From Lachnospiraceae bacterium (GTDB taxonomy: Bacteria; Bacillota; Clostridia; Lachnospirales; Lachnospiraceae), in the NCBI GenBank assembly GCA_017474455.1, contig JAFVHP010000044.1:227864-291863 (forward strand): a DNA stretch of 64,000 nucleotides. The letters are read 5' to 3'. The notes beneath the pieces are model-generated. The model saw only the letters and a list, made by a program, of their open reading frames with translations, was not told the DNA's origin and ran no database searches. How positions within the stretch are numbered: position 1 is the first letter of the stretch; each line of letters opens with the position of its first letter. Made by a program: the position numbers and the translations under genes. Of this stretch, positions 1 to 64,000 are shown in pieces.

Positions 1-134
1 TCAAAGATCCATTCTTTCAGCAGGTCTTCCGTGGCCACGACCTGGTCCGTCATCTTTTCGTATTCGGCCAGGCCCTTAATGAAGCCGAGGATAGTGCCGC
101 AGTCATTTTCATTCGCGAAACGTATGTCCAGCAT
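1..134 (-). CDS. GNAT-family N-acetyltransferase, N-terminal part
   Basis: Partial gene that runs off the left edge of the window; only the first 44 codons are present. The start begins MLDIRFANENDCGTILGFIK, the usual opening of GCN5-related acetyltransferases (beta-1, then an alpha-1 helix carrying a conserved acidic/Asn motif). An AAAGGA ribosome site lies about 8 bases upstream of the ATG. The acetyl-CoA-binding motif would lie outside the window, so the substrate cannot be guessed. The family is a reasonable call from the N-terminus alone, no more. Confidence 0.6.
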   Translation of the reverse strand, partial: MLDIRFANENDCGTILGFIKGLAEYEKMTDQVVATEDLLKEWIF

Positions 135-271
135 ATGCGGGTCCTTTCAGGCTTTAACTTTGTGCTTTCAATGTGCTCTCAATATTATAGCAAAGCAGTC
201 GCGGTTTACGCTGCGTAACCTGCGGCTGCCTGCATCGTTTTATCCAATACAAAGGCCCGGAAAACCTCGTC

Positions 272-585
272 TTCAGATGAATTTGTTATTTTCCTTGGAA
301 TGTATCTGAACTTAGAAGCTTGAAACACCCATTTCAGAGAAGGAATTCCTTACAGATTCAGATGAAATACCAGCCAGACCAGAATTGTATCTGATAAAAA
401 GTGCCGTCATCTATTTGAATTCATGGATTCCAAGCTCATCTGTCCGGGTTTTCAGCAGGATTTTCAGATACGATCCTCGCCGGCATGCCAATGTATCTGA
501 ACCGGAAGGAAAGCAGCTCCTCAATTCCATTGAAAATGCGATCCGGGGTCAGATACAAAAGAGCCATTACCAAGAATGTATCTGA
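272..585. repeat. Array of four inverted-repeat modules with fixed 20-nt spacers
   Basis: Four modules are seen at 272-309, 357-394, 463-500 and 548-585. Each has a left arm related to TTCAGATAC, exactly 20 bases of variable sequence, then the identical right arm TGTATCTGA. Module starts are 85, 106 and 85 bases apart, so the array is two 191-bp-spaced pairs. The array fills the 580-bp gap between the acetyltransferase start and the glutathione peroxidase end. I see no convincing gene in this gap: the short ORFs here simply end on the repeated arm. Function is unknown; a multi-site operator or a dispersed palindromic element would both fit. Bases 135-271 hold nothing else I can identify beyond the acetyltransferase leader. 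Confidence 0.75.
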
Positions 586-619
586 AACAGCTGCGGACAG
601 ACCTGGACCGGACCGTAAA

Positions 620-650
620 ATGGCGCCGCCCATTAATTCGGCGGCGCCAT
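620..650. terminator. Hairpin terminator downstream of glutathione peroxidase
   Basis: An 11-bp perfect GC-rich stem (620-630 with 640-650) encloses a 9-base loop. On the minus strand it is followed by TTTTA. It lies 65 bases past the glutathione peroxidase stop, so it probably ends that transcript. The T-run is short, so efficiency is uncertain. Confidence 0.55.
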
Positions 651-680
651 CTTTGTCTGTTCTTTCAGAGGAGTGAGACA

Positions 681-694
681 GGGGACCTGTCCCC
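681..694. repeat. GGGGAC/GTCCCC palindrome, REP-like
   Basis: A 14-bp perfect palindrome (GGGGACCTGTCCCC) sits between the terminator and the peroxidase stop, flanked by weaker outer complementarity. Short palindromes with this core are common dispersed intergenic elements in many bacteria. Only this copy was noticed in the window, so calling it part of a family is inference. Confidence 0.35.
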
Positions 695-714
695 ATGACT
701 CTCCCATAGCTCTC

Positions 715-1254
715 TTACAGCAGAGCTTTCACGCACTCCTCGACCACGGCCATATCCGCTGTGGGTTCGAAACGGGCCACGACGTTGCCTTCACGGTCGA
801 TGATGAATTTTGTGAAATTCCATTTGATATCGGACTTCTTGTCCCATTCGGGATCGGCCTGGGCGAACATGTTCTCCAGCAGTTCCTTGTAGGGATGCTC
901 GTCAAAGCCGGCGAAGCCTTTTTCCGACTTCAGGTAGGTGTAGAGCGGGAGCTCGTTCTCGCCGTTGACGTCCGCTTTCTTCATCTGCGGGAAGGTGGTG
1001 TTGTAATGCAGCGTGCAGAATTCGTGGATCTCGTCGTCCGAGCCGGGCGCCTGGGCACCGAACTGGTTGCAGGGGATGTCCAGGATCTCCAGACCCTTGT
1101 CATGGTAATCCTCATACATCTTTTCGATCGGCGCGTACTGGGGCGTGAAGCCGCAGCCGGTCGCCGTGTTGACGACCATGACTACTTTTCCTTTGTAATC
1201 AGAAAGATCCAGAGTTTCGCCTTTGCCTGTAGTTACCTTGTAATCATAGATCAT
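715..1254 (-). CDS. Glutathione peroxidase-family thiol peroxidase
   Basis: A 179-residue cytoplasmic peroxidase reducing hydrogen or lipid hydroperoxides. The peroxidatic cysteine is C34 in NTATGCGFTPQY. The other active-site residues of the family are Q68 in CNQFGAQAPG, and W145 and N146 in KWNFTKF. It is the cysteine (not selenocysteine) form, and in bacteria such enzymes usually take electrons from thioredoxin rather than glutathione. C62 and C80 are possible resolving cysteines. Length is normal for monomeric family members and there is no signal peptide. It has its own terminator downstream, and the serine hydrolase gene lies 41 bp upstream on the same strand. Confidence 0.93.
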   Translation of the reverse strand: MIYDYKVTTGKGETLDLSDYKGKVVMVVNTATGCGFTPQYAPIEKMYEDYHDKGLEILDIPCNQFGAQAPGSDDEIHEFCTLHYNTTFPQMKKADVNGENELPLYTYLKSEKGFAGFDEHPYKELLENMFAQADPEWDKKSDIKWNFTKFIIDREGNVVARFEPTADMAVVEECVKALL

Positions 1255-1295
1255 CTGCAGTCCCTCCGTTTATGTTGTCTTGCCATCATGACCAT

Positions 1296-3791
1296 TTACT
1301 CGCTCCACTCCAGCCAGAACGACACTTCCGCGTCGCCGCCGCCGAGCGCTTCCAGCAGTTCTTCGCGGGTAACATTCTTTATCTTCGCCAGGCGCGTGAA
1401 ATTCCAGGTATTCACGTCATAATACACAGTGATCTGGTTCCCCTGGTAAAGGATGATATCGCCCGGTTCTGTCGTGATCTCTTCATCGCTGCGGACAAGT
1501 TCCCAGGGCAACGGGCCGACTTTTTCAAAATCACCGTAGTCATGGAGGCTGACCGTCAGTTCCCCCTCCTCCAGCTTTTCGAGAAAGGCTTCAGCGGAGG
1601 GATTGTCCGCCGGTTCCGGATAAAAGATCCTGCCATTCACTTCCATGACCAGCGTTGCGGCCGGCTGTATCGCTTCTTCCATATCTTCAGTCTCCGTATC
1701 TGTCTCTGTGACTGTTTCTGTATTTGTATCTGTCTCTGTATCGTTCAAAACCTCTGCCCCTGCTTTGGCGGCTGCCTGGTCATACGCGGCATTGATGATC
1801 CCCCGAAGCTGCGCAGCATGTTCCGGATCGGCATTCTCTGCTGCCATCCGTTCGAACAATGCGAATTTGCTCTGAATATTCAGAGCGGACGGATGGTTCC
1901 CGCCAATGTCTGTCCCTTCCGGCAGAAGCTTCAGGCTCTCTGCCGCCATATCGGCACAAAGATCCAGGAGCTGCCCGGATATATCCTGACCGGGATCCGC
2001 GTCCATCCCGATGGAGAGGATCTGCGGAACAAATCCCAGTGTGGACGCCGTGTACCAGTTGCCGTCGAACTTATTCGCGTCTGCCTGCACATCTGTTACT
2101 CTTGAATTGATCTTGTTCGTCAGATAGACAACGATCAGATTCCGGACAGGATCTATCATGAAAAGGGTACCTGTCCATCCCTGGTGCCCGATGGTGCCGG
2201 GAGCTGCCTGGGTCCCGAAATACCATACTCTCTGGGCGTCCGCCTGTCTCCACCAGCCAAGGCCCCAGTTGGCCGCGGTCTCCTGCTTCGGTGCCGTGAA
2301 CTGGTCGATCACGTTACGGGAGAAGAAGCGGTGATCCCCGTAGCCGCCCCAGAGCATGACCGAGGCCAGCTTTGCCAGATCGGAAGCGTTCGCGAACAGG
2401 CCGGCGTGCCCGGAAATGCCCTGCATGCTGTAGTACGCCTTTTCATCGTGGACTTCGCCCTGCAGGGTATAGGTCCTGTATCCGTCAAAGTCCAGCAGGC
2501 CGTCCCTTGTATTCCCGTTCAGTTCCGTCGCCGCGCAGTCGTCCGGGGCAAAGCCGTTCTCCAGCGGATTGTATGTGATATGTGAAAGGCCCATCGGCTC
2601 CCAGAAGGTCTTCTTCAGCCAGGTATCCAGGTCCTCGCCGGTGACCTTCTCCACGATCAGGCCGAGGATCATATAGTCCAGGTCGGAATACACGGTATTC
2701 GTGCCGGGCTCATACTCCAGCGGTGTCCTGCAGATCATCCGGGTGGTGGCCGCCTTCGTTTCCGCATCAGCGCCGTTGCCCGCGTACAGCGGATTGACCG
2801 GGTACGTCTCGCCCTCTTCCAGGTCTTTCTTATACAGCAGGGGCGCGCAGTATTTGGGATCCGAAGGGAAGCCGCCCTGGTGCCGCAGAAGGTCGCGTAT
2901 GGTCAGTTCCGCCTTCCATCCTTTTACTGTTTCCAGCTCCAGATCAGGCATATTCCCGTCGATATCCGGAATGAGTACCGTATCTTCAATGAAACCGTCC
3001 CCGAAGAAGTCCGATACCATCGCGTCCAGGCTCACGGCGCCGTCGGTGACCAGCTTCTGGAGCGCGTAGTTCACCGTGAACATTTTGGTCACGGAGGCAA
3101 GGTCATAGAGTGTATCCACAGTCACTGCGGGGCTGTCCGTATTCACGCTGCCGTCCGGCAGATAGGAATTGGTCTTTCCCCAGGCATTCTCATAGACGAG
3201 CCTGCCGTTTCTTACTACGGCCAGCTGCGCGCTGGTGAAGCCGAATTCGATGTCCGATTCGATGAGTTCTGAGATCATTTCCAGTGCTTCCGGTGAGATC
3301 CCTTCCTCTTCCGGTGTCCCGGGCAGGACTTCCGGATACGGGACGCAGACCGTTACTTTTGCTTCGGGATCAAAGGGCACGATATTGGAGATCTGGACCG
3401 TATTCTCCCCGTCTTTCGCGATCCCGGCGATATCCACGTTATAGGAGCCGCCGCCCGCCATAGCGGCCGTATCCACTATCGTCCCGTTGACATACATCCG
3501 GAATCCTGTAACAGCCTCCGCTGGCTTTACGGTGATCGTCCCCTGCCCGTGGCAGCCGTAAAAGCTGAACATACTGTTCATCGCCAGCGTATCGTCCGTA
3601 TAGCCTTTCCAGTCCGGAAACGTCACCTCCGCCTGCCATTCCGGCTCCTGCTGCGCCGCTTCCCCGGCTCCGGTCTCTTCTTCAGCCCTTGCGCGTACCG
3701 GCACTGCCGCGGCCGCAAGCCCTGCTGCCGCAAGAGCCGCGCAGATAAGGAGTGCCGTCTGTCTTCTCAGAAACTTCCCCATTTTGATCAT
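1296..3791 (-). CDS. Secreted beta-lactamase-family serine hydrolase with C-terminal cyclophilin-like domain
   Basis: An 831-residue exported protein. Residues 1-36 form a Sec signal peptide (RR, hydrophobic core, ARA). A beta-sandwich-like segment covers roughly 50-150. The class C beta-lactamase/penicillin-binding-protein fold covers about 160-565, with nucleophile motif S233-V-T-K236, Y368-S-D370, and HQG at 536-538 replacing KTG. A Thr/Glu-rich linker (684-704) leads to a domain at about 712-831 resembling cyclophilin-like folds (GDIILYQGNQITVYY). The family hydrolyses esters or amides, often in the cell wall; the substrate is unknown. The ATG overlaps the stop of the upstream acetyltransferase (ATGA), implying translational coupling, and a good ribosome site supports this start. 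Confidence 0.85.
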   Translation of the reverse strand: MIKMGKFLRRQTALLICAALAAAGLAAAAVPVRARAEEETGAGEAAQQEPEWQAEVTFPDWKGYTDDTLAMNSMFSFYGCHGQGTITVKPAEAVTGFRMYVNGTIVDTAAMAGGGSYNVDIAGIAKDGENTVQISNIVPFDPEAKVTVCVPYPEVLPGTPEEEGISPEALEMISELIESDIEFGFTSAQLAVVRNGRLVYENAWGKTNSYLPDGSVNTDSPAVTVDTLYDLASVTKMFTVNYALQKLVTDGAVSLDAMVSDFFGDGFIEDTVLIPDIDGNMPDLELETVKGWKAELTIRDLLRHQGGFPSDPKYCAPLLYKKDLEEGETYPVNPLYAGNGADAETKAATTRMICRTPLEYEPGTNTVYSDLDYMILGLIVEKVTGEDLDTWLKKTFWEPMGLSHITYNPLENGFAPDDCAATELNGNTRDGLLDFDGYRTYTLQGEVHDEKAYYSMQGISGHAGLFANASDLAKLASVMLWGGYGDHRFFSRNVIDQFTAPKQETAANWGLGWWRQADAQRVWYFGTQAAPGTIGHQGWTGTLFMIDPVRNLIVVYLTNKINSRVTDVQADANKFDGNWYTASTLGFVPQILSIGMDADPGQDISGQLLDLCADMAAESLKLLPEGTDIGGNHPSALNIQSKFALFERMAAENADPEHAAQLRGIINAAYDQAAAKAGAEVLNDTETDTNTETVTETDTETEDMEEAIQPAATLVMEVNGRIFYPEPADNPSAEAFLEKLEEGELTVSLHDYGDFEKVGPLPWELVRSDEEITTEPGDIILYQGNQITVYYDVNTWNFTRLAKIKNVTREELLEALGGGDAEVSFWLEWSE

Positions 3792-4321
3792 GTTCCATCC
3801 TCTCTGTGTTCTCCGATGATCTTTTCCATCCAGACCATATTATACCAGCGTCCGAATTTATATCCGCATTTATGAAATTCCCCGACTTTTATATATCCGA
3901 GGTGTGCGTGGAAATCCGCACTGTTCGAAGTCAGGTACTCATCGTCTTTGTCCGGCATGCCGATGCAGGCGTACAGGTTCAGCATGCCCGCTGCCCTGAG
4001 CCTTTCCTCGAGCGCTTCGTAGAGCATCCTCCCAAGGCCTTCCTTCTGGGCACTGTGGTCCAGATAGATCGTCATCTCGCAGGAGCGGGCATAGGCAGCC
4101 CGGCCCACGAAAGGCCCGGCATACGCGTAGCCTTCGATCCGTCCGTCCCTTTCGATGACCAGATACGGATACCGGCGAAGGGTCTTTTCCATCTTCTGCC
4201 GGAATTCGTCCGCAGCCGGCGTATCATAGTCAAAAGTGATGGCCGTATTCTTCACATAGTGATCGTAGATCTCCAGAAGACGCGGCACATCTGCCGGCAC
4301 CGCATCCCGTATGATGATCAT
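3788..4321 (-). CDS. Phosphinothricin acetyltransferase-like GNAT
   Basis: A 177-residue GNAT acetyltransferase. It starts MIIIRDAVPADVPRLLEIYDHYV and carries the acetyl-CoA loop at QKEGLGRMLYEAL. The C-terminal signature FHAHLGYIKVGEFHKCGYKF matches the PAT/MnaT/YwnH branch, which acetylates the amino group of phosphinothricin, methionine derivatives or other amino acids. Which amine is used here is unknown. The stop overlaps the start of the serine hydrolase by 4 bp. Length is typical of the branch. Confidence 0.85.
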   Translation of the reverse strand: MIIIRDAVPADVPRLLEIYDHYVKNTAITFDYDTPAADEFRQKMEKTLRRYPYLVIERDGRIEGYAYAGPFVGRAAYARSCEMTIYLDHSAQKEGLGRMLYEALEERLRAAGMLNLYACIGMPDKDDEYLTSNSADFHAHLGYIKVGEFHKCGYKFGRWYNMVWMEKIIGEHREDGT

Positions 4322-4400
4322 CTGTATCTTTCCTCCGCTGCCTCTGAACCTGACCGGATCCGGTCAACTTTGATCTCTTTCGATCATCATATCCGCCGGA

Positions 4401-5267
4401 TCACATCTTGACCAGCGGCTTTGCCTTCTGGGGCGCAGGGAACGCTTCTTCAAAAAGCGGCAGTATCTCCGCATATACCCTGTCCGGTACTTCCTTAAGG
4501 TCATCCCGCAGATGCTGCAGCGATGACGTCTGGAACAGCGCCTGGACACCGTGTTCCGCAACGAACTTCAGCATAAAGGCCTCGGGAACGATGCCCGCTT
4601 CCCGGCAGGCATCCATGATCCTGTGTTCCCTCCGGATATCCGGATGTGCCGCAAAACCCGAACCCAGGGACGAATACGCCATGGGCAGGATATGCTCCTG
4701 TTTCAGGAGCGGCAGAAGGTCAAATTCCGTCCCTCTCTCGTATACGGAATAATAGATCTGGTTACAGAAGCAGTTCCTGCCATTCTCGCAGTCCAGCAGG
4801 TCCTTCATATCATTTACGTCAAAATTGGAGACGCCCCATGCACTGATCAGGCCGTCTGTCCTGGCCGCCTCCATTTCATCGACCATCAGCTGCAGATCGG
4901 CGTTTTCCCGCCAGTGCAGAAGATACAGGTCGATATAGTCTGTCTTCAGGCGCTTAAGGCTCTCTTCGAGGCGGCGCCTGAAGACCTTTTTTTGTACATT
5001 GGACGGCAGTATCTTATCAACGATGAAGAGACTCTCACGGTCAAGGCTGCCGACGGTCTTCCCAAGTTCCGTCTCGCAGCGCCCGCCGCCGTACATTTCG
5101 GCGGTATCCAGGACAGTGACCCCGTATTCCGTGACTGCCGTCCGGATGCACCTGTCCAGCCCGGCATTGCTGCCGGACCAGAAAGACGTTGTTCCCATTC
5201 CGGCCGCGGAGATCTTCTTTGGATGCCTTACCGGTGCAGCAAACCCGCTGACGTCGAAATATTTCAT
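4401..5267 (-). CDS. Aldo/keto reductase
   Basis: A 288-residue NAD(P)H-dependent reductase with a TIM-barrel fold. The catalytic tetrad is complete: D54 and Y59 in LDTAEMYGGG, K85 in FIVDKILPS, and H118 in YLLHWRE. The strand-6 motif WGVSNF is present. Family members reduce aldehydes and ketones; nothing in the sequence fixes the substrate. No signal peptide. It lies between the PAT-like gene and an SDR gene on the same strand, but with 63-79-bp gaps, so co-transcription is possible rather than certain. Confidence 0.9.
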   Translation of the reverse strand: MKYFDVSGFAAPVRHPKKISAAGMGTTSFWSGSNAGLDRCIRTAVTEYGVTVLDTAEMYGGGRCETELGKTVGSLDRESLFIVDKILPSNVQKKVFRRRLEESLKRLKTDYIDLYLLHWRENADLQLMVDEMEAARTDGLISAWGVSNFDVNDMKDLLDCENGRNCFCNQIYYSVYERGTEFDLLPLLKQEHILPMAYSSLGSGFAAHPDIRREHRIMDACREAGIVPEAFMLKFVAEHGVQALFQTSSLQHLRDDLKEVPDRVYAEILPLFEEAFPAPQKAKPLVKM

Positions 5268-5330
5268 CTGTCCACCCTGTCTCAGTAATACTCCGTTTCT
5301 GTTATCCCTGCTCTGACTGACCGGCCCCGG

Positions 5331-6203
5331 TCATTTTATGGCCGGCTCTTCAAGGCCCGTGTACCGCATGCTGGCCTCCCAGAGTTCTTTTTCATTCTCT
5401 TCGTTATAGGACAGGGCGGAGGTGAAGATCGCCCTTGTGCTGCGGTCGAAGAAGGCGTTGCTGATATAGGCCAGGGTATCTTCCGTGACCAGCTTGGCCA
5501 GAGCGTCGGAGGATTCCGCAAGGTCCCCGATCCGTTCCGGCCACTGTGTCCGGATACGGGGCTCCATTTCCTTTCCCCTGCCCCTGGAAAAATTGGTATC
5601 CGCCATAAATCCCGGATTAAACGCGTTCGCCGTGATCTTCTTCCCGGCGGCGGCAAGCCTGCGGTGCAGTTCATGTATAAAGTATACGTTGCAGAGCTTG
5701 GAAGCGGCATACCTGTTTCGGTCTTCTTCCGCCGGATGAGCCAGCGCTTCAACACCCTTCCACTCGATCCCTCCGGGTGGATTGTGCATGTCGGAAGAGA
5801 CGCTGAAGATCTTCGCGCCGTCCGGCATGACCGGGATCAGGAGAAGGGTCAGCAGGAAATGCCCCAGATGATTGGTTGCAAAGACTATATCAAATCCATC
5901 CTCCGTCAGACCCGAGGGAGCGCTGCCTCCGATGCCGGCGTTGTTGACCAGCACATTGACTTTCCTCTCCTGCGCGATCACCTTTTCGGCAAACGCGCGC
6001 ACACTCTTAAGGGATGACGTGTCCAGCTGCATGGCAGCCACATTTTCATTCCCTGTCTCACGGATGATCTCTTCCTTTGCCTTTTTGCCCTTTTCCATGT
6101 TCCGGCAGGCGAGGATCACTCTGAAGTCCCTGTTCTTTGCTGTCTTTTTGGCGGTCTCGAACCCGAGTCCCGAATTGGCGCCGGTAATGACCACTGTTTT
6201 CAT
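5331..6203 (-). CDS. SDR-family oxidoreductase, retinol dehydrogenase/protochlorophyllide reductase-like
   Basis: A 290-residue Rossmann-fold dehydrogenase. The dinucleotide site TGANSGLG is at residues 7-14, NNAG at 87-90, the catalytic Ser near 136-137, and Y165-AAS-K169. R34 after beta-2 (CRNMEKG) suggests NADPH preference. The overall arrangement (TNHLGHFLLT before the active site) resembles the retinol dehydrogenase/protochlorophyllide reductase subgroup, which in bacteria has no fixed substrate. Cytoplasmic. Context (a neighbouring aldo/keto reductase) suggests general carbonyl metabolism. Confidence 0.88.
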   Translation of the reverse strand: MKTVVITGANSGLGFETAKKTAKNRDFRVILACRNMEKGKKAKEEIIRETGNENVAAMQLDTSSLKSVRAFAEKVIAQERKVNVLVNNAGIGGSAPSGLTEDGFDIVFATNHLGHFLLTLLLIPVMPDGAKIFSVSSDMHNPPGGIEWKGVEALAHPAEEDRNRYAASKLCNVYFIHELHRRLAAAGKKITANAFNPGFMADTNFSRGRGKEMEPRIRTQWPERIGDLAESSDALAKLVTEDTLAYISNAFFDRSTRAIFTSALSYNEENEKELWEASMRYTGLEEPAIK

Positions 6204-6296
6204 ATTCTGCCTCTCCTTTCTGCCGCATTTGAAAGTTCTTTACTATATTCCATTATACAATGTATACCGCTTCCCCCGTCCGCAGACCCTCCACCG

Positions 6297-7136
6297 TCAT
6301 ATCACGACGCAAGTCCCCGGCAGCTGCACAAGGCAGCATATTTCGTTTTCTTCGCAGTACCGCGCCAGTCTGAAGAATGCCTTTCCGGTATCCCCGAGCG
6401 GACGCGGCATGCCGGCTGCCGGTACGGACAGCGGCCGGAAGAAGTTGTCCCAGTGGACGGGGATCACCAGTTCCGGCCGGAGTTTGCCGGCCGTTTCATC
6501 AAAAAACTTCTCCTGCGTTACGGTATCTGCCTTCTCAAGACCCGCAATACCCAGGAAAAGAACGTCTGCCCTGTACCCGTTCATCTGGCCTTCAATATAA
6601 TTGAAACTCGGACGGATCATGATCCGCTTTCCTCCCGCTTCCACATAAAAATCAAAGGAGCCGCCCTCTTTATAGTCCCTGAGCCGGGCCGGCTGGATGA
6701 GCGGCGCGTCGATCATCTCTCCCAGATCGTTGTTGAAAACGGTGGGCTTTGAATGCAGGGAAGGAATGACTTTGATCCGGAAATCCCCGACCTCATATGT
6801 CTCATTTGCCTTAAACTCTGTCAGCTGCCCTTCCGGAACGCCGCCGCCCCGGGCCACGTTCAGGGCGGAGCTGCTGCCGTAGACTTTCGCCCCGCAGGTG
6901 TTGGCGATATACGGCATATCCATCACATGGTCATGATGGGTATGGGAGATAAAGACCGCCCTCAGCCTGTCCATATGATGGATCCTTATCTTCCCGCCGG
7001 CCGTCTCCCGGTCGGTCTGTGCTCTGCCGGCCAGGTACCTGAACAGGGACGGCCTGGTCAGGTGCGCGTCGAACAGGATCTGGTCCTTCCCGTCGTCAAA
7101 CATGAGCACCGTGGTGCCCAGGTACGTGACTTTCAT
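6297..7136 (-). CDS. MBL-fold metallo-hydrolase, UlaG-like
   Basis: A 279-residue metallo-beta-lactamase-fold hydrolase. The metal motif H65-T-H67-H68-D69-H70 follows the beta strand VFISHTHHDH, and a distal HWDNFF near residue 225 supplies a further ligand. The start MKVTYLGTTVLMFDDG is typical of the UlaG/RomA-like branch, whose members act on lactone, phosphoester or lipid substrates. Substrate unknown here. The gene stands alone, with an AT-rich region upstream. Confidence 0.85.
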   Translation of the reverse strand: MKVTYLGTTVLMFDDGKDQILFDAHLTRPSLFRYLAGRAQTDRETAGGKIRIHHMDRLRAVFISHTHHDHVMDMPYIANTCGAKVYGSSSALNVARGGGVPEGQLTEFKANETYEVGDFRIKVIPSLHSKPTVFNNDLGEMIDAPLIQPARLRDYKEGGSFDFYVEAGGKRIMIRPSFNYIEGQMNGYRADVLFLGIAGLEKADTVTQEKFFDETAGKLRPELVIPVHWDNFFRPLSVPAAGMPRPLGDTGKAFFRLARYCEENEICCLVQLPGTCVVI

Positions 7137-7198
7137 GTACGCAATATCCTTTACGATTATAAATAGTCAGTTAATTTAAATAAAATTCGAAAATTGTA

Positions 7199-7227
7199 TT
7201 GACATTTTATCTGCGCAAGTGTATAGT
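7199..7227 (+). promoter_or_regulatory. Near-consensus sigma-A promoter for a short orphan transcript
   Basis: TTGACA (7199-7204) and TATAGT (7222-7227) are separated by exactly 17 bases, with an A/T-rich UP-like stretch just upstream. It points to the plus strand, opposite to both flanking genes. No long ORF follows before the terminator at 7319, so the product should be a short RNA. Confidence 0.8.
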
Positions 7228-7233
7228 TTAAGC

Positions 7234-7352
7234 ATAAGATAAAGGAATAAAAAAAAGAAGCAAAAACCAGATAAAGAAAGGAGATATAAATAAGTGAGAA
7301 GTCCGAATATTTCCTAAAGGGCACTGATCAAAAGATCGGTGCCCTTATTTTT
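7234..7352 (+). ncRNA. Candidate small RNA of about 115 nt (or mRNA of a 7-codon peptide)
   Basis: The unit is bounded by a near-consensus promoter (7199-7227) and a strong intrinsic terminator (7319-7354). The start is placed 7 bases after the -10 box by inference. The interior is A-rich and contains AAAGGAG at 7277-7283. Ten bases later GTG opens a 7-codon ORF (7294-7317, VRSPNIS) that stops one base before the terminator stem. Either an sRNA or a tiny leader peptide is possible. The family is not recognised. Confidence 0.5.
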
Positions 7353-7354
7353 TT
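7319..7354 (+). terminator. Strong intrinsic terminator of the orphan transcript
   Basis: An 11-bp stem (7319-7329 with 7334-7344, one T-G pair) with loop AAAA is followed by a 10-base T-rich tract (TTATTTTTTT). The tract is only on the plus-strand side, so it ends the small plus transcript rather than the minus-strand alkylation-repair gene. Confidence 0.85.
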
Positions 7355-7391
7355 GCCTTATTTTACGGCACCCTGTCCGGATGCGTAAGCA

Positions 7392-8075
7392 TCATCTTTT
7401 CAGCCCCCGCAGGTATTCCTTCTGCTCCGGCTTGATCCTGAAGCTTTCGACAGCTTTCTGTATCGTCTTGTTGTGCGTCCATACGTCCAGCCTCTCTTCC
7501 TCGATGAACGGCAGGATCTTTTCATACTGTTTGGCCAGCGCCGTGGCGAAATACCACGCCCGCATCATGTTGACATAGTATTCTTCCGAGCGCACCCCGG
7601 CCACCATCTCCGGATACTCCGGGTCAAAGTCCTCATCCAGGAAATGCTGCATCAGCATGCCGATGCTAAAGCGCACGGTGTACGTCTTATCCGACCCGGT
7701 CCAGGCCCGGATATGTTCCAGGAGCTTCTGCCTGTTCTTTTTGAACACTTTCGGAGACAGCTGGTCGCAGGTCGCCCAGTTGTCGATATACGGCAGGAAC
7801 TCCTCCGTCCGCGCCATGCAGGTTTCGTAATCTTTGATCTCGGAAATGATAAACGCGTGCAGCTGGTCCTCGTCGAAGTACCGGTGCGGCAGCGCATCCA
7901 GGAAGGCGCCGATCTCCGGATCCTTCACATACTCCTTTGCCAGTTTGCGCAGCGCCGGCGTACGTACGCCGATCATGTTTTCCGGATCTTTGCCCGGCAT
8001 CAGCTTCGCCTGAAAATCCCTGTAAGCCGTGTCCTGCTCTTCAAACAGGCGCTGTCTGATCTTTTCTTCTGTCAT
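7392..8075 (-). CDS. DNA alkylation repair protein, AlkD/HEAT-like
   Basis: A 227-residue all-helical protein of the DNA alkylation repair family (HEAT-like repeats). Recognisable blocks are MIGVRTPALRKLAKEY (residues 34-49), LPHRYFDEDQLHAFII (61-76) and IDNWATCDQLSP (96-107), the last giving the aromatic/acidic cleft used by AlkD to excise bulky alkylated purines. Whether this member is a glycosylase or only binds DNA cannot be told from sequence. Cytoplasmic, single gene, normal length. Confidence 0.88.
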   Translation of the reverse strand: MTEEKIRQRLFEEQDTAYRDFQAKLMPGKDPENMIGVRTPALRKLAKEYVKDPEIGAFLDALPHRYFDEDQLHAFIISEIKDYETCMARTEEFLPYIDNWATCDQLSPKVFKKNRQKLLEHIRAWTGSDKTYTVRFSIGMLMQHFLDEDFDPEYPEMVAGVRSEEYYVNMMRAWYFATALAKQYEKILPFIEEERLDVWTHNKTIQKAVESFRIKPEQKEYLRGLKR

Positions 8076-8108
8076 ACTTTTTCCCCCAGCTGTAATATTC
8101 GCACCGGC

Positions 8109-8492
8109 TTACTGCAGGCTTTCATGCTCAAGCACCCATGAAAGGAGTTCCTCGTATTTCATGGTACCGCCCGCGATCGAGAGTCCGATCTCAACCAGCT
8201 CGTCATCCGTACATCTGATCCGTATCCCGTTCATTTCAAGAAACGTAAGCATCACGTAAACTCCGATCCTTTTGTTTCCGTCAACAAACGCGTGGTTCGA
8301 GATCAGGAGATATCCGAGCCTCGCTCCTTTTTCTTCTTTGGTCGGATAGAATTCCTTACCGTCAAAGCCCGCGTATATGCTCTCCAGGGCTGAATCCAGC
8401 AGTCCCTCATCCCTGACGCCCACAGCCCCGCCGGTGGCTTCTCCCATGATCTGGTGAAGCAGCAGTACTTTTTCCCTGGTAAAACGGATCAT
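8109..8492 (-). CDS. doc: Doc-family toxin of a type II toxin-antitoxin system
   Basis: A 127-residue Fic-fold protein of the Doc subgroup. The catalytic motif is H67-AFVDGNKR75, the Doc variant with NKR rather than the Fic NGR. Doc proteins phosphorylate elongation factor Tu and stop translation. Downstream of, and overlapping by 4 bp (ATGA), the Phd-like antitoxin gene, as usual for phd-doc operons. Full length with the active site intact, so probably functional. Confidence 0.9.
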   Translation of the reverse strand: MIRFTREKVLLLHQIMGEATGGAVGVRDEGLLDSALESIYAGFDGKEFYPTKEEKGARLGYLLISNHAFVDGNKRIGVYVMLTFLEMNGIRIRCTDDELVEIGLSIAGGTMKYEELLSWVLEHESLQ

Positions 8493-8731
8493 CTGGCAAG
8501 CTCCTCAAATGCGGCACGGTGTTCCCGGAGGATCCTTGCGGCCACGAATTCCAGTTTTTCATCCTCCGACATCTCGATCTGCGGTTCCTTATCGAGGTCG
8601 ATCACGAGCAGTTTGGGCCTGTTGTTTTTGAACACGACAATATGCCCCTTCTGCTCAGCCATTTTCGCGGCCCTTGAAAAGTTCTGGTTCGCTTCCGTTA
8701 TACTGACGATAGAATTTGTATTTATGGTCAT
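8489..8731 (-). CDS. Phd/YefM-family antitoxin
   Basis: An 80-residue antitoxin. The N-terminal region (ITEANQNFSRAAKMAEQKGHIVV, then NRPKLLVID) matches the Phd/YefM DNA-binding fold. The charged C-terminal tail (SEDEKLEFVAARILREHRAAFEEL) should wrap the Doc toxin. AGGAGG lies 9 bases before the ATG. An inverted repeat overlapping the promoter fits conditional cooperative autorepression by the Phd-Doc complex. Confidence 0.85.
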   Translation of the reverse strand: MTINTNSIVSITEANQNFSRAAKMAEQKGHIVVFKNNRPKLLVIDLDKEPQIEMSEDEKLEFVAARILREHRAAFEELAR

Positions 8732-8752
8732 CCCCCTTATCCTCCTAAAAAA

Positions 8753-8794
8753 ATAATAAACGGATAATAGGTATAATTCAACCTATTATCCGTT
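8753..8794 (-). promoter_or_regulatory. Toxin-antitoxin promoter and overlapping 14-bp inverted-repeat operator
   Basis: On the minus strand, -35 TTGAAT (8776-8781) and -10 TATTAT (8753-8758) are spaced by 17 bases. A perfect 14-bp inverted repeat (8759-8772 and 8781-8794, 8-base centre) covers the spacer and the -35 box. This is the expected position for repression by the Phd-like protein. Confidence 0.75.
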
Positions 8795-8940
8795 ATTTAT
8801 GATGTTATCTATGCCGTAAGCCTGTCCTGTTTTTTAGTCCGGAACTGCTTTTACGACCGCAGGTCCGTCATTAAGATATTACCTGTATTACGGCAGTCCG
8901 ACCGCCAGGAAGGAAGCGGGCCTGTCGGAACGGTTGGCCG

Positions 8941-9041
8941 CGCTGCCCCGGCATTTTCCTGATGCAAATGCGGTCCGCTGCCACGGCAATTTTCTGATGC
9001 AAATACCGTTTATCAGCCCAGCATTTTCCTGATATTCCCGG
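8941..9041. repeat. 35-bp tandem repeat with a third partial copy inside the adjacent gene's 3' end
   Basis: Units 8941-8975 and 8976-9009 are near-identical (differences mainly C/A and a shifted T-run). A shorter match (GCATTTTCCTGAT) recurs at about 9019-9031 inside the last codons of the gene that ends at 9013. On the minus strand the repeated core encodes IRK(M/L), echoing the NIRKML C-terminus. It looks like local tandem duplication of the gene's tail. Confidence 0.6.
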
Positions 9042-10236
9042 CATCGGGCTCTGTATCATAGGGCCATTCGACAAGCCTTACGCCGTTGTCTTCGCACAGC
9101 TGTTTTTTCTGCCTGTCCAGCTCCTTACGCTGGATGAGGGCTTCCTCCCCGCCGAAGAATTCCACGGGCATATAGTGCTGGATCCCCTGGTATTCGATGG
9201 CCGTCCGCAGTGAGGGGATATAGATATCCAGGCTCTGCCGGCCGAGCCATTCCGGGCGATACTGGCAGAGCGTATCCGGATAAAGTCTCCGCACGGCCTT
9301 GAACAGCGTCAGTTCGTGCTTCCATTTCGGCCGGATGATCCCTTCGTCGGTGAGCCTCGTCCGGATCCTGGTCCTCTCCAGCCGCCAGTCTGTCTTAAGC
9401 CCGTCCTTTTCCTCATACAGCGAAAGGTCCGTGTACCACCACTGGAAGAACGGCATGATGACCTCTGTCAGGCTGCGGAAAAACTCCAGTTCCGAAGCGA
9501 AGTAGCCTTTCTCCAGGATGTAGCCTATGTTTCTTCTGACGTATACAGTCTTCACCGGATTGTAATAATACGGCAGGCCGCCCTGGTATTTCGCGATCCG
9601 GTCGGGCAGGTATGGGGATCTCAGGACGGTCCCGTTCTCCTGCAGATGGGTCTGGTACCACGGCAGGGAGTAGTCGTAGAGGGAATAGCCGCCGTACAGG
9701 TCTTCCGACACATTTGTGTACAGAAGGTGGAACATAAGAAGGACCGATTCCATATCCTGCTTGTCGAAAACGGCGAAGTAATGTGTTTTCTCCTCGTCCG
9801 GGAAAAGATTTCTGACAGGCCGGAAGACTTCCGCCTTTTTGCACACTTCCAGTATCACAAAAAACTGGGAAACGACGCTCTCCGGGAAAAGGAAGCAGGC
9901 TTTGCGGTCCGTATCAAAGCCGGCGAACTGGGCCATGAAGGCTTCCACATAAGGATTGGCCGCAAGCGGTCCCGCCGCCCGGATCATATCCTTCGCGGCA
10001 TAACGATAGGGAAGGTCCGACCAGGACAGCTGCACCAGAAAGCGGTCGTACTGATTGGAATCGTACTCTTCCCGCATCTCTTCGAACTCCTCCAGCCAGG
10101 ATTCGTGCTCTTCAAGCAGCGCGTCCATCGTGGAGAAGGTCGTCATCGTATGGTACTGCGGATACCGTTCCCACAGCATGTCGAGCCGTTCAAAGCCATA
10201 CGCTTCCGGCGGTCTTTCATGTACTGGCGGATACAA
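9013..10236 (-). CDS. Unknown protein with C-terminal restriction-endonuclease-like (PD-(D/E)XK/Vsr-type) domain
   Basis: A 407-residue protein. About 300 N-terminal residues are unrecognised and rich in aromatic and acidic residues (YPQYHTM, WYQTHLQ). The last 100 residues read WLGRQSLDIYIPSLRTAIEYQ, then GIQHY, then DRQKKQLCEDNGVRLVEWPYD. That order (buried LDIYIP Asp, EYQ strand, H, then DRxK and a Cys-containing helix) is typical of Vsr-like nuclease domains found in many Firmicutes proteins of unknown role. No signal peptide. Role unknown; DNA repair or defence is possible. Confidence 0.65.
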   Translation of the reverse strand: MYPPVHERPPEAYGFERLDMLWERYPQYHTMTTFSTMDALLEEHESWLEEFEEMREEYDSNQYDRFLVQLSWSDLPYRYAAKDMIRAAGPLAANPYVEAFMAQFAGFDTDRKACFLFPESVVSQFFVILEVCKKAEVFRPVRNLFPDEEKTHYFAVFDKQDMESVLLMFHLLYTNVSEDLYGGYSLYDYSLPWYQTHLQENGTVLRSPYLPDRIAKYQGGLPYYYNPVKTVYVRRNIGYILEKGYFASELEFFRSLTEVIMPFFQWWYTDLSLYEEKDGLKTDWRLERTRIRTRLTDEGIIRPKWKHELTLFKAVRRLYPDTLCQYRPEWLGRQSLDIYIPSLRTAIEYQGIQHYMPVEFFGGEEALIQRKELDRQKKQLCEDNGVRLVEWPYDTEPDAGNIRKMLG

Positions 10237-10347
10237 TTCCCTCTTCCCTTCCTTCCGGCATAGTTTCCCGGCGTCGTGCGCGGTAAAATTTCTGTCCCGG
10301 TCCTACTATTTTACTTCCTTTCCGTTATACAGAGAATACACAGAAAA

Positions 10348-10388
10348 CCGCGGGTACCTGCCTTCTCTGGGAAGCGCGGCACCCGCGG
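10348..10388 (-). terminator. Terminator of the DeoR-controlled operon
   Basis: An 8-bp perfect stem (CCGCGGGT, 10348-10355, with 10381-10388), extended by further pairs, is followed on the minus strand by TTTTC. It lies 44 bases beyond the stop of the last gene of the sugar/polyol operon. Confidence 0.7.
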
Positions 10389-10431
10389 CCATCACGTATC
10401 GCTGCTGCGAATTTGTTCTGCTTTGTTCTGC

Positions 10432-11106
10432 TTATTTGTTCATGTAATCGACGACGAAGTCGATCTGTTCGCCAAAGGTATTCCCGGGGAACTTGTTCTC
10501 GAAGAACGCGCCGCCGATGGTGAATGCCCATGCGCCTGTCGCCTTGACTTCGTCAAGGCGCTGTGTGCTGGCGACCGAACCGGCAAGGCAGACATCGCCG
10601 CGGACGTTCTTTACGAATTCCGCGTTCAGTTTGACGGCGTCGCCGGTGTAGCGGTATCCGAGCAGGTCAAAGCCCTTGATGCCCTTGGTGTCCACGAGGT
10701 TGTTGGCCTCGTCGATCATGCCTTCGATCGTTCCTTCAAGGATGGAGGGACGGCCCGAGATCTGGCCGACGAAAGGCATGTACTTGATTCCGGCCTTTTC
10801 CGCGATCTCTTTGACCGAATCAAAATACATGGTTCCCATAAGGATATCGAAACCGCATTTTACCGCGCATTCCGCGCCCGCGATACAGCCTTCCTCGGTG
10901 TAGTCGACTACTTCGAGGAAAGTGGTCTTGCCTGCCGCCTTCATACGCTTGACAAGATCGATCATCTGGTCCTCGGGGATACCGACTTCCTTAAATCCCC
11001 AGAACTTCGCCTTGGAATCCTTTGCTCCTTCGAAAACCTCGATCGCATCCTCAACCGTTCTGTCGTTATGTGTGAGCATAACGATGAGTTCAGGAATATT
11101 AGCCAT
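10432..11106 (-). CDS. Putative TIM-barrel protein of the sugar/polyol operon
   Basis: A 224-residue protein without a family I can name with confidence. The pattern LIVMLTHNDRTVEDA, then FLEVVDYTEEG, then GFDILMGTMYFDSV, GFDLLGYRYTGDA and CLAGSVASTQRLDEV suggests a beta/alpha barrel. The C-terminal GSV and GAWAFTIGGAFFE pattern resembles the split phosphate-binding site of HisA/ribulose-phosphate-binding barrels. That would fit an isomerase, epimerase or aldolase acting on the product of the FGGY kinase encoded just upstream (25-bp gap). No signal peptide. Last gene of the operon before the terminator. Confidence 0.6.
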   Translation of the reverse strand: MANIPELIVMLTHNDRTVEDAIEVFEGAKDSKAKFWGFKEVGIPEDQMIDLVKRMKAAGKTTFLEVVDYTEEGCIAGAECAVKCGFDILMGTMYFDSVKEIAEKAGIKYMPFVGQISGRPSILEGTIEGMIDEANNLVDTKGIKGFDLLGYRYTGDAVKLNAEFVKNVRGDVCLAGSVASTQRLDEVKATGAWAFTIGGAFFENKFPGNTFGEQIDFVVDYMNK

Positions 11107-11131
11107 AATTATTAATCCTCCTCCTAACTGG

Positions 11132-12676
11132 TCACTCCGCGTCGACAGGGTTTTTCGCGTCTTCTTCGAAAAGCTCTGTCAGCGCCTTGAACAGCATATT
11201 GTATTTCTTATACTGCTTCAGGTACATCTGATGGTTCTTTTCGTTGGGAACATAGGATTTCCTGATCTGGATCATGTTCTCAACGGCACTCTCGATCGAT
11301 TCGAAAACGCCGGCCGCATTGCCCGCGAGGATTGCCGCGCCGAGGCAGGCCGTATCCTGGGACGAATACGTGACGTTCAGGGTCTTGCCGGTGATATCCG
11401 CCTTGATCTGGTTCCAGATCTCGGACTTGGAGCCGCCGCCCATGGTCCTGATCTGTTCGACTTCCAGCCCCATTCCTTCGATGGCTTCGAGGTTGCGGCT
11501 GATGATGTAGCCGAGGGACTCCATGATCGCACGGATGAAGTGCGGTTTCTTATGGGTCAGGGTCGCTCCGTAGAAGACAGCCTTGGCGTTCAGGTTCACA
11601 TCGGGTGCCATCGATCCCTGGAGATGAGGCAGCGCGATGAGTCCGTCCGCACCGGGCGCGACCTGTTCGACTTCCTTGTTCATCAGGTCATAACTGTCGA
11701 TGCCGGTCAGTTTTTCCATTGCGATCTCGTCCTGGCAGAAGCCGTCACGGAACCAGCGCAGGAACATACCGCCGGTGGTGAAGGTGTGCATCATATAGGT
11801 GTCGGGGACCGCGAAATAATGGACAGGCATCAGCCTGTTGGGGTCATAGGTAAGCTTGGCCGTGGGAACGCAGATCGCAAGAGCCGCGCCGATATTCTCC
11901 GAGAAGATACCGGGACGGATGTTGCCTACGCCGATGGCGCCCGCCGCCTGGTCAAGGCAGCCCGTGCAGATGGTGGCGTCTTTGGAGATGCCCAGAAGTT
12001 CGGCCATATCCGGGAGCACTTTTCCGACGGGTTCGCCGGACTCTTTGATCTCCGGCAGCCATGCCTCGTCCACGCCGAGGTATTCCAGCATCTCCGGCCA
12101 GTACTTCTTGGTACGGATATCCCACCACTCCGTGGAGGTCAGGAGCGATCCTTCATCCACGAATTTGCCGGTCAGCAGGTAAATAATGTAGCCTTCCAGC
12201 AGCAGGATATGGCGGACCTTGCCCCAGATCTCCGGCTCGTTCTGTTTGATCCAGAGGAGTTTGGCCGCCGGCCAGCATGCTTCAAAGGAGACCTGGCCTG
12301 TGATCTCGTAGCATTTTTCATTTCCGAAATGCTCGCGGAGTTCGACCGCCTGGGTATCCGCGCGGTTATCCATCCATACGATCGCATTTCTTAAGGGCTT
12401 GCAGTCTTCATCCAGCACGAAGAAAGTCTCGCCCTGTACGGAGAACGATACCGTCGTAACGTTTGCCGTATCCGTAAAGCCTTTTTCACGGATACGGTTC
12501 ATGCACGCGACAATGGCATCCATATAAACTTCGGGTTTTTCCTCTACGATCACGGTAGACGGTGTGATCAGATCATATTCGACAACCGCCGACTTCATCA
12601 GCTGTCCTTTGGTATCATAAACAGCAGCCTTCATGGAGGTCGTTCCCATATCAATTCCTAAAAGGTATTCTGCCAT
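11132..12676 (-). CDS. FGGY-family carbohydrate kinase
   Basis: A 514-residue sugar kinase. MAEYLLGIDMGTTSMKAAVYD is the phosphate-1 motif of the actin-like ATPase fold. CTGCLDQAAGAIGVGNI and RTMGGGSKSEIWNQIKADITGK are the FGGY and adenosine-binding regions. I chose the ATG at 12676, preceded by GGGAG, over an in-frame codon 69 bases upstream. Relatives phosphorylate xylulose, ribulose, erythritol, glycerol and similar ketoses or polyols; the exact substrate is not readable. Context with the ABC transporter and SDR makes phosphorylation of an imported or oxidised polyol the likely step. Confidence 0.9.
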   Translation of the reverse strand: MAEYLLGIDMGTTSMKAAVYDTKGQLMKSAVVEYDLITPSTVIVEEKPEVYMDAIVACMNRIREKGFTDTANVTTVSFSVQGETFFVLDEDCKPLRNAIVWMDNRADTQAVELREHFGNEKCYEITGQVSFEACWPAAKLLWIKQNEPEIWGKVRHILLLEGYIIYLLTGKFVDEGSLLTSTEWWDIRTKKYWPEMLEYLGVDEAWLPEIKESGEPVGKVLPDMAELLGISKDATICTGCLDQAAGAIGVGNIRPGIFSENIGAALAICVPTAKLTYDPNRLMPVHYFAVPDTYMMHTFTTGGMFLRWFRDGFCQDEIAMEKLTGIDSYDLMNKEVEQVAPGADGLIALPHLQGSMAPDVNLNAKAVFYGATLTHKKPHFIRAIMESLGYIISRNLEAIEGMGLEVEQIRTMGGGSKSEIWNQIKADITGKTLNVTYSSQDTACLGAAILAGNAAGVFESIESAVENMIQIRKSYVPNEKNHQMYLKQYKKYNMLFKALTELFEEDAKNPVDAE

Positions 12677-12744
12677 ATTGTTTCTCCCTGATAACGATTC
12701 GGTTTTTTGCTTTTTGCTCCCGGCTGTGAAATAAGCCGCAGGCA

Positions 12745-12767
12745 AAAATAAGCCACAGGCTTATTTT
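12745..12767 (-). terminator. Hairpin directly after the operon membrane-protein gene
   Basis: A 10-bp stem (AAAATAAGCC with GGCTTATTTT) and 3-base loop begins one base after the stop of the membrane-protein gene. The stem itself provides a T-run on the minus strand. It may be a partial terminator or mRNA-stabilising hairpin inside the operon, since the kinase gene follows at once. Confidence 0.45.
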
Positions 12768-12768
12768 C

Positions 12769-13563
12769 TTATCTTCCCGGGAATAGCAGGCTTAAGAAGC
12801 GCCGTTTCTCCACGCGCGCCCTTTCGCCGCCCAGGGTATCCAGTGTCGCGTCCCAGGTCACCGCGCTCTTGTCCGTATCCTTCTCTTCCGCCAGAAGATA
12901 GCGCCTGTTGAGAAGGTCCGTCGCGCAGGTGTCCGAGACGAGGATCCCCGCGAACCCCGGAATGATTCCCGCAAAGGGCACCGAGATCAGAAGATCCGCG
13001 GCGCTCCGGAGCAGCAGCACAAATGTAACGCCTTTATTGTCCAGGGCATATGCAAAACTGTATTTCACGATATCAACGACTCCTTCTTCCGGCCTCATGA
13101 GGCACAGGGGAAGATAGTACTTGAAATTCGCGATCAGAAAGATCGAAAGGAACAGTCCTACAAACGCCATCATGGGACCTGCGAATCCCTGCGACTCCAT
13201 ATAGAACGGTATGGCGTAAATGATATTCACGACGATGACCGTAGTAATGAAAGCATGCAGGAGGATATGCGGAATATGGGACCTGACCGTGTTCACGGCG
13301 CCTTCAAGCGCCCGGCCCTTCGCGGCCCCGTCGTTGATCTTCGACGCGTAATGCGCGATCACCATGGTGTAAAAGGAACACACCAGTATGCTCGCGACAG
13401 TCAGCAGAAGCTCCGCCGGCAGTCCTATGACCTCCTTCGTATGGAGATAGATCCACAACAGGCAGGACCCCATAAGCGCAAGGTAAATGACATTGGCCAG
13501 AAAGAGTCCGAGTATGTGGTCCCATCCGTAGAAGATGGTCTTTTTGAACCAAAAGCCGTACAT
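12769..13563 (-). CDS. Multi-spanning membrane protein, possibly YesL/DUF624-like
   Basis: A 264-residue integral membrane protein with about five to six hydrophobic segments (roughly residues 17-37, 50-72, 95-115, 128-150, 178-208). It starts MYGFWFKKTIFYGWDHILGL, similar in layout to YesL-type (DUF624) proteins that accompany Firmicutes sugar ABC transporters, but that assignment is tentative. It lies between the binding-protein and kinase genes, so a supporting role in transport or regulation is inferred. The charged C-terminus is cytoplasmic-looking. Confidence 0.6.
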   Translation of the reverse strand: MYGFWFKKTIFYGWDHILGLFLANVIYLALMGSCLLWIYLHTKEVIGLPAELLLTVASILVCSFYTMVIAHYASKINDGAAKGRALEGAVNTVRSHIPHILLHAFITTVIVVNIIYAIPFYMESQGFAGPMMAFVGLFLSIFLIANFKYYLPLCLMRPEEGVVDIVKYSFAYALDNKGVTFVLLLRSAADLLISVPFAGIIPGFAGILVSDTCATDLLNRRYLLAEEKDTDKSAVTWDATLDTLGGERARVEKRRFLSLLFPGR

Positions 13564-13599
13564 TAAAAAAACGTCTCCTGAAAAATTTTCTTTTATTAT

Positions 13600-13632
13600 G
13601 GAGTCACGGGATATTTGCTATCCCGTGACTCC
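13600..13632 (-). promoter_or_regulatory. 14-bp hairpin after the binding-protein gene, without T-run
   Basis: GGAGTCACGGGATA (13600-13613) pairs perfectly with 13619-13632 around a 5-base loop, 23 bases past the stop of the solute-binding protein. On the minus strand it is followed by ATAATAAAAG rather than a T-run. This suggests 3'-end protection of the binding-protein message within the operon, as known for other binding-protein genes; a partial terminator is the alternative. Confidence 0.6.
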
Positions 13633-13654
13633 CGGAAAATAGATTCTGAATGAA

Positions 13655-15226
13655 TTACTGTACCTTGTCGCCAAGGATCTCTTTGAATTTCTCTGCGCAC
13701 TCGTCAAGAGCGGGCTTGGTCTCCATTTCACCCGACAGGATCTTGGATGTCGTCAGAAGGATGGCATCTACGATCTCCTGCTGTTCGGGGAATCTGGGCT
13801 TACTGAATGTGGTGACGGAAGTGTCGCCGGTTGCGGGGTTGATCGCGTCGATGTAAGCCTGGGGAACGCCGATACCGTTGTCAGCACCGGGTTCACGTAC
13901 GCTGATGACCTTCTTGCCGCCGGTCTTCAGATAAACAGCGGTAGGAACATAAGGGATAGCCTGTACTTCGGGATCATCATAAACTGCGGTAACACCGGAC
14001 TCGCCGCCTTCGAACATCTGCTCTTTCTGGACTTCGTTGTTCATAGCCCACTGCAGGAACAGCCATGCGATCTCAGCATGTTTGGAGTTCTTCGGGATCA
14101 GGTAGTTCCAGCCTTCGATACCGACTGCCTTGACGCCGCCGGGAGCGATCGGAAGACCTGTATAGGCGATCTTGCCTGCTGCCACGGACTCATCGGGATT
14201 TTCAACAGCGCCTGTCGCGTCGTCCCATTCCCAGCCCATGACTGTGATGCCCTGCTGCATGTTAGCCTGGGAAGAATCCCAGTCTGTCTGCAGGATTCCG
14301 GGAGGGCAGAACTGAGTCATTTCTTTGTACCAGTTGACTGCTTCCACGGCCTTGTCGGAATTGATCGCGATCGTGCCGTATTCATGGCCTTCATTGGCTT
14401 CGATCTCTCTTGCGCCGAATACATAGAGGACATTGAGGATGTCATACCATGTGGAGACGTGTCTCTTGCCCATCAGAGTAATGCCATACAGGTCGTCCTG
14501 AAGAGGCTCGCCGCAAAGGAGTTCGCCTTTCTTTCTTGTGAAGAATTCCGCTACGTCACGTACTTCGTCTGTGGTTACAGGCGGGCTCGGAAGGTCATAG
14601 CCGTATTTCGCCTTGAAGTTTTCCTGCTCGATCGGATTCTCGAAATAGTCATATCTGTACCATGTGTACATGGCGATGAAGTCGAACGGGAATGCATAGA
14701 GCTGTCCGTTGTACCAGCAGCATTCCTGCCACCATCTCTGGTCCAGAACGCCGTCGCCCTTAAGGTCGAAATCGGGATCTCTTAACTTTTCGTTCTCAAG
14801 GAAATCGTTCAGGGGCAGCAGCCAGTCGTTCTCAACATAGGTGCCCATCTGTCTGTGAGGGCCAAGGACCATGTCATAGATCGCCGTGCCGCCGACGAAG
14901 TCTGCCGTCGTCTTCTGGTTAACTTCTTCCTGGCCGTACATTTCGATCTGGACGTTTACGCCTGTGATCTCAGTGAACTTGGGAGCCAGGTCCTGCAGAG
15001 CCTGCAGAGGGGGAAGAGCTTCACCGATGAAGTGAAGGGTCTCTCCCTTCCAGGGTGCAGCAGCTTCAGCCAGGTTCCACTTGCCATCCGTGAATGTGAT
15101 CTGGTCAAGCTTGGAGCCTGAAGCCCCGCCGCCTGCAGCCCCGCCGCCTGCAGCACCGCCGCCGCATGCAGTCAGCGAAAGGATCATGATGCTGCTGAGT
15201 ACAAAAGCCACGATTCTTTTCAACAT
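13655..15226 (-). CDS. Sugar/polyol ABC transporter substrate-binding lipoprotein
   Basis: A 523-residue exported lipoprotein. The signal peptide ends in lipobox LTAC (Cys21) followed by a Gly/Ala/Ser-rich linker. The mature part is a family 1 extracellular solute-binding fold (GMYGQEEVNQKT-like N-lobe; WYKEMTQFCPPGILQTDWDSS; EIAWLFLQWAMN). It should capture the substrate outside the membrane for the two permeases encoded upstream. The size and dual-ATPase context resemble glycerol/polyol-type ABC importers, but the ligand is unknown. Confidence 0.9.
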   Translation of the reverse strand: MLKRIVAFVLSSIMILSLTACGGGAAGGGAAGGGASGSKLDQITFTDGKWNLAEAAAPWKGETLHFIGEALPPLQALQDLAPKFTEITGVNVQIEMYGQEEVNQKTTADFVGGTAIYDMVLGPHRQMGTYVENDWLLPLNDFLENEKLRDPDFDLKGDGVLDQRWWQECCWYNGQLYAFPFDFIAMYTWYRYDYFENPIEQENFKAKYGYDLPSPPVTTDEVRDVAEFFTRKKGELLCGEPLQDDLYGITLMGKRHVSTWYDILNVLYVFGAREIEANEGHEYGTIAINSDKAVEAVNWYKEMTQFCPPGILQTDWDSSQANMQQGITVMGWEWDDATGAVENPDESVAAGKIAYTGLPIAPGGVKAVGIEGWNYLIPKNSKHAEIAWLFLQWAMNNEVQKEQMFEGGESGVTAVYDDPEVQAIPYVPTAVYLKTGGKKVISVREPGADNGIGVPQAYIDAINPATGDTSVTTFSKPRFPEQQEIVDAILLTTSKILSGEMETKPALDECAEKFKEILGDKVQ

Positions 15227-15301
15227 TTCTTTTCCTCCTTTAATTATTTGTTTACTATCAAAAGCCCCATCCGCGGAGCATGTTGATCGTGTACCGACAG
15301 C

Positions 15302-16411
15302 TTAAAGGGCGTTCTTTGTCTCGCTGTCGAAGAAATAGAAATTCTCGGTATCCCACTTCAGGAATACCTTCTGTCCCAGTTCGATCGTCTCGCCGAGCGC
15401 CCTTCTGCATTCGACGACCAGCCTGGTATCTCCCTTGATGCAGGTGATGATGAATTTTTCACCGATGATCTGGTAGAAATCGACCATATATTCATCATAG
15501 CCTTCGATCTCTTTAAAGCTGACCTTGAGGTCTGTCGGCCTGATACCGAGATCCAGCACCTTCGGAAGGTTCTTTCCGGCCATCGCCTTCGCGATCCCGG
15601 CCGGGGCCTTCAGTGTGACGTCCTTGTTGGAGAACAGGATCTGTCCGTTCTGCTCCTGCATCTCCATCTTTGTGATGTTCATCTTGGGCTCGCCCAGCAT
15701 CAGCGCCACGAATTCGTTCTTCGGCGTCAGGTAAAGTTCCCTGGAAGAGCCTTCCTGTTCGATCCGGCCTTCGTTCAGAAGGAAGATCCTGTCGGCCATG
15801 GCCACGGCTTCCGCCTGGTCGGGCGAAGTACAGATGAACGGGATCCCCAGTTTGATCTGGAGTTTTTTCAGTTCGGAACGCATCTGGTGGCGGAGCTTCG
15901 CGTCCAGATGGGCGATCGGTTCGTCCAGAAGATAGATGGACGGTGTCCTGACCAGCGTACGGCCCAGGGCCACACGCTGTCTCTGGCCGCCCGAGAGCTC
16001 CCTCGGATAACGGTCCAGCAGATCGGAGATCTGCAGAAGTTCCGCAAATTCCTGGACTCTTGCCTTCTTCTGTTCATCCGTCAGCTCCTTTTTCCGGATC
16101 GGGGCGTTCAGCGGGAACACCATGTTCTCGAAAACGGTCTTGTCCGGATACAGTGCGTAGGATTCGAACGCGATGGCGACGTTCCTGTCCATCGGCTTCA
16201 TGTCGTTGACCAGCTTGTCGCCGATGTAGATATTGCCGGCAGTCAGGGGAACAACGCCTGAAATAAGGTTGAGGATCGTTGTTTTACCTGCGCCTGACGG
16301 GCCCAGCAGGAATGAAAATTCGCCTTCCCTGGTCTCAAGGTCGATGCTGTGAATAACTTCCTTCCTGCCGAATTTCTTAACAACTTTTTCCAGTCTTATC
16401 GTTGTTCCCAT
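15302..16411 (-). CDS. ABC transporter ATPase, MalK/UgpC class, with degenerate H-loop
   Basis: A 369-residue ATPase with a C-terminal OB-type regulatory domain. Walker A GPSGAGKT is at 37-44, signature LSGGQ at 139-143, Walker B IYLLDE at 159-164. Two catalytic features differ from the class: the Q-loop Gln is Glu (E83 in FESYALYPD), and the switch His is replaced (TSPDQ at 195-199 instead of THDQ). Its partner gene, 1 bp upstream, keeps the His, so the two probably form a heterodimer with one impaired site. Confidence 0.92.
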   Translation of the reverse strand: MGTTIRLEKVVKKFGRKEVIHSIDLETREGEFSFLLGPSGAGKTTILNLISGVVPLTAGNIYIGDKLVNDMKPMDRNVAIAFESYALYPDKTVFENMVFPLNAPIRKKELTDEQKKARVQEFAELLQISDLLDRYPRELSGGQRQRVALGRTLVRTPSIYLLDEPIAHLDAKLRHQMRSELKKLQIKLGIPFICTSPDQAEAVAMADRIFLLNEGRIEQEGSSRELYLTPKNEFVALMLGEPKMNITKMEMQEQNGQILFSNKDVTLKAPAGIAKAMAGKNLPKVLDLGIRPTDLKVSFKEIEGYDEYMVDFYQIIGEKFIITCIKGDTRLVVECRRALGETIELGQKVFLKWDTENFYFFDSETKNAL

Positions 16412-16412
16412 A

Positions 16413-17507
16413 TCATTCTCCTACAAAAATGTTCATTTCTGATTCAGGATCGAAGAAATTGCAGCGGTTGTATTCCAGCCTGATATAAGCTTTCATTCCT
16501 GCCTCGGCCGAATAGTCGGCTTTGGTGGTGGCCAGAAGGGAGTAGGACCCGATCTGGAGCGTCAGGAGCATCTCCTCGTTTCTGGGTTCGATGTAGGTAA
16601 TATCCGTTTCGACATATCCTTCCTTCGGTGTCATGGAGACCTCGATATGCGTATCGCGGATCCCGACGATAACGTCGGTGACGTTCTTTGCCGTCAGCTT
16701 CGCGGCTGTCTCCTCCTCAACGGGAAGGACGACGTCGTCGAACTCCAGCGCCTTTTTCTCCGCGTTGAAGCGGCAGGTGACGAAGTTCATGGGCGGCTCG
16801 CCGATGAAGCCCGCGACGAAAACATTCACCGGATTGGAATAGATCCTGTCGGGTGTATCGACCTGCTGCAGAAGGGATTTCTTCATAACAGCGATCCTGT
16901 CAGCCATGACCATCGCTTCGATCTGGTCATGGGTAACATATAAAGTTGTAATATGAAGGTTGTGGAGAAGCCTTCTCAGCTCTTCTCTCATCTTCGCCTT
17001 CAGTTCCTCTTCCAGGTGGCTGATCGGTTCGTCCAGGATCAGGACTTTCGGGTTCCTGACCAGGGCCCTGGCCACGCTGACGCGCTGCTGCACGCCGCCG
17101 GAGAGATCCTTGGCCACAAGGTCCAGCATGTCCTGGATATTGAGAAGTTTGGCCACGTTCATGACCTTTTCGTTGATCTCTTCCTTCGGCACTTTCCTGA
17201 TCTCAAGAGGGAACGCGATATTCTGATAGATCGTCATATCAGGATAGAGCGCGTAGTTTTCGAAGGACATGGCGATATCTCTTTCACTGGGGCTCATGTC
17301 GTTTACTCTCTGATCCCCGATATACAAATCACCGGAGGTGATCTGCTCAAGCCCCGCCACCATTCTCATGGTCGTGGACTTGCCGCAGCCGGAGGGCCCC
17401 AGGATACACATGAATTCGCCGTCCTTGATTTCCAGGTTGAGGTCCTTAACGGCCTCGACCTTTCCGCCATATACTTTTCCGATATGTTTCAGTGTTACTG
17501 ATGCCAT
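16413..17507 (-). CDS. ABC transporter ATPase, MalK/UgpC class, partner subunit
   Basis: A 364-residue ATPase. Walker A GPSGCGKST is at 37-45, signature LSGGV at 135-139, Walker B VLILDE at 155-160, switch H193 in VTHDQ. The Q-loop residue is Glu (E83 in FENYALYPD), as in the partner, and the D-loop reads SHLEEEL in place of the usual SxLDAxL. Two different ATPases in one transporter, with a small membrane protein next to them, is the layout of glycerol-type importers. Acts at the inner face of the membrane. Confidence 0.92.
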   Translation of the reverse strand: MASVTLKHIGKVYGGKVEAVKDLNLEIKDGEFMCILGPSGCGKSTTMRMVAGLEQITSGDLYIGDQRVNDMSPSERDIAMSFENYALYPDMTIYQNIAFPLEIRKVPKEEINEKVMNVAKLLNIQDMLDLVAKDLSGGVQQRVSVARALVRNPKVLILDEPISHLEEELKAKMREELRRLLHNLHITTLYVTHDQIEAMVMADRIAVMKKSLLQQVDTPDRIYSNPVNVFVAGFIGEPPMNFVTCRFNAEKKALEFDDVVLPVEEETAAKLTAKNVTDVIVGIRDTHIEVSMTPKEGYVETDITYIEPRNEEMLLTLQIGSYSLLATTKADYSAEAGMKAYIRLEYNRCNFFDPESEMNIFVGE

Positions 17508-17518
17508 ACGTAATCTCC

Positions 17519-17776
17519 TTACTTCACCTCAGATCCAGCGTCCTCTTTTTCTTCCGCCTTCTTTACCTTGAAATAGGTGCCCCACATCCATGCCATGAGG
17601 AGTGCCCAGAGGATGAAGAAAACGAAAAGCGGAACGCCTGCCCTGTCCAGGGTCGCAAACCAGATCAACAGCCCCCAGAGGATACTCTCATAGGTATAGG
17701 TGAAACAGTCGCCCTTGTTGATCCCTTCTGCTCCAAAGAGAAAGGTGCTTATTTTTTCTTTAAATCCAGTCTTCAT
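17519..17776 (-). CDS. Small membrane protein of the ABC transporter operon
   Basis: An 85-residue protein with hydrophobic segments at about 30-42 and 46-68 (WGLLIWFATL, then VPLFVFFILWALLMAWMWG) and a charged C-terminal tail (KKAEEKEDAGSEVK). It sits between the permease and ATPase genes, like the small DUF2160-type membrane protein of glycerol ABC operons, although the sequence similarity is not proven here. Probably an accessory subunit. Confidence 0.7.
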   Translation of the reverse strand: MKTGFKEKISTFLFGAEGINKGDCFTYTYESILWGLLIWFATLDRAGVPLFVFFILWALLMAWMWGTYFKVKKAEEKEDAGSEVK

Positions 17777-17797
17777 ATCGTCGCCTTTACCTCCTTA

Positions 17798-18637
17798 TCA
17801 GCCCTTGACCGCGCCCATGGAAAGACCTCTGATCAGGTATTTCTGCAGGAATGCGGCGAGGATAATGATAGGCAGCGTAACAACGAACGCAGCGGCGCAC
17901 AGCTGGCCCCAGAATGTACCGTGCGGTGTTACAAGGCCCGTGAACGCAGCCGGAAGCGTCTTTGCGTTTGCGCCGCCGAGGATCAGGGCGAACATCATTT
18001 CATTCCATGAGAAGATGAATGAAAGAAGCGCGGTGGACGCGATACCTGGTGTAACGATGGGGATGATAACGTGCCAGAAAGCGCCCCACTCGCTGTAGCC
18101 GTCGACCAGCGCCGCGTTGTCCAGCTCTCTCGGGATATCGTCGAAGAACGTCCTCATAACGTAGATGACGAACGAAGCTATGAACGTACAGTGCGCCAGG
18201 ATAACCGCGGGGATGGTGCCGAGGATACCGATCTTACTGAAGATCAGGTAAAGGGGCAGAGCCACGGCAACGCCGGGCGCCATCCTGGTGGTCAGGAAGA
18301 AGAAATAGAGCTGCTTCTTGCCTGCGATGTAGAAACGGCTGAACGCGTAGGAACAGGGTACGCCGACGAGCATGCAAAGGACTGTGGTGCACACCGCGAC
18401 GACGACGGAGTTCCTCAGGTATTTAATGAACCCGCTGTGGAAAAAGGCTTCAGGGAAGTTTTCCAGTGTAGGTTTAAAGATCAGTTTCGGGGTCGTGGAA
18501 AGGATATCCGTCCTGTACTTGAAACCGGAAAGCGCGGTCCAGAGATACGGTACCAGGGATATCAGGCATGCAATGATGATAATGATGATCGCGATGACGC
18601 CCCAGACCCTTCCCAGGTTGGTTTTTTTCTGTACCAT
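17798..18637 (-). CDS. Carbohydrate ABC transporter permease, MalG type
   Basis: A 279-residue inner-membrane permease with about six transmembrane segments. The EAA loop that docks on the ATPase reads YSEWGAFWHVIIPIVTPGIA near residues 190-209. It pairs with the MalF-type permease encoded 12 bp upstream. The C-terminus QKYLIRGLSMGAVKG is typical of the class. Confidence 0.93.
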   Translation of the reverse strand: MVQKKTNLGRVWGVIAIIIIIIACLISLVPYLWTALSGFKYRTDILSTTPKLIFKPTLENFPEAFFHSGFIKYLRNSVVVAVCTTVLCMLVGVPCSYAFSRFYIAGKKQLYFFFLTTRMAPGVAVALPLYLIFSKIGILGTIPAVILAHCTFIASFVIYVMRTFFDDIPRELDNAALVDGYSEWGAFWHVIIPIVTPGIASTALLSFIFSWNEMMFALILGGANAKTLPAAFTGLVTPHGTFWGQLCAAAFVVTLPIIILAAFLQKYLIRGLSMGAVKG

Positions 18638-18649
18638 ACATGCCTCCTT

Positions 18650-19531
18650 TTAAATGACGTTCTCTATCTTCTTACCGGAGGTAAGATTGAAGAAGATCGT
18701 CGATGCAAGTTCACTGATCAGATAGATGATCATGACGACCGCGGCGCCGTAGCCGATGTGCCAGTACAGGAAGTTGACACGGTAGCCGAAGGTCGACATG
18801 GATTCTGTCGAGTTGCCGGGACCGCCGACGGTGGTGATCCAGATCACGTCGAAGATCTTGTATACGTCTGTGAACCTGAGCAGGAAGGCTGTGATGAAGA
18901 TCGGCTTCAGGCCGGGGAGCGTGATCCGCTTGAAGACCTGCCAGCTCGACGCCCCGTCCACTGCCGCCGCTTCCAGCGGTGCTGACGGAAGTCCGCAGAG
19001 GCCGGCGAGGAACAGCAGGAACATGAAAGGCGTCCACTGCCAGATATCGATGCCGATGATCGTGCCAAGCGCTGTTTTTTCAGTTGCCAGAAGGCCCTCG
19101 GGAGCAACTCCCATATTCCTTAAGAGAATACCGACCGGGCCGTAGTTCGGGTTCAGGTTAAGACCCCAGATAAGACCTACGACGGTAGGGGCGATGATCA
19201 TGGGGATGATGATGATCGGAACCACGAACTTTCTTAATTTCATATGCTGCGATACCAGTACCGCAACGAACAGGCCTGCTATGAACTCCACCGGGAGCGC
19301 GACGACGATGATCTTGATCGTATTAAGGATCGCGCCTGTGAACTGCGGGTCCGCTATCGCCTGCCTGTAGTTTGCAAATCCAATGAACTTACCTGCCGAG
19401 ATCTTCGTATAACTCTTATCAAACATACTGTTGTAGATCATGATAAGAAAAGGAAGGAATGATACAAATGCCGTAAGAATGATCGCGGGTAATGTCCAGA
19501 GGTTAAAGCCTTTATTTTTACTGATTCTCAT
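18650..19531 (-). CDS. Carbohydrate ABC transporter permease, MalF type
   Basis: A 293-residue permease with about six transmembrane segments and the EAA loop at AAAVDGASSWQVFKRITLPG. The FDKSYTKISAGKFIGFANYR region and WQWTPFMFLLFLAGLCGLP helix are standard for MalF-type subunits of family 1 sugar importers. First of the two permease genes in the operon. Confidence 0.93.
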   Translation of the reverse strand: MRISKNKGFNLWTLPAIILTAFVSFLPFLIMIYNSMFDKSYTKISAGKFIGFANYRQAIADPQFTGAILNTIKIIVVALPVEFIAGLFVAVLVSQHMKLRKFVVPIIIIPMIIAPTVVGLIWGLNLNPNYGPVGILLRNMGVAPEGLLATEKTALGTIIGIDIWQWTPFMFLLFLAGLCGLPSAPLEAAAVDGASSWQVFKRITLPGLKPIFITAFLLRFTDVYKIFDVIWITTVGGPGNSTESMSTFGYRVNFLYWHIGYGAAVVMIIYLISELASTIFFNLTSGKKIENVI

Positions 19532-19636
19532 ATACGGTTCCCTCGCTGTTTCCCAAACAGTGTCTAAACCGGGCGCCCCGCGCAGTCACCGGACTCACCG
19601 GACTGCCGGGGCATCCCGAACGGCAGGATCCTGCCA

Positions 19637-20425
19637 TTATTTTTTGGTTACACGGAGGCCCGGACGATATCCGAGGGTCTCGCCCTGGTCGATCGTTACG
19701 GCTGAGCCCTTCATTGCGGAAGCTTCGTCGCTTAACAGGAACGCGACAAGATTCGCGATCTCCTGCGGCTGTGAGATCTGTCCCATAGCCTCCAGGGTGG
19801 CTTCCGGATCTTCTTCTGTGGAAAGCTGTCTCTCAAGAAGCGGTGTCATCATATTGCCGGGGCATACGACGTTGACCCTGATATTGTCTTTCGCGTAGTC
19901 GAGGGCCAGGTTCCTGCCCAGGTTGACGACGGCTGCCTTGGAAGCGGCATAGCTCGTGAAGCCGGGATCGCAGACATTTGCCCAGTTGGAGCCGGTGAAG
20001 ACGATAACGCCGCCGTCCTGCTTCAGCATCTGTGTGATCGCGTATTTGGCTGCCAGCCACATGCCGTTGAGGTTGATGTTGATGACCCTGTACCACTGCT
20101 CAAAGCTCATCTCGTGGATGTATCTCGGGATATCGATGATACCGGCATTCGCGTGAAGCAGGTCGACGCTGCCGTACTTGGCCACGACGCCTTCATAGGC
20201 TGCCTTTACTTCCGCTTCTTCCGTAATATTGCACTTGAAGAATTCGGCCTTTCCGCCTGCTGCCTCGATCTCTTTGACAGCTTCGGGGCCTTTGACTTCG
20301 TCAAGGTCGAAAATGCATGCCACTGCGCCTTCCGCCGCCAGTGTCATGGCACTGCATTTGCCCAGTCCTGACGCGCCGCCCGTGATAACAGCGATCTTTC
20401 CTTCAAATCTTTTATTCCTGTCCAT
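19637..20425 (-). CDS. SDR-family dehydrogenase of the sugar/polyol operon
   Basis: A 262-residue classical short-chain dehydrogenase. TGGASGLG is at 15-22, NAG at 93-95, catalytic S146, Y159 and K163. D40 at the end of beta-2 (IFDLDEV) points to NAD+ preference, suiting oxidation of a polyol to a ketose that the FGGY kinase could then phosphorylate. Cytoplasmic, full length. Second gene of the operon after the cupin. Confidence 0.88.
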   Translation of the reverse strand: MDRNKRFEGKIAVITGGASGLGKCSAMTLAAEGAVACIFDLDEVKGPEAVKEIEAAGGKAEFFKCNITEEAEVKAAYEGVVAKYGSVDLLHANAGIIDIPRYIHEMSFEQWYRVININLNGMWLAAKYAITQMLKQDGGVIVFTGSNWANVCDPGFTSYAASKAAVVNLGRNLALDYAKDNIRVNVVCPGNMMTPLLERQLSTEEDPEATLEAMGQISQPQEIANLVAFLLSDEASAMKGSAVTIDQGETLGYRPGLRVTKK

Positions 20426-20467
20426 TATTTCCTCCTGGATAAAACCTTTTTTACCGATTCGATTGGA

Positions 20468-20803
20468 TCAAAGTTCACTGGGAGCCTTGCTCCAGGTGAT
20501 GACAGCTTCTACGTCGCCGTCGTTGATCAGTGTGTGGGATACGCCTTCCGGCATAAGGATGGTGTCCTGCTCATAAAGTTTGAACTTCGCGCCCGTCTCC
20601 TTTACGAACATCGTCACGCTGCCCTTTGCTACATAAAAAACTTCATGTGATGCCGGATGGCCAAGGTCAATATCGCCGGTCTCGCCGGGCTGCAGTGTCG
20701 AGGAACCGAATGTGATCTTTTCGGTCACATGATATTCCCTGCAGAGTTCCGGTCCCTCATAAAAAGTCCTGGCCTCGTCCTTCCTCACTACGATTGGATC
20801 CAT
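20468..20803 (-). CDS. Cupin-domain protein, first gene of the operon
   Basis: A 111-residue single-domain cupin. The metal-site motifs are recognisable: GDIDLGHPASHEVFYVAKGS for motif 1 (two His and a Glu) and LMPEGVSHTLIND for motif 2 (His). Such small cupins may be sugar isomerases, epimerases or binding proteins. Here it is the first gene behind the DeoR-type operator region, so a role in the same sugar pathway is inferred. Confidence 0.78.
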   Translation of the reverse strand: MDPIVVRKDEARTFYEGPELCREYHVTEKITFGSSTLQPGETGDIDLGHPASHEVFYVAKGSVTMFVKETGAKFKLYEQDTILMPEGVSHTLINDGDVEAVITWSKAPSEL

Positions 20804-20876
20804 ACTGCTTCCTCCCTTCTTTCCTGAATAAACATCAAAAAAACAATTTTAGAACTTATATGAACACTTCATTGAT

Positions 20877-20935
20877 CTCATAATGAGCCATAATCAGCTA
20901 TTTCTATTTTAAGGAAAATTGGTCAATAAAGTCAA
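20877..20935 (-). promoter_or_regulatory. Promoter of the sugar/polyol operon with downstream operator
   Basis: On the minus strand TTGACT (20930-20935) and TAAAAT (20906-20911) are spaced by 18 bases. Just downstream lies a repressor-like site: CTCATAATGAG palindrome (20877-20887) overlapping ATGAGCCATAAT (20884-20895). The 12-mer recurs inverted at 21041-21052. A repressor here would block initiation. The rest of the 470-bp gap up to the DeoR gene is AT-rich and holds only the further operator-like sites. Confidence 0.65.
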
Positions 20936-21041
20936 TGTTTGCAGATAATTGCCCGTAAAATTCGCTAAATTGCACAATTATTTTGCCGCTTTTTGTTTAT
21001 TGTGAGCTTCACGAGGCAATTTCGGATCGTTTTCTGAACTA

Positions 21042-21054
21042 TTATGGCTCATAA
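21042..21054. promoter_or_regulatory. Second DeoR-type operator candidate
   Basis: TTATGGCTCATAA is an imperfect palindrome (TTATG-GCT-CATAA) whose 12-base core is the reverse complement of the site at 20884-20895. A related TTTGGCGCATAA lies about 10 bases further on. Two sites about 155 bp apart would allow looping between the operon promoter and the regulator gene. Confidence 0.55.
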
Positions 21055-21272
21055 AGAACAACATTTGGCGCATAATTGTTACATATCGTTCATCCAGAAA
21101 AGGTCTGCAAGCACTTATACGTATCTTATTTGTATAAAATCCTGGTTTTCCGGCGCCCGGTTTTCTTTTGGCCGACCATCAAATGGCTTGATTTGACGCA
21201 AATCGTGGTGTATTATGAACACATCAGAACTGTTTCATGAACAATCGGATATTCAGACAGTGAGGTTTGATC

Positions 21273-22049
21273 ATGCTGAAACAGCAGCGACAGGATCTGA
21301 TAGCAAGAGAATTAAAGACCAGGAACTTCATCAGTATGGAAGAAGCCATGATACTGACCGACAGTTCCCGCTCCACCATCCGCAGGGATATGAGCGAGAT
21401 GGAGGAAGACGGGCGGATCATCCGGATCCGCGGCGGCGCCTCTTCCGCCGCCCCGCCCATAGTTGCCTCCGAAGGCCCGGAGCCGGCATTCGTCGTTCGC
21501 CAGGACCTTTACCTGGATGAGAAGCAGCGCATCGCAAGGGCTGCATACGAATTGATCCACGAAAACGAGACCCTGCTCCTGGGCAGCGGTACGACCGTCT
21601 GTGAACTTTCCAAACTGCTGAATGATATAAACCCGTTATACATCTCGACAAACGACCTTATGTCCGCAATGGTCCTTGCCGAGTACCCGAACGTCAACCT
21701 GACCGTCCTCGGCGGATCCCTCCGCAAGAACCACTATTCCCTGAACGGGTACTTTACGGGACAGTTCATCGAACAGATGCACGCGGACAGGTGCTTCCTG
21801 GGTATCGACGCCGTGGACAAAGAGATCGGCTACATGAACTTCTCGGTGGAAGAACTGCAGACCAACAAGGCCATGATCAGGAATTCCCGCCAGTCCGTCA
21901 TTCTCTGCGACCACTCCAAATTTGACATGGTCGCCTTCGTCTCGATCTGCCGCATCACGGAGATCGACCTCCTGATCACGGGCAGGGAGCTCTCGGAGGA
22001 GCACCGCCATATGCTGGACGAAGCCGGCGTGAATTACCTGGCGGTGTAG
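21273..22049 (+). CDS. DeoR/GlpR-family transcriptional repressor
   Basis: A 258-residue regulator. The DeoR helix-turn-helix spans residues 1-55 (LKQQRQDLIARELKTRNFIS, SRSTIRRDMSEMEEDG), followed by GGA and the DeoRC sugar-phosphate sensor domain (LLLGSGTTVCELSKLL; FLGIDAVDKEIGYMN; ILCDHSKFD). The ATG at 21273 is preferred to a TTG two codons earlier because GTGAGG lies 7 bases before it. It is divergent from the 11-gene operon and very likely represses it, with release by a phosphorylated intermediate. Confidence 0.9.
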   Translation: MLKQQRQDLIARELKTRNFISMEEAMILTDSSRSTIRRDMSEMEEDGRIIRIRGGASSAAPPIVASEGPEPAFVVRQDLYLDEKQRIARAAYELIHENETLLLGSGTTVCELSKLLNDINPLYISTNDLMSAMVLAEYPNVNLTVLGGSLRKNHYSLNGYFTGQFIEQMHADRCFLGIDAVDKEIGYMNFSVEELQTNKAMIRNSRQSVILCDHSKFDMVAFVSICRITEIDLLITGRELSEEHRHMLDEAGVNYLAV

Positions 22050-22074
22050 AGTAAGTCCGGTTGGATGCAAGCAA

Positions 22075-22107
22075 CCCCGGCTTCCAGGCTCGGAAGCCGG
22101 GGTTTTT
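22075..22107 (+). terminator. Intrinsic terminator of the DeoR gene
   Basis: CCCCGGCTTCC (22075-22085) pairs perfectly with 22092-22102 around a 6-base loop and is followed by TTTTT. It lies 26 bases after the regulator stop. Confidence 0.9.
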
Positions 22108-22214
22108 CATACTTTTCACTCATGACAGGAAATTGATATGTATCAAACCAGCTCCAGGAAGGGATAATAAGGTATTAAGAGCATGTGTGAAAGGCCGGGT
22201 GAAGGCCATACGCA

Positions 22215-22242
22215 AAAACGGACGGGGTCTCCCGTCCGTTTT
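22215..22242. terminator. Bidirectional terminator beyond the alpha/beta hydrolase gene
   Basis: AAAACGGACGGG pairs with CCCGTCCGTTTT over 12 bp with a 4-base loop. The A/T ends give a T-run on both strands. It lies just past the stop of the minus-strand hydrolase (22264). Confidence 0.85.
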
Positions 22243-22263
22243 CATAACCTGCAAGGTATACCT

Positions 22264-23088
22264 TCAGGCTTTCTGCACTTCCAAGACCAGCTTTTCGATC
22301 AGCCGGTTGACCTTTTCCGGCGCATCGGTGTTGGAATTATGGCCGGCCCCCTCGATCCATTCAAGAGGGATCCCTGACTTTTTATGCCATGCCCTGCTGT
22401 AGCGTTTACAGGAGCCTGCCCGGTCCTTCTCCCCGCAGATGAGAAGCGCGGGGCACCTGATCTCATAGGGAAGATCCGCTTCCATTGCCTCTGCCAGCAT
22501 CCGGAATCCGTGTCCGGAGAGCCTGGCATACCGGTCCTGATCCCCGTCGTATACCATCATGATATCGTGCATGAGCTTTCTGCCGTATTCCGAAGTGGCT
22601 ACGCCGTTCGTTCCGGTCTTCAGAAGGGACTTCCACGGATAATAGCGGTATACGGGTTCCATCTTTTTCAGAAGCCATATCTCCGCAGCTGTGACATATT
22701 CCCGCTGCAGCGGCGCGGAATCGATGGAAACAAAGCCTTTCAGCTTCTCCGGGAAGAGCTGCGCGTATGACTGTCCCACATAGCCGCCCATGGACTGGCC
22801 GATGATGACCGGCTCTTCAAAGCCTTCCGCGGCCAGTATCTCATCCAGCCACTTTGCCTTGTCCATCAGATCGAAGTCGAATTCAAAGGGCCAGGATGCG
22901 GCATGTCCCGGCGCGTCCCAGACCAGGACGGGGAAGCGGCCTTCGAAGTATTCGATCTGCCGGTCGAACAGCCTGTGATCCGCGGTCAGGCCGGGCAGGA
23001 AAACAAGCTGCGGCGCAGCCTGCTTGGCTTCTTTATTTACCCAGTAATGAATATCGCCGCACCGGGTCGTATGTATACGTTCATTCAT
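22264..23088 (-). CDS. Alpha/beta hydrolase
   Basis: A 274-residue alpha/beta-hydrolase-fold enzyme. The oxyanion region FLPGLTADHRLFD precedes the nucleophile elbow G-Q-S-M-G-G, and the acid and base appear as ICGEKDRAGSC and GAGHNSNTD near the C-terminus. The family covers esterases, lipases and lactonases; the substrate is not evident. The start overlaps the stop of the upstream XRE regulator gene by one base (TGATG), so the gene belongs to that operon. Confidence 0.87.
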   Translation of the reverse strand: MNERIHTTRCGDIHYWVNKEAKQAAPQLVFLPGLTADHRLFDRQIEYFEGRFPVLVWDAPGHAASWPFEFDFDLMDKAKWLDEILAAEGFEEPVIIGQSMGGYVGQSYAQLFPEKLKGFVSIDSAPLQREYVTAAEIWLLKKMEPVYRYYPWKSLLKTGTNGVATSEYGRKLMHDIMMVYDGDQDRYARLSGHGFRMLAEAMEADLPYEIRCPALLICGEKDRAGSCKRYSRAWHKKSGIPLEWIEGAGHNSNTDAPEKVNRLIEKLVLEVQKA

Positions 23089-23294
23089 CAGAAGTAAAAT
23101 ACATCCTCAAATCTTTTATCGAGCGCGATGCAAAGGATCAGCGCCAGCTTCGCGGTCGGGCTGAACTGTCCGGTCTCGATAGAGCTGATCGTGTTGCGGG
23201 ATACGCCCACCAGTTCCGCCAGTCCGGATTGGGACAGTCCTTTTTCGGCGCGGATCTCCTTGAGCCTGTTCTTCAGTATCAGCTGTTCATTCAT
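23088..23294 (-). CDS. XRE-family helix-turn-helix regulator
   Basis: A 68-residue single-domain regulator: MNEQLILKNRLKEIRAEKGL, SQSGLAELVGVSRNTISSIE, then GQFSPTAKLALILCIALDKRFEDVFYF. It belongs to the YozG-like small Cro/CI group usually encoded beside a small membrane protein. The ATG at 23294 follows AAGGTGG; the longer in-frame reading would overlap the upstream gene and lacks a ribosome site. It probably binds the palindromes at 23648-23770 and represses its own operon. Confidence 0.88.
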   Translation of the reverse strand: MNEQLILKNRLKEIRAEKGLSQSGLAELVGVSRNTISSIETGQFSPTAKLALILCIALDKRFEDVFYF

Positions 23295-23305
23295 GCCGCG
23301 CCACC

Positions 23306-23629
23306 TTACAATCCGGCCAGCTGGAGGACCCATGCAATAAAGAACAGCACTGCAGCGACCGCATAAATGATCGCGATATACAGTTCGTGCTTTTTGCGAA
23401 GTTTCAGGTATTTAGCAAAGAACACTACTGACAAGGAAGCCATGACGGCAAAGAACACTTCATTGTTCACCCGTCCGAATACGATCGCGTCGACGACACT
23501 AACTGCTGCCAGCAGACATACTGCGGTGATCCATCCGAGCTGCATGCTCATCCTGGACACCTCGATCTCCGCAATGTCCTGCCCGTGGTTTTCCTGACGG
23601 CTCATGGCCAGGATATCATCTCTTTCCAT
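23306..23629 (-). CDS. Small three-helix membrane protein paired with XRE regulator
   Basis: A 107-residue integral membrane protein with hydrophobic segments at about 32-50, 57-72 and 85-103, and a hydrophilic N-terminus (MERDDILAMSRQENHGQDIAEIE). It has the look of the uncharacterised small membrane proteins encoded next to YozG-like XRE regulators in Firmicutes. First gene of the operon, with AGGAGGG upstream. Function unknown. Confidence 0.75.
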   Translation of the reverse strand: MERDDILAMSRQENHGQDIAEIEVSRMSMQLGWITAVCLLAAVSVVDAIVFGRVNNEVFFAVMASLSVVFFAKYLKLRKKHELYIAIIYAVAAVLFFIAWVLQLAGL

Positions 23630-23647
23630 AATCGATCCCTCCTGTTT

Positions 23648-23770
23648 TGCCGGGTCTGCCCGGCATATCGACAGAATGTCATTACCGGATCTGCCTGGCT
23701 TATTGACAGAATACTGTTGCCAAGTTTACTTGGCATGTTCACAGCATATCATTGCCAAGTGCACTTGTCA
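23648..23770. repeat. Four 18-bp palindromes at an exact 35-bp period
   Basis: Boxes lie at 23648-23665 (TGCCGGGTCTGCCCGGCA), 23683-23700, 23718-23735 (TGCCAAGTTTACTTGGCA) and 23753-23770. Each box is an inverted repeat of 18 bases, and every spacer is 17 bases, the first three spacers sharing a (A/T)CACAG(A/C)AT core. The two right-hand boxes flank the -10/-35 elements of the membrane-protein/XRE operon; the two left-hand boxes fall in its leader and could also fold as RNA hairpins. Confidence 0.85.
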
Positions 23771-23771
23771 A
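23743..23771 (-). promoter_or_regulatory. Promoter of the membrane-protein/XRE/hydrolase operon
   Basis: On the minus strand TTGACA (23766-23771) and TATGCT (23743-23748) are 17 bases apart. The -35 box lies inside the rightmost palindrome, and the next palindrome starts right after the expected start site, the classic layout of an autorepressed XRE promoter. Confidence 0.8.
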
Positions 23772-23784
23772 CAAGGGAATCGCT

Positions 23785-24426
23785 TTATTTATCTTCCTTT
23801 CTCCTGATAGGATGCCGGATGACGGTCTTCAGCTTCTCCGGGGCAGTTTTCCTGGCGTCGCTCAGGTAGATCTCATGATGGTACCTGCCGCCGGCAAGAT
23901 CCGTTTCGTATCCCTGTTCCGAAATATAGGCGTCCATCAGCGCAACGGTGGCCGGCTCGTCGTCATAGGGGCCGATGTGCATGCACTGCACACAGAGTCC
24001 TTCGTCATAACGGAAGAATTCCACGGCGGAGAAGTCCGCTTTCTTTTTCCTTCCGGCTTCTTTGACCGCCCAGTCAAAGTCCGCCTCCGTTACGAAATCC
24101 GGCAGACGGATCACGGAGATCCATTGGAACGACTCTTTATGTGCATAGTCAACACCTTCAATGCCGTCCTGCCACCAGAAGCCCTCCATTGGAGGGACCA
24201 CATAATCAAAGTAGCCGTCGATCTCATGGCCGGCCTTTTTGCTCATTTTGATCGTAAAGGCGATACCGTAAAGCAGTCCGATGGAAGCTTTGTATTCGCC
24301 GTCTTCCGCGTTGGGGTCGCCTTTCCCGCGGACAGCGATATAATTCATGGGCGGTACCGTCACGATGGACGGCCTGTCCTTAGGCATATAGAACTCTTTG
24401 TATTCTTTCTTATAATCAAACGCCAT
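23785..24426 (-). CDS. GyrI-like small-molecule-binding domain protein
   Basis: A 213-residue protein beginning MAFDYKKEYKEFYMPKDRPS and continuing with IVTVPPMNYIAVRGKGDPN, the hallmark of stand-alone GyrI-like proteins (YdeP/SAV2435 type). These bind small cationic or hydrophobic ligands and some hydrolyse cyclopropanoid toxins. The C-terminal motif ALCVQCMHIGPYDDEP-like (residues about 155-170) is also typical. The ATG at 24426 follows AGGAGG and overlaps the upstream acetyltransferase by 11 bp, so the two are co-translated. Confidence 0.85.
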   Translation of the reverse strand: MAFDYKKEYKEFYMPKDRPSIVTVPPMNYIAVRGKGDPNAEDGEYKASIGLLYGIAFTIKMSKKAGHEIDGYFDYVVPPMEGFWWQDGIEGVDYAHKESFQWISVIRLPDFVTEADFDWAVKEAGRKKKADFSAVEFFRYDEGLCVQCMHIGPYDDEPATVALMDAYISEQGYETDLAGGRYHHEIYLSDARKTAPEKLKTVIRHPIRRKEDK

Positions 24427-24961
24427 GATTCTGTCCTCCTGTCCTGTCTTCGCTGTCTGCCTTAAGATCCCTCTGGGCGATGATGACAGTATAGTCCTTT
24501 GTTTTTGACGTGGCCCCAGTCTCCATAAACGCGTTCTTATGCCAGAAATGCTCCGCCTGGGGATTGCCGTCCACCCAGCAGAGGCGCAGGTGCTCCGCAC
24601 CGTCATCTGCCAGCACTTTGCAAAGATCCTCAATGATCCTGCTGCCGACGCCCTTTCCCTGGATAGAAACATCCGTCATGAAGAAGCCGATGAACCAGGT
24701 CTTTTCATCCGGATAAGCCCGGATGAGGTCCATCACGGCGACCAGCTTATCTTTATCAAACCATCCGATATAGAATTTGTCCTCCGGCGCCTTGCCCGGC
24801 GGCAAAGCTTCCATATCCTGCCGGATGCCTTCTTCGGTCACAAAAGGCGGGCAATGCCGGTAATACAGCGGATTCTGCCTGCAGAGCGCGTAGATCCCGT
24901 GGATATCCGCCTCCGTCAGCAGGCGGACCGCATATACGTCCGACAACTTATTTATGTCCAT
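24416..24961 (-). CDS. GNAT-family N-acetyltransferase
   Basis: A 181-residue acetyltransferase. The acetyl-CoA loop reads DVSIQGKGVGSRIIEDL (about residues 106-122), followed by HLRLCWVDGNPQAEHFWHKN, the beta-5/alpha-4 region. Substrate unknown. Overlaps the GyrI-like gene by 11 bp. Confidence 0.87.
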   Translation of the reverse strand: MDINKLSDVYAVRLLTEADIHGIYALCRQNPLYYRHCPPFVTEEGIRQDMEALPPGKAPEDKFYIGWFDKDKLVAVMDLIRAYPDEKTWFIGFFMTDVSIQGKGVGSRIIEDLCKVLADDGAEHLRLCWVDGNPQAEHFWHKNAFMETGATSKTKDYTVIIAQRDLKADSEDRTGGQNHGV

Positions 24962-25173
24962 GACAGCCCCCCTTTACACCGGCCGCACAACTGTGATTCC
25001 GGCTTTGATCCCGGCTCCGGCCAGGCTCCGAGTCCGCAGAATCGTTTACCGGCCGCACACTTGTTGTTCCTGTTTGCATAGATGATACTTCACCATACGT
25101 TTCCATAACAAGTATGGTATCCTGACAGTGGAGCCATACGGCAGCCGATGAACAGAACGGACGGAAGAAAAGC

Positions 25174-25854
25174 ATGCTGATCATTACCGGAGACACGCAC
25201 AATACTTTTGACGGGCGGCGTCTGAACAGGGATAAATTCGATTATACCGGGCTTACGAAGGAGGATTATATCCTGATCGCCGGTGATTTCGGCTATGTAT
25301 GGCGCGGGGATGAGAGGGACGACCCGGATCTGGATGCGCTTTCGGACCTGCCGGTCACGATCCTGTTCGTCGACGGCAATCACGAGAATTTCGATGCGCT
25401 GAACGCGTATGAAATAAAGGAGTGGCACGGCGGAAAGGTGCATTTCATCCGGCCTGATATCATCCACCTGATGCGCGGAGAGGCATACGAAATCTGCGGA
25501 TATACCGTCTTCACGTTCGGAGGGGCGTTCTCGATGGATAAGCAGTTCCGGACACCGGGCCTCAGCTGGTGGCCGCAGGAGCTGCCGACCGAAGAGGAGT
25601 ACGCGCACGGCCGGGAGACGCTCGCGAGGCTTGGGAACCGCGTCGACCTGATCGTTACCCACGACATGCCGACCGCCTACGTAAGACTGCTTTACGGCAG
25701 AGCGCGGGGCTATCCGCTCAGCCGCTATTTCGACGAGATCAACGACACAGCCGAGTTCGAACACTGGTATTTTGCGCACCATCACAAAGAGATAGAATTT
25801 GATTCAAAACATACTTTGCTGTATAACAACTTTGTATATCTGAAGAACCGGTAA
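25174..25854 (+). CDS. Calcineurin-like metallophosphoesterase
   Basis: A 226-residue phosphoesterase with the full set of metal motifs: GDTHNTF (residues 6-12), AGDFGYVWRG (near 36), DGNHENFDAL (near 68), THDMPTAY (near 161) and the C-terminal H-HHK motif. The enzyme should hydrolyse phosphomono- or diesters in the cytoplasm with two metals; the substrate is unknown. First gene of a plus-strand run with MATE and AraC genes. The 212-bp upstream gap holds a 12-bp direct repeat (ACCGGCCGCACA) but no gene. Confidence 0.9.
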   Translation: MLIITGDTHNTFDGRRLNRDKFDYTGLTKEDYILIAGDFGYVWRGDERDDPDLDALSDLPVTILFVDGNHENFDALNAYEIKEWHGGKVHFIRPDIIHLMRGEAYEICGYTVFTFGGAFSMDKQFRTPGLSWWPQELPTEEEYAHGRETLARLGNRVDLIVTHDMPTAYVRLLYGRARGYPLSRYFDEINDTAEFEHWYFAHHHKEIEFDSKHTLLYNNFVYLKNR

Positions 25855-25886
25855 AAGAAGACAGCTGTTTACAACAGGAGAGACCC

Positions 25887-27284
25887 ATGGCAGATTCCAG
25901 ATCCGTATCCGCAAACAACCAGGACATGACCACCGGCAGCATCATGAAGAAGATGATGATCTTCGCCGTACCGGTCCTGCTTTCCAGCGTTTTTTCACAG
26001 CTTTACAACGTAGTTGACTCCATCGTCGTCGGACGGTTCGTCAGCGCCCACGCCCTCGGCGCCGTTGGTTCCTGCGGCAATATCATGATTGTCTTCTATG
26101 CTCTCATGATGGGCATGAACGTCGGTGCCGGCGTAGTCGTCTCGCAGTATTTCGGCGCGAAAGATTATAAGGAGCTGAATAAAGTCGTCGTCACCCTGAT
26201 CATGGTGGCTACCATCATTACCCTCATTATGGTAGCTCTGGGCCTGCCCCTCGGTCCCGCGATCCTGCGGCTTTTAAACACCCCGGAGGAACTCATGGGA
26301 TATGCCGTGACCTATCTGCGGATCAGTTTCATCGGCCTTCTGGGGCAGTTCTATTTTTATGTCGGATCCTTCGTCCTGCGCGGCATGGGCGATTCCAAAT
26401 GGCCTGCCATGATGGTCATCCTTTCTTCCGTGATCAATATAATCCTGGACCTTATCTTCGTTGTGGCCTTCCACTGGGATGTAGCCGGCGTGGCCTGGGC
26501 AACTGCCATCGCGCAGGCTATTTCCGCCGCGGTAGTACTGGTGCGGCTCGCACGTCATGAGTTCCTGGACTTCTCACTGAAGAACTGGAAAGTAGATACT
26601 ACCAAAATCAGGCCCATCCTCTCCATAGGGCTCCCCAGCTCTGTACAGCAGCTCGCGCTTTCCGCAGGCAACCTTATCATCCAGCGTTTTGCCAACGGTT
26701 TCGGCGCAGACCTGGTCTCGGCCATGACGATAGTCACAAAGCTGGATATGTTCGCCATGATGCCCATCAACTCACTGAGCCAGACCCTGACCACTTTCGT
26801 GGGCCAGAACGTCGGCGCGGGCAAGGACGACAGAGTCAAGCAGGGCGTACGGATGATGACCATCACCATCCTGGCGCTGTCCGTATTCCTTGCCGTGGTC
26901 ATTGCCATCTTCGGCAAACCGCTCATGCATATATTCACTACGGATGAAAACGTCACATCCATCGGCGTCACCTGCCTGTACATCATGGTATTCAGCTACT
27001 GGGGCACAGCCCTGCAGCAGACCTATTCCGGCCTGCTCCGCGGCGCCGGCGACGCAATGATCCCTGCCGCCATCATGATCGGCGCGGTGCTCCTGCGTAT
27101 CCCCGGCACTTACCTGCTGGCGGTCGTTCCCGGTGATTACCGCGGGATCTTCTACTGCATGTGCGGCGCAGCCATCCTGGGCGGCCTGGTGCTTCTGTTC
27201 TATTACCGCTCCGGTGCGTGGAAGAACCGCAATGCCGTCAGGATCAAAAACAAGCCGGCACCGGAAAGCGAAGCAGCCGATTAA
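25887..27284 (+). CDS. MATE-family efflux transporter
   Basis: A 465-residue membrane protein with about twelve transmembrane helices in two homologous halves. The first helix region IMKKMMIFAVPVLLSSVFSQLYNVVD and the repeat RPILSIGLPSSVQQLALSAG in the second half are typical of the DinF/NorM-type MATE exporters, which expel drugs or metabolites using Na+ or H+ gradients. It starts 32 bp after the phosphoesterase and is followed 18 bp later by an AraC regulator that may control it. Confidence 0.92.
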   Translation: MADSRSVSANNQDMTTGSIMKKMMIFAVPVLLSSVFSQLYNVVDSIVVGRFVSAHALGAVGSCGNIMIVFYALMMGMNVGAGVVVSQYFGAKDYKELNKVVVTLIMVATIITLIMVALGLPLGPAILRLLNTPEELMGYAVTYLRISFIGLLGQFYFYVGSFVLRGMGDSKWPAMMVILSSVINIILDLIFVVAFHWDVAGVAWATAIAQAISAAVVLVRLARHEFLDFSLKNWKVDTTKIRPILSIGLPSSVQQLALSAGNLIIQRFANGFGADLVSAMTIVTKLDMFAMMPINSLSQTLTTFVGQNVGAGKDDRVKQGVRMMTITILALSVFLAVVIAIFGKPLMHIFTTDENVTSIGVTCLYIMVFSYWGTALQQTYSGLLRGAGDAMIPAAIMIGAVLLRIPGTYLLAVVPGDYRGIFYCMCGAAILGGLVLLFYYRSGAWKNRNAVRIKNKPAPESEAAD

Positions 27285-27302
27285 CGGGCAGCAGGACATT
27301 TT

Positions 27303-28292
27303 ATGAACGAACAGCTCATCGAGCGGCTGAGTGTCATAACCGAAGAAGAACATGCCATCCTGAACGGCCGGACCACGGTCGACCGTTCTCTGTATTATGC
27401 TCCTGAGGGCAGGAAGACTCCTTCCGATGAAGTAGACGCTTCAAGAGTCCTGCAGAACGGGCGGCTGATCGACATACGGCCCCATGTCCGTTTCATACAC
27501 TTTCCCAGGCACACTCACAATTACGTTGAGTTCATATATATGTGCCGGGGTACGACGACACATATCATAGACGGCCGGCAGATAACGCTGGAAGAAGGCG
27601 ACCTGCTTTTCCTGAACCAGCACGCGGTACAGGAGATCCTCCCCGCGGGGGAGAACGACATCGCGGTCAATTTTCTGATCCGGCCCGAGTTTTTTGACAC
27701 CACCTTCAAAATGATCTCGTCAGAGGAAAGCGCCCTCAGGGATTTCATCATCAGCTGCCTGACGGATGTGGACCGCGGCGAAAACTTCCTCTATTTCCGG
27801 ACCGGGGATCTGCTGCCGGTCCAGGATCTGATGGAAACTCTGATCTGGACCATGTTCTACCAGGAACAGCAGCGCAGGACGATCTCCCAGACCGCCATGG
27901 GCCTGCTCTTTCTGTACCTGATCAACCACACAGACCTCATCCGTGCATCGGGCGCTTCATATGAGCAGAACCTTATGATAAAGCTGCTGGCCTACATCGA
28001 CACGGAATACAAAAATGCCGCCCTTTCCGCGTTCGCGGAACTGAACGGCATTGATAACTATACTTTGAGCAGGCTGATCAAGCGCCAGACCGGACAGACA
28101 TTCAAGTCCCTCCTTCAGGAAAAGAGGATGTCGCAGGCCTGCTACCTTCTGCAGAATACCCCGCTGACTGTCGATGATATCTCGGCCGCCGTCGGCTACG
28201 ATAACACCAGCTATTTCCACAGGCTCTTTTTCAGGACCTACGGCGTACGGCCAAGAGAGTACCGCCTCCAGCATCAACAGCAAAACGTCTGA
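27303..28292 (+). CDS. AraC-family regulator with N-terminal cupin domain
   Basis: A 329-residue regulator. Residues 60-150 form a cupin-like sensor (FPRHTHNYVEFIYMCRGTTT, LEEGDLLFLNQ). Residues about 225-325 hold the two AraC helix-turn-helices (AFAELNGIDNYTLSRLIKRQ and ISAAVGYDNTSYFHRLFFRT, ending YGVRPREYR). Its place directly after the MATE gene suggests it responds to a ligand and activates export, though a distant target cannot be excluded. Confidence 0.9.
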   Translation: MNEQLIERLSVITEEEHAILNGRTTVDRSLYYAPEGRKTPSDEVDASRVLQNGRLIDIRPHVRFIHFPRHTHNYVEFIYMCRGTTTHIIDGRQITLEEGDLLFLNQHAVQEILPAGENDIAVNFLIRPEFFDTTFKMISSEESALRDFIISCLTDVDRGENFLYFRTGDLLPVQDLMETLIWTMFYQEQQRRTISQTAMGLLFLYLINHTDLIRASGASYEQNLMIKLLAYIDTEYKNAALSAFAELNGIDNYTLSRLIKRQTGQTFKSLLQEKRMSQACYLLQNTPLTVDDISAAVGYDNTSYFHRLFFRTYGVRPREYRLQHQQQNV

Positions 28293-28339
28293 ATCAGCAG
28301 CAATATTCCTGAATCAGCAGCAACATACCTGAAAATTCA

Positions 28340-28377
28340 ACTGCCGCGCGAGCCTTTTCACGCGGCAGTCGCTTTTT
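28340..28377 (+). terminator. Intrinsic terminator after the MATE/AraC run
   Basis: ACTGCCGCG (28340-28348) pairs with CGCGGCAGT (28361-28369) around a 12-base loop; GCTTTTT follows. Just before it, a 21-base sequence beginning CTGAATCAGCAGCAA is tandemly duplicated (about 28290-28333). Confidence 0.8.
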
Positions 28378-28431
28378 CCGCTTCTGTTATTCTGATACGA
28401 TGAAGTCATATCAGAAAAGGAGGTGACCGGG

Positions 28432-29448
28432 ATGGAGATCGGAAAGGAGATCCACCGCCTGCGGAACAGCCGGGGCATCACGCAGGAAGCCCTTGCCGCA
28501 GCTCTGCATGTAACGGCACAGACAGTCAGCAAATGGGAGCGCGGCACCACTATGCCGGACGTGCAGATGCTGCCCGAGATCGCCGTATTCTTCGGCGTTA
28601 CGATCGATCAGCTGTTTGCCATGGATCCGGAACAGCAGCTGGAGCGCATCGAGAACCGGATCTACAGCCACGGGTTATTTGACGAAGCCGAGGAGCGGCA
28701 GCTGGAACAGCAGCTGGATACCATGGCCGGGAACCCGGAATACGCCGGGCGGGCCGAACTGCTGCTGGCTGTTCTGTATAATCACCAGGCCGACCAGTAT
28801 CGCCTGGCAGCTGTAAAGCATGGTAAAGAAGCTGTAGAAAAGACCGGCGGGGACAGAGACGCCGTCAGTGAACTGGCAAATGCCTGGGGCAGTTATATCC
28901 CGGACTGGAGCGTACGCAACCACCATGCTCTGATCGAATGGTTCAGCGACTTCTGCCGGCAGCATCCGGATAACCGCTGCTCCCTCATGTGGCTTCTCGA
29001 TAACCTGATCGATGACAGACGTCTTGCGGAAGCAAGGCAGTGGCTGGAAAAACTCAAGCACATGGATCACTCCTACCGTGTTCCGATGTACCGCTATATG
29101 ATCGCCCTGGCATCGGGAGAAACGGAAGAAGCCGCAGCACGGCTTCGTGAACTTGAGACGATGGAAGATCAGGAATGGAGCCGGGCACTTACCCTGGGTG
29201 ATATCTATACCCTGCGGCAGGAATACGACAAAGCCATCGAATGGTACCGGAAAGGACAGGAAATGCAGGCTTCCCCGAAATTTACCGACAGCGCGTCCAG
29301 TATCGCGCACATCTGTGAGATCCGGGGCGATAAGGCAGGCGCGATCGCAGCCTATCGGGAAGTGCTCCGCCTTCTGCATGAAGAATGGGGACTTGTCAGC
29401 GGTGACGTGCATGACGAGGCGGAACAGGCGATCAACCGGCTTCAATAA
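28432..29448 (+). CDS. XRE-family regulator with C-terminal TPR-like helical repeats
   Basis: A 338-residue protein. The N-terminal helix-turn-helix (IGKEIHRLRNSRGITQEALA, VTAQTVSKWERGTTMPDVQM) is followed by a long helical domain of tetratricopeptide-like hairpins (AEARQWLEKLKHMD, EAAARLRELETMEDQEW, EYDKAIEWYRKGQEM). Such proteins in Clostridia often regulate neighbouring functions in response to a peptide or ligand, which is not identifiable here. ATG at 28432 chosen because AGGAGG ends 8 bases before it. Confidence 0.85.
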   Translation: MEIGKEIHRLRNSRGITQEALAAALHVTAQTVSKWERGTTMPDVQMLPEIAVFFGVTIDQLFAMDPEQQLERIENRIYSHGLFDEAEERQLEQQLDTMAGNPEYAGRAELLLAVLYNHQADQYRLAAVKHGKEAVEKTGGDRDAVSELANAWGSYIPDWSVRNHHALIEWFSDFCRQHPDNRCSLMWLLDNLIDDRRLAEARQWLEKLKHMDHSYRVPMYRYMIALASGETEEAAARLRELETMEDQEWSRALTLGDIYTLRQEYDKAIEWYRKGQEMQASPKFTDSASSIAHICEIRGDKAGAIAAYREVLRLLHEEWGLVSGDVHDEAEQAINRLQ

Positions 29449-29458
29449 CTCGCCGGGT

Positions 29459-29551
29459 TTATGCTTCTTCCGTCTCCGCAAGCGCGAGAAAGATATCGAC
29501 TGCCGTTTTCAGTATCCTGTCGTTAAAATCATAGCTGCCGGTATGCACCGT
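29459..29551 (-). pseudogene. Remnant of an M20-type amidohydrolase C-terminus
   Basis: On the minus strand 30 codons before a TAA read TVHTGSYDFNDRILKTAVDI and end in ALAETEEA, like the C-terminal strand and helix of M20 peptidases/amidohydrolases (xxYDFNDxxL). A TAG lies directly upstream in frame and no longer homologous ORF continues, so only a decayed tail remains. The rest of the 300-bp gap (29449-29749) shows nothing else identifiable except the TraX leader. Confidence 0.3.
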
Positions 29552-29749
29552 CTAAAATCGTAAGCTTGTCCATGTGCACACCGCCTTTCCGGAAGATGTT
29601 CTTTCCCTGATATTTTCACAGACATTCATACGGATTGCCAGTAAGAATGAGAATTATTCACCAGATGGTCTTTCATCCGGTTTGTTTTACGGATATGGTC
29701 TGATAGACTTATGCTGAAGATCGATGGGACAAAAGAAAGGACAGACAAT

Positions 29750-30445
29750 ATGGCCGCTGCAAAAAATGAAATGCACTTCGGCATCCTGGACGGAACCGCC
29801 CTTAAACTGATCGCCATGCTCTGCATGATCTTCGACCATGTCGGCGACAATTTCTTCCCGGATCAGATCTGGATGAGGGTGATCGGGCGCATAGCGCTTC
29901 CCGTCTTCGCCTTCTGCGTGGCGGAAGGTTTCATCCATACTCATGACAGGATAAAGTATCTGAAGAGGATGGGCCTGTTTGCCCTGATCAGCGAGATACC
30001 TTTCGATCTGGTCACCTCCGGAAAGGTGCTGGAGTTTACGCACCAGAACATCATGTTCACATTCTTCTGGTCGATACTGGGACTGATCCTGTTTGAAAAG
30101 ATAAGAGCAGGAAGCGGGAAAGGCCTGAAACTCCTGGCGGCTGCCGTTCTGGTCCTGTCCGCGTTATGCTCGTTCATCCTGCGGCTGGATTACAACATCC
30201 TGGCCGTCGGGCTCATTTACATTTACTATCTCCTTAGAAACAGAGCTCCATGGTGGAACAATATCGCGGCCATCGTGTACCATGTCATACTGAGAAACGT
30301 AGGAATATACTGGTTCGGGCTGCTGGGCTTCATTCCTGTCCTTCTTTATAACGGAAAGAGGGGGAAGGGACTCAAGTGGCTGTTTTATATTTTCTATCCC
30401 GGGCATCTGATGGTGATATGGATGCTGAGGATGCTGGCGGGATGA
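29750..30445 (+). CDS. TraX-family membrane protein
   Basis: A 231-residue integral membrane protein of the TraX family: ILDGTALKLIAMLCMIFDHV (residues 12-31) and RIALPVFAFCVAEGFIHTHD (about 47-66) are diagnostic. The prototype acetylates F pilin, but chromosomal relatives like this one are widespread in Firmicutes with unknown acyltransferase-like roles. The ATG at 29750 follows AAAGGA. No conjugation genes are nearby. Confidence 0.88.
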   Translation: MAAAKNEMHFGILDGTALKLIAMLCMIFDHVGDNFFPDQIWMRVIGRIALPVFAFCVAEGFIHTHDRIKYLKRMGLFALISEIPFDLVTSGKVLEFTHQNIMFTFFWSILGLILFEKIRAGSGKGLKLLAAAVLVLSALCSFILRLDYNILAVGLIYIYYLLRNRAPWWNNIAAIVYHVILRNVGIYWFGLLGFIPVLLYNGKRGKGLKWLFYIFYPGHLMVIWMLRMLAG

Positions 30446-30502
30446 CGATGTGTTTACGATCCTCCCCGGACAAGACATAAAAACTGCATAAAGCACAAAA
30501 AC

Positions 30503-30526
30503 GAGGGCTGCCGCATGGCAGCCCTC
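30503..30526. terminator. Terminator between TraX and the frameshifted binding-protein gene
   Basis: GAGGGCTGCC pairs with GGCAGCCCTC (10 bp) around GCAT. On the minus strand GTTTTTG follows; on the plus strand TGTATTT. It serves the minus-strand binding-protein gene and perhaps TraX too. Confidence 0.8.
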
Positions 30527-30551
30527 TGTATTTAACTAAACACAGCGTGTT

Positions 30552-32185
30552 TTATTTCCCGTTCGCTGCCTTCCAGGCGTCGAGCTGATCCTGGAATGCC
30601 GCCAGGTAGACGTCGAGGTCAGCCGTGGCAAGAGCGGCCAGATAGTTGTCATAGACTTCGTCTGTATAGCAGCCGTTCGTGATGGTCCTCAGATACTGGT
30701 CGTTGACCGAGTACTGCATGGCAACGACATCGGAAAGGTCGCCGAGGTTGATCGCGAAGCCAAGGTAAGGGGATACAGTGCTGCCAGCAGGTTGTCCATG
30801 GATACCTGCCTGAAATCAGCTGTATTGCCTTCCCAGGGAAGCGCGTTGAAATAGTTGCCGTACATGAAATCAACAGAGTGATAAGTCACATTCGCGGCGG
30901 TAACGTTATCCGGATAAGCGGCGACGCCGTCCTTTACTACATAATCAGTATCTTCAAGGCCCCATACGATGAGGTTCTCAAGCCTGGGATCCGTATAAAG
31001 GGCGTTCAGCCAGCGGGCTGCCGCTTCCGGCTCTTCCGCTGTGATCGGGACTGCAAGGCCGAAACGGCTGACGGCTGAGGAACCGACAACATTCTTCTGC
31101 AGTTCGACGCAGGTGATCGGATAGCCGGTCGCTTCCATTTTCGCGGTCTCGACACCGATCTCGCTGGTCTGGATAGTAGCGAAGGTAACGCCGGTCTTCA
31201 TGATCGTATCAACATGGTCGCTGGTCGTAGGCGCATCTTTGTAGATCCAGCCTTTGTCATACCAGCCGCGGACTCTTTCCAGTCCGACGCGGTAGGGCTC
31301 AAATTCGGGCAGGGAGGAGATCACACCGTTCTCATCCGTGTAAACGACCTGGTATGTATCGCCGAGCCAGTCGAAGGAAATACTGTCGGTGAATTCATCG
31401 CCGTTAAAGATGATACCCAGCTGGTAAGGGGTCTCATTACCGTCGCCGAGAGGGGTCACGTCAGTCTTCTCATCGACTTCCGCCATGATCTCTTCAAATT
31501 CGGACCACTTTGTGAGGGCTTTTGCCTTCTCCAGGAGGCCGAGCTCCTCAAGGATGTCTGTACGCATGATCAGGTACGCGCTGCTGGCATAGTTCCTGAA
31601 GGGCGGCACGCCGTAGATCCTGCCGTTAACGGAATCGGCATAGATGTAATCACCCATCTCCTCAAGGAGTCCGGGCGCTTCTTCCGCGAGCAGATCCGTC
31701 AGGTCTGTCAGCTGGCCATTCGCATACATTCCGTTAAAGCTGGTGGAACCGAAGCCAAGGCTGCAGATGTCGACCTGTTCGCCGCTGGCGAGGGCAAGAC
31801 CGACCTGGGTCGCGTAATCGCCCATTCCTACGAAGAGGATGTCGGCGTGTACACCGATGGTGCTTTCGGTGATCTCATTCATTGCCGCGACAACATGGTC
31901 CGCATGTTCCGCAACGCCGCGGATATCTGACAGGATGACCTTGATCTCCGTGATATCCCCGTCCCATTCAGCCGCTGCTTCCGCAGTTTCAGTCACTTCT
32001 TCCACTGCTTCAGCTGCTGCTTCCGTTACTTCCTCTGCCGCCTCCTCAACGCTTTCCGCTGCTGCTTCTGCCGCTTCCGCGGGTGCCGCGGGTGCTGCCG
32101 CGGTGCCGCCTGCTGCCGCGCAGCCTGCGAAGAGCGAAGCTGTGATGGCACAACTTACGATCGCTGCTAAAACTCTCTTTTTCAC
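30552..32185 (-). pseudogene. Solute-binding lipoprotein gene with a frameshift near its 3' end
   Basis: A large extracellular solute-binding lipoprotein (lipobox FAGC, acidic Ala/Glu/Thr linker), paralogous to the divergent gene at 32465. The frame stays open to GNTADFRQVSMDNLLA and then departs from the paralogue near 30780. In the next frame the expected tail resumes (STVSPYLGFAINLGDLSDV, ending DAWKAANGK) and stops at 30552. Inserting one base (GCAGC to GGCAGC) restores a full protein of about 545 residues. So this is either a recent one-base deletion, with loss of the last roughly 76 residues, or a sequencing error. Confidence 0.8.
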
Positions 32186-32282
32186 ATCTTCCTCCTTTCG
32201 GATGCTTCCCGGGGCTATGCAGCTGCCGGGAGCAGGACATTATCTGATAGGTGCAGTATAAAAAACGATACTTCTATATTCT

Positions 32283-32328
32283 TTGCTTACTTTTGACATA
32301 ATCTGCATGAAATTATTGCTTATATTTG
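32283..32328. promoter_or_regulatory. Direct repeat in the divergent binding-protein promoter region
   Basis: TTGCTTACTTTTG (32283-32295) and TTGCTTATATTTG (32316-32328) share 11 of 13 bases and are 33 bp apart, three helical turns. Direct repeats of this sort are usual AraC-type sites, and an AraC-family protein is encoded at the end of the plus-strand operon. TTGACA at 32293-32298 overlaps the first repeat. A 7-bp inverted repeat (GCATGGA/TCCATGC) lies at about 32347-32371. Confidence 0.45.
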
Positions 32329-32464
32329 CATACGGAATGCTTTGTGCATGGATCAGCAATTATTCCATGCGCGCAGTGTCATTTTCAAGCAATGTTTCCC
32401 TATGTTTTTCCGTCTAGAATCAGAGACATCAAATGATCTTCACAAGCTTGAAAGGGGGCTAAAC

Positions 32465-34087
32465 GTGAAAAAAAGAATTCTTGCAACCATTCTTTCCATT
32501 GGAATGCTGACGTCCCTGCTGGCAGGGTGTGCGGCAGGTGCCGCTCCGGCTGCTGCGCCGGCTGCCCCGGCAGAAACAGAGGAGGCGGCAGCGCCCGAAG
32601 AGACCGCGGCACCCGCGGAAGAGGCTGAAGCTGTGGAAGCAGCAGAGCCTGCGGAAACTGCGGAAGCGTTCGATGAAGTTACCGATATCGAAGTGATCCT
32701 GATCGACTTCAAGGGCATCCCGACCGAACAGGGCGACCGTATCGTTGAAGAAATGAACAAGATCACCGAAAAGACCGCCGGCGTCCGCGCGCACGTCACT
32801 TTTATCGGCCCCGGCGACTATCCGACACAGGTCGGTCTGATGCTCTCCGGCGGCGAACCGCTCGACATCATCGGCCTCGGCATCGGCTCCTCCGCTTTCG
32901 CGGCGCTGATCGCCAACAACCAGCTGATGGATATTACGGACCTGCTTGACGAATACGCACCCGAGACTCTTGCCTTCCTCGGCGACTACATCGACGCCGA
33001 TTCCGTCAACGGCAGGATCTACGGCGTTCCGCCCTACAGGAACTACGCAAGCTCTTTCTACGCAGTTATGAGAAAGGACGTCCTGGACGAACTCGGCCTG
33101 ACCGATAAGGCGATGTCTATGACTTCCTTCGACGACCTCGCGGCGATCTACGCGGAAGTAGCCGAGAAGACAGACCTTACGCCCGTCGGCGGCTCCAAGC
33201 AGATCTTCACCACCGGCTACGGCAACATCTATCCCGGCGGAAGCTTTGAAGACGCCGTGATCTTCGACAACCTCGGCGACAGCTACGGCATCATCTTTAC
33301 CGACGGCGAAGGCAACGTTTCCTTCCGTCCTGAAGAAGAAGCGCAGATAAAGATGTATGAAATGATCCGCGACTGGTATGACGCAGGATATGTTTATAAA
33401 GATTCCGCGATCACCGACGACCATCCCGATACCCTGACAAAAGCCGGTATCCTTTTCAGTTCCCTGCAGATCAGCGAAATGGGCATCGAAAGCGCGAAGC
33501 AGGAAGCAACGGGCTTCGAAGTCGTCTGCCCCGAGATCGCAAAAGACCTCGTTTACTCCGCCAGCGTCAACAAGTTCGGCCTTGCCGTTCCCGTTACCAG
33601 CCAGGAGCCCGAAGCCGCCATCCGCTGGATCAATGCGTACTACACAGATCCCGCCCTCGCGAACCTCTTCACATGGGGTGTTGAAGGCACCGACTATGTC
33701 GTCGAAGACGGCGTTGCCCGCTTCCCTGACGGCGTAGACGTAAACTCTGTCGGTTTCCACAACTACGACTTCATGTACGGCAACTATTTCGAGGTCCTTC
33801 CCTGGTCCGGCAACACCGCTGATTTCCGTCAGCAGGCCATGGCATTCCTTGAAGGCGCGGATGTATCTCCTTACCTCGGCTTCGCCGCAAGCCAGGCAGG
33901 CATGGACAACATCATCGCTGCCCTGAACTCCGTCAACGACCAGTACAGGCCTTCCATCGCCTGCGGTATCTATACGGATGATGATTACAGCAAGTATGTC
34001 ACCGCGCTGAAGACTGCCGGCGCTGAAGAATACGTCGCTTCCTATCAGGAACAGCTTTCCGCATGGATGGAAGCCACCGGTAAATAA
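32465..34087 (+). CDS. Solute-binding lipoprotein of the C-glycoside block
   Basis: A 540-residue exported lipoprotein: KK-R N-region, hydrophobic core, lipobox LLAGC, then an Ala/Glu/Pro-rich linker. The mature domain is a large family 1 binding protein (DIIGLGIGSSAFAALIANNQ; VPPYRNYASSFYAVMRKDVL; WINAYYTDPALANLF). The start is a GTG at 32465, preceded by AAGGGGG at a good distance; no ATG fits. Leads the operon with the deglycosidase genes and lies divergent from a paralogue. No permease gene is nearby, so it must work with a transporter encoded elsewhere. Confidence 0.88.
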   Translation: MKKRILATILSIGMLTSLLAGCAAGAAPAAAPAAPAETEEAAAPEETAAPAEEAEAVEAAEPAETAEAFDEVTDIEVILIDFKGIPTEQGDRIVEEMNKITEKTAGVRAHVTFIGPGDYPTQVGLMLSGGEPLDIIGLGIGSSAFAALIANNQLMDITDLLDEYAPETLAFLGDYIDADSVNGRIYGVPPYRNYASSFYAVMRKDVLDELGLTDKAMSMTSFDDLAAIYAEVAEKTDLTPVGGSKQIFTTGYGNIYPGGSFEDAVIFDNLGDSYGIIFTDGEGNVSFRPEEEAQIKMYEMIRDWYDAGYVYKDSAITDDHPDTLTKAGILFSSLQISEMGIESAKQEATGFEVVCPEIAKDLVYSASVNKFGLAVPVTSQEPEAAIRWINAYYTDPALANLFTWGVEGTDYVVEDGVARFPDGVDVNSVGFHNYDFMYGNYFEVLPWSGNTADFRQQAMAFLEGADVSPYLGFAASQAGMDNIIAALNSVNDQYRPSIACGIYTDDDYSKYVTALKTAGAEEYVASYQEQLSAWMEATGK

Positions 34088-34116
34088 TACCTGCAAATAC
34101 AGAATGCAATATGAAT

Positions 34117-34142
34117 CCCGGAGCGTTTCACCGCGCTCCGGG
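34117..34142 (+). promoter_or_regulatory. Hairpin after the binding-protein gene, no T-run
   Basis: CCCGGAGCG (34117-34125) pairs with CGCTCCGGG (34134-34142) over 9 bp, 30 bases past the binding-protein stop, and no T-run follows. It probably lowers read-through or protects the upstream message, so that the binding protein is made in excess over the enzymes. A second operon in this window has the same arrangement. Confidence 0.55.
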
Positions 34143-34176
34143 GTGATCCGGATCATGATAAAGGAGGAATGATCAC

Positions 34177-34623
34177 ATGTATGAAGATTTTCTCGTAAGA
34201 ACAGACAGTCTCGAAAACGTCGTTGAGAACGGCGAGACCACAGGATTTAAGTTTGCTGTCAGGAACGCGAACTACAGAGGGATCTTCCTTTCCCTCGTCA
34301 CCAGCTTTTATGTAGAGATGGACGGTGAGGAATTCCCGATCGACGACATCAGATTCGCCGTAAACGGCGCCGCGCCCAGGAGCATGGAAGAGCTCAAGAA
34401 GGCTGTTTTTGAGCACTGGGATATGCAGGACGAAGCTTACCTTTACGTAAAGAAGCCCGGCGGACTCGAAAAGGGCACACATCGGCTCGGCTATATGCCC
34501 GGCACGATCGACGGCTACGGCTACAAGGCCACGGACGCGGAATGGGTAGACAACCCGCCCCAGCCCGGCAAAGGCGGCGGCAAGACCTATCATGTCTGCA
34601 ATTTCACGCTCGAGCTCAATTGA
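34177..34623 (+). CDS. C-glycoside deglycosidase beta subunit (DgpB/DfgB/CarB-like), copy 1
   Basis: A 148-residue protein matching the small beta subunit (DUF6379) of bacterial C-glycoside deglycosidases: MYEDFLVRTDSLENVVENGE, then GFKFAVRNANYRGIFLSLVT, VEMDGEEFPIDDIRFAVNG, and YHVCNFTLELN at the end. In known enzymes it forms a complex with the TIM-barrel alpha subunit and helps cleave the C-C bond of 3''-oxo-C-glycosides. It is followed 18 bp later by an alpha-subunit gene, as expected. AAAGGAGG upstream. Soluble, no signal peptide. Substrate unknown. Confidence 0.82.
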   Translation: MYEDFLVRTDSLENVVENGETTGFKFAVRNANYRGIFLSLVTSFYVEMDGEEFPIDDIRFAVNGAAPRSMEELKKAVFEHWDMQDEAYLYVKKPGGLEKGTHRLGYMPGTIDGYGYKATDAEWVDNPPQPGKGGGKTYHVCNFTLELN

Positions 34624-34641
34624 AAGGAGGCTTGAATCACT

Positions 34642-35739
34642 ATGATCAAAAGAGGCGTTTCCCTTTACAGCTATCAGCAGGCGGAATTCTTCCACCAGAT
34701 GACATGGAAGGACGAGCTGCGCGAAGTTGCCACCAACCTTAACGGCGCGGACGGTATCGAGATCATCAGCGAGACGACAGTACCCCGCTATCCCATGCCG
34801 CCGGAATCCTTCTACTTTGAATGGAATAACGAGATGGCCAGGTACGGCCTCAAAGCCGTTACCTACGACGCGTTCATGGATACCCTCCAGTTCCGCGACC
34901 ACGTCATGACCATCGCGGAATGCGCCGAGAGATTAAAATACGATCTGCGCATCGCGCATAAGATGGGCTTTGAAAACATGCGCCTGATCAAGGGCGTTCC
35001 GATCCAGGCAGTGGAACTTGCCCTTCCCCTCGCGGAAGAGCTGAACGTAAGGATGACCAGCGAAGTCCACTCCCCGCAGGCCCTTCACGCTGTTCCCGGA
35101 ACCTGGGGCGAGAGCATCGGCAGGGACATCGCGTTCATCGAAAAGACCGGCACGAAGCACTACGGACTGCAGCCTGACTTCGGTATCTTCCAGATAGCTC
35201 CCGAAAAGCCGCTCGTAGCTTATCAGCTCCGCGTCAGCGCAGGCCTTTCCAAGGAAGAATCCTTCAAAGTCGCGGATGAGCTGCTTGCCATCTACGATGA
35301 GATCGGCTACAAGGACAAGGAACTTCTGTACGCAAAGGCAGAACCCGTCGCTCCTTCCCTCTTCGTCAAGCGTCCCAGCCCGATGGGCGGCGGCCTGCGC
35401 TGCGCTGCCGATCATCTGTTCAGCGGCCCTACGGCGGATATCCTGGAACTCTACAACGTCATGCAGTACATCTTCTGCATCCACGGCAAGTTCTATGATA
35501 TGACCGAAGTCGAAGGCGAGCCCGGACACTTCGAGGACAAGGGCATCCAGTACAAGGAAGCCATTGCCATCCTCAACGCCTGCAGCTACGACGGCTACAT
35601 CAACTCCGAATTCGAAGGCCAGCGTTCCCAGCAGGATATGGGTTATGAAGGCCTCGTGGACGAAGTCGAGCAGGTCCGCAGACACCACGAGATGATGGAC
35701 CGCTTCATCAACGACCATTCCAAGGATATGACGATCTGA
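34642..35739 (+). CDS. C-glycoside deglycosidase alpha subunit (DgpC/DfgA-like TIM barrel), copy 1
   Basis: A 365-residue sugar-phosphate isomerase/epimerase-type TIM barrel. The start MIKRGVSLYSYQQAEFFHQM matches deglycosidase alpha subunits. The four metal ligands of the family are all present: E141 (TSEVHSPQ), D179 (LQPDFGIF), H281 (FCIHGKFYDM) and E323 (INSEFEGQR). With a divalent metal, typically Mn2+, and the beta subunit it should eliminate the aglycone from a 3''-keto glycoside. About 70 residues longer than copy 2, with the extra in 185-255. A separate oxidoreductase that makes the 3''-keto group is not seen in this window. Confidence 0.82.
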   Translation: MIKRGVSLYSYQQAEFFHQMTWKDELREVATNLNGADGIEIISETTVPRYPMPPESFYFEWNNEMARYGLKAVTYDAFMDTLQFRDHVMTIAECAERLKYDLRIAHKMGFENMRLIKGVPIQAVELALPLAEELNVRMTSEVHSPQALHAVPGTWGESIGRDIAFIEKTGTKHYGLQPDFGIFQIAPEKPLVAYQLRVSAGLSKEESFKVADELLAIYDEIGYKDKELLYAKAEPVAPSLFVKRPSPMGGGLRCAADHLFSGPTADILELYNVMQYIFCIHGKFYDMTEVEGEPGHFEDKGIQYKEAIAILNACSYDGYINSEFEGQRSQQDMGYEGLVDEVEQVRRHHEMMDRFINDHSKDMTI

Positions 35740-35813
35740 TAATCAACGACCGGAAAGGCAGAAGGCGATCTCTTCTGCCTTTCCTGACTGCTGCATAGAT
35801 GGAGATAGAATTC

Positions 35814-36677
35814 ATGGAAAAGAAAATCAAACGCGGCGTTTCGATCTACAGCTACTCCGGTGAATACGGCCGCACAATGGATCTTGAAGACTGTTTCAAG
35901 GACATGCACGACATGGGCGCCACCGGCATCGAGATCCTGGCCAATTCCCATATCGACAGCTATCCTGTGCTTTCCGACGAATACCTGTCAAAATGGAAAT
36001 CCCTCTGCGAAACGTATCAGGTCGAGCCCGCAGAATACGGCCACTGGATCGATACCAGGCTCTACAAGAACCGCAATATGACCGGCGAGGAAGCCCGCCG
36101 CGTCCTCATCAACGACTTCCAGATCGCGAACGCCCTGGGCTTCCATGTCCTCCGCACGAAGATGGGCGTCATCAACGGCGAACTTGCCCCGTTCCCGGAA
36201 TGGAAGGAAGTGATCTTGAGCGTATTGGATGAAGCCGCGAAATACGACGTCATCATGTGCCCCGAGATCCATCTGCCTTCCCTTCTGCAGGACCAGTTCG
36301 TACTGGACTATGTGGATTTCATCAATATGACCGGCACCAAAAACTTCGGCCTCAACATCGACCTCAGCGTTTTCCAGAACCGCTTCAACGTGGAAGGCGT
36401 CGTGTCCTACAACCAGGATACCAGGCACAACGAGCCGGAAGACATCATCCCGCTCCTGCCTTATGTAAAATGCATCCACGCCAAGTTCAACAGGATGGAC
36501 GACGACTTCAACGAGCTGACCATTCCTTATCCCGAGATCATCCGGGTCCTTATGGACAACGGCTACGAAGGATACCTCATCAGCGAATACGAAGGCATAA
36601 ACAAGAACGTTCCCGGCTATGTTTCCCACGAGCTGCGGAAACAGCATGTCATGATGAAGCGCATCCTCGGATACTGA
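35814..36677 (+). CDS. C-glycoside deglycosidase alpha subunit-like TIM barrel, copy 2
   Basis: A 287-residue barrel starting MEKKIKRGVSIYSYSGEYGR. Metal ligands are conserved: E151 (MCPEIHLPS), D183 (LNIDLSVF), H222 (KCIHAKFNRM) and E258 (LISEYEGIN). It is paralogous to copy 1 and lacks the insert before H222. The ATG at 35814 is preferred over one 15 bases earlier because GGAG lies 8 bases before it. It is followed by its own beta-subunit gene, so a second complex, perhaps with a different aglycone or sugar preference, is likely. Confidence 0.8.
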   Translation: MEKKIKRGVSIYSYSGEYGRTMDLEDCFKDMHDMGATGIEILANSHIDSYPVLSDEYLSKWKSLCETYQVEPAEYGHWIDTRLYKNRNMTGEEARRVLINDFQIANALGFHVLRTKMGVINGELAPFPEWKEVILSVLDEAAKYDVIMCPEIHLPSLLQDQFVLDYVDFINMTGTKNFGLNIDLSVFQNRFNVEGVVSYNQDTRHNEPEDIIPLLPYVKCIHAKFNRMDDDFNELTIPYPEIIRVLMDNGYEGYLISEYEGINKNVPGYVSHELRKQHVMMKRILGY

Positions 36678-36733
36678 TGCCCTGCTGCCCGCTCATCCTG
36701 ATACCGGCCATATACATAAAGGAGAATGTGAAA

Positions 36734-37165
36734 ATGCTTGAAGCAGATGTTATTCAGTACAGAGGCTTTCATAATATCGTGGAAGACGGAAAGATCACGG
36801 GCTTCCAGGTCTGCGTCCGCTCCGATTACTACCGCGGCGTCTGGCTCAGCCAGCTGCGTCCCGGCCGCGTCATCGTCGACGGCGAACTCTTCCCCTGGGA
36901 CACCATTATCTGGAACATAAACGGCAAAGACTATACTACCGCGGAAATGGCGGAAAACTCGACGGATTTCTGGCATGTGGACAAACCTGCTATACTTAAG
37001 ATAAAGAAGGACGGCGGACTTTCCCAGGGCTTCCACGACGTGACCGTACGGTTTTTCGCGAGCTGTTCCTATATGCCGCCCAGCTACGATACTTTTGACG
37101 ACAACACGGAATTTACCAGCTTCAACGGCGGTACATATACAAGGAAAAACATGTGTATCGTCTGA
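36734..37165 (+). CDS. C-glycoside deglycosidase beta subunit-like, copy 2
   Basis: A 143-residue protein of the same beta-subunit family: MLEADVIQYRGFHNIVEDGK, ITGFQVCVRSDYYRGVWLSQ, VIVDGELFPWDTIIWNINGK, ending FNGGTYTRKNMCIV. AAAGGAG lies 9 bases before the ATG. Sequence identity to copy 1 is low apart from the pattern, so the two subunits probably pair specifically with their own barrel. Lies 15 bp upstream of the AraC-GH39 gene. Confidence 0.78.
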   Translation: MLEADVIQYRGFHNIVEDGKITGFQVCVRSDYYRGVWLSQLRPGRVIVDGELFPWDTIIWNINGKDYTTAEMAENSTDFWHVDKPAILKIKKDGGLSQGFHDVTVRFFASCSYMPPSYDTFDDNTEFTSFNGGTYTRKNMCIV

Positions 37166-37180
37166 TAAAGAGACAAAAAC

Positions 37181-39748
37181 ATGGCAGACAACGCGGCATA
37201 CCATCTTGAACTTGCGGAAGCTCCGGACAGCGCGCCTGTGCTCGCGCCGGAACTGACAATCCTGTACGCTGCCGCGGGAAGTACCGGGCTCCTTGTCAAC
37301 GCCCATACCGTGAAGCTGTCGCAGTATGACCTTATCAGCATCGATCCCGGTTCCGAATACTCACTGCATTCAACGCAGGATGCTATCCTATGCATCCTGC
37401 GTTTTTCCGGCCCTTTTCTGGAAAAAGCGATGAACGGCGCTTCCGGACGCTTCATCCTGAACAGCGCGGAACAGCGCAGCGCTTCCTACGGAAAGATCCG
37501 GCATCTTTTTATGCGGCTGCTGACCTACGACAGCAGCCGGCACCTTTCTTCCAGCGGAGAGGAAGCGCTGGTACTGGAGATCTTTTCCGAACTCGCCGAC
37601 CGCTTCTTTGTCCCCGATGAGGGAGACATACGGCTCGCGCCCGAAGACAGCAGCCGCATGCGGCTGATCATGCAGTATATCTCGTCGCACCTGTATTCCG
37701 GCTGCAGTATCACGGAATTATCGGAGAAGCTCTATCTTTCCCAACCGGCGCTGTCCAGGTTCTTCAAAAAGAAGACCGGGCTCCTCTTCTCCGATTATGT
37801 CAACAACCTGAAAATGGCGGAAGCGGCGCGCTCCATCGTCTCGACGGACGTCCCCTTCTCACAGATCTCCAACGAGCTGGGCTTCTCCGGCACATCCTCC
37901 TTCTACCATGCATTTTCGCGCAAGTACGGCATGACGCCTGCGGAGTACAGGTCACTGAACCACCCGCAACCGGACGTGGCCGGCGGGGAAGCCGACGGCA
38001 TGGACGCGGCCGGCAGAAATACGACACTCCTTCGGGAAAGGCTGCGTGAGACCATCCAATTACCGGAAGATACGGAAGTTCTGACCGTTCGCGAAAGCAT
38101 CGATATCCGACAGCGCCGGGGCGAAGCCCTGGATCCAGGACGCCTTGTCAGTGCGGGCGCTTTCGGCTCCATGCTGATGGTCAACGTCCAGCATCATATC
38201 CTGATGCTGAAGGAAGAACTGGGGATCACCTACGTACGCCTGTGGAATCCTTTTTCCACGAGACTGAAGATAACCGACGGCACGACCGCCGCCCACTACA
38301 ATTTTGACCTGGTGGACCAGGTCCTGGACTTCCTCGTGCGGTCCGGACTGAAACCCTTTATCGACTATGGCACCCGTGAAGACAGGGCGCTGCGGACCCG
38401 GAGCGAAACGATCTTCATCGAGCACGAAAATGTTATTTTTGCCACAAAAGAGCTATGGGAAACAGCGCTGCAGTATTTTATCCAGCACATCATCCTCCGC
38501 TATGGCGAAGAAGAAGTGTCCACCTGGGGATTTGAACTGTTCAATACCTCGTACCTGTCGGACGCGTCGCCACTTCCCTACCGAGGGGACGATCAGTTTC
38601 CCGACGCGTACCGGTCGTTCCATCGTATCGTGAAGTCCTCCCTGCCCGACAATACGCGGTGCGGCCCCGGATTCATCAGCTCCTACCCGGCCATCGGCGA
38701 CGGTGTGACCGCGACCAGGTTCTCGCAGGGAACCGCTCCCGGTTCCGACGGACAGGCTGAAGGCGGAACTGCTGCCGGGAAGCATACTGAGGACGGAAAG
38801 GCTGCCGAAGGACAAGTCCCGGACGAAACGGTTTCCGGGGAACCGACTTCCATAGAACAGGCCCCGGACAGACAGACTCTGGATACTTTCCTGCGCTCCT
38901 GCGCTGACAGCGGCATCGTCCCGGATTTTATCTCCATCGTATTCCACTGCTACGACCAGAAGGCCGATCCATTCAGCGCCGGACAGGAAGTCGTCATGCT
39001 GCAGTCCTTAAAACGCCTGCTGTCCCAGTACGCCATGTCCAGTACCAGGATCATCGTTCCGGAATGGTACAGCAGCGTTTCCAGCCGGAATTACCTGAAC
39101 GACAGCTGTTACCGGGCGGTCTACTTTATCCGCAAATTCGCCGAGGCCGCAGGCATCGCCAATATGATGAGCGCCGCGATCGCTTCGGACTGGGTCAGCA
39201 ACTATTTCGACAGCCACAGCGTATCCAACGGCGGCAACGGCCTTTTGACCAGGACAGCCATGAAGAAGCCCCTCCTCGTCGCCCTGAAGCTCCTGTTCAA
39301 AATGCCGCCCGTTATCATCTCCAAAAGCGCATACCATCTGATGACCTGCAACGAACGCGGAACTTACTACCTGCTCTGCAGCAATTTCCCTATCGACAAG
39401 GCTTCCGAATATGAGCTGAACGAGATCATTCCCGATCCGGCAGATGCCTCTGTCTTCATCGAATCGCACCCCGGTCTGCAGCTGACCGTCACCCTGCGCG
39501 GCATCCTCTCTGAGGGCAAATACTCCGTACGGATGGAAAGCATCTCCGAGCAGGAAGGCACCATCCTGTCCGGCTGGAAGCAGTTCGGTTACGAAAGCGA
39601 GCTGGAAGAATACGAGATCCGCTACATCCGCGACAGCATCTATCCCCGCATGAACACACGCAGACTGAACGTCAGCAACCAATCCATGTCGCTGACCGTG
39701 ACACTGCCCCCGTTCGGGGCTGCGCTGTTTACGATAAGGAAGGTGTAG
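37181..39748 (+). CDS. AraC-family regulator fused to a GH39-like domain
   Basis: An 855-residue fusion. Residues 20-150 are a sensor/cupin-like region; 160-260 hold the AraC helix-turn-helices (ITELSEKLYLSQPALSRFFK, FSQISNELGFSGTSSFYHAF); 300-855 resemble GH39 xylosidases (YVRLWNPFST, DLVDQVLDFLVRSGLKPFID, STWGFELFN). The GH39 acid/base motif FExWNEP reads FELFNTS here, so the glutamate is Thr456, while the nucleophile-like E628 (VPEWYSS) remains. A low-complexity Gly/Glu/Ala insert covers 514-566. It is probably a sugar or glycoside sensor controlling this operon and not an active hydrolase. Weak ribosome site (AAAGAG). Confidence 0.85.
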   Translation: MADNAAYHLELAEAPDSAPVLAPELTILYAAAGSTGLLVNAHTVKLSQYDLISIDPGSEYSLHSTQDAILCILRFSGPFLEKAMNGASGRFILNSAEQRSASYGKIRHLFMRLLTYDSSRHLSSSGEEALVLEIFSELADRFFVPDEGDIRLAPEDSSRMRLIMQYISSHLYSGCSITELSEKLYLSQPALSRFFKKKTGLLFSDYVNNLKMAEAARSIVSTDVPFSQISNELGFSGTSSFYHAFSRKYGMTPAEYRSLNHPQPDVAGGEADGMDAAGRNTTLLRERLRETIQLPEDTEVLTVRESIDIRQRRGEALDPGRLVSAGAFGSMLMVNVQHHILMLKEELGITYVRLWNPFSTRLKITDGTTAAHYNFDLVDQVLDFLVRSGLKPFIDYGTREDRALRTRSETIFIEHENVIFATKELWETALQYFIQHIILRYGEEEVSTWGFELFNTSYLSDASPLPYRGDDQFPDAYRSFHRIVKSSLPDNTRCGPGFISSYPAIGDGVTATRFSQGTAPGSDGQAEGGTAAGKHTEDGKAAEGQVPDETVSGEPTSIEQAPDRQTLDTFLRSCADSGIVPDFISIVFHCYDQKADPFSAGQEVVMLQSLKRLLSQYAMSSTRIIVPEWYSSVSSRNYLNDSCYRAVYFIRKFAEAAGIANMMSAAIASDWVSNYFDSHSVSNGGNGLLTRTAMKKPLLVALKLLFKMPPVIISKSAYHLMTCNERGTYYLLCSNFPIDKASEYELNEIIPDPADASVFIESHPGLQLTVTLRGILSEGKYSVRMESISEQEGTILSGWKQFGYESELEEYEIRYIRDSIYPRMNTRRLNVSNQSMSLTVTLPPFGAALFTIRKV

Positions 39749-39781
39749 GGATGTATGATATAAATCGGGCTCAATAAAGCA

Positions 39782-39816
39782 ATACTGCAGCCAGTCCTTG
39801 CGACCTGCTGCAGTAT
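39782..39816 (+). terminator. Terminator of the C-glycoside operon
   Basis: ATACTGCAG (39782-39790) pairs with CTGCAGTAT (39808-39816), partly extended by CCAG/CTG, followed by GTTATTTC. It is the only hairpin between the AraC-GH39 stop and the convergent gene. The T-run is weak. Confidence 0.55.
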
Positions 39817-39877
39817 GTTATTTCTATAATCATAAAAGAATCAACCATTGATTTCAAATCTGAAAACTCTGCAACGC

Positions 39878-40573
39878 TTATGGATTACAGATCTTGCAAG
39901 GTCTGTAATATGTAGCAGGCTCACTGCGGCCCCCGTAGAAGAAAACCTTATTATGATTAGCCATTTTTGCAACACTCGAACAGAAAGGATAATGGAATAT
40001 CCCGGAATTCTTATTTCCAATATATGTTACCGTTCCCTGCGCTGCAGCCTGTGCCCGAAGCATTTCCTGCTGTGCCTGAAGAGCCGCTGCCTGTTGCGCC
40101 TGTAATGCTGCAGCATACTGTTGCTGTGCCTGCAATGCTGCGGCGTACTGTTGCTGTGCCTGCAACGCTGCGGCCTGTTGCTGGGCCTGCAATGCTGCAG
40201 CCTGCTGCGCCTGCAACGCTGCGGCCTGCTGCTGCGCCTGGAGAGCCGCGGCCTGTTGTGCCTGTAATGCTGCGGCCTGCTGCTGCGCCAGCAGATTTGT
40301 CTGGAGGGTGATGAGATCATTTGCGACGATCTGTGCCACATTGGAAGGTTGCTGCAAAAGCTGCGGCAAAATAGCCTGCACACGCAGAAATGCCGCATTC
40401 TGATCCAATCCATAATTCATATAAAGGGCCATTGCCTGCATAACCGCTTCTTCAACGGTTATTTCAGCAGCATGTACAACAACCGGGCCCCCTGCCACTG
40501 CATTTGCCTGTGTCGGCATAAAAAGAAAAAGTGCAAGTATTATGGCAACTAAAAAGCCTGCTTTTCTCTTCAT
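39878..40573 (-). CDS. Secreted Gln/Ala-repeat protein with C-terminal Ada-like Cys domain
   Basis: A 231-residue exported protein: signal peptide (MKRKAGFLVAIILALFLFMP, then TQANA), a short helical region, eight copies of AAALQAQ(Q/QQ/QQY) over residues about 100-169 (predicted long helix or coiled coil), then about 45 residues resembling the Ada metal-binding domain (YIGNKNSGIFHYPFC, ending RPCKICNP). The first Cys of Ada is His here, leaving one His and three Cys as probable zinc ligands. ATG at 40573 follows GAGGAG. Function unknown; similar tails occur on extracellular nucleases and repeat proteins. Confidence 0.8.
   Translation of the reverse strand: MKRKAGFLVAIILALFLFMPTQANAVAGGPVVVHAAEITVEEAVMQAMALYMNYGLDQNAAFLRVQAILPQLLQQPSNVAQIVANDLITLQTNLLAQQQAAALQAQQAAALQAQQQAAALQAQQAAALQAQQQAAALQAQQQYAAALQAQQQYAAALQAQQAAALQAQQEMLRAQAAAQGTVTYIGNKNSGIFHYPFCSSVAKMANHNKVFFYGGRSEPATYYRPCKICNP
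40067..40276. repeat. In-gene tandem repeat encoding AAALQAQ units
   Basis: Eight units of 24, 27 or 30 bp (CTGCAATGCTGCAG-type) encode AAALQAQQ, AAALQAQQQ and AAALQAQQQY. Units are very alike at DNA level, so copy number probably varies between strains by slippage without changing frame. Confidence 0.8.
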
Positions 40574-40689
40574 ACTATTTCTCCTCACTAAAGGTAAGTC
40601 TTGAGTTAATTAATAATAATTCTATATCTGATTTGGCATATGCTCAACCCTGCAGTTACCTGTGGGATTGTCAGGCGACAAATACAAAA

Positions 40690-40719
40690 ACAGCCAGACG
40701 CCGTCAGGCACCTGGCTGT
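40690..40719 (-). terminator. Terminator of the flavin reductase gene
   Basis: ACAGCCAG (40690-40697) pairs with CTGGCTGT (40712-40719) around a GC-rich loop; on the minus strand TTTTTG follows. It lies 36 bases beyond the flavin reductase stop. Confidence 0.75.
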
Positions 40720-40754
40720 ATGACCGCTTATTCGGTCTTGTACAGGTTTCGAGT

Positions 40755-41327
40755 TTATTTTTTCATCAGGCCGGCGCCTGCATTCCAGGCTTTGCCTACC
40801 TGCTCGCCGGTCGTGTAGTAACCGAACTGGAACTGGTCGAAGATCAGTGCCTGCAGCTTCATCGGGTCCACTTTTCCGTTTTCGGAAAGGACCTTTTCCT
40901 CGGCCGCGGTATTGACGATCCTGCCGACGATGCAGTAGAAACTTTCATTTTCAACGACTTCCGCCAGCTCGCATTCCATGACGAGAGGGAATTCGTCGAT
41001 GACCGGCGCGTTTACAAAGCTGCTCTTAACAGCCGTATAGCCTGTCCGTTCGAACTTATCGCTCATCTTGTTGCCGGTGGCGATGCCGAAGAAATCTGCA
41101 ACTTCCATATGATCCTTATCCGCGATGCTTACAGTGAAGGCCTTCGTCTTCAGAAGGTTCTGTGTCGTTTTGTGGTCTTCGTCGATAAAGAGGGCGATGC
41201 GGTCTTTATTGCAGATCATGCCCCAGGCCGCATTCATCGCGTTGACCTTTCCGTTTTCATCATATGCCGCAATGATCAGGACCGGCATCGGATATACCGC
41301 CTGTACTGTTCCAAGATTTTTCTTCAT
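40755..41327 (-). CDS. Flavin reductase-like protein (FMN-binding split barrel)
   Basis: A 190-residue flavoprotein. VYPMPVLIIAAYDENGKVNA, MNAAWGMICNKDRIALFI and KAFTVSIADKDHMEVADFFG match the flavin reductase-like/FMN-binding split barrel family, often annotated as flavoredoxin or DIM6/NTAB. It should bind FMN and pass electrons to a partner flavoenzyme or small acceptor. ATG at 41327 follows AAAGGAG; the longer reading lacks a site. Divergent from an HxlR regulator that probably controls it. Confidence 0.87.
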   Translation of the reverse strand: MKKNLGTVQAVYPMPVLIIAAYDENGKVNAMNAAWGMICNKDRIALFIDEDHKTTQNLLKTKAFTVSIADKDHMEVADFFGIATGNKMSDKFERTGYTAVKSSFVNAPVIDEFPLVMECELAEVVENESFYCIVGRIVNTAAEEKVLSENGKVDPMKLQALIFDQFQFGYYTTGEQVGKAWNAGAGLMKK

Positions 41328-41400
41328 TATCTGGCTCCTTTCTAACCCTGTGGATTGCCTTTTGGCACGTTCAATGCTACCATCATACCATAACAGCAAC

Positions 41401-41440
41401 AAGTACCAACATTATTGTAAGGTACTTACCTTGAGGTAAG
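41401..41440. promoter_or_regulatory. HxlR operator candidates in the divergent promoter
   Basis: Two inverted repeats overlap: AAGTACC (41401-41407) with GGTACTT (41421-41427), and CTTACCT-TG-AGGTAAG (41425-41440), which covers the ribosome site of the HxlR gene. Such paired palindromes are what an HxlR dimer would need to control both divergent genes. Confidence 0.65.
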
Positions 41441-41442
41441 CT

Positions 41443-41772
41443 ATGGAAAAGAAACGGATCGATGAAGCTGATTTTGATCAGACCGGATACAGCTACACGC
41501 TGTCGCTGATCTCCGGAAAATACAAGCCTGTGATCCTCTACTGCCTGATGGAGTACGAGCCTGTCCGGTTCAACGAAATGCAGCGCTATCTGAAAAAGGT
41601 CGCGGACAAGACGCTCAGCCAGAACCTGAAGGAGCTGGAGGCGGACGGCCTGATCATCAGGACGGTGTACCCGCAGATCCCGCCCAAAGTCGAATACTCT
41701 CTTACAGAGAGGGGACATTCCCTGGTAAAGGTACTGGACAGGCTTTGCGACTGGGGAAATGAAAACAGGTAG
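41443..41772 (+). CDS. HxlR-family transcriptional regulator
   Basis: A 109-residue winged-helix regulator: YTLSLISGKYKPVILYCLME, RFNEMQRYLKKVADKTLSQN, LKELEADGLIIRTVYPQIPP, KVEYSLTERGHSLVKVLD. The family responds to electrophiles or redox cues. It lies divergent from the flavin reductase with a shared palindromic region, the usual HxlR arrangement. No conserved N-terminal redox Cys; the only cysteines are C34 and C103. Confidence 0.92.
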   Translation: MEKKRIDEADFDQTGYSYTLSLISGKYKPVILYCLMEYEPVRFNEMQRYLKKVADKTLSQNLKELEADGLIIRTVYPQIPPKVEYSLTERGHSLVKVLDRLCDWGNENR

Positions 41773-41784
41773 GGAGAAAAGTCG

Positions 41785-42540
41785 ATGGATATAACCCAGA
41801 CTTTTTATGACAATATGGCTTCCCGGTATGACAGGCTTTTTCAGGACTGGCCGGCCGCAGTGCATGAGCAGTCCGTTATCCTGGATAAGATCTTTGCAGG
41901 AAATGGCTTCGACAGAACAGCCCGGATCCTCGACTGTGCCTGCGGGATCGGGACACAGGCGATCGGCCTTGCCGCGCTCGGTTATCCCGTGACAGCTTCG
42001 GATATCAGTGACGCTGAACTGGCGGAGGCCTCCGCGCGTGCCGCATCCAACGGGGTAGAGATCCGTTTCGAACATGCAGATTTTTGTGCCCTGTCGGATA
42101 CCTTTTCCGAACAGTTCGATATTGTGATCGCGATGGACAACGCCCTGCCGCACATGCTCACCCGCGAAGCGCTGGCATCGGCCATCAGGAGTATCACAGG
42201 CCGGATAAGGCCGGGCGGTATTTTCGTTGCCAGTATCCGTGATTATGACAGTATTCTGGATGCAAAGCCCCCTTACTCGCCTCCTTATATCCATAAGACG
42301 GACAAAGGACAGCGCGTCTCCTTCCAGACTTGGGACTGGAGCGGAGACAGCTACCGGCTGACGCAGTACATCATCGATGACGAAGATGAACTTGAGGTCA
42401 GCAAATTTGAGTGTGAATACAGGGCGGCCCGCAGAGAGGAAATGACAGATCTGCTGCTCTCTTCCGGCTGCAGTGAAGTGACCTGGAACTTTCCGGAAGA
42501 AACGGGATTCTATCAGCCGGTCGTCGCGGCAAGGATGTGA
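41785..42540 (+). CDS. Class I SAM-dependent methyltransferase
   Basis: A 251-residue methyltransferase with motif I ILDCACGIGTQAIGLAALGY (about residues 50-69), the acidic ribose-binding ASDIS, and the post-motif region DIVIAMDNALPHM. Substrate unknown. Starts 13 bp after the HxlR gene, so it is in the same transcript. Confidence 0.88.
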   Translation: MDITQTFYDNMASRYDRLFQDWPAAVHEQSVILDKIFAGNGFDRTARILDCACGIGTQAIGLAALGYPVTASDISDAELAEASARAASNGVEIRFEHADFCALSDTFSEQFDIVIAMDNALPHMLTREALASAIRSITGRIRPGGIFVASIRDYDSILDAKPPYSPPYIHKTDKGQRVSFQTWDWSGDSYRLTQYIIDDEDELEVSKFECEYRAARREEMTDLLLSSGCSEVTWNFPEETGFYQPVVAARM

Positions 42541-42581
42541 CCAACTGGGATACGCAAAAACAAAAGGAGGAAATACGGATC

Positions 42582-43022
42582 ATGCATAACGGCGATTATA
42601 TGCTCTTAAGGCAGCACTTATTGCACGAGCAGCAGTTATTGCAGAAACATCTGGCCGGAGCACTGCTGCACCCCAGGGAAGGCGCGTCCGAAAGCGGCGG
42701 AAAGATACAGATGGTCGAGACCAAACTGTATGTGGGACTGAATGATGCCGATACCAAAAAACAGATACTGGAGACGGAAGAATACCTGAAGCAGCTGAAA
42801 GAGATCTGTTTTACTTATCATGTTCCGTTTTCGGTGGGTCTCGAAGAGGGCGGATATTTTCACGATAACGGCGAATATGTCGAGGAGAAGACGTTGGTAC
42901 TGACCCTGATCGATGCCGAGCAGGATACCATCCAGAAGATTGCGAAGGATCTTCGCACTCTGTTCCATCAGGAATCGGTATTGCTTACGGAGGATGTGAT
43001 CAGGGGGAGCTACGTATCATGA
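42582..43022 (+). CDS. Conserved protein of unknown function
   Basis: A 146-residue soluble protein with a Leu/Gln/His-rich N-terminus (MLLRQHLLHEQQLLQKHLAG) and a core KLYVGLNDADTKKQILETEE, then EEGGYFHDNGEYVEEKTLVL. The core pattern (YVGLND... GGYFHDNGE... LTLIDAE) is vaguely like DUF3574-type ferredoxin-fold proteins, without certainty. ATG at 42582 has AGGAGG 11 bases upstream; an earlier in-frame GTG overlaps the methyltransferase stop. Likely in the HxlR/methyltransferase transcript. Confidence 0.65.
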   Translation: MHNGDYMLLRQHLLHEQQLLQKHLAGALLHPREGASESGGKIQMVETKLYVGLNDADTKKQILETEEYLKQLKEICFTYHVPFSVGLEEGGYFHDNGEYVEEKTLVLTLIDAEQDTIQKIAKDLRTLFHQESVLLTEDVIRGSYVS

Positions 43023-43183
43023 ATCCGCAGAATTTCAGGTCCGCTAAAAGCCCGGGGCAGGCGAGAGGTTTTCAAACGGCCTGAAATCGGATAAACTGCA
43101 TAAGTACGCTTACAGCGCACACAGCGGGTTTTGCGGAAAGAAATGAATTGTCTTTTGACATTCAGCACTATGAAAGGATCATC

Positions 43184-44440
43184 ATGAACAAATACAGAGA
43201 TTTTGACAATTACCTGAAAGAATACCCCACGAACGACGGCTATTTCGGCAAGTACGGCGGCAACTATCTGGACGATCCGGAGCTGATCAAGGCTTTTAAC
43301 GAGTACGCGGAAGCCTACAACACCATCGCCCAGTCCGCCCAGTTCATCGCCGAGCTGAGGCGTATCCGCCGGGATTTTCAGGGCAGGCCTACGCCGGTCT
43401 ACCATTGCCAGAATCTCTCCAACGCGCTTGGGCGCACGCAGATCTATCTGAAGCGTGAAGATCTGAACCACACAGGCGCGCATAAACTGAATCACTGTAT
43501 GGGCGAAGGCCTGCTGGCCAAGTACATGGGCAAGAAGAAGCTGATCGCCGAAACCGGTGCCGGACAGCACGGTGTGGCGCTGGCTACAGCGGCCGCCTAC
43601 TTCGGCATGGAATGCGACATCTATATGGGTGAAGTCGATATCGCCAAGCAGGCTCCCAATGTTACCCGCATGAAGATGCTCGGCGCCAACGTCGTGCCGG
43701 TCAGTTTCGGCCTGAAGACCCTGAAGGAAGCTGTCGACGCTGCATTCATGGCCTATGCGAAAGAATACAAAGACGCGATCTACTGCATCGGAACAGCGGC
43801 AGGCCCGCATCCGTTCCCTCTCATGGTCCGCGATTTCCAGTATGTCGTCGGCGAAGAGGCACGGGATCAGTTCGTTTCCATGACCGGCCATCTGCCGGAT
43901 CAGGTAGTAGCCTGTGTCGGCGGCGGTTCCAACTCCATCGGTATGTTCACGCCCTTCCTGGCGGATCCCGTCGAACTGGTCGGTGTCGAGCCTCTGGGCC
44001 GCGGTCCTGCGATGGGCGACAACGCCGCTTCCATCACTTATGGTAAGGAAGGCGTGATGCACGGCTTCAACAGCATCATGCTTGCTGACGAGAACGGAGA
44101 TCCCGCACCGGTCTACTCCAATGCCAGCGGCCTGGACTACCCGGCAGCCGGCCCGGAGCATGCGATGCTGCACGACATGGGCAGGGTCCAGTACAAGACG
44201 ATCGACGACGAAGAAGCGATCGAAGCGCTTTTCCTTCTCTGCAGACACGAGGGCATCATCCCTGCCATCGAGAGTTCCCATGCACTCGCCTACGCCATCA
44301 AGGTCGCGCGGACCGGTATGACCGGTTCCATTCTGGTGAACCTGTCCGGCCGCGGTGACAAAGACCTCGACTTCGTAGTGGAGAACTACGGCTATGGCCC
44401 GGAGTTCCTGGAGAAGATGGCGAAAAAGAGGGAAGGCTGA
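43184..44440 (+). CDS. trpB: Tryptophan synthase beta subunit, stand-alone
   Basis: A 418-residue PLP enzyme joining indole and serine to make tryptophan. The Schiff-base lysine lies in [27 protein letters not shown] is the carboxylate loop; [12 protein letters not shown] binds the phosphate. It is the TrpB1 type by length and by the HG in AGQHG. No trpA or other trp gene lies nearby, so indole must come from elsewhere, either from salvage or from a distant trp operon. ATG at 43184 follows AAAGGA. No attenuator was recognised in the 160-bp upstream gap. Confidence 0.93.
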
Positions 44441-44516
44441 CCCCGCAGCGATCACATTTCCCTTGTGGCTCTGTCGTAGCAGTTCCGCAAAAGCGCTTAT
44501 TGATACATCCCGTGCA

Positions 44517-45296
44517 TCAGCCTGCACCTTGCAGGAATTGTTCCACCCTGCCGCGGATCAGCTCCAGCCTCCGCATCGTTTCCGGGTTCCTGCTCTCATA
44601 GTTCATGATATGGTCAAGATACCCCTGTTCCCGGATGATCCGCCGGCTCTCTTCATAAACGAGGCCAAAGGTCAGGGAGATCTGCCCCACGATATAATCC
44701 GCCGCTGTCCGCCTGTGCGCGCGCAGCACGTTCCGCATGGACAGCGCGTCCTGCAGGACTTCATCCGATATGTCCGACATCAGGAATTCCTCCTCCGGCA
44801 GGTTATAGATCTCCGACCGGGGAAACTCACAGTTTACCCTGACGATGTCGATCTTATCCGCGTCCCGGAGGATCTGCGCGAATGTCCTCTCCCGGTCAGA
44901 TGAGTCCTCCGGCAGCTGAAACACATTATGCAGCCGGATCGACTGCTCGATCAGGCTGTCCTCCTCATCTGATGAAACAAATCGCCGGATCAGGTTCTCC
45001 TGAAACAGGAGATCAGCGCCGAACGCTGCGTGGTCGACCGACTGTGCATCTACAAAAGTGCCGTATCTCCTGACCTGCTCAAACCTGCCGATATCGTGCA
45101 GCATGCCCAGCAGCCAGGCAAGGTCCTCGTCCTCTGCCGGCACGGATAAGCTCGCCGCGATCCGGGCACAGAGCTCCGCGACCCGGTAAGTATGCTCCGC
45201 CTTCAGCCGGATCTTCGGATCCGACAGATCATACGGCGCGATATATGATTCGAACTGCTCTCTGACATTAACTCTGTTGATATGCAAGCGATTCAC
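44517..45296 (-). CDS. HD-domain phosphohydrolase
   Basis: About 259 residues from the GTG at 45296. The HD motifs are clear: H (AEHTYRVAELC), HD (LLGMLHDIGRFEQ), H (SVDHAAFGADLL), and D in ILRDADKIDIVRVN. The protein should hydrolyse a phosphoester or nucleotide with a metal pair; relatives are annotated as HDIG or YedJ-like proteins of unknown substrate. The start is uncertain: GTG at 45296 overlaps the preceding gene by 29 bp; an ATG further upstream would overlap more. Confidence 0.82.
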   Translation of the reverse strand: MNRLHINRVNVREQFESYIAPYDLSDPKIRLKAEHTYRVAELCARIAASLSVPAEDEDLAWLLGMLHDIGRFEQVRRYGTFVDAQSVDHAAFGADLLFQENLIRRFVSSDEEDSLIEQSIRLHNVFQLPEDSSDRERTFAQILRDADKIDIVRVNCEFPRSEIYNLPEEEFLMSDISDEVLQDALSMRNVLRAHRRTAADYIVGQISLTFGLVYEESRRIIREQGYLDHIMNYESRNPETMRRLELIRGRVEQFLQGAG

Positions 45297-45654
45297 CCTG
45301 ATCCCGGCTTGGACCTCCCTGTACAGGCTCCAGATACCGTACTGTCTTTCCGGCTGCCATAGCATACTCGATCTCCGAACGCGTGCTGGAGCCAATATAC
45401 CCGCCAACGTTGATAACAAAGATCTCGTCGGCCATATCTATTTTTCGTTTATGCATGTCATCCAGCATCTCTTTAGTCTTTGTAAGGGTGTCTTCAGACA
45501 TGCCCTCCCAGACCTCATTGTCACCTGAGTGACCAAAGAGACCAACGCTGATAACTATATTGCCTTCCAATGTCAGGCGCTTTTGGGCTTCCATGAAAGC
45601 ATCTTTAAATCGGGTGCTTCCGCAGAGGGTGATCACCTTATAGTTACCGACCAT
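45268..45654 (-). CDS. Nucleoside 2-deoxyribosyltransferase-like/DUF4406-type protein
   Basis: A 128-residue Rossmann-like protein: YKVITLCGSTRFKDAFMEAQ, VISVGLFGHSGDNEVWEGMS, MLDDMHKRKIDMADEIFVIN, VGGYIGSSTRSEIEYAMAAG. The Gly-Ser motif, the D-E-IFVIN strand and the S-T-x-E-IEYA helix match nucleoside 2-deoxyribosyltransferase-fold proteins. That suggests nucleotide handling, a plausible pairing with the overlapping HD gene. Confidence 0.8.
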   Translation of the reverse strand: MVGNYKVITLCGSTRFKDAFMEAQKRLTLEGNIVISVGLFGHSGDNEVWEGMSEDTLTKTKEMLDDMHKRKIDMADEIFVINVGGYIGSSTRSEIEYAMAAGKTVRYLEPVQGGPSRDQGESLAYQQS

Positions 45655-45833
45655 GATTACAAATTCTTCTCCAGGATAGATTTCAGTATTACAGTATTAT
45701 TTTACCGCTTTTTGCTGAATATATCGCCTTTTTGCCTGTCGGCAACCGCTACCGCTTGCCTCCCTTCCCACGCCATCGTATACTTACAACCAATATTTTC
45801 ACTGAAGTTTTTTGTTCCACAAGGAGGTGTCGG

Positions 45834-46382
45834 ATGAGGATCCCCGAAGAAATGATCACGCTGCGGGATGGCAGAAGTCTTCAACTAAGGTCGGCAGAAG
45901 AGAAGGACGCCAAAGCGATGCTGGATTATATCCGGCAGACCGCGGAGGAGACGCACTACCTGATCCGGTATCCGGAGGAGATCGCCTATACTCTCGAGCA
46001 GGAGCGGGAGCTCATCCGGAACATTCTTGCCTCCGACAGCACCGCATGGTTCACCGTCTTTGACGGGGACCGGGCTGTCGGCAACTGTTCGATCAGCCGT
46101 AACGGCGACCGTATCAAGGTCCGCCACCGGTGTGACTTTGCGATCGCCCTGGAGCAGGCGTACTGCGGATGCGGGCTGGGAACGCTGCTCACGGAACGGG
46201 CTATTGCGAAGGCCAAAGAGCTGGGCTTTGAACAGATGGAACTTGGCGTTTATGCAGATAATGAGCGGGGAATAGCGTTATATCAGAAAATGGGCTTTAC
46301 GGAATGCGGCCGTATACCGCGGGCGTTCCGGCTGAAGGACGGCACCTTTATTGATGAGATCAACATGGTCCGGTTTCTGTGA
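45834..46382 (+). CDS. GNAT-family N-acetyltransferase
   Basis: A 182-residue acetyltransferase. MITLRDGRSLQLRSAEEKDA opens the fold, ALEQAYCGCGLGTLLTERAI is the acetyl-CoA loop and MELGVYADNERGIALYQKMG the C-terminal region of the RimJ/RimI-like branch. ATG at 45834 has AGGAGG 6 bases before it. Substrate unknown. Confidence 0.87.
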   Translation: MRIPEEMITLRDGRSLQLRSAEEKDAKAMLDYIRQTAEETHYLIRYPEEIAYTLEQERELIRNILASDSTAWFTVFDGDRAVGNCSISRNGDRIKVRHRCDFAIALEQAYCGCGLGTLLTERAIAKAKELGFEQMELGVYADNERGIALYQKMGFTECGRIPRAFRLKDGTFIDEINMVRFL

Positions 46383-46405
46383 GTCACAGAACATGTCCTC
46401 CCATT

Positions 46406-46450
46406 GAAAAAGCGCTGCTCCCGGGACTGGATATCCTGCGGAAACAGCGC
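46406..46450 (-). terminator. Terminator of the glycosidase operon
   Basis: GCGCTG (46412-46417) pairs with CAGCGC (46445-46450), with additional imperfect inner pairing, followed on the minus strand by TTTTTC. It lies about 50 bases beyond the GH1 stop. Confidence 0.7.
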
Positions 46451-46497
46451 CTGCATACCTGACTGATCGTCGGTTTATCGTTGGTTTGATATTGGTT

Positions 46498-47796
46498 TTA
46501 TTTTGCGCAGCTGCCGAGGAAGGCAAGGCTCTCCTTGGGGCTGCGTGTCTGTGTCGCACGGTCTACCGCGATCAGGCCGAAGGTCATGGAGAAGCCCTTC
46601 TGCCATTCGAAGTTGTCCATGAGGCTCCAGTACATGTAGCCTTTGACCGGGATACCATCCTGCAGGCAGTTCTTGACGCCTGCGAGCGCGCGGCGGATGA
46701 ATTCTACGCGGCGGGTATCGTCCGCGACTGCGACGCCGTTCTCGGTCACGATCAGATCGCCTTTGAAATCCATATGTACGCGCCGGATCACATGCTCCAA
46801 TGCTTCCGGATAGAACTCATAGTCCATCTGCGTCAGTTCCGCGCCTTCCGGGGCAGGGAGCTGTCCCTGCGGACCGTACTGGGTACGGGTGTAATTCTGC
46901 ACGCCGAGGAAATCATCACCCTGGATATAGGGCAGGTAATGCCGGAATTCTTCGTCCCAGGCTGTTTCCTCGAAGCTTTCGCCGCCGGGGAGAGCCTGCA
47001 GGTCGTGCATGGAGAGGGTGATGCCTACTTTGATGTCCGGATACAGCGCCTTGATGGCTTCCTTCGCCGCCTGATGCGCGCGGAAGACCAGTGCGTCGCC
47101 CTCCGGGGTACGGGAGGAGACGAAGATCTGCGGCTCCGGCGTGCCGAATGCCTCCGCATTCTCCATGGCGGCATACTTCATGTTTTCCATCATCTTTTCG
47201 AAGTTCATGCCGACCTGCACGGTACCTTCGGCCTTTTTGGCACCGGCGGCAGCGGATGCTTTGGCCGCCTGTTCCGCCATCAGACGGAAACGTTTCGCGA
47301 TCGTCGCGAGCTGCAGGCCCATATTGGCTTCGTTGATCGTGCAGACGTAACGAAGTTCTGCTCCCAGCTTTTCGGTCACGTAAGCCGCATAGCGGCGGAA
47401 ATACTCGATCGTGCTCTCCGCTTCCCAGCCGCCCTTGCGGATGAGCCACGCAGGAGAGGTGAAGTGCATAAGAGTGACTATCGGCTCCACACCGTTCTCC
47501 CTGCAGCAGCGGATCACATCACGGTAGTGCTCGATCTCTTTTTCTTCAAACTGCCCTTCCTCCGGCTCGATACGCGCCCACTCGATGGAGAATCGGTAGG
47601 CGTTCAGCCCCGCGTCCGCCAGCATCCGGATATCTTTCGCGTAGCGGTGATAGTGATCGCAGGCTTCGCCGCTGGGCTCGGTAAAGCTGGTGTGCGGCAT
47701 GTGCTCCTGCAGCCAGTAATCGCTGTGTATATTATTCCCTTCGACATGATGGGCAGCGGTCGCCGCGCCGATCATGAACCCTTCCGGAAATGCCAT
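46498..47796 (-). CDS. GH1 beta-glucosidase-like glycoside hydrolase
   Basis: A 432-residue GH1 enzyme. Acid/base is E156 in TINEANM (NEA instead of the common NEP), nucleophile E352 in VTENG. FRFSIEWARIEP (about 68-79) and YWSLMDNFEW near the C-terminus complete the sugar-binding site. Cytoplasmic retaining beta-glycosidase, likely releasing glucose or galactose from small imported glycosides; phospho-sugar use is unlikely as the transporter here is a symporter. Last gene of the operon, 20 bp after GH43. Confidence 0.92.
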   Translation of the reverse strand: MAFPEGFMIGAATAAHHVEGNNIHSDYWLQEHMPHTSFTEPSGEACDHYHRYAKDIRMLADAGLNAYRFSIEWARIEPEEGQFEEKEIEHYRDVIRCCRENGVEPIVTLMHFTSPAWLIRKGGWEAESTIEYFRRYAAYVTEKLGAELRYVCTINEANMGLQLATIAKRFRLMAEQAAKASAAAGAKKAEGTVQVGMNFEKMMENMKYAAMENAEAFGTPEPQIFVSSRTPEGDALVFRAHQAAKEAIKALYPDIKVGITLSMHDLQALPGGESFEETAWDEEFRHYLPYIQGDDFLGVQNYTRTQYGPQGQLPAPEGAELTQMDYEFYPEALEHVIRRVHMDFKGDLIVTENGVAVADDTRRVEFIRRALAGVKNCLQDGIPVKGYMYWSLMDNFEWQKGFSMTFGLIAVDRATQTRSPKESLAFLGSCAK

Positions 47797-47816
47797 GTCG
47801 TTCCCTCCTTATATTC

Positions 47817-49616
47817 TTAGAGTCTGACCGTCCTGCCTTCCGTGATGCCGTTCTCATTGAAGGCATCCACGCGGACGTAATATTCTCTGTCTTTGATCAG
47901 TGCGCCGACACGCTGCGTACCGGCCGTAAAGACCATATAGCTGTGGTAGAGCTTGTCCGGCGTGCTGCCGAACAGGATATTGTACCCAAGAGCGTCCGGC
48001 TGTTCTTCGATCCGGACGTCCATGTCGAGATCGCCCTGCCGCGCCGCGGTAAAGTCCGGTACTGCCGGCTTCTCTCCGTCGCCGAGGCCGAAGATACGCA
48101 GGCCGGAGATGCAGGGGTTCTGGCCAAAGGCCGCTTCCATCCCGGACAGGCGCAGGTACCGGGCCGCGAAGCCTTCCTCCCGCACGATAAAGTCGTGGGT
48201 GAGGTCCGTCTGCGCATCCGTCTTGTCCTCGATAACAGACCAATTCTGTCCGTCAGTACTGCCTTCCAGCTTCCACCTCGTCACGCGGTCTTCTTCGTCG
48301 ATATAGCGGGCCTGTGAGCCGGGACGGATCACGCCGGGACAAGGCACGTCGAGCTGATCGTCTGCGAAGTTCACCTGGATTGCGTGTACGTCAAAGACTT
48401 TGCCGAGGTCGACGGTGAGCCACTCCTCCCGGCTGTTCGTGGCCGCGCGCCACCAGGTCTGCGCGTTTTCATCGGTCGCTTTCCCCGCGTCGTGGCCTTC
48501 GGTCTCGGAAGAGGCCGCGGCACTCTTGCCCGCGCTCAGCAGCATCCATTCCGGATCGCGCCACGGATCCTGGCGAAAGCCGGACACGCGCATCGGCCAG
48601 TCGCCGTAGCGCTGGTTGCAATAGAGTTCGCCGTCCTCATCGAAGCCGGCAGGCCAGAGGCCGACGCGCCGCTCAAAATCGTGATTTTTGGAAATGCGCA
48701 TAGTGGACGTATGCCACCAGTTCCCCTGATCGTCCTGCATGGTCGATCCGTGGCCGGCGCCGGGCATGAAGCCGCCGGGCTTATACGAATAGGGATTGTT
48801 CCCCGCCAGTACAAAGGGACCGAGCGGACGGTCGGATACATATACGCCGTCGGAATAGGTATTGTACTGGGTGCCCGGTGCGGCGTACTGCAGATAGTAT
48901 CTGCCGCAGTGTTTGTCCATCCATGCACCTTCTATATAGGGTCTGTCTGTGAGCATCCCGCGGATCAGGGGCTTCGTCCCGGGCGGCAGCATTTCTTCGG
49001 TCATATGGCTCCTGTCAAGGAACGCGCGGAAACGGGCTTCCACTTCTTCCTCGCTCGCCGGCAGGATGCTGTTGTCCTCTCCGATACGTTCATAGCCGAT
49101 CTCGTGGGGATGGCCTTCTACGAGAGCTGTCTTCTCTCCCAGCGGCAGCATGGTCTGCGGGTCGAGCTCGACGCCATAGACCGGCGTTTCGTTGGAGCAG
49201 CCCCAGTAGAAATATATCCTGCCGTCGTCGTCCAAAAACAGGTTGGGATCCCAGAACGGGAAGTTCCCTTCGATCCTTTCGTACGGTCCTTCGAGGATAT
49301 TGCGGGTGCGCCAGCGGTCGCAGTTATGCTCGCGGCTGGAAGCGCAGAAATAGACCCAGCCATTCATCACACGCACGTCCGGCGCGTAGTCATAGAGCGG
49401 CAGCTCGTCCGGCAGGCGGTGGTTCTCCCAGTGCGCCAGGTCGTCTGACACCCATACGCCCAACGTCATGGAAGCGAAAATATAATAGCGGCCCTCAAAA
49501 CAGATCATCGAAGGGTCCGCCGCCTCGCGGCAGATCTGCATCTCGCCGTGCCTGCGCGGGTCGGCGTTGAACTGATAGCGGTAATTAATATTCAGCGGAT
49601 TACAAATGTAGTTCAT
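47817..49616 (-). CDS. GH43-family glycosidase with F5/8-type C (discoidin) module
   Basis: A 599-residue intracellular protein. The five-bladed propeller occupies residues about 15-370 with catalytic Asp in REAADPSMICF, pKa modulator in FPFWDPNLFLDDDGRIYFYW and acid Glu in RPYIEGAWM. Residues about 375-520 form a galactose-binding-like F5/8C module (ATDENAQTWWRAATNSREEW), and a fibronectin-III-like stretch ends the protein. The family cleaves arabinofuranosides, xylosides or galactosides. ATG at 49616 (AAGGAG) overlaps the GH78 stop by 17 bp. Confidence 0.88.
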   Translation of the reverse strand: MNYICNPLNINYRYQFNADPRRHGEMQICREAADPSMICFEGRYYIFASMTLGVWVSDDLAHWENHRLPDELPLYDYAPDVRVMNGWVYFCASSREHNCDRWRTRNILEGPYERIEGNFPFWDPNLFLDDDGRIYFYWGCSNETPVYGVELDPQTMLPLGEKTALVEGHPHEIGYERIGEDNSILPASEEEVEARFRAFLDRSHMTEEMLPPGTKPLIRGMLTDRPYIEGAWMDKHCGRYYLQYAAPGTQYNTYSDGVYVSDRPLGPFVLAGNNPYSYKPGGFMPGAGHGSTMQDDQGNWWHTSTMRISKNHDFERRVGLWPAGFDEDGELYCNQRYGDWPMRVSGFRQDPWRDPEWMLLSAGKSAAASSETEGHDAGKATDENAQTWWRAATNSREEWLTVDLGKVFDVHAIQVNFADDQLDVPCPGVIRPGSQARYIDEEDRVTRWKLEGSTDGQNWSVIEDKTDAQTDLTHDFIVREEGFAARYLRLSGMEAAFGQNPCISGLRIFGLGDGEKPAVPDFTAARQGDLDMDVRIEEQPDALGYNILFGSTPDKLYHSYMVFTAGTQRVGALIKDREYYVRVDAFNENGITEGRTVRL

Positions 49617-51915
49617 AGTGATGCTCTCCTTCCTCCACATGGTGCTCCTCGCCGTTCGGCAGGATGATCTCTGCAGGGATCGGGACGCTGAAGTCCAGCA
49701 GCAGCATATCCTCCCGGTATTCCCAGGCGCTGCGGATCGTGCCGGCCGGAGAACGCCATTCGGCCTTCGCGTAACCGAGGCACCTGTCGGGGTATGGCCG
49801 GATCGTCAGATCGCCTGCTTTCAGCCGGATCCCGCATACGCCGGAGAACAGCCATCCCGTGACCGCACCGTAGGAATAGTGATTCAGGGAATCGTGTACG
49901 GTCCCGTCGGCGCGGATCCCGTCCCAGGTCTCCCAGATCGTCGTAGCGCCTTTCCGTACGGCATAGAGCCATGAAGGGGCTTCGGTCTGCAGAAGCAGCC
50001 GGTACGCTGTATCCGCGTGACCGTTCTCGGCCAGCACGCGGGTGAGATCAGGTGTGGACAGGAACCCTGTGTTCAGATGATATCCATTCTTTACGACCAG
50101 CTCGTTCAGCGCATCCGCTGCCGCCTGTATCTCATCCCCGTCCAGCAGGCCGAAGGCGATAGGCCTGACATATTCGCACTGCCGGTCGGAACGGATCGCG
50201 CCGTTCTTCGTGCAGGTGTGGCGGTACGCTTTTTTCGCATTTTCGCTGATCTCGGTATAGTACTGTTCGTCTTCGCGCCTGCCGAGTATTCCCGCGATAC
50301 GGGCTAACAGGGAAGCGGACCGGTAGAAGTACGCTGTCGCTGGTTCGGGCGCGCCGGTCATCATCGCCTTCTTCATCGCCGCGCCGTTATCTACGTCGGG
50401 CTGGCACCATTCGCCGAAATGGAACCCTTCGTCCACCAGATACCGGTGATACGGATTCAGCAGGTTGTGCGGGCGGGTCTTGCGGGCACGCATCTTTGAA
50501 AATGCGAGCCATCGGACCATCATGTCATAGTTCTCTTCGAGGATCGTCCGGTCCCCATAAGCTTCGTACAGCGCCCAGGGCACCAACACACATGCGTCCC
50601 CCCAGCCGGCAGAGCCCTGCAGCATGTTCGAGATCATGCTGCCGCTGTTGTTCACCGGCGCGATGTTCTGGACGAGGCCATCCTCCCCCTGGGCCAGGCG
50701 GCATTCGCCGAGCCACTTGCGCAGGACCGGATAACAGTCCGCGAGGTAAACAGCGGTCGGGGCAAAGATGCCTGCATCGCCGGTCCAGCCCGCGCGTTCG
50801 CGCGTCGGGCAGTCAGTCGGAACGTCGCAGAAGTTGGACCGCATGCTCCAGAGACTGTTCAGGAACAGCCGGTTGACGTCCTCATTGCCGCATTCGAAAA
50901 AGCCGGTCTGCGGCATCTCGGAATACACCGCGACCGCGGTAAAGACAGCGCTGGTCAGATCCACATCTGTCTCCACCTTAGCGAAACGAAAACCGAAAAT
51001 TGCAAAGCGCGGCCTGTAGACGTTCCTGCCGTCTTTGCAGATATACTCGATCTTCTGGGGAATTCCGTTCTTGTTCCGGTCGCCCGGGTCGAAGTTCTTC
51101 TGGGTGAAATTCCCGTTCTCATCCAGTGTCTCACCGTGCCGGAGTGTGATCTTATCGCCGGCCTTCGCGGTGATCTCCAGCTGCGTATAGCCCGCCAGAT
51201 TCTGGCCGAAATCAATGACCGTCTCCCCGTTGGGTGTAGTAAAGACTTTGCCCGGGAAACGTTCCTGTTCAAGGATCGGCACGCTCATCGTCGGCGCGAG
51301 GGCTGCGAAACCGTAGTCGCGTACCGTTACGCTGTGCCAGCCGCGGATCTCCTCCCTGCGGGCATCATAGCATTCGCCCTGCTGCAGGTCGTTCTCCCGC
51401 ACCGGGCCTTCCTGGCTTGCCTCCCAGTGTTCGTCACTGACAAGGACCGGTTTCCCGTCGATCTCGAGCTGGCAGAGGAGGGCGAGATCCTCTCCGTAAT
51501 AGTTCCGCAGTCCGTCGATGCCGACACAGCCGCGGTACCAGCCGTCGCCGAGGATGACCGAGATCTCGTTCTCCCCTACCTGCAGCAGCGGCGAGACATC
51601 ATAGCACTGCACAGTGAGGCGCTTCGCGTAATCGCCCGTACCGGGCGCGAGGACGAAGTCTCCCGCGCGCTGTCCGTTCACCCATGCTTCATACAGGCCG
51701 TGACAGGTGATGTACAGGAGCGCTTCTCCCGTCTTTTCCAGCGTAAAAGTGCGGCGCAGGTACGAAGCCGGCTGCCGCGCTTCCTTGTCATGGGGCAGCT
51801 CAGGGTCGATCCATTTCGCCTGCCATGCTGCAGGCATTCTGTTCCGCTGCAGGGCCTGCTGCTGAACATTCTCCTGCTGCATGCTTTCCTGCTGTATGTT
51901 CTTCTGCTCGCTCAT
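49600..51915 (-). CDS. GH78 alpha-L-rhamnosidase
   Basis: A 771-residue inverting alpha-L-rhamnosidase. A Gln-rich N-terminus (residues 1-25) is followed by beta-sandwich domains (SYLRRTFTLEKTGEALLYIT; GDGWYRGCVG) and the (alpha/alpha)6 barrel. The family's catalytic set D368, E373 and D380 lies in DCPTRERAGWTGDAG with the right spacing, and the general-base region WETWDG is near residue 670. No signal peptide. Removes rhamnose from, for example, flavonoid rutinosides or pectin fragments. Confidence 0.93.
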   Translation of the reverse strand: MSEQKNIQQESMQQENVQQQALQRNRMPAAWQAKWIDPELPHDKEARQPASYLRRTFTLEKTGEALLYITCHGLYEAWVNGQRAGDFVLAPGTGDYAKRLTVQCYDVSPLLQVGENEISVILGDGWYRGCVGIDGLRNYYGEDLALLCQLEIDGKPVLVSDEHWEASQEGPVRENDLQQGECYDARREEIRGWHSVTVRDYGFAALAPTMSVPILEQERFPGKVFTTPNGETVIDFGQNLAGYTQLEITAKAGDKITLRHGETLDENGNFTQKNFDPGDRNKNGIPQKIEYICKDGRNVYRPRFAIFGFRFAKVETDVDLTSAVFTAVAVYSEMPQTGFFECGNEDVNRLFLNSLWSMRSNFCDVPTDCPTRERAGWTGDAGIFAPTAVYLADCYPVLRKWLGECRLAQGEDGLVQNIAPVNNSGSMISNMLQGSAGWGDACVLVPWALYEAYGDRTILEENYDMMVRWLAFSKMRARKTRPHNLLNPYHRYLVDEGFHFGEWCQPDVDNGAAMKKAMMTGAPEPATAYFYRSASLLARIAGILGRREDEQYYTEISENAKKAYRHTCTKNGAIRSDRQCEYVRPIAFGLLDGDEIQAAADALNELVVKNGYHLNTGFLSTPDLTRVLAENGHADTAYRLLLQTEAPSWLYAVRKGATTIWETWDGIRADGTVHDSLNHYSYGAVTGWLFSGVCGIRLKAGDLTIRPYPDRCLGYAKAEWRSPAGTIRSAWEYREDMLLLDFSVPIPAEIILPNGEEHHVEEGEHHYELHL

Positions 51916-51916
51916 A

Positions 51917-52762
51917 TCAGAACTTCTCCTTCAGCCATTCGGCGCTCACTTCCAGGCTCCGGACCGGGTCTTTATCGATCCAGTTCCTGTGGCTTTCCAG
52001 CACTAGGGCTTCGATGCTGTTCGCAGCGGCGATCTCCGCCAGCCCGTCGAGGTCCATATTGCCGGTGCCGAGCTCCATACTGTCTGCCTTCAGGATCGGC
52101 GTCATGGCAGGACCTGTCTGCCGTGTGCCCCGGTCGGTCACGTGCCAGAGCTTCATACGGCGGCCGAGGCGCCGCATCCAAGCCTTCGCGTCCGCACCTC
52201 CGTCCGTGAACCAGTAGCTGTCAAATTCAAAATTAACGTACCGCTCATCCGTATCGGAGAGCAGAATATCCATTGCGCGAAGGCCGGTTTTCACCTGCAT
52301 AAGCTCCACGTTGTGGTTGTGGTAAAGAAGTCGTATTCCCTGCTGCTGCAGCGCTTCGCCGGCCGCGTTCAGTCGCTGTGCCAGCGTCCGTACTGTAGAT
52401 TCATCGGAATAGTCGAAACGATACATGCCGGTGATGACCACCGTATCCGTACCGAAACTTTTCGCTTCTGCCGCTACAGCATCCGCTTCCCGCTCGAGGG
52501 AGCCGAGGTCGGCGTGCAGGCTGACGACGGTCAGGCCGCTCTCCGTAAGGAGCGCGTGCCAGTCGAGCTTCCCGCCGTTTCCCGTCGGCATCCCGGCTGC
52601 GCGCGTCATCATGCGCACCATCAGGGATGAAGGGTGGATCATGAAACGGTTGAGTTCAAGGCCGTCGTATCCGGCGGCCTTTACGCTCTGCAATACTGCG
52701 CGGGCTTTGGCCTCGGTCGAGGTCACGGAGCCCAGCATGATCTGCTGTACATATGTCTTCAT
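51917..52762 (-). CDS. Sugar phosphate isomerase/epimerase-family TIM barrel
   Basis: A 281-residue xylose-isomerase-like barrel. Metal-site residues are visible as LLYHNHNVEL (Glu), NFEFDSYW (Asp), KLWHVTDRG (His) and ALVLESH (Glu). Such proteins isomerise or epimerise sugars, dehydrate keto-sugars, or work with keto-glycosides. It is not close to the two deglycosidase alpha subunits. Overlaps the GH2 stop by 4 bp and precedes GH78 by 1 bp, so it is part of the glycoside pathway. Confidence 0.82.
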   Translation of the reverse strand: MKTYVQQIMLGSVTSTEAKARAVLQSVKAAGYDGLELNRFMIHPSSLMVRMMTRAAGMPTGNGGKLDWHALLTESGLTVVSLHADLGSLEREADAVAAEAKSFGTDTVVITGMYRFDYSDESTVRTLAQRLNAAGEALQQQGIRLLYHNHNVELMQVKTGLRAMDILLSDTDERYVNFEFDSYWFTDGGADAKAWMRRLGRRMKLWHVTDRGTRQTGPAMTPILKADSMELGTGNMDLDGLAEIAAANSIEALVLESHRNWIDKDPVRSLEVSAEWLKEKF

Positions 52763-54945
52763 TTCTTTATACCCTGCAGCACACGGTTGAGCTGCCTGAT
52801 GGACTGTTCGTCAGCGCCTCCCTGCTGCAGCAGGCTCAGCATGGTCATGCGACCCATCATGCGCTGCAGCGCGGGGTTGTCCTTGACTGCGTCCGCTACG
52901 TCGCCGCGCTCGGAAGCGCCTTTGGCCATCATCGCTTTGACGATCGGGCCTGCCTCCGGATGGGCACTGATCTCGCCCAGTGTATCGTTCACGGAGAAAC
53001 ACGACGGATCGGTCTCGTCCGCATCGAACCAGTTGGTAACGGCGGTCAGCGCTTTATTGAAGATATAGCTCTCGTCAGGCTCCGTGACATGCCGGATCAC
53101 CATGCTGTCGCTGCAGCCGCCGGCTTCGGCGCGGATCATGTGCTCTCCCTGCAGCGGGATCTCGAAGCGGAAGACGGTCTTTCCGGACTGCGTTCCGAAC
53201 AGCGTCCCGTCGACGTAGAGCCGGACTTCCGTCTGATTGGAATAGACTTTGATCTCCGTCCTGTCCTCGCAGCGGTTCTCATAACGCTTGCCGCACAGAT
53301 GCACGAAAGGCTCCATCCGGTTCCAGGCCGCCTTATACAGATAGAATGCGTCTTTCCTGAGGCTCCGGTCAAAGGTCACGAGACCCTTCTGATTTTCGCC
53401 GTGCTTGCCGCCCTCGTCACGTCCGTCCGCCGCGAAGTCGAACAGGTTCCAGACGTGGGTCGCCCAAAGGTAGGGTCTCGCTTCTATCAGGGCGAGCATG
53501 TGTTCGTGGTAAAGCGCCTGGAATTCTTCGGTATAATCGCCCTTCACCGGGTGGGAAGAATGATAGGCCGGGTTGGCGTCGGCGCCGTACTCGGAGAAGC
53601 CGATCACGCGGTCCGGATACTTTGTATGGTACTCGTCGAAGAACTCGTCCGTCTGCTCCATCTCGCCGAGATACCAGCCGAAATACAGGTTGTAGCTGTT
53701 GATGTCCGGGATCTCCAGGATGGGGCTGTCGGTCTCGAGCATGAAGACGTCCGCCATGGTAGTGAGCCTGGTGGGGTCCATGCGGTGGCAGAGGTCGTTC
53801 AGCGCCCGATGGTTTTCCAGCAGTTCTTCATTGACCGCGCTCGCTGCCGTGATCTCGTTGGAAAGCCCCCACACAGCGATGGACGGATGGTTATAGCACT
53901 GGGTGATCAGCTCGCGCATCTGGTCCAGCGTGTTCTGCCGCCCGTTTGACATATGCATCGTGATGTACGGGATCTCCGCCCATACGACGATGCCGTTTTC
54001 GTCGCAGAGGTCATAGAATTCCTGCGCATGCTGGTAATGCGCGAGGCGCAGCGTGTTCGCGCCGATCTCACGGATGATTGCCATGTCGGCTTTGTGGTCT
54101 TCAATGCAGAGCGCGTTGCCCTTACCCTTCAGGTCCTGGTGACGGCTCACGCCCCGGAGCGGATAACTGCGGCCGTTGAGGAAGAACCCCTTCTCCGGAT
54201 CGCAGGCGAAAACGCGGCAGCCAAAGCGCACGGATACTGTATCGCCTGAAGTAAGCTGTGCCGTCGCGGTATAGAGATACGGATCGTCCACGCCGTCCCA
54301 AAGGTGCACATTCTCGATCACGAACTCTGCCGTGTGCTCGACGGTCTTCGTCTCTCCATTGACTGTGATGTCGACGGAACCCGCGTTATGCCATGTCTCG
54401 ACGGTGACGGTCGCGCTCTTCTTCTCGAGATCGACAACGGGCGTGACTTTGATGCCCAGTGTGCCGTCCTTAAGGAGCTCGAAATGCTGCTCCGGCACCG
54501 AGATCAGATTAACGCTCCGGTACAGGCCGCCGTAGAAGGTGAAGTCCGCTTTCTGGGGATATACATGATCATTGTTCCCGTTATCCAGGCAGAGGGCAAG
54601 CGTGTTTTTTTCTTTCAGACAGCCGCTCAGTTCCACGCGGAAGGTCGAATAGCCGCCTTCGTGATGACAAAGCCGTTCACCGTTTAAATACACGTCGCAG
54701 GTATGCGCGGCGCCGTTGATCTCAAGAAACGTGCGCTCACCTTCACATTCCGCTGCCGCGAGCTGCCGGATGTACCAGCAGCTCCCGCGGTGATAGTCAT
54801 TGCCGCCGTCCTGTCCGTCCACGGCATTCCAGGTATGCGGCAGGGTGACTTCCTCACCCTGCTCTGCATATTGCAGCGCGGTCTCTAAGGAAAAGTCAGC
54901 CTTCTGAAAGCGCCATCCTTTGCTTAATTCTGTGATCTTACGCAT
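52759..54945 (-). CDS. GH2-family beta-galactosidase/beta-glycosidase
   Basis: A 728-residue retaining glycosidase: sugar-binding domain (about 1-160), immunoglobulin-like domain (160-245), TIM barrel (250-560). Acid/base is E364 in VWGLSNEI, nucleophile E452 in GFSEYGADANP. The remaining C-terminus includes a further beta domain and ends in a helical tail. Cytoplasmic. Could be galactosidase or glucuronidase; beta-galactosidase-like sequence around ANTLRLAHYQHAQEFYDLCD favours the former. Start overlaps the transporter stop by 8 bp. Confidence 0.9.
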   Translation of the reverse strand: MRKITELSKGWRFQKADFSLETALQYAEQGEEVTLPHTWNAVDGQDGGNDYHRGSCWYIRQLAAAECEGERTFLEINGAAHTCDVYLNGERLCHHEGGYSTFRVELSGCLKEKNTLALCLDNGNNDHVYPQKADFTFYGGLYRSVNLISVPEQHFELLKDGTLGIKVTPVVDLEKKSATVTVETWHNAGSVDITVNGETKTVEHTAEFVIENVHLWDGVDDPYLYTATAQLTSGDTVSVRFGCRVFACDPEKGFFLNGRSYPLRGVSRHQDLKGKGNALCIEDHKADMAIIREIGANTLRLAHYQHAQEFYDLCDENGIVVWAEIPYITMHMSNGRQNTLDQMRELITQCYNHPSIAVWGLSNEITAASAVNEELLENHRALNDLCHRMDPTRLTTMADVFMLETDSPILEIPDINSYNLYFGWYLGEMEQTDEFFDEYHTKYPDRVIGFSEYGADANPAYHSSHPVKGDYTEEFQALYHEHMLALIEARPYLWATHVWNLFDFAADGRDEGGKHGENQKGLVTFDRSLRKDAFYLYKAAWNRMEPFVHLCGKRYENRCEDRTEIKVYSNQTEVRLYVDGTLFGTQSGKTVFRFEIPLQGEHMIRAEAGGCSDSMVIRHVTEPDESYIFNKALTAVTNWFDADETDPSCFSVNDTLGEISAHPEAGPIVKAMMAKGASERGDVADAVKDNPALQRMMGRMTMLSLLQQGGADEQSIRQLNRVLQGIKK

Positions 54946-56455
54946 TCTGCGGATCTCCTTTATGCAGTTCTTCTTCGAACAGTTCGCGCTGCGCGGCAGC
55001 CTTCCTGTCCTCGATACGCTTCTGGACTTCTACCATTTCCACGCGGCCGAGCCTGCATCTGCGCATCGCGAGCAGCGTACAGATAAAGCCGATGACCGCA
55101 AGGCCATATCGCAGGAACATGGTCATCCAGAATACGCCGGGGGTCTGCGGGTCATCCGGCTGCGGCATGGTCGCGGTGTAGCCGATCAGGGCGACGCAGC
55201 CCGTCGCGATGGCGGCGGAGAAGGAAGAAACGATCTTATCCACCAGGCTGTAGGTGCCGGTGACGACCGCGGGAATGTACTTGCCGCTGCGGTCCAGCTC
55301 AAAGTCGATGATGTCCGCCATGAAGCCGGTGTTAGCTGTGGTGATACACATCGCGAAGCCATTGACGCAGAAGGTCAGTACTACGAACAGGATCTTGAAG
55401 AGGAAGGACGAAGAGATCGCCGTTGTGCCGACTGTTCCGCGGGTGATGATAAAGAAGGCGATCATCACGATATTGGCAATGATGCTGAAGCGGGTCCATG
55501 TAACGATGGATTCCTTGTTGCCGTGCTTGCCGGCATAGCGCGCACCGATAATGGCAAAGATAATGGACGGGAACATGCCGATCATGCTGAGGATCGTAGC
55601 GAGGCCCATATTGCCGATCAGGATGCCGTTGAGCATGGTGCCGACAATGGAGGCGGAGGAAGCCTGCTGGGCGATCTTGTCGGAAGAAGCCGAAATGATG
55701 TAGCTCTGCAGGGGCTTATTGCGGACAAGGACATTTACCATGTCTTTGAATTTCAGGCGTTCGTGTTTGCCGATACCTTCGAAGTTCTCGGGCTTATCGT
55801 ACTCTGCTACGCCGATGGCGACAAGGACGACTCCGACGAAGGAGATGGCGACGCACAGCCAGCAGACAACATTCAGGAATTCCTGATTGAAATTGCCTCC
55901 CATCGCAGGCATGAGCTTCGTATAAACAATGATATTCAATGCCATCGGGGTGATGTAATTAAAGACGGTCTGCCAGACACCGACGGTCGGGCGCTGTTTA
56001 GGGTCGTTGGTGATCAGGGCGGGGATCGTCTGAGCGGTCATGTTCACCATGGTATAGCCGATGACGTAGAGCATGTAGCAGCCCAGGAAAACTGCGATGC
56101 CATGACCCTTGCTGGAGAAGAAATTGAACATGCACAGCAGGCCGGCGCACTGGACTGCCCAGCCGATGAACAGGAGCGGGCGGACCTTGCCGAAAGGTGT
56201 GTTGACCCGGTCATATACGAAGGCGAGCAGCGGGTCGGTGATCGCGTCGAAGATACGGGTGAAGGTCAGCAGGCCGCCGACTACGAGCGTTGCAATGCCG
56301 TAGCCAATGCTGGCCGAATAGCTGGCGAGGCCGATCAGGAAATAGACCGCCATGCCGTTAAAAGCATTGAATGCGACCAGAATGATCTGCCAGAGTTTGG
56401 CGCGGCGGTACTGCACGCCGTCAAGTTCGCTTTGGGTAAGTTTTTCCTTTGCCAT
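54938..56455 (-). CDS. GPH-family glycoside/cation symporter (MelB-like)
   Basis: A 505-residue transporter with about twelve transmembrane segments. The MelB-type signature appears as FTRIFDAITDPLLAFVYDRV (residues about 64-83) and in the KVRPLLFIGWAV loop. It imports glycosides by Na+ or H+ symport. As the first gene of a six-gene operon whose glycosidases have no signal peptides, it presumably brings in intact oligosaccharides or plant glycosides. Confidence 0.92.
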   Translation of the reverse strand: MAKEKLTQSELDGVQYRRAKLWQIILVAFNAFNGMAVYFLIGLASYSASIGYGIATLVVGGLLTFTRIFDAITDPLLAFVYDRVNTPFGKVRPLLFIGWAVQCAGLLCMFNFFSSKGHGIAVFLGCYMLYVIGYTMVNMTAQTIPALITNDPKQRPTVGVWQTVFNYITPMALNIIVYTKLMPAMGGNFNQEFLNVVCWLCVAISFVGVVLVAIGVAEYDKPENFEGIGKHERLKFKDMVNVLVRNKPLQSYIISASSDKIAQQASSASIVGTMLNGILIGNMGLATILSMIGMFPSIIFAIIGARYAGKHGNKESIVTWTRFSIIANIVMIAFFIITRGTVGTTAISSSFLFKILFVVLTFCVNGFAMCITTANTGFMADIIDFELDRSGKYIPAVVTGTYSLVDKIVSSFSAAIATGCVALIGYTATMPQPDDPQTPGVFWMTMFLRYGLAVIGFICTLLAMRRCRLGRVEMVEVQKRIEDRKAAAQRELFEEELHKGDPQNA

Positions 56456-56476
56456 TGTAGTTTCTCCCTTTTATCA

Positions 56477-56505
56477 ATTATAAGTTTCTGCCACAGCAGC
56501 TAATA
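56477..56505 (-). promoter_or_regulatory. Activator-type promoter of the glycosidase operon
   Basis: On the minus strand a perfect TATAAT (56477-56482) lies 22 bases before the symporter ATG, but the -35 position (TATTAG, 56500-56505) is far from consensus. Good -10 with poor -35 fits activation by the divergent AraC regulator. The remaining 195-bp gap holds no gene. Confidence 0.55.
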
Positions 56506-56650
56506 CTGCATCACAGGCTGCACTTTAAATTGTAGGGAGAGCACATAATACGGTAAATCTACTCATTCCGGAAAAGTTACACTGATTCAGGATGTTTTGG
56601 AACCGCGCTGTGTCTGCTGTGCTAAAATGGAAAAAAGGAGGCAAACCGGC

Positions 56651-57997
56651 ATGGAATACGAGCAGGCGACGCATGCGGAGCAGAATCTGCTGCTCCTGGA
56701 ATCTGCGATCCCCTCTGACGAAAGATTCTATATATGGTGTTTCGGGAGTGACGGAAAGTACATTGATTCGTCCTGCCCGGAGACAGATCGCCCGCTGCTG
56801 GAAAAAGCCTTCCGCCTCTTCGGCGGAATCGACCGCGCGCTGGCCTATGCCGCTGCCGGCAAGACCGCGCCGCTGCTCATCGGTTCGCCGATCGGGATGC
56901 AGTGGACGGTGACCTTCGAAACAGAGCGCGGGTACAGTCTGGTCTTCGTGATGGGCCCGGCCTTCTTCCATCCGCCGGTGGAGGACCAGCTCCGCGCGGC
57001 GCTCCGCCCATACCGGGACACGCTCGAAAATGCGCGGTGGTGCAGCACTCTCCTGGATTCCCTGCCGGATCTCCCTGTGATCCCGTTCGCTATCTTTGCC
57101 CGTTACGTCATCATGACCCACAACATGCTGACGCGGCAGAATCTGACAGTCAGTGCGCTGTATACGGAGCAGGGGGCGACGAAGGAGAAGGAGAACGCCG
57201 CGGCTTTCTCATTGAATACATCTGCCGCGGTAGCAGACGCCGGGCATGTGGACACAGCAGCCGATCCCGCAGCCGAAGCTGCTCCGGCGGCACAGCTCCG
57301 CGACCGTACGAAGGTCTACCTGGCTGAACGCGCCATGCTCCGGATGGTGCGGAATGGCGATATTAATTATCACAACGCGCTGACACGAAGCAGCAGCATG
57401 AGCCCCGGTGTCGGTGTGCAGGGAAAAGAGCCGCTGCAGCAGTCGCGCATCAGTGTCATTGTTTTCACGACGCTGGTCTGCCGGGCGGCCATGGAGGGCG
57501 GCCTCAGCCCTGAGATCGCCTATGCGCTTGGTGATTCCTACATCGAATCCGCCACACGGAGCAATGATGTGGGCGAACTGTCCGCTCTGGCCGCCACCAT
57601 GTATCACGACTTTATCTACCGTGTCCATCACCTGCATGTGAATCCGGACTGCAGTCCGGCCGTTCAGAAGTGCTGTGACTATATCGAACTGAGTCTGGAC
57701 AGGCGGGTCCGGATCGCCGATCTGGCTGCGCTGACCGGCTATACGGAATACTATCTGACGGAAAAATTCAAAAAAGAGACCGGTATGCCGCTCTTCCTCT
57801 ACATCCGCAAAGCCAAGATCGAACGCGCAAAAGTATTACTGGAATCAACAGACCTGTCTGTACGGCAGATCGCCGAGCAGCTGGCTTTTAATACGCAGAA
57901 CTATTTCATCAAATGCTTCCATGGGATCACCGGCTGTACGCCCGCACAGTATCGGAGAAAGTTTTCCAGTGGGCAGAAACCGCGGAATGGTCTATAA
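56651..57997 (+). CDS. AraC-family activator of the glycosidase operon
   Basis: A 448-residue regulator. A long sensor region (1-330) with an Ala-rich insert at about 195-225 (TSAAVADAGH, DPAAEAAPAAQ) precedes the AraC DNA-binding domain at about 343-440 (VRIADLAALTGYTEYYLTEK; VRQIAEQLAFNTQNYFIKCF). ATG at 56651 has AAGGAGG 9 bases before it. Divergent from the symporter gene, so it very likely activates that operon in response to the incoming glycoside or a product. Confidence 0.9.
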   Translation: MEYEQATHAEQNLLLLESAIPSDERFYIWCFGSDGKYIDSSCPETDRPLLEKAFRLFGGIDRALAYAAAGKTAPLLIGSPIGMQWTVTFETERGYSLVFVMGPAFFHPPVEDQLRAALRPYRDTLENARWCSTLLDSLPDLPVIPFAIFARYVIMTHNMLTRQNLTVSALYTEQGATKEKENAAAFSLNTSAAVADAGHVDTAADPAAEAAPAAQLRDRTKVYLAERAMLRMVRNGDINYHNALTRSSSMSPGVGVQGKEPLQQSRISVIVFTTLVCRAAMEGGLSPEIAYALGDSYIESATRSNDVGELSALAATMYHDFIYRVHHLHVNPDCSPAVQKCCDYIELSLDRRVRIADLAALTGYTEYYLTEKFKKETGMPLFLYIRKAKIERAKVLLESTDLSVRQIAEQLAFNTQNYFIKCFHGITGCTPAQYRRKFSSGQKPRNGL

Positions 57998-58101
57998 TGC
58001 GGGTGACCCGCAAACCAGAAAGCTGGTGCGTGGAAGGCTGTGCTTTGCACCGCAGGCACCGCGCCGTATCCGGCAGACAAAATGATGAGGAGTGATGAAT
58101 T

Positions 58102-58725
58102 ATGAAGAAACGTATAGCACTGATCGCTGCTGTGATCCTTGCCGTATCCGCCCTGTCGGCATGCACCGCCCCGGCTGCAGGTAATGCCGGCAGCGCTGAC
58201 ACTGCCGCTTCTGAAGCTGCTGTCGAAGCAGTAACGGAAGAGGCTGCGGAAGCCGTAACAGAAGCTGCTGAAGAAGTAACGGAAGAAGCGGCGGAAACCG
58301 TAACGACAGACGTCCCGAAGAGTGAGCAGACCGGGACCGCCGGCAGCAACATTCCCCTGAAGGATAACCTGGAAGGGGCAAAGGACCTGATCGTCGCTGC
58401 CCTGCAGGCAAAGATAGCCGAAGCGTACGGTGACAAGGTCGATGACGCCGTGATCACCATTGATAAAGTCTACTCGACAGAAGATGAGCAGGCTTTCGAG
58501 CCTGTCGGCTCCATGGGCCTCGGAATGAATGAGGTCGCCTTCGAAGCCACCATGGACCTGCATCCGGCGGAAGGTGCTGATTACAACGAACTGCTGATCC
58601 CGAACGGTGAGTATGATGAAGAATCCGGCTGGGTCAAAAATGTTATGCGGCTCGGCGTCCTGAGAAGGAATCCGGATTCCGACGATCCGAAATATATCAT
58701 CACGGATTTCGGCACCGGCTGGTAA
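58102..58725 (+). CDS. Small lipoprotein of unknown function
   Basis: A 207-residue exported lipoprotein: signal peptide with lipobox LSAC (Cys21), an acidic low-complexity linker (EAVTEEAAEAVTEAAEEV...) at about 37-70, then a 130-residue globular part (LKDNLEGAKDLIVAALQAKI; SMGLGMNEVAFEATMDLHPA; DDPKYIITDFGTGW). I do not recognise the domain. Expressed alone between a ribosome site (GAGGAG) and a strong terminator. Confidence 0.8.
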   Translation: MKKRIALIAAVILAVSALSACTAPAAGNAGSADTAASEAAVEAVTEEAAEAVTEAAEEVTEEAAETVTTDVPKSEQTGTAGSNIPLKDNLEGAKDLIVAALQAKIAEAYGDKVDDAVITIDKVYSTEDEQAFEPVGSMGLGMNEVAFEATMDLHPAEGADYNELLIPNGEYDEESGWVKNVMRLGVLRRNPDSDDPKYIITDFGTGW

Positions 58726-58737
58726 TACCGAAAAAAC

Positions 58738-58775
58738 GGAAGGATGCGTCACCGCACGCATCCTTCCTTGTTTTT
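58738..58775 (+). terminator. Strong terminator of the lipoprotein gene
   Basis: GGAAGGATGCGT (58738-58749) pairs with ACGCATCCTTCC (58756-58767) around a 6-base loop, followed by TTGTTTTTTT. An A-run on the left side gives some activity for the convergent gene as well. Confidence 0.93.
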
Positions 58776-58783
58776 TTAACTTT

Positions 58784-59725
58784 TCACCTGCTTATTTCCT
58801 CATCCAGTTCATTCAGGAACGCCTCCAGGAAAGCATGTCTTTTTGCCGCAAGCTGCTTTGCCGTCTCTGTGTTCATCATATCCCGGAGAAGGAGAAGTTT
58901 ATCATGGAAATGCCGGACCGAATCCTGCAGCGGACGACCGTGCTCCCCTCCATAGGCAAACGTCCGGGCTATGCCAACGGCCCCCATCGCGTCCAGCCGG
59001 TCTGCATCCTGCACGATCTTTCCTTCCAGGGTATCCGGGATTTTTCCCCGGTTCCGGCTGAAGGAAACGGAATCGATGCACTGACAGATCTTTTCGGCCT
59101 GGTCCGATGATACCCGGCCCTTTAGAAAACGCCGCGCGTTTTCATTATCTTCCGTATGGAACAGCTTGTGGTCATCCGCGTCGTGCAGAAGCGCCGCAAG
59201 CGTCACGGTCAGCCTGTCGCATTCCGGTTCTTTTTCAGCGATCAGCATAGCGTACCGGTATACCCGGAGCGTATGCTCCGCATCATGTCCGCCGGCGTTA
59301 TCCCTAAAAAGGCCGGTGATATAGGTGACTGCCTGATCCGCAAGAAGGTTTAACTCTTTTTCAAAGAACGCTTTTTTCAGCAGCGCGTATTCCGCGTCAC
59401 TGCAGACCTCCCGGCACTTCGGTTCAAAAGACCTGGTCACTTCAAAGCACTCCCTGATGTTTTCGCAGGGGTATTCCAGACAGGAAGAACACGCTTTGAT
59501 CCCTTTTTCCGCACAGCATTTGACCACATGATACCGGCACCAGTTTTCCGGTTTACATCCGGAACAGGATATTTCCTCATTGGAAACGATATGATCCCTG
59601 TATCCGATCTTCATCCACAGCACAGCTGTCCGGTGCAGTTCTTCTTCTGATTTCTCATAGGGATGTGCCGTATATCTCGGGCATGCCGAGCAGTCATTAC
59701 CGCACGCTGCCAGTATTCTGTCCAT
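58784..59725 (-). CDS. DUF3795 Cys-rich domain fused to an HD phosphohydrolase domain
   Basis: A 313-residue two-domain protein. Residues 1-105 match DUF3795: MDRILAACGNDCSACPRYTA, CSGCKPENWCRYHVVKCCAE, ACSSCLEYPCENI, with about twelve cysteines likely binding metal. Residues about 125-310 are an HD domain of the YedJ type: GHDAEHTLRVYRYAMLI, LAALLHDADDHKLF, IVQDADRLDAMGAVGIARTF. The fusion suggests a metal- or redox-sensing phosphohydrolase; no substrate is known. Single gene. Confidence 0.85.
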   Translation of the reverse strand: MDRILAACGNDCSACPRYTAHPYEKSEEELHRTAVLWMKIGYRDHIVSNEEISCSGCKPENWCRYHVVKCCAEKGIKACSSCLEYPCENIRECFEVTRSFEPKCREVCSDAEYALLKKAFFEKELNLLADQAVTYITGLFRDNAGGHDAEHTLRVYRYAMLIAEKEPECDRLTVTLAALLHDADDHKLFHTEDNENARRFLKGRVSSDQAEKICQCIDSVSFSRNRGKIPDTLEGKIVQDADRLDAMGAVGIARTFAYGGEHGRPLQDSVRHFHDKLLLLRDMMNTETAKQLAAKRHAFLEAFLNELDEEISR

Positions 59726-59827
59726 TTCTGTCCTCCTTTGTGCTTCCGCGCTGCCGCTTGGGCCATCATCGCCCTTATTTCATTCATCTTATCATACTGC
59801 GGCGCTATCCAAATCCGGATGTGAAAT

Positions 59828-59859
59828 GCATTGACACAGGCAATGCTATTGCTGATTAT
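59828..59859 (+). promoter_or_regulatory. Promoter of the GH32 gene with overlapping inverted repeat
   Basis: TTGACA (59831-59836) and GATTAT (59854-59859) are 17 bases apart. GCATTG (59828-59833) and CAATGC (59841-59846) form an inverted repeat across the -35 box, a likely operator. No regulator gene adjoins. Confidence 0.5.
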
Positions 59860-59911
59860 AGAATCATAAGTGCATCCCGATCGTACAGCAAATGAAAGGA
59901 AGGTCTTAACC

Positions 59912-61393
59912 ATGAGGGAATGGACAAGAGAAGAAAAATACAGATATCTGAAGGACCCCCAGGAGCTTCTTGCCCTATATGAAAAGATAAGTAAGTCGCC
60001 CTACCGGCAGACTTTCCATAACCAGGCGGTCACCGGTCTGATGAACGATCCGAACGGCTTTGTGTGGCATGACAACCGCTGGCATCTGTTCTACCAGTGG
60101 TGTCCCTGGGGAGCGGTCCACGGCCTGAAGCACTGGTATCATATCGTATCCAAAGACCTTGTCACCTGGAAAAACCTCGGCGTCTGCCTTCTGCCCGACC
60201 AGGAAGGGGGATACGACAACCGCGGCGTTTACTCGGGCTCCGCCATGCCCATCGACGACAAGATCTACCTGTATTACACCGGCAATCACAGGGATCCGGA
60301 CTGGACAAGGCACGCGTATACCTGTCTGGCCAGGCTGGGTAAGGACGGGTGGCCGGAGAAATACCCGCTGCCGCTGTTCGGCTCCCATCCGGATTATACA
60401 GAACACCAGCGCGACCCCAAGATCATCCGGGTACCGGGCAGGGATCTGTACTATATGATCATCGGTGCGCAGACAAAGGACAACAGGGGCTGTGCCCTTG
60501 TCTATTCATCAGACGATCTGCAGCACGGCTGGACTTTTGCCGGAGAGCTCAAGGTCCCCGGATTCGAGAGCTTCGGCGATATGTGGGAATGCCCTTCCGT
60601 CGAGCATATCGGCGGCAGGGACGTACTGCTGCTCTGCCCGCAGCATCTGACCCTGCCGGGCCGCGGCGGTTCGCAGAACCATAACGGCTATATCATGGGC
60701 GAAATGGACTGGGATACGCTCTGCTTTACCCCCGACGGACAGTTCCATGTACTGGATTTCGGTTTTGATTCCTACGCGACAGCCTGCGCCAACAACCTGC
60801 AGGAAGAGGATAAGGCCGTCCTGATCGCGTGGATGGGCGTGCCGGACGTCAGTTATCCGACAGATGACGAAGACTGGGCCGGCTGCCTGACGCTTCCGAG
60901 AGAGCTTACAGTGCGCGGACGCAGACTGATCCAGAAACCCCTGCCGGAGCTTAAAAAACTCAGGGATGAAAAACTGCCGCTGACGAAAAACGAAGCCGGC
61001 TGCTTCGCCCTGCCCCGCGCGGCGGAGCTGGAACTGGACTGCAGGCCGGGCGACGTGAAGCTGGACCTGTTTACCGACGAAGCCGGCCGCGGCGGTATGG
61101 AGATCGCCTATTCCGACGAGAAGCATGAGATCACGGTAGACCGCAGCGGCATGCAGAACCGCTTTAACCTGTCGGAAGGCGAAACCAGGACCAGGCCGCT
61201 GGAAAACGGTCTCTCCCATATGCGGATCTTTATCGACAGCAGTTCTGTTGAGATCTTTGTCAACGACGGGGACGCAGTCTTTACCTCCCGTATCTTCCCA
61301 TCGGAGGAGGAACGGTACTGCAGGATCGAAGGAGACACTTTCGAAAGGATGTGGACACTGCTTCCGGCGGTAAAGGAACAGTTCCTGATATAG
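59912..61393 (+). CDS. GH32 beta-fructofuranosidase / sucrose-6-phosphate hydrolase
   Basis: A 493-residue GH32 enzyme. Nucleophile D46 in LMNDPNGF, transition-state stabiliser D168 in RDPK, acid/base E226 in WECPSV, and a C-terminal beta-sandwich (from about 375). It hydrolyses sucrose, sucrose-6-phosphate or small fructans in the cytoplasm. No transporter or PTS gene adjoins, so which form is used is open. ATG at 59912 follows AAGGAAGG. Confidence 0.92.
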   Translation: MREWTREEKYRYLKDPQELLALYEKISKSPYRQTFHNQAVTGLMNDPNGFVWHDNRWHLFYQWCPWGAVHGLKHWYHIVSKDLVTWKNLGVCLLPDQEGGYDNRGVYSGSAMPIDDKIYLYYTGNHRDPDWTRHAYTCLARLGKDGWPEKYPLPLFGSHPDYTEHQRDPKIIRVPGRDLYYMIIGAQTKDNRGCALVYSSDDLQHGWTFAGELKVPGFESFGDMWECPSVEHIGGRDVLLLCPQHLTLPGRGGSQNHNGYIMGEMDWDTLCFTPDGQFHVLDFGFDSYATACANNLQEEDKAVLIAWMGVPDVSYPTDDEDWAGCLTLPRELTVRGRRLIQKPLPELKKLRDEKLPLTKNEAGCFALPRAAELELDCRPGDVKLDLFTDEAGRGGMEIAYSDEKHEITVDRSGMQNRFNLSEGETRTRPLENGLSHMRIFIDSSSVEIFVNDGDAVFTSRIFPSEEERYCRIEGDTFERMWTLLPAVKEQFLI

Positions 61394-61473
61394 GAGGTAT
61401 ACTGGAGATATAATTTTCCGATACAGAATGAGATAAACCACTATTTGTTATTAACATCACTGGAGGGACTATC

Positions 61474-61851
61474 ATGGCATATATCGGTTTCATGTTATTC
61501 GTTTTAGGGATCATCTTTATCATCGTTGCCCCGATCAACAGGAAAAAGAACTCCCGCTGTTCCGCTAAGACACAGGGAAAACTGCTTGATGTCCGCAAGC
61601 GCGAACACGGGCATATGTATATTTATTCGTACTCGGTAAACGGGACCGGATACCAAATCAAGTCCGTGAACCGCAGCCCGGAGGCAGATAACGTCGGCGA
61701 CAGCTGTACCATCTGGTATGATCCGGCGAAGCCGCAGGCTGCACAGCCGTTCCATTATGAATCAGGGAAGATCTACAAGATCATCCTCATCATCGGCATT
61801 GTATTGATCCTGCTGGGGCTCTTTCTGCTTGTGATCGGCGTCGCCCGGTAA
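61474..61851 (+). CDS. DUF3592-like membrane protein
   Basis: A 125-residue protein with a transmembrane helix at each end (residues 2-20 and 101-123) and a soluble middle with YSYSVNGTGYQIKSVNRSPE and GDSCTIWYDPAKPQ, the pattern of DUF3592 proteins. Function unknown. Good ribosome site (GGAGG). Confidence 0.78.
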   Translation: MAYIGFMLFVLGIIFIIVAPINRKKNSRCSAKTQGKLLDVRKREHGHMYIYSYSVNGTGYQIKSVNRSPEADNVGDSCTIWYDPAKPQAAQPFHYESGKIYKIILIIGIVLILLGLFLLVIGVAR

Positions 61852-61866
61852 AGAGAACATTCAGAA

Positions 61867-62316
61867 ATGAAAATCGAATTGATCGATCTGACAGAAGATA
61901 ACCTGAAGCAATGCTTTGAACTGGAAGTTGCGGACGATCAGAAGCAGTATATCGCTTCAAACGAAACTTCCTGGAAAACAGCAAAAGAAAACGGGAAAGT
62001 CGCCCGTCCCTTTGCTGTATATTGTGACGATGAAATGGTCGGATTTACGATGTTCGCTTTTGATGAGGATTATGAAGATCCTGACGACAGATACTGGTTA
62101 TGGAGATTCATGATCGACAAAAGCCTGCAGGGGAAGGGATATGGAACTGCGGCCCTGCAGGTGATCATTCAGTATTTCAGGGATCACGGCGCCAACAATA
62201 TCCGCCTGTCCACCAAAGAGACCAATACAAACGCGTTATCCATGTACCGCAAGGCCGGTTTTCATGATACCGGAGAGCTGAATGATGAAGAGATAGTGCT
62301 GCAGCTGGATCTGTAA
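61867..62316 (+). CDS. GNAT acetyltransferase, spermidine acetyltransferase-like
   Basis: A 149-residue acetyltransferase: MKIELIDLTEDNLKQCFELE, RFMIDKSLQGKGYGTAALQV (acetyl-CoA loop), RLSTKETNTNALSMYRKAGF. The IELIDLTEDN start and YWLWRFMID strand are like the BltD/PaiA-type polyamine acetyltransferases of Firmicutes. Substrate specificity not proven. Lies 15 bp after the DUF3592 gene. Confidence 0.82.
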   Translation: MKIELIDLTEDNLKQCFELEVADDQKQYIASNETSWKTAKENGKVARPFAVYCDDEMVGFTMFAFDEDYEDPDDRYWLWRFMIDKSLQGKGYGTAALQVIIQYFRDHGANNIRLSTKETNTNALSMYRKAGFHDTGELNDEEIVLQLDL

Positions 62317-62347
62317 GTCAGCAGGGAAAAAGATATTTCAAACACCT

Positions 62348-62980
62348 ATGACCACCGGAAAGAAAATACTTATCGGAGTTATTATAGCCGTGGCTGCTTT
62401 GGCAGCCTTAAGAGTGGCCGCCACTCTCGGGCTTATCGGGATAATGCTTGTCGGTTCCGCAGCATCAAAGCCGGAAGTTTATGATGATATCGAGAATTAT
62501 ACAGAGTACATGTCATTTTCCTATGACAGCCCGGACACCAGGTGGAACAAGTGGGGAATGGATGAAACTATCTGGCCTCTTGCGATAAAAGATGTCTCTG
62601 ATGTTGTTGATTTTAAAATGGTCTATTATGATCCGTGGGACGCACAGTACCTCGGATATCTTGTCATGGATTACCCGGCAGAGGATTATGCGGCCGAAAC
62701 AGCGCGCCTCAAAGAATATCCTTCGACTGACTACATCGGCTATTACAGCGTGACGGAAGAACGGACATACGAACTGCTGGCGGTTTATGCCGACGAATAC
62801 AACGGGTTTGTATATGCACTTACGGATGGAAACAGCAGGATAATATACGCGGAAGAAATATTCTGCAACTATTCCATGGACCTTGATTACAGGGATTATA
62901 TCCCCGAAGACTATCTGCTGGACGGGTTTAACGCAGCATCCGGTAAGCTTCCCAATTTAGTAGATAAGAACGAGATTTAG
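62348..62980 (+). CDS. Membrane-anchored protein of unknown function
   Basis: A 210-residue protein with one N-terminal transmembrane segment (residues 6-36, GVIIAVAALAALRVAATLGL) and an acidic, aromatic-rich exported or cytoplasmic part (DIENYTEYMSFSYDSPDTRW; YYDPWDAQYLGYLVMDYPAE; YDWDL-like motifs near the end). No family recognised. It is 31 bp after the acetyltransferase. Confidence 0.65.
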   Translation: MTTGKKILIGVIIAVAALAALRVAATLGLIGIMLVGSAASKPEVYDDIENYTEYMSFSYDSPDTRWNKWGMDETIWPLAIKDVSDVVDFKMVYYDPWDAQYLGYLVMDYPAEDYAAETARLKEYPSTDYIGYYSVTEERTYELLAVYADEYNGFVYALTDGNSRIIYAEEIFCNYSMDLDYRDYIPEDYLLDGFNAASGKLPNLVDKNEI

Positions 62981-63011
62981 GAGCATTCCTGTAATTCAGA
63001 AATAACGCCAA

Positions 63012-63452
63012 TTGAATAAAAAGAAACCTCTAAGTAAGATAAAGGTGTTCATCTTGGCGGATGAAAAAACATCTTATGCTACCAAAGATGGAATCCAGCA
63101 GCTGCAGGAGTATTATCCTAATGCACTTGAAAAAACGTACAAGGGTGTTTCCGGATATATATACAGTGCCGAGAGTATTACAGATTCTGGCTTCGAGATT
63201 AAAATACCTAATGCTGCTTCTTGCAATGCTCCTGTAAAAGTAGTAGGGACAGAGCTTGTTCCGGATGCATATGATGCAATTCTTGAGGCAGAAGAAAAAG
63301 GGCTTATTGCAATCATGAGATACGAAGAAATGCTTGAGAAGATGAGGAAATGGATTAGGAGGACTATTCTGCAGGAGTATGAAGAAAATGCAGATCATCC
63401 GGAATATCTACATTTTCTTAAGGGGAATTTCTCAGATATTCTCGGAGAATAG
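63012..63452 (+). CDS. Unknown protein in AT-richer segment
   Basis: A 146-residue open frame starting at TTG (63012) with no clear ribosome site; a second TTG at 63054 is possible. Residues: SKIKVFILADEKTSYATKDG, IQQLQEYYPNALEKTYKGVS, then KMRKWIRRTILQEYEENADHPEYLHFLKGN. No signal or membrane segment and no family recognised. Base composition is clearly more AT-rich than the preceding genes, so it may have been acquired or be a decayed fragment. Confidence 0.45.
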   Translation: MNKKKPLSKIKVFILADEKTSYATKDGIQQLQEYYPNALEKTYKGVSGYIYSAESITDSGFEIKIPNAASCNAPVKVVGTELVPDAYDAILEAEEKGLIAIMRYEEMLEKMRKWIRRTILQEYEENADHPEYLHFLKGNFSDILGE

Positions 63453-63486
63453 CAGATTCCGGTTTGGATATGAAGGGAATAATAAG

Positions 63487-63975
63487 ATGATAGATGAAAA
63501 GGATTATTTAGCAGACCCTTGCGGGAGTGCGTCACTTCCGCTTTGGAAAACATTACAGATAGAAGTGCCTGATAATATTATGGTCATTCGCGACGATGAA
63601 TATGTTGAAGGAACTATAAACGGTTCGGATGAACCATATTTTAAAATGATTCATAATCTGGAGAATGTAAGTGTTCCTGTTTTGTCAGATGATTATGTTT
63701 TATCAACAGCGACAGACGATGAGTTTGCTGCGCATATACAAGAGTGCTATGAGAGCGAATGCCTTTCTGTCGAAGAAATTGGCATATATAAAAAACGACA
63801 GGTATATGATACGAATTTATGGATTGCAATACGAGAGCAGAAAACAAGGAAAATTGTTGCAAGTGGAATTGGGGAATTAGATAAGAGCATAGGTGAGGGC
63901 ACTCTGGAGTGGATTCAGGTGTCGACTGCACATAGACATAAGGGATTAGGGAAATATGGATCAGTTTATAGGTGA
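63487..63975 (+). CDS. GNAT acetyltransferase, truncated at its C-terminus
   Basis: A 162-residue frame starting MIDEKDYLADPCGSASLPLW, with ATG at 63487 after AAGGGAA. The acetyl-CoA loop STAHRHKGLGKYG is reached, but the frame stops right there (GSVYR stop), so the second half of the CoA fold and the C-terminal strands are missing. This looks like a broken acetyltransferase, joined to another gene fragment at about 63955. Confidence 0.65.
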   Translation: MIDEKDYLADPCGSASLPLWKTLQIEVPDNIMVIRDDEYVEGTINGSDEPYFKMIHNLENVSVPVLSDDYVLSTATDDEFAAHIQECYESECLSVEEIGIYKKRQVYDTNLWIAIREQKTRKIVASGIGELDKSIGEGTLEWIQVSTAHRHKGLGKYGSVYR

Positions 63976-64000
63976 GCCGAAATACTGGAGTAAGGGAATA
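63956..64000 (+). pseudogene. Fragment resembling an aminoglycoside 6'-acetyltransferase-type GNAT
   Basis: From 63956 a different frame reads MDQFIGEPKYWSKGI to the window end. This matches the internal segment (D-Q-F-I-G-E-P-x-Y-W-x-K-G-I-G) of AAC(6')-like acetyltransferases. As it is internal sequence directly after a truncated GNAT, it suggests a recombination junction between two acetyltransferase genes. Only 15 codons are visible. Confidence 0.45.

Follow-up and report, generated by a model that had tools for sequence, protein, structure and literature searches.

Our data suggest that the four-gene operon in the window, i.e. the whole stretch of 64,000 nucleotides analysed here, probably encodes two independent heteromeric, metal-dependent β-eliminases of the C-glycoside deglycosidase (CGD/CGE) type. 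One would consist of beta1 and alpha1, which carries a lid, the other of alpha2 and beta2, a lidless pair of the EuCGD/DfgAB type. C-glycosides withstand ordinary hydrolysis, and characterised CGDs are few. Such an operon would offer a clean test of complementary specificities operating side by side.

All four open reading frames lie on the same strand, and calling them in the window confirmed their order beta–alpha–alpha–beta (table 1). Beta1 has AGGAGGA ahead of its start. Counted from the ATG at 35799, the alpha2 frame has 292 residues, but the ATG at 35814, which is preceded by GGAG, is the more likely start. For beta2 the start is at 36734, and a longer GTG frame (36257–37165) is a mechanical extension of this gene. 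The gene for the solute-binding protein upstream probably begins with the GTG at 32465 inside the frame 32342–34087, as judged by eye from the signal sequence.

Table 1. Genes and predicted RNA hairpins at the CGD operon (positions in the window).
Feature	Position	Strand	Evidence
Extracellular solute-binding protein (SBP), lipoprotein type, DUF3502	32465..34087	+	Pfam DUF3502 1.9e-09
RNA hairpin between SBP gene and beta1	34115..34144	+	RNA fold
beta1, CGD beta subunit 1, 148 aa	34177..34623	+	Pfam CGDB 1.3e-33; Tyr39-beta equivalent
alpha1, CGD alpha subunit 1, 365 aa, lid-bearing TIM barrel	34642..35739	+	top PDB match 8qvc_A 1.9e-43
RNA hairpin between the two pairs, 14 bp, without T-run	35752..35784	+	RNA fold
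alpha2, CGD alpha subunit 2, lidless EuCGD/DfgA type	35814..36677	+	top PDB match 7bvs_A 2.2e-101
beta2, CGD beta subunit 2, 143 aa, DfgB-like	36734..37165	+	Pfam CGDB 9.9e-35; PDB 7bvs_B (DfgB) 1.4e-33
AraC-type regulator, C-terminal GH39-like domain	37181..39748	+	HTH_18 1.7e-18; Glyco_hydro_39 4.1e-21

That the operon encodes two CGD-type complexes, as a first-pass annotation had proposed, is supported by family matches and by phylogeny. Against the Pfam family of CGD beta subunits (CGDB, PF19906; cut-off 27.6 bits), beta1 and beta2 score 115.6 and 119.2 bits, respectively; NCBIfam named none of the CGD genes above its cut-off. In a quick tree of CGD alphas (124 rows including five PDB reference chains, with SH-aLRT support only, some long branches flagged, and alphas of other loci spanning at least 240 residues), both barrels are placed inside; a position of both outside the deglycosidase clade would, by the annotation's own criterion, have refuted the proposal. 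They belong to distant clades: alpha2 sits with DfgA in a starred clade of 22 rows, and alpha1 in a starred clade of 21 rows away from DgpC.

The metal-binding E-D-H-E set that had been noticed in both barrels is indeed intact, and the lysine, the base histidine and the second glutamate are there too. In the alignment these residues are E141, H143, D179, H281, K283, E323 and E325 in alpha1, and E156, H158, D188, H227, K229, E263 and E265 in alpha2 (numbered from the ATG at 35799), with roles taken as in the accessible part of Mori 2021. Of the 85 alphas from other loci, 77 show the complete E-H-D-H-K-E-E signature at these seven columns, and eight lack one or more of the residues. Because both sites of the operon carry the same catalytic set, the suggestion that they perform two activities in sequence finds no support.

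By its relatives, each alpha barrel would bind a divalent metal (Mn2+ in solved structures) via two glutamates, one aspartate, one histidine and one lysine, and the beta subunit would shut the aglycone pocket and supply the tyrosine for C-glycoside cleavage. Before this, a Gfo/Idh/MocA oxidase whose gene lies elsewhere would have to generate the 3-keto-glycoside; the base histidine of alpha would then remove the C2 proton and the aglycone would depart, leaving 2-hydroxy-3-keto-glucal. Conceivably, the pairs could instead be 3-keto-O-glycoside eliminases in a broad oxidation–elimination route for ordinary O-glycosides, since PuCGE cleaves 3-keto-O- as well as C-glucosides, AtOGE, which has the same fold, is O-specific, and many paralogues would fit many substrates. 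We regard this as unlikely, however, for three reasons. The equivalent of Tyr39, which in the beta subunit of PuCGE is described, in the part of the source available, as important specifically for C-glycoside and hardly for O-glycoside cleavage, is kept in 33 of 33 betas of this genome, including beta1 and beta2. All 34 alphas of the genome, alpha1 and alpha2 among them, retain the seven-residue signature and with it the CGE-type glutamate where AtOGE has histidine. Finally, oxidised O-glycosides are reported, in an excerpted source, to shed their sugar without enzyme, so that there would be little call for a complex aglycone pocket. C-glycoside elimination thus remains the preferred reading.

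As also claimed before, the oxidase required for the first step is missing from the operon (34177–37165), and Gfo/Idh/MocA genes were found outside it, as candidates only. The 13 strongest of 15 such matches all lie more than 3 kb away from the nearest CGD locus. When four were searched against PDB, DgpA was the top match of one, an oxidoreductase on contig C21 (8.4e-27), and another gave no match at 1e-20; NCBIfam provided no above-cut-off name for ten oxidoreductases.

A further issue is whether the four subunits form two complexes or one. Across 113 alpha–beta pairs, a set without the second alpha at C41:51133 and one of the 81 betas of other loci, alpha and beta distances correlate with r = 0.87 in a mirror-tree comparison (as high in 0 of 1000 shuffles), an agreement that reflects linked inheritance of neighbouring genes as well as physical contact. 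Within the operon, beta1 co-diverges with alpha1 (r = 0.92) versus −0.02 with alpha2, and beta2 with alpha2 (0.92) versus −0.07 with alpha1. A single mixed complex, either a hetero-oligomer of both alphas and both betas or an arrangement in which each beta can partner with either alpha, is physically thinkable, given that both characterised gut CGDs are alpha4–beta4 octamers, and at the C41 locus a single beta is flanked by two alphas. Yet each beta here co-diverges with its adjoining alpha alone, the two alphas stem from distant clades, and between the pairs the operon is interrupted by a strong predicted hairpin (−23.3 kcal/mol for a 63-nt stretch, z-score −4.06, 1 of 200 shuffles as low). 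The mixed complex, which the annotation had also considered, is thus unsupported and in our estimate highly improbable; the sequence comparisons favour two separate complexes.

The two barrels differ by the insert of about 70 residues noted earlier, which we locate at approximately residues 190–263 of alpha1, with 73 aligned residues versus 10 in alpha2. As a new feature it had to be rejected: it corresponds to the known lid of PuCGD and AgCGD2, which EuCGD lacks (Mori 2021, as far as accessible). This lid probably does not fix a preference for C6 or C8. MiCGD acts mainly on C6-glycosides, yet its alpha subunit, at 39.4 kDa, has the size of the lid type, and the substrate of alpha1–beta1 is therefore not readable from the lid. 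For the two pairs, different aglycones or attachment positions are probable, and among the readings of their coexistence two aglycone classes would be the likeliest. By analogy with EuCGD, alpha2–beta2 would probably act on C6-glycosides.

EuCGD, i.e. DfgA–DfgB of Eubacterium cellulosolvens (PDB 7bvs, 7dre and 7exb), shares with the second pair the lidless barrel, the catalytic set and the clade, with identities over aligned columns of 55% (alpha2) and 49% (beta2). It differs in that alpha2–beta2 has another pair, of the lid type, beside it in an operon without an oxidase gene; moreover, the nearest relative of DfgA in this genome is encoded at another locus (C30:163011, 84%). PuCGD/PuCGE, i.e. 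DgpB–DgpC of strain PUE (PDB 7bvr, 7drd and 7exz), resembles alpha1–beta1 in its lid and catalytic set and in the Tyr39 equivalent of beta1, but the DgpC group (17 rows, support 85) contains neither alpha1 nor any other alpha of this genome, and in PUE dgpA shares an operon with dgpBC, unlike here. A multi-copy repertoire is also known from Catenibacillus decagia, which according to the accessible part of PMC11170127 has several CGD clusters and separately sited dgpA genes, with six dgpBC clusters as against 33 beta domains here.

The operon is part of a larger repertoire. In this 2.62-Mb genome, 28 loci together encode 33 CGD-beta and 34 CGD-alpha domains, and the key residues are intact in every one of them (the alpha count does not include two TIM barrels without the catalytic set, C19:100775 and C19:135995, nor two weak matches); of the roughly 1,158 genomes sampled, the second-richest has 16. 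The repertoire comprises lid-bearing, lidless and fused forms, with the subunits in either order. An origin of the 33 copies in contaminant contigs was rejected, given a listed completeness of 96.6% and contamination of 1.3%, the spread of the CGD loci over 14 contigs (6.7 to 327 kb in length) and a GC content of 0.49 to 0.56 in the fetched stretches. The beta–alpha–alpha–beta order is not unique, as beta–alpha(lid)–alpha(no lid)–beta also occurs at two other fetched loci, L107 and L109, with lid-type alphas from other tree branches than alpha1. Further multi-CGD loci are present in this genome, and among its six loci with at least two alphas only the one in the window mixes lid and lidless types.

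The CGD genes of this genome are spread over many branches of the tree, and 33 pairs from many branches argue against one recent duplication burst. Recent lineage-specific amplification was likewise rejected, as the label ‘own’ requires 27 changes on the tree, 20 of them forced by starred branches; the mean after shuffling was 30.0, and 43 of 500 shuffles were as low. Counter to this scatter, some own genes are close, e.g. C26:191176 and C39:27883 at 77%.

The repertoire suggests a specialist in hard-to-digest C-linked plant glycosides. Tentatively, and with slightly less than even confidence, we read the whole as a dedicated C-glycoside degrader whose CGD complexes, about 33 in number, differ in function, each being adapted to an aglycone or attachment position of its own. 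These would have been acquired for the most part through horizontal exchange with other gut Clostridia rather than by recent duplication, and would be served by shared 3-oxidases and some 21 exchangeable binding proteins docking on only two permease pairs. This would point to gut bacteria living on C-glycosides, and 33 intact, diverse natural pairs constitute a ready-made panel with which sequence could be related to substrate.

The binding protein encoded upstream of beta1 is one of 21 strong DUF3502-type matches in the genome, of which 13 are no more than 3 kb away from a CGD locus (for random placement, p about 1e-8). Among 40 permease matches only two pairs are of the matching kind. The roughly 33 complexes may be fed by exchangeable binding proteins sharing two permease pairs, which would hint at how a single uptake system could handle a wide range of substrates. 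The hairpin between the binding-protein gene and beta1 has a z-score of −2.62 for a 61-nt stretch (3 of 200 shuffles as low), with no T-run terminator listed there on the plus strand; promoter and terminator scans were near shuffle level (4 versus 4.1 and 8 versus 6.0, respectively). The AraC-type protein encoded downstream of beta2 is probably the local regulator; its AraC/GH39-like family has seven members in the fetched stretches, five of them near CGD genes.

The four genes encoding two alpha and two beta subunits of the C-glycoside deglycosidase (CGD) type are all transcribed in the same direction; in the window they lie between the gene of a binding protein and that of an AraC-GH39 regulator.

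Genes of the double CGD operon (window coordinates)
Gene	Position	Strand	Match
beta1	34177-34623	+	Pfam CGDB (CGD beta family), 1.3e-33
alpha1	34642-35739	+	solved CGD alpha chains, PDB 8qvc_A 1.9e-43
alpha2	ATG 35814	+	EuCGD alpha chain 7bvs_A, 2.2e-101
beta2	36734-37165	+	Pfam CGDB, 9.9e-35

An AGGAG-like ribosome site lies ahead of each of beta1, alpha1 and beta2, and the start of alpha2 was chosen because GGAG precedes that ATG only. In Pfam, alpha1 falls under and alpha2 over the curated cut-off of AP_endonuc_2. A 14-bp hairpin (z -4.06, RNA fold versus shuffles) separates beta1-alpha1 from alpha2-beta2, with a second one upstream of beta1 (z -2.62, same comparison); perhaps these serve differential transcript processing. 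By sequence, the encoded proteins count as new CGD family members, whose function is predicted.

In the AgCGD2 numbering given by Mori et al. (2021; PMC8563793), the metal set comprises Glu147, Asp179, His269, Lys271 and Glu305, with His149 as the base and Glu307 as its helper. In the alignment, all seven are present in both alpha1 and alpha2, which bears out the intact E-D-H-E metal set seen by the first-pass annotation. Both betas also carry the equivalent of Tyr39 (position mapped by counting along the DgpB chain of PuCGD), a residue described as mattering for the cleavage of C-glycosides and scarcely for that of O-glycosides (Nat Commun 2023; PMC10628242). The insert of 70 residues said to distinguish the barrels is indeed there, with 73 aligned residues in alpha1 (residues ~190-263) versus 10 in alpha2, but is not a novelty: Mori et al. 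describe a four-helix lid in the PuCGD and AgCGD2 alphas and none in that of EuCGD, and the alignment of alpha1 with DgpC, the PuCGD alpha, continues through this stretch, so that the insert is known anatomy. In this feature, alpha1 resembles the PuCGD and AgCGD2 alphas, and alpha2 is lidless like that of EuCGD. Near CGD pairs in other genomes, three loci encode TIM barrels of 279-300 aa (L107 5003-5839, L112 555-1391, L106 4538-5437) with H-H-D-H-K-Q-E at the CGD site columns; their first-column His recalls the O-glycoside eliminase AtOGE, where His replaces the first Glu, and O- and C-specific eliminases may lie side by side at such loci.

Each alpha appears to belong with its neighbouring beta. 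Across 113 pairs (33 from the window's own genome, 80 from other loci), alpha and beta identity distances correlate with r 0.87 (maximum among 1000 shuffles, 0.07). When compared with the remaining 111 pairs, beta1 correlates with alpha1 (0.92) and not alpha2 (-0.02), and beta2 with alpha2 (0.92) and not alpha1 (-0.07). For 68 of the 113 pairs, the closest beta is partnered by the closest alpha, and for 93 its partner is one of the five closest alphas. The nearest relative of alpha1 is C19:170233 (contig:position in the own genome), whose partner C19:169771 is nearest to beta1; likewise, the partner of alpha2's nearest relative (genome G704, locus L108) is nearest to beta2. The two pairs, as these comparisons indicate, have separate histories. 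A natural case for whether one beta serves two alphas is locus L041 (C41:49458-52209), alpha-beta-alpha, with a single beta between two lid-type alphas that are 68% identical.

The double operon is a real arrangement, though not a unique one. The order beta-alpha(lid)-alpha(no lid)-beta was found again in L107, which belongs to a different genus of the family, and in L109, from another family of the phylum; since their lid-type alphas come from other tree branches, this arrangement probably arose on more than one occasion. The own genome also holds alpha-beta-alpha-beta (C30:17957-20655), the alpha-beta-alpha of C41, and multi-alpha loci mixed with fused genes on C6, C19 and C26. At L028 (C19:99137-102677), a further xylose-isomerase-like barrel and a gene of the ThuA family come after a CGD pair.

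What is unusual is the genome-wide number of about 33 intact, diverse pairs with predicted CGD function. In 2,624,103 bases (51 contigs, 96.6% complete) there are 33 CGDB places, every one above the cut-off, and 34 CGD alpha domains, in 28 loci; the seven residues are kept in 34/34 alphas and the Tyr in 33/33 betas. In four cases alpha and beta are fused into one chain, as beta-alpha once (C19:133439) and as alpha-beta three times (C6:71427, C19:141571, C26:193016), a form already known because the solved chain 8qrz matches both subunits.

Among about 1,158 genomes in overlapping samples, CGDB matches over the cut-off occur in 34/397 genomes of the family, 15/392 of the order, 4/398 of the phylum and 6/51 of the genus (own included each time). 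Forty-five of the 50 genus siblings, many of them incomplete, have no match, and the best sibling has nine; eight of nine CGD betas of the sibling G738 lie within ~46 kb of one contig (C8:57700-107200; loci L057, L058, L060-L063), a possible CGD island. The genus of G067 has matches in 4/4 genomes (14, 2, 3 and 16), and one further family in 5/19. The highest count outside the own genome is 16, where at most 11 candidates per genome were scored in the large samples and seven genomes were rescored in full; first-look candidates numbered at most 17 in large-sample genomes with a match, except the own genome (37). For Catenibacillus decagia, six dgpBC clusters and 11 dgpA are reported in a 2024 study (PMC11170127), the one paper in which per-genome counts were found, and no higher per-genome CGD count was found in the open-access literature, most subscription journals lying outside the search.

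As to origin, the own genes require 27 label changes on a 124-row alpha tree, 20 of them forced by starred branches, and by identity many own alphas are closest to a gene of another genome: C30:163011 is 86% identical to a relative in another genus (84% to DfgA of EuCGD), C17:34709 is 77% identical to a gene of a sheep MAG labelled Oscillospiraceae, and the closest relative of alpha2 (76%) is in another genus; alpha1 is an exception, being closest to the own C19:170233 (66%). Loss from a rich ancestor is a possible alternative origin; because of the label changes and the closest relatives in other genomes, our reading is that the CGDs would have been gained from many sources, mainly horizontally, plus a few later duplications.

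The first-pass annotation had pointed elsewhere in the genome for a Gfo/Idh/MocA oxidoreductase, and 15 matches, 14 above the cut-off, do occur. Of the 13 tested, none comes closer than 3 kb to a CGD locus (three within 5 kb); in Catenibacillus, too, the dgpA genes are reported to lie separately from dgpBC (PMC11170127). The 3-oxidase DgpA is the top PDB match of C21:34826 (8.4e-27), and DgpA2 is second (8.4e-49), after 3e18_A, for C17:61051. C19:6362 is nearer other oxidoreductases, including a sugar 3-ketoreductase, and DgpA ranks low among its PDB matches; C11:26829 had no match in a PDB search at 1e-20.

The operon's DUF3502-type binding protein has 21 strong matches in the own genome (one frame-split, two with one stop counted inside the match); 13 of these, counting the frame-split one, have a CGD locus no more than 3 kb away (p ~1e-8 in a random-placement model that ignores gene clustering). 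Among 40 permease matches, the pair C19:131028/131988, adjoining a CGD locus, was compared with the 38 others; the only pair of the same kind is C19:106120/107516 (58% and 52%), all other matches of at least 100 residues reaching 33% at most. These two permease pairs may be common to many binding proteins. Divergent from the operon, a second DUF3502-type binding protein extends over two reading frames (30555-32191, minus strand), a gene either decayed or split by an assembly error, and at 39878-40588 (minus strand) an apparently secreted protein combines AALQAQQ-type repeats with a C-terminal domain.
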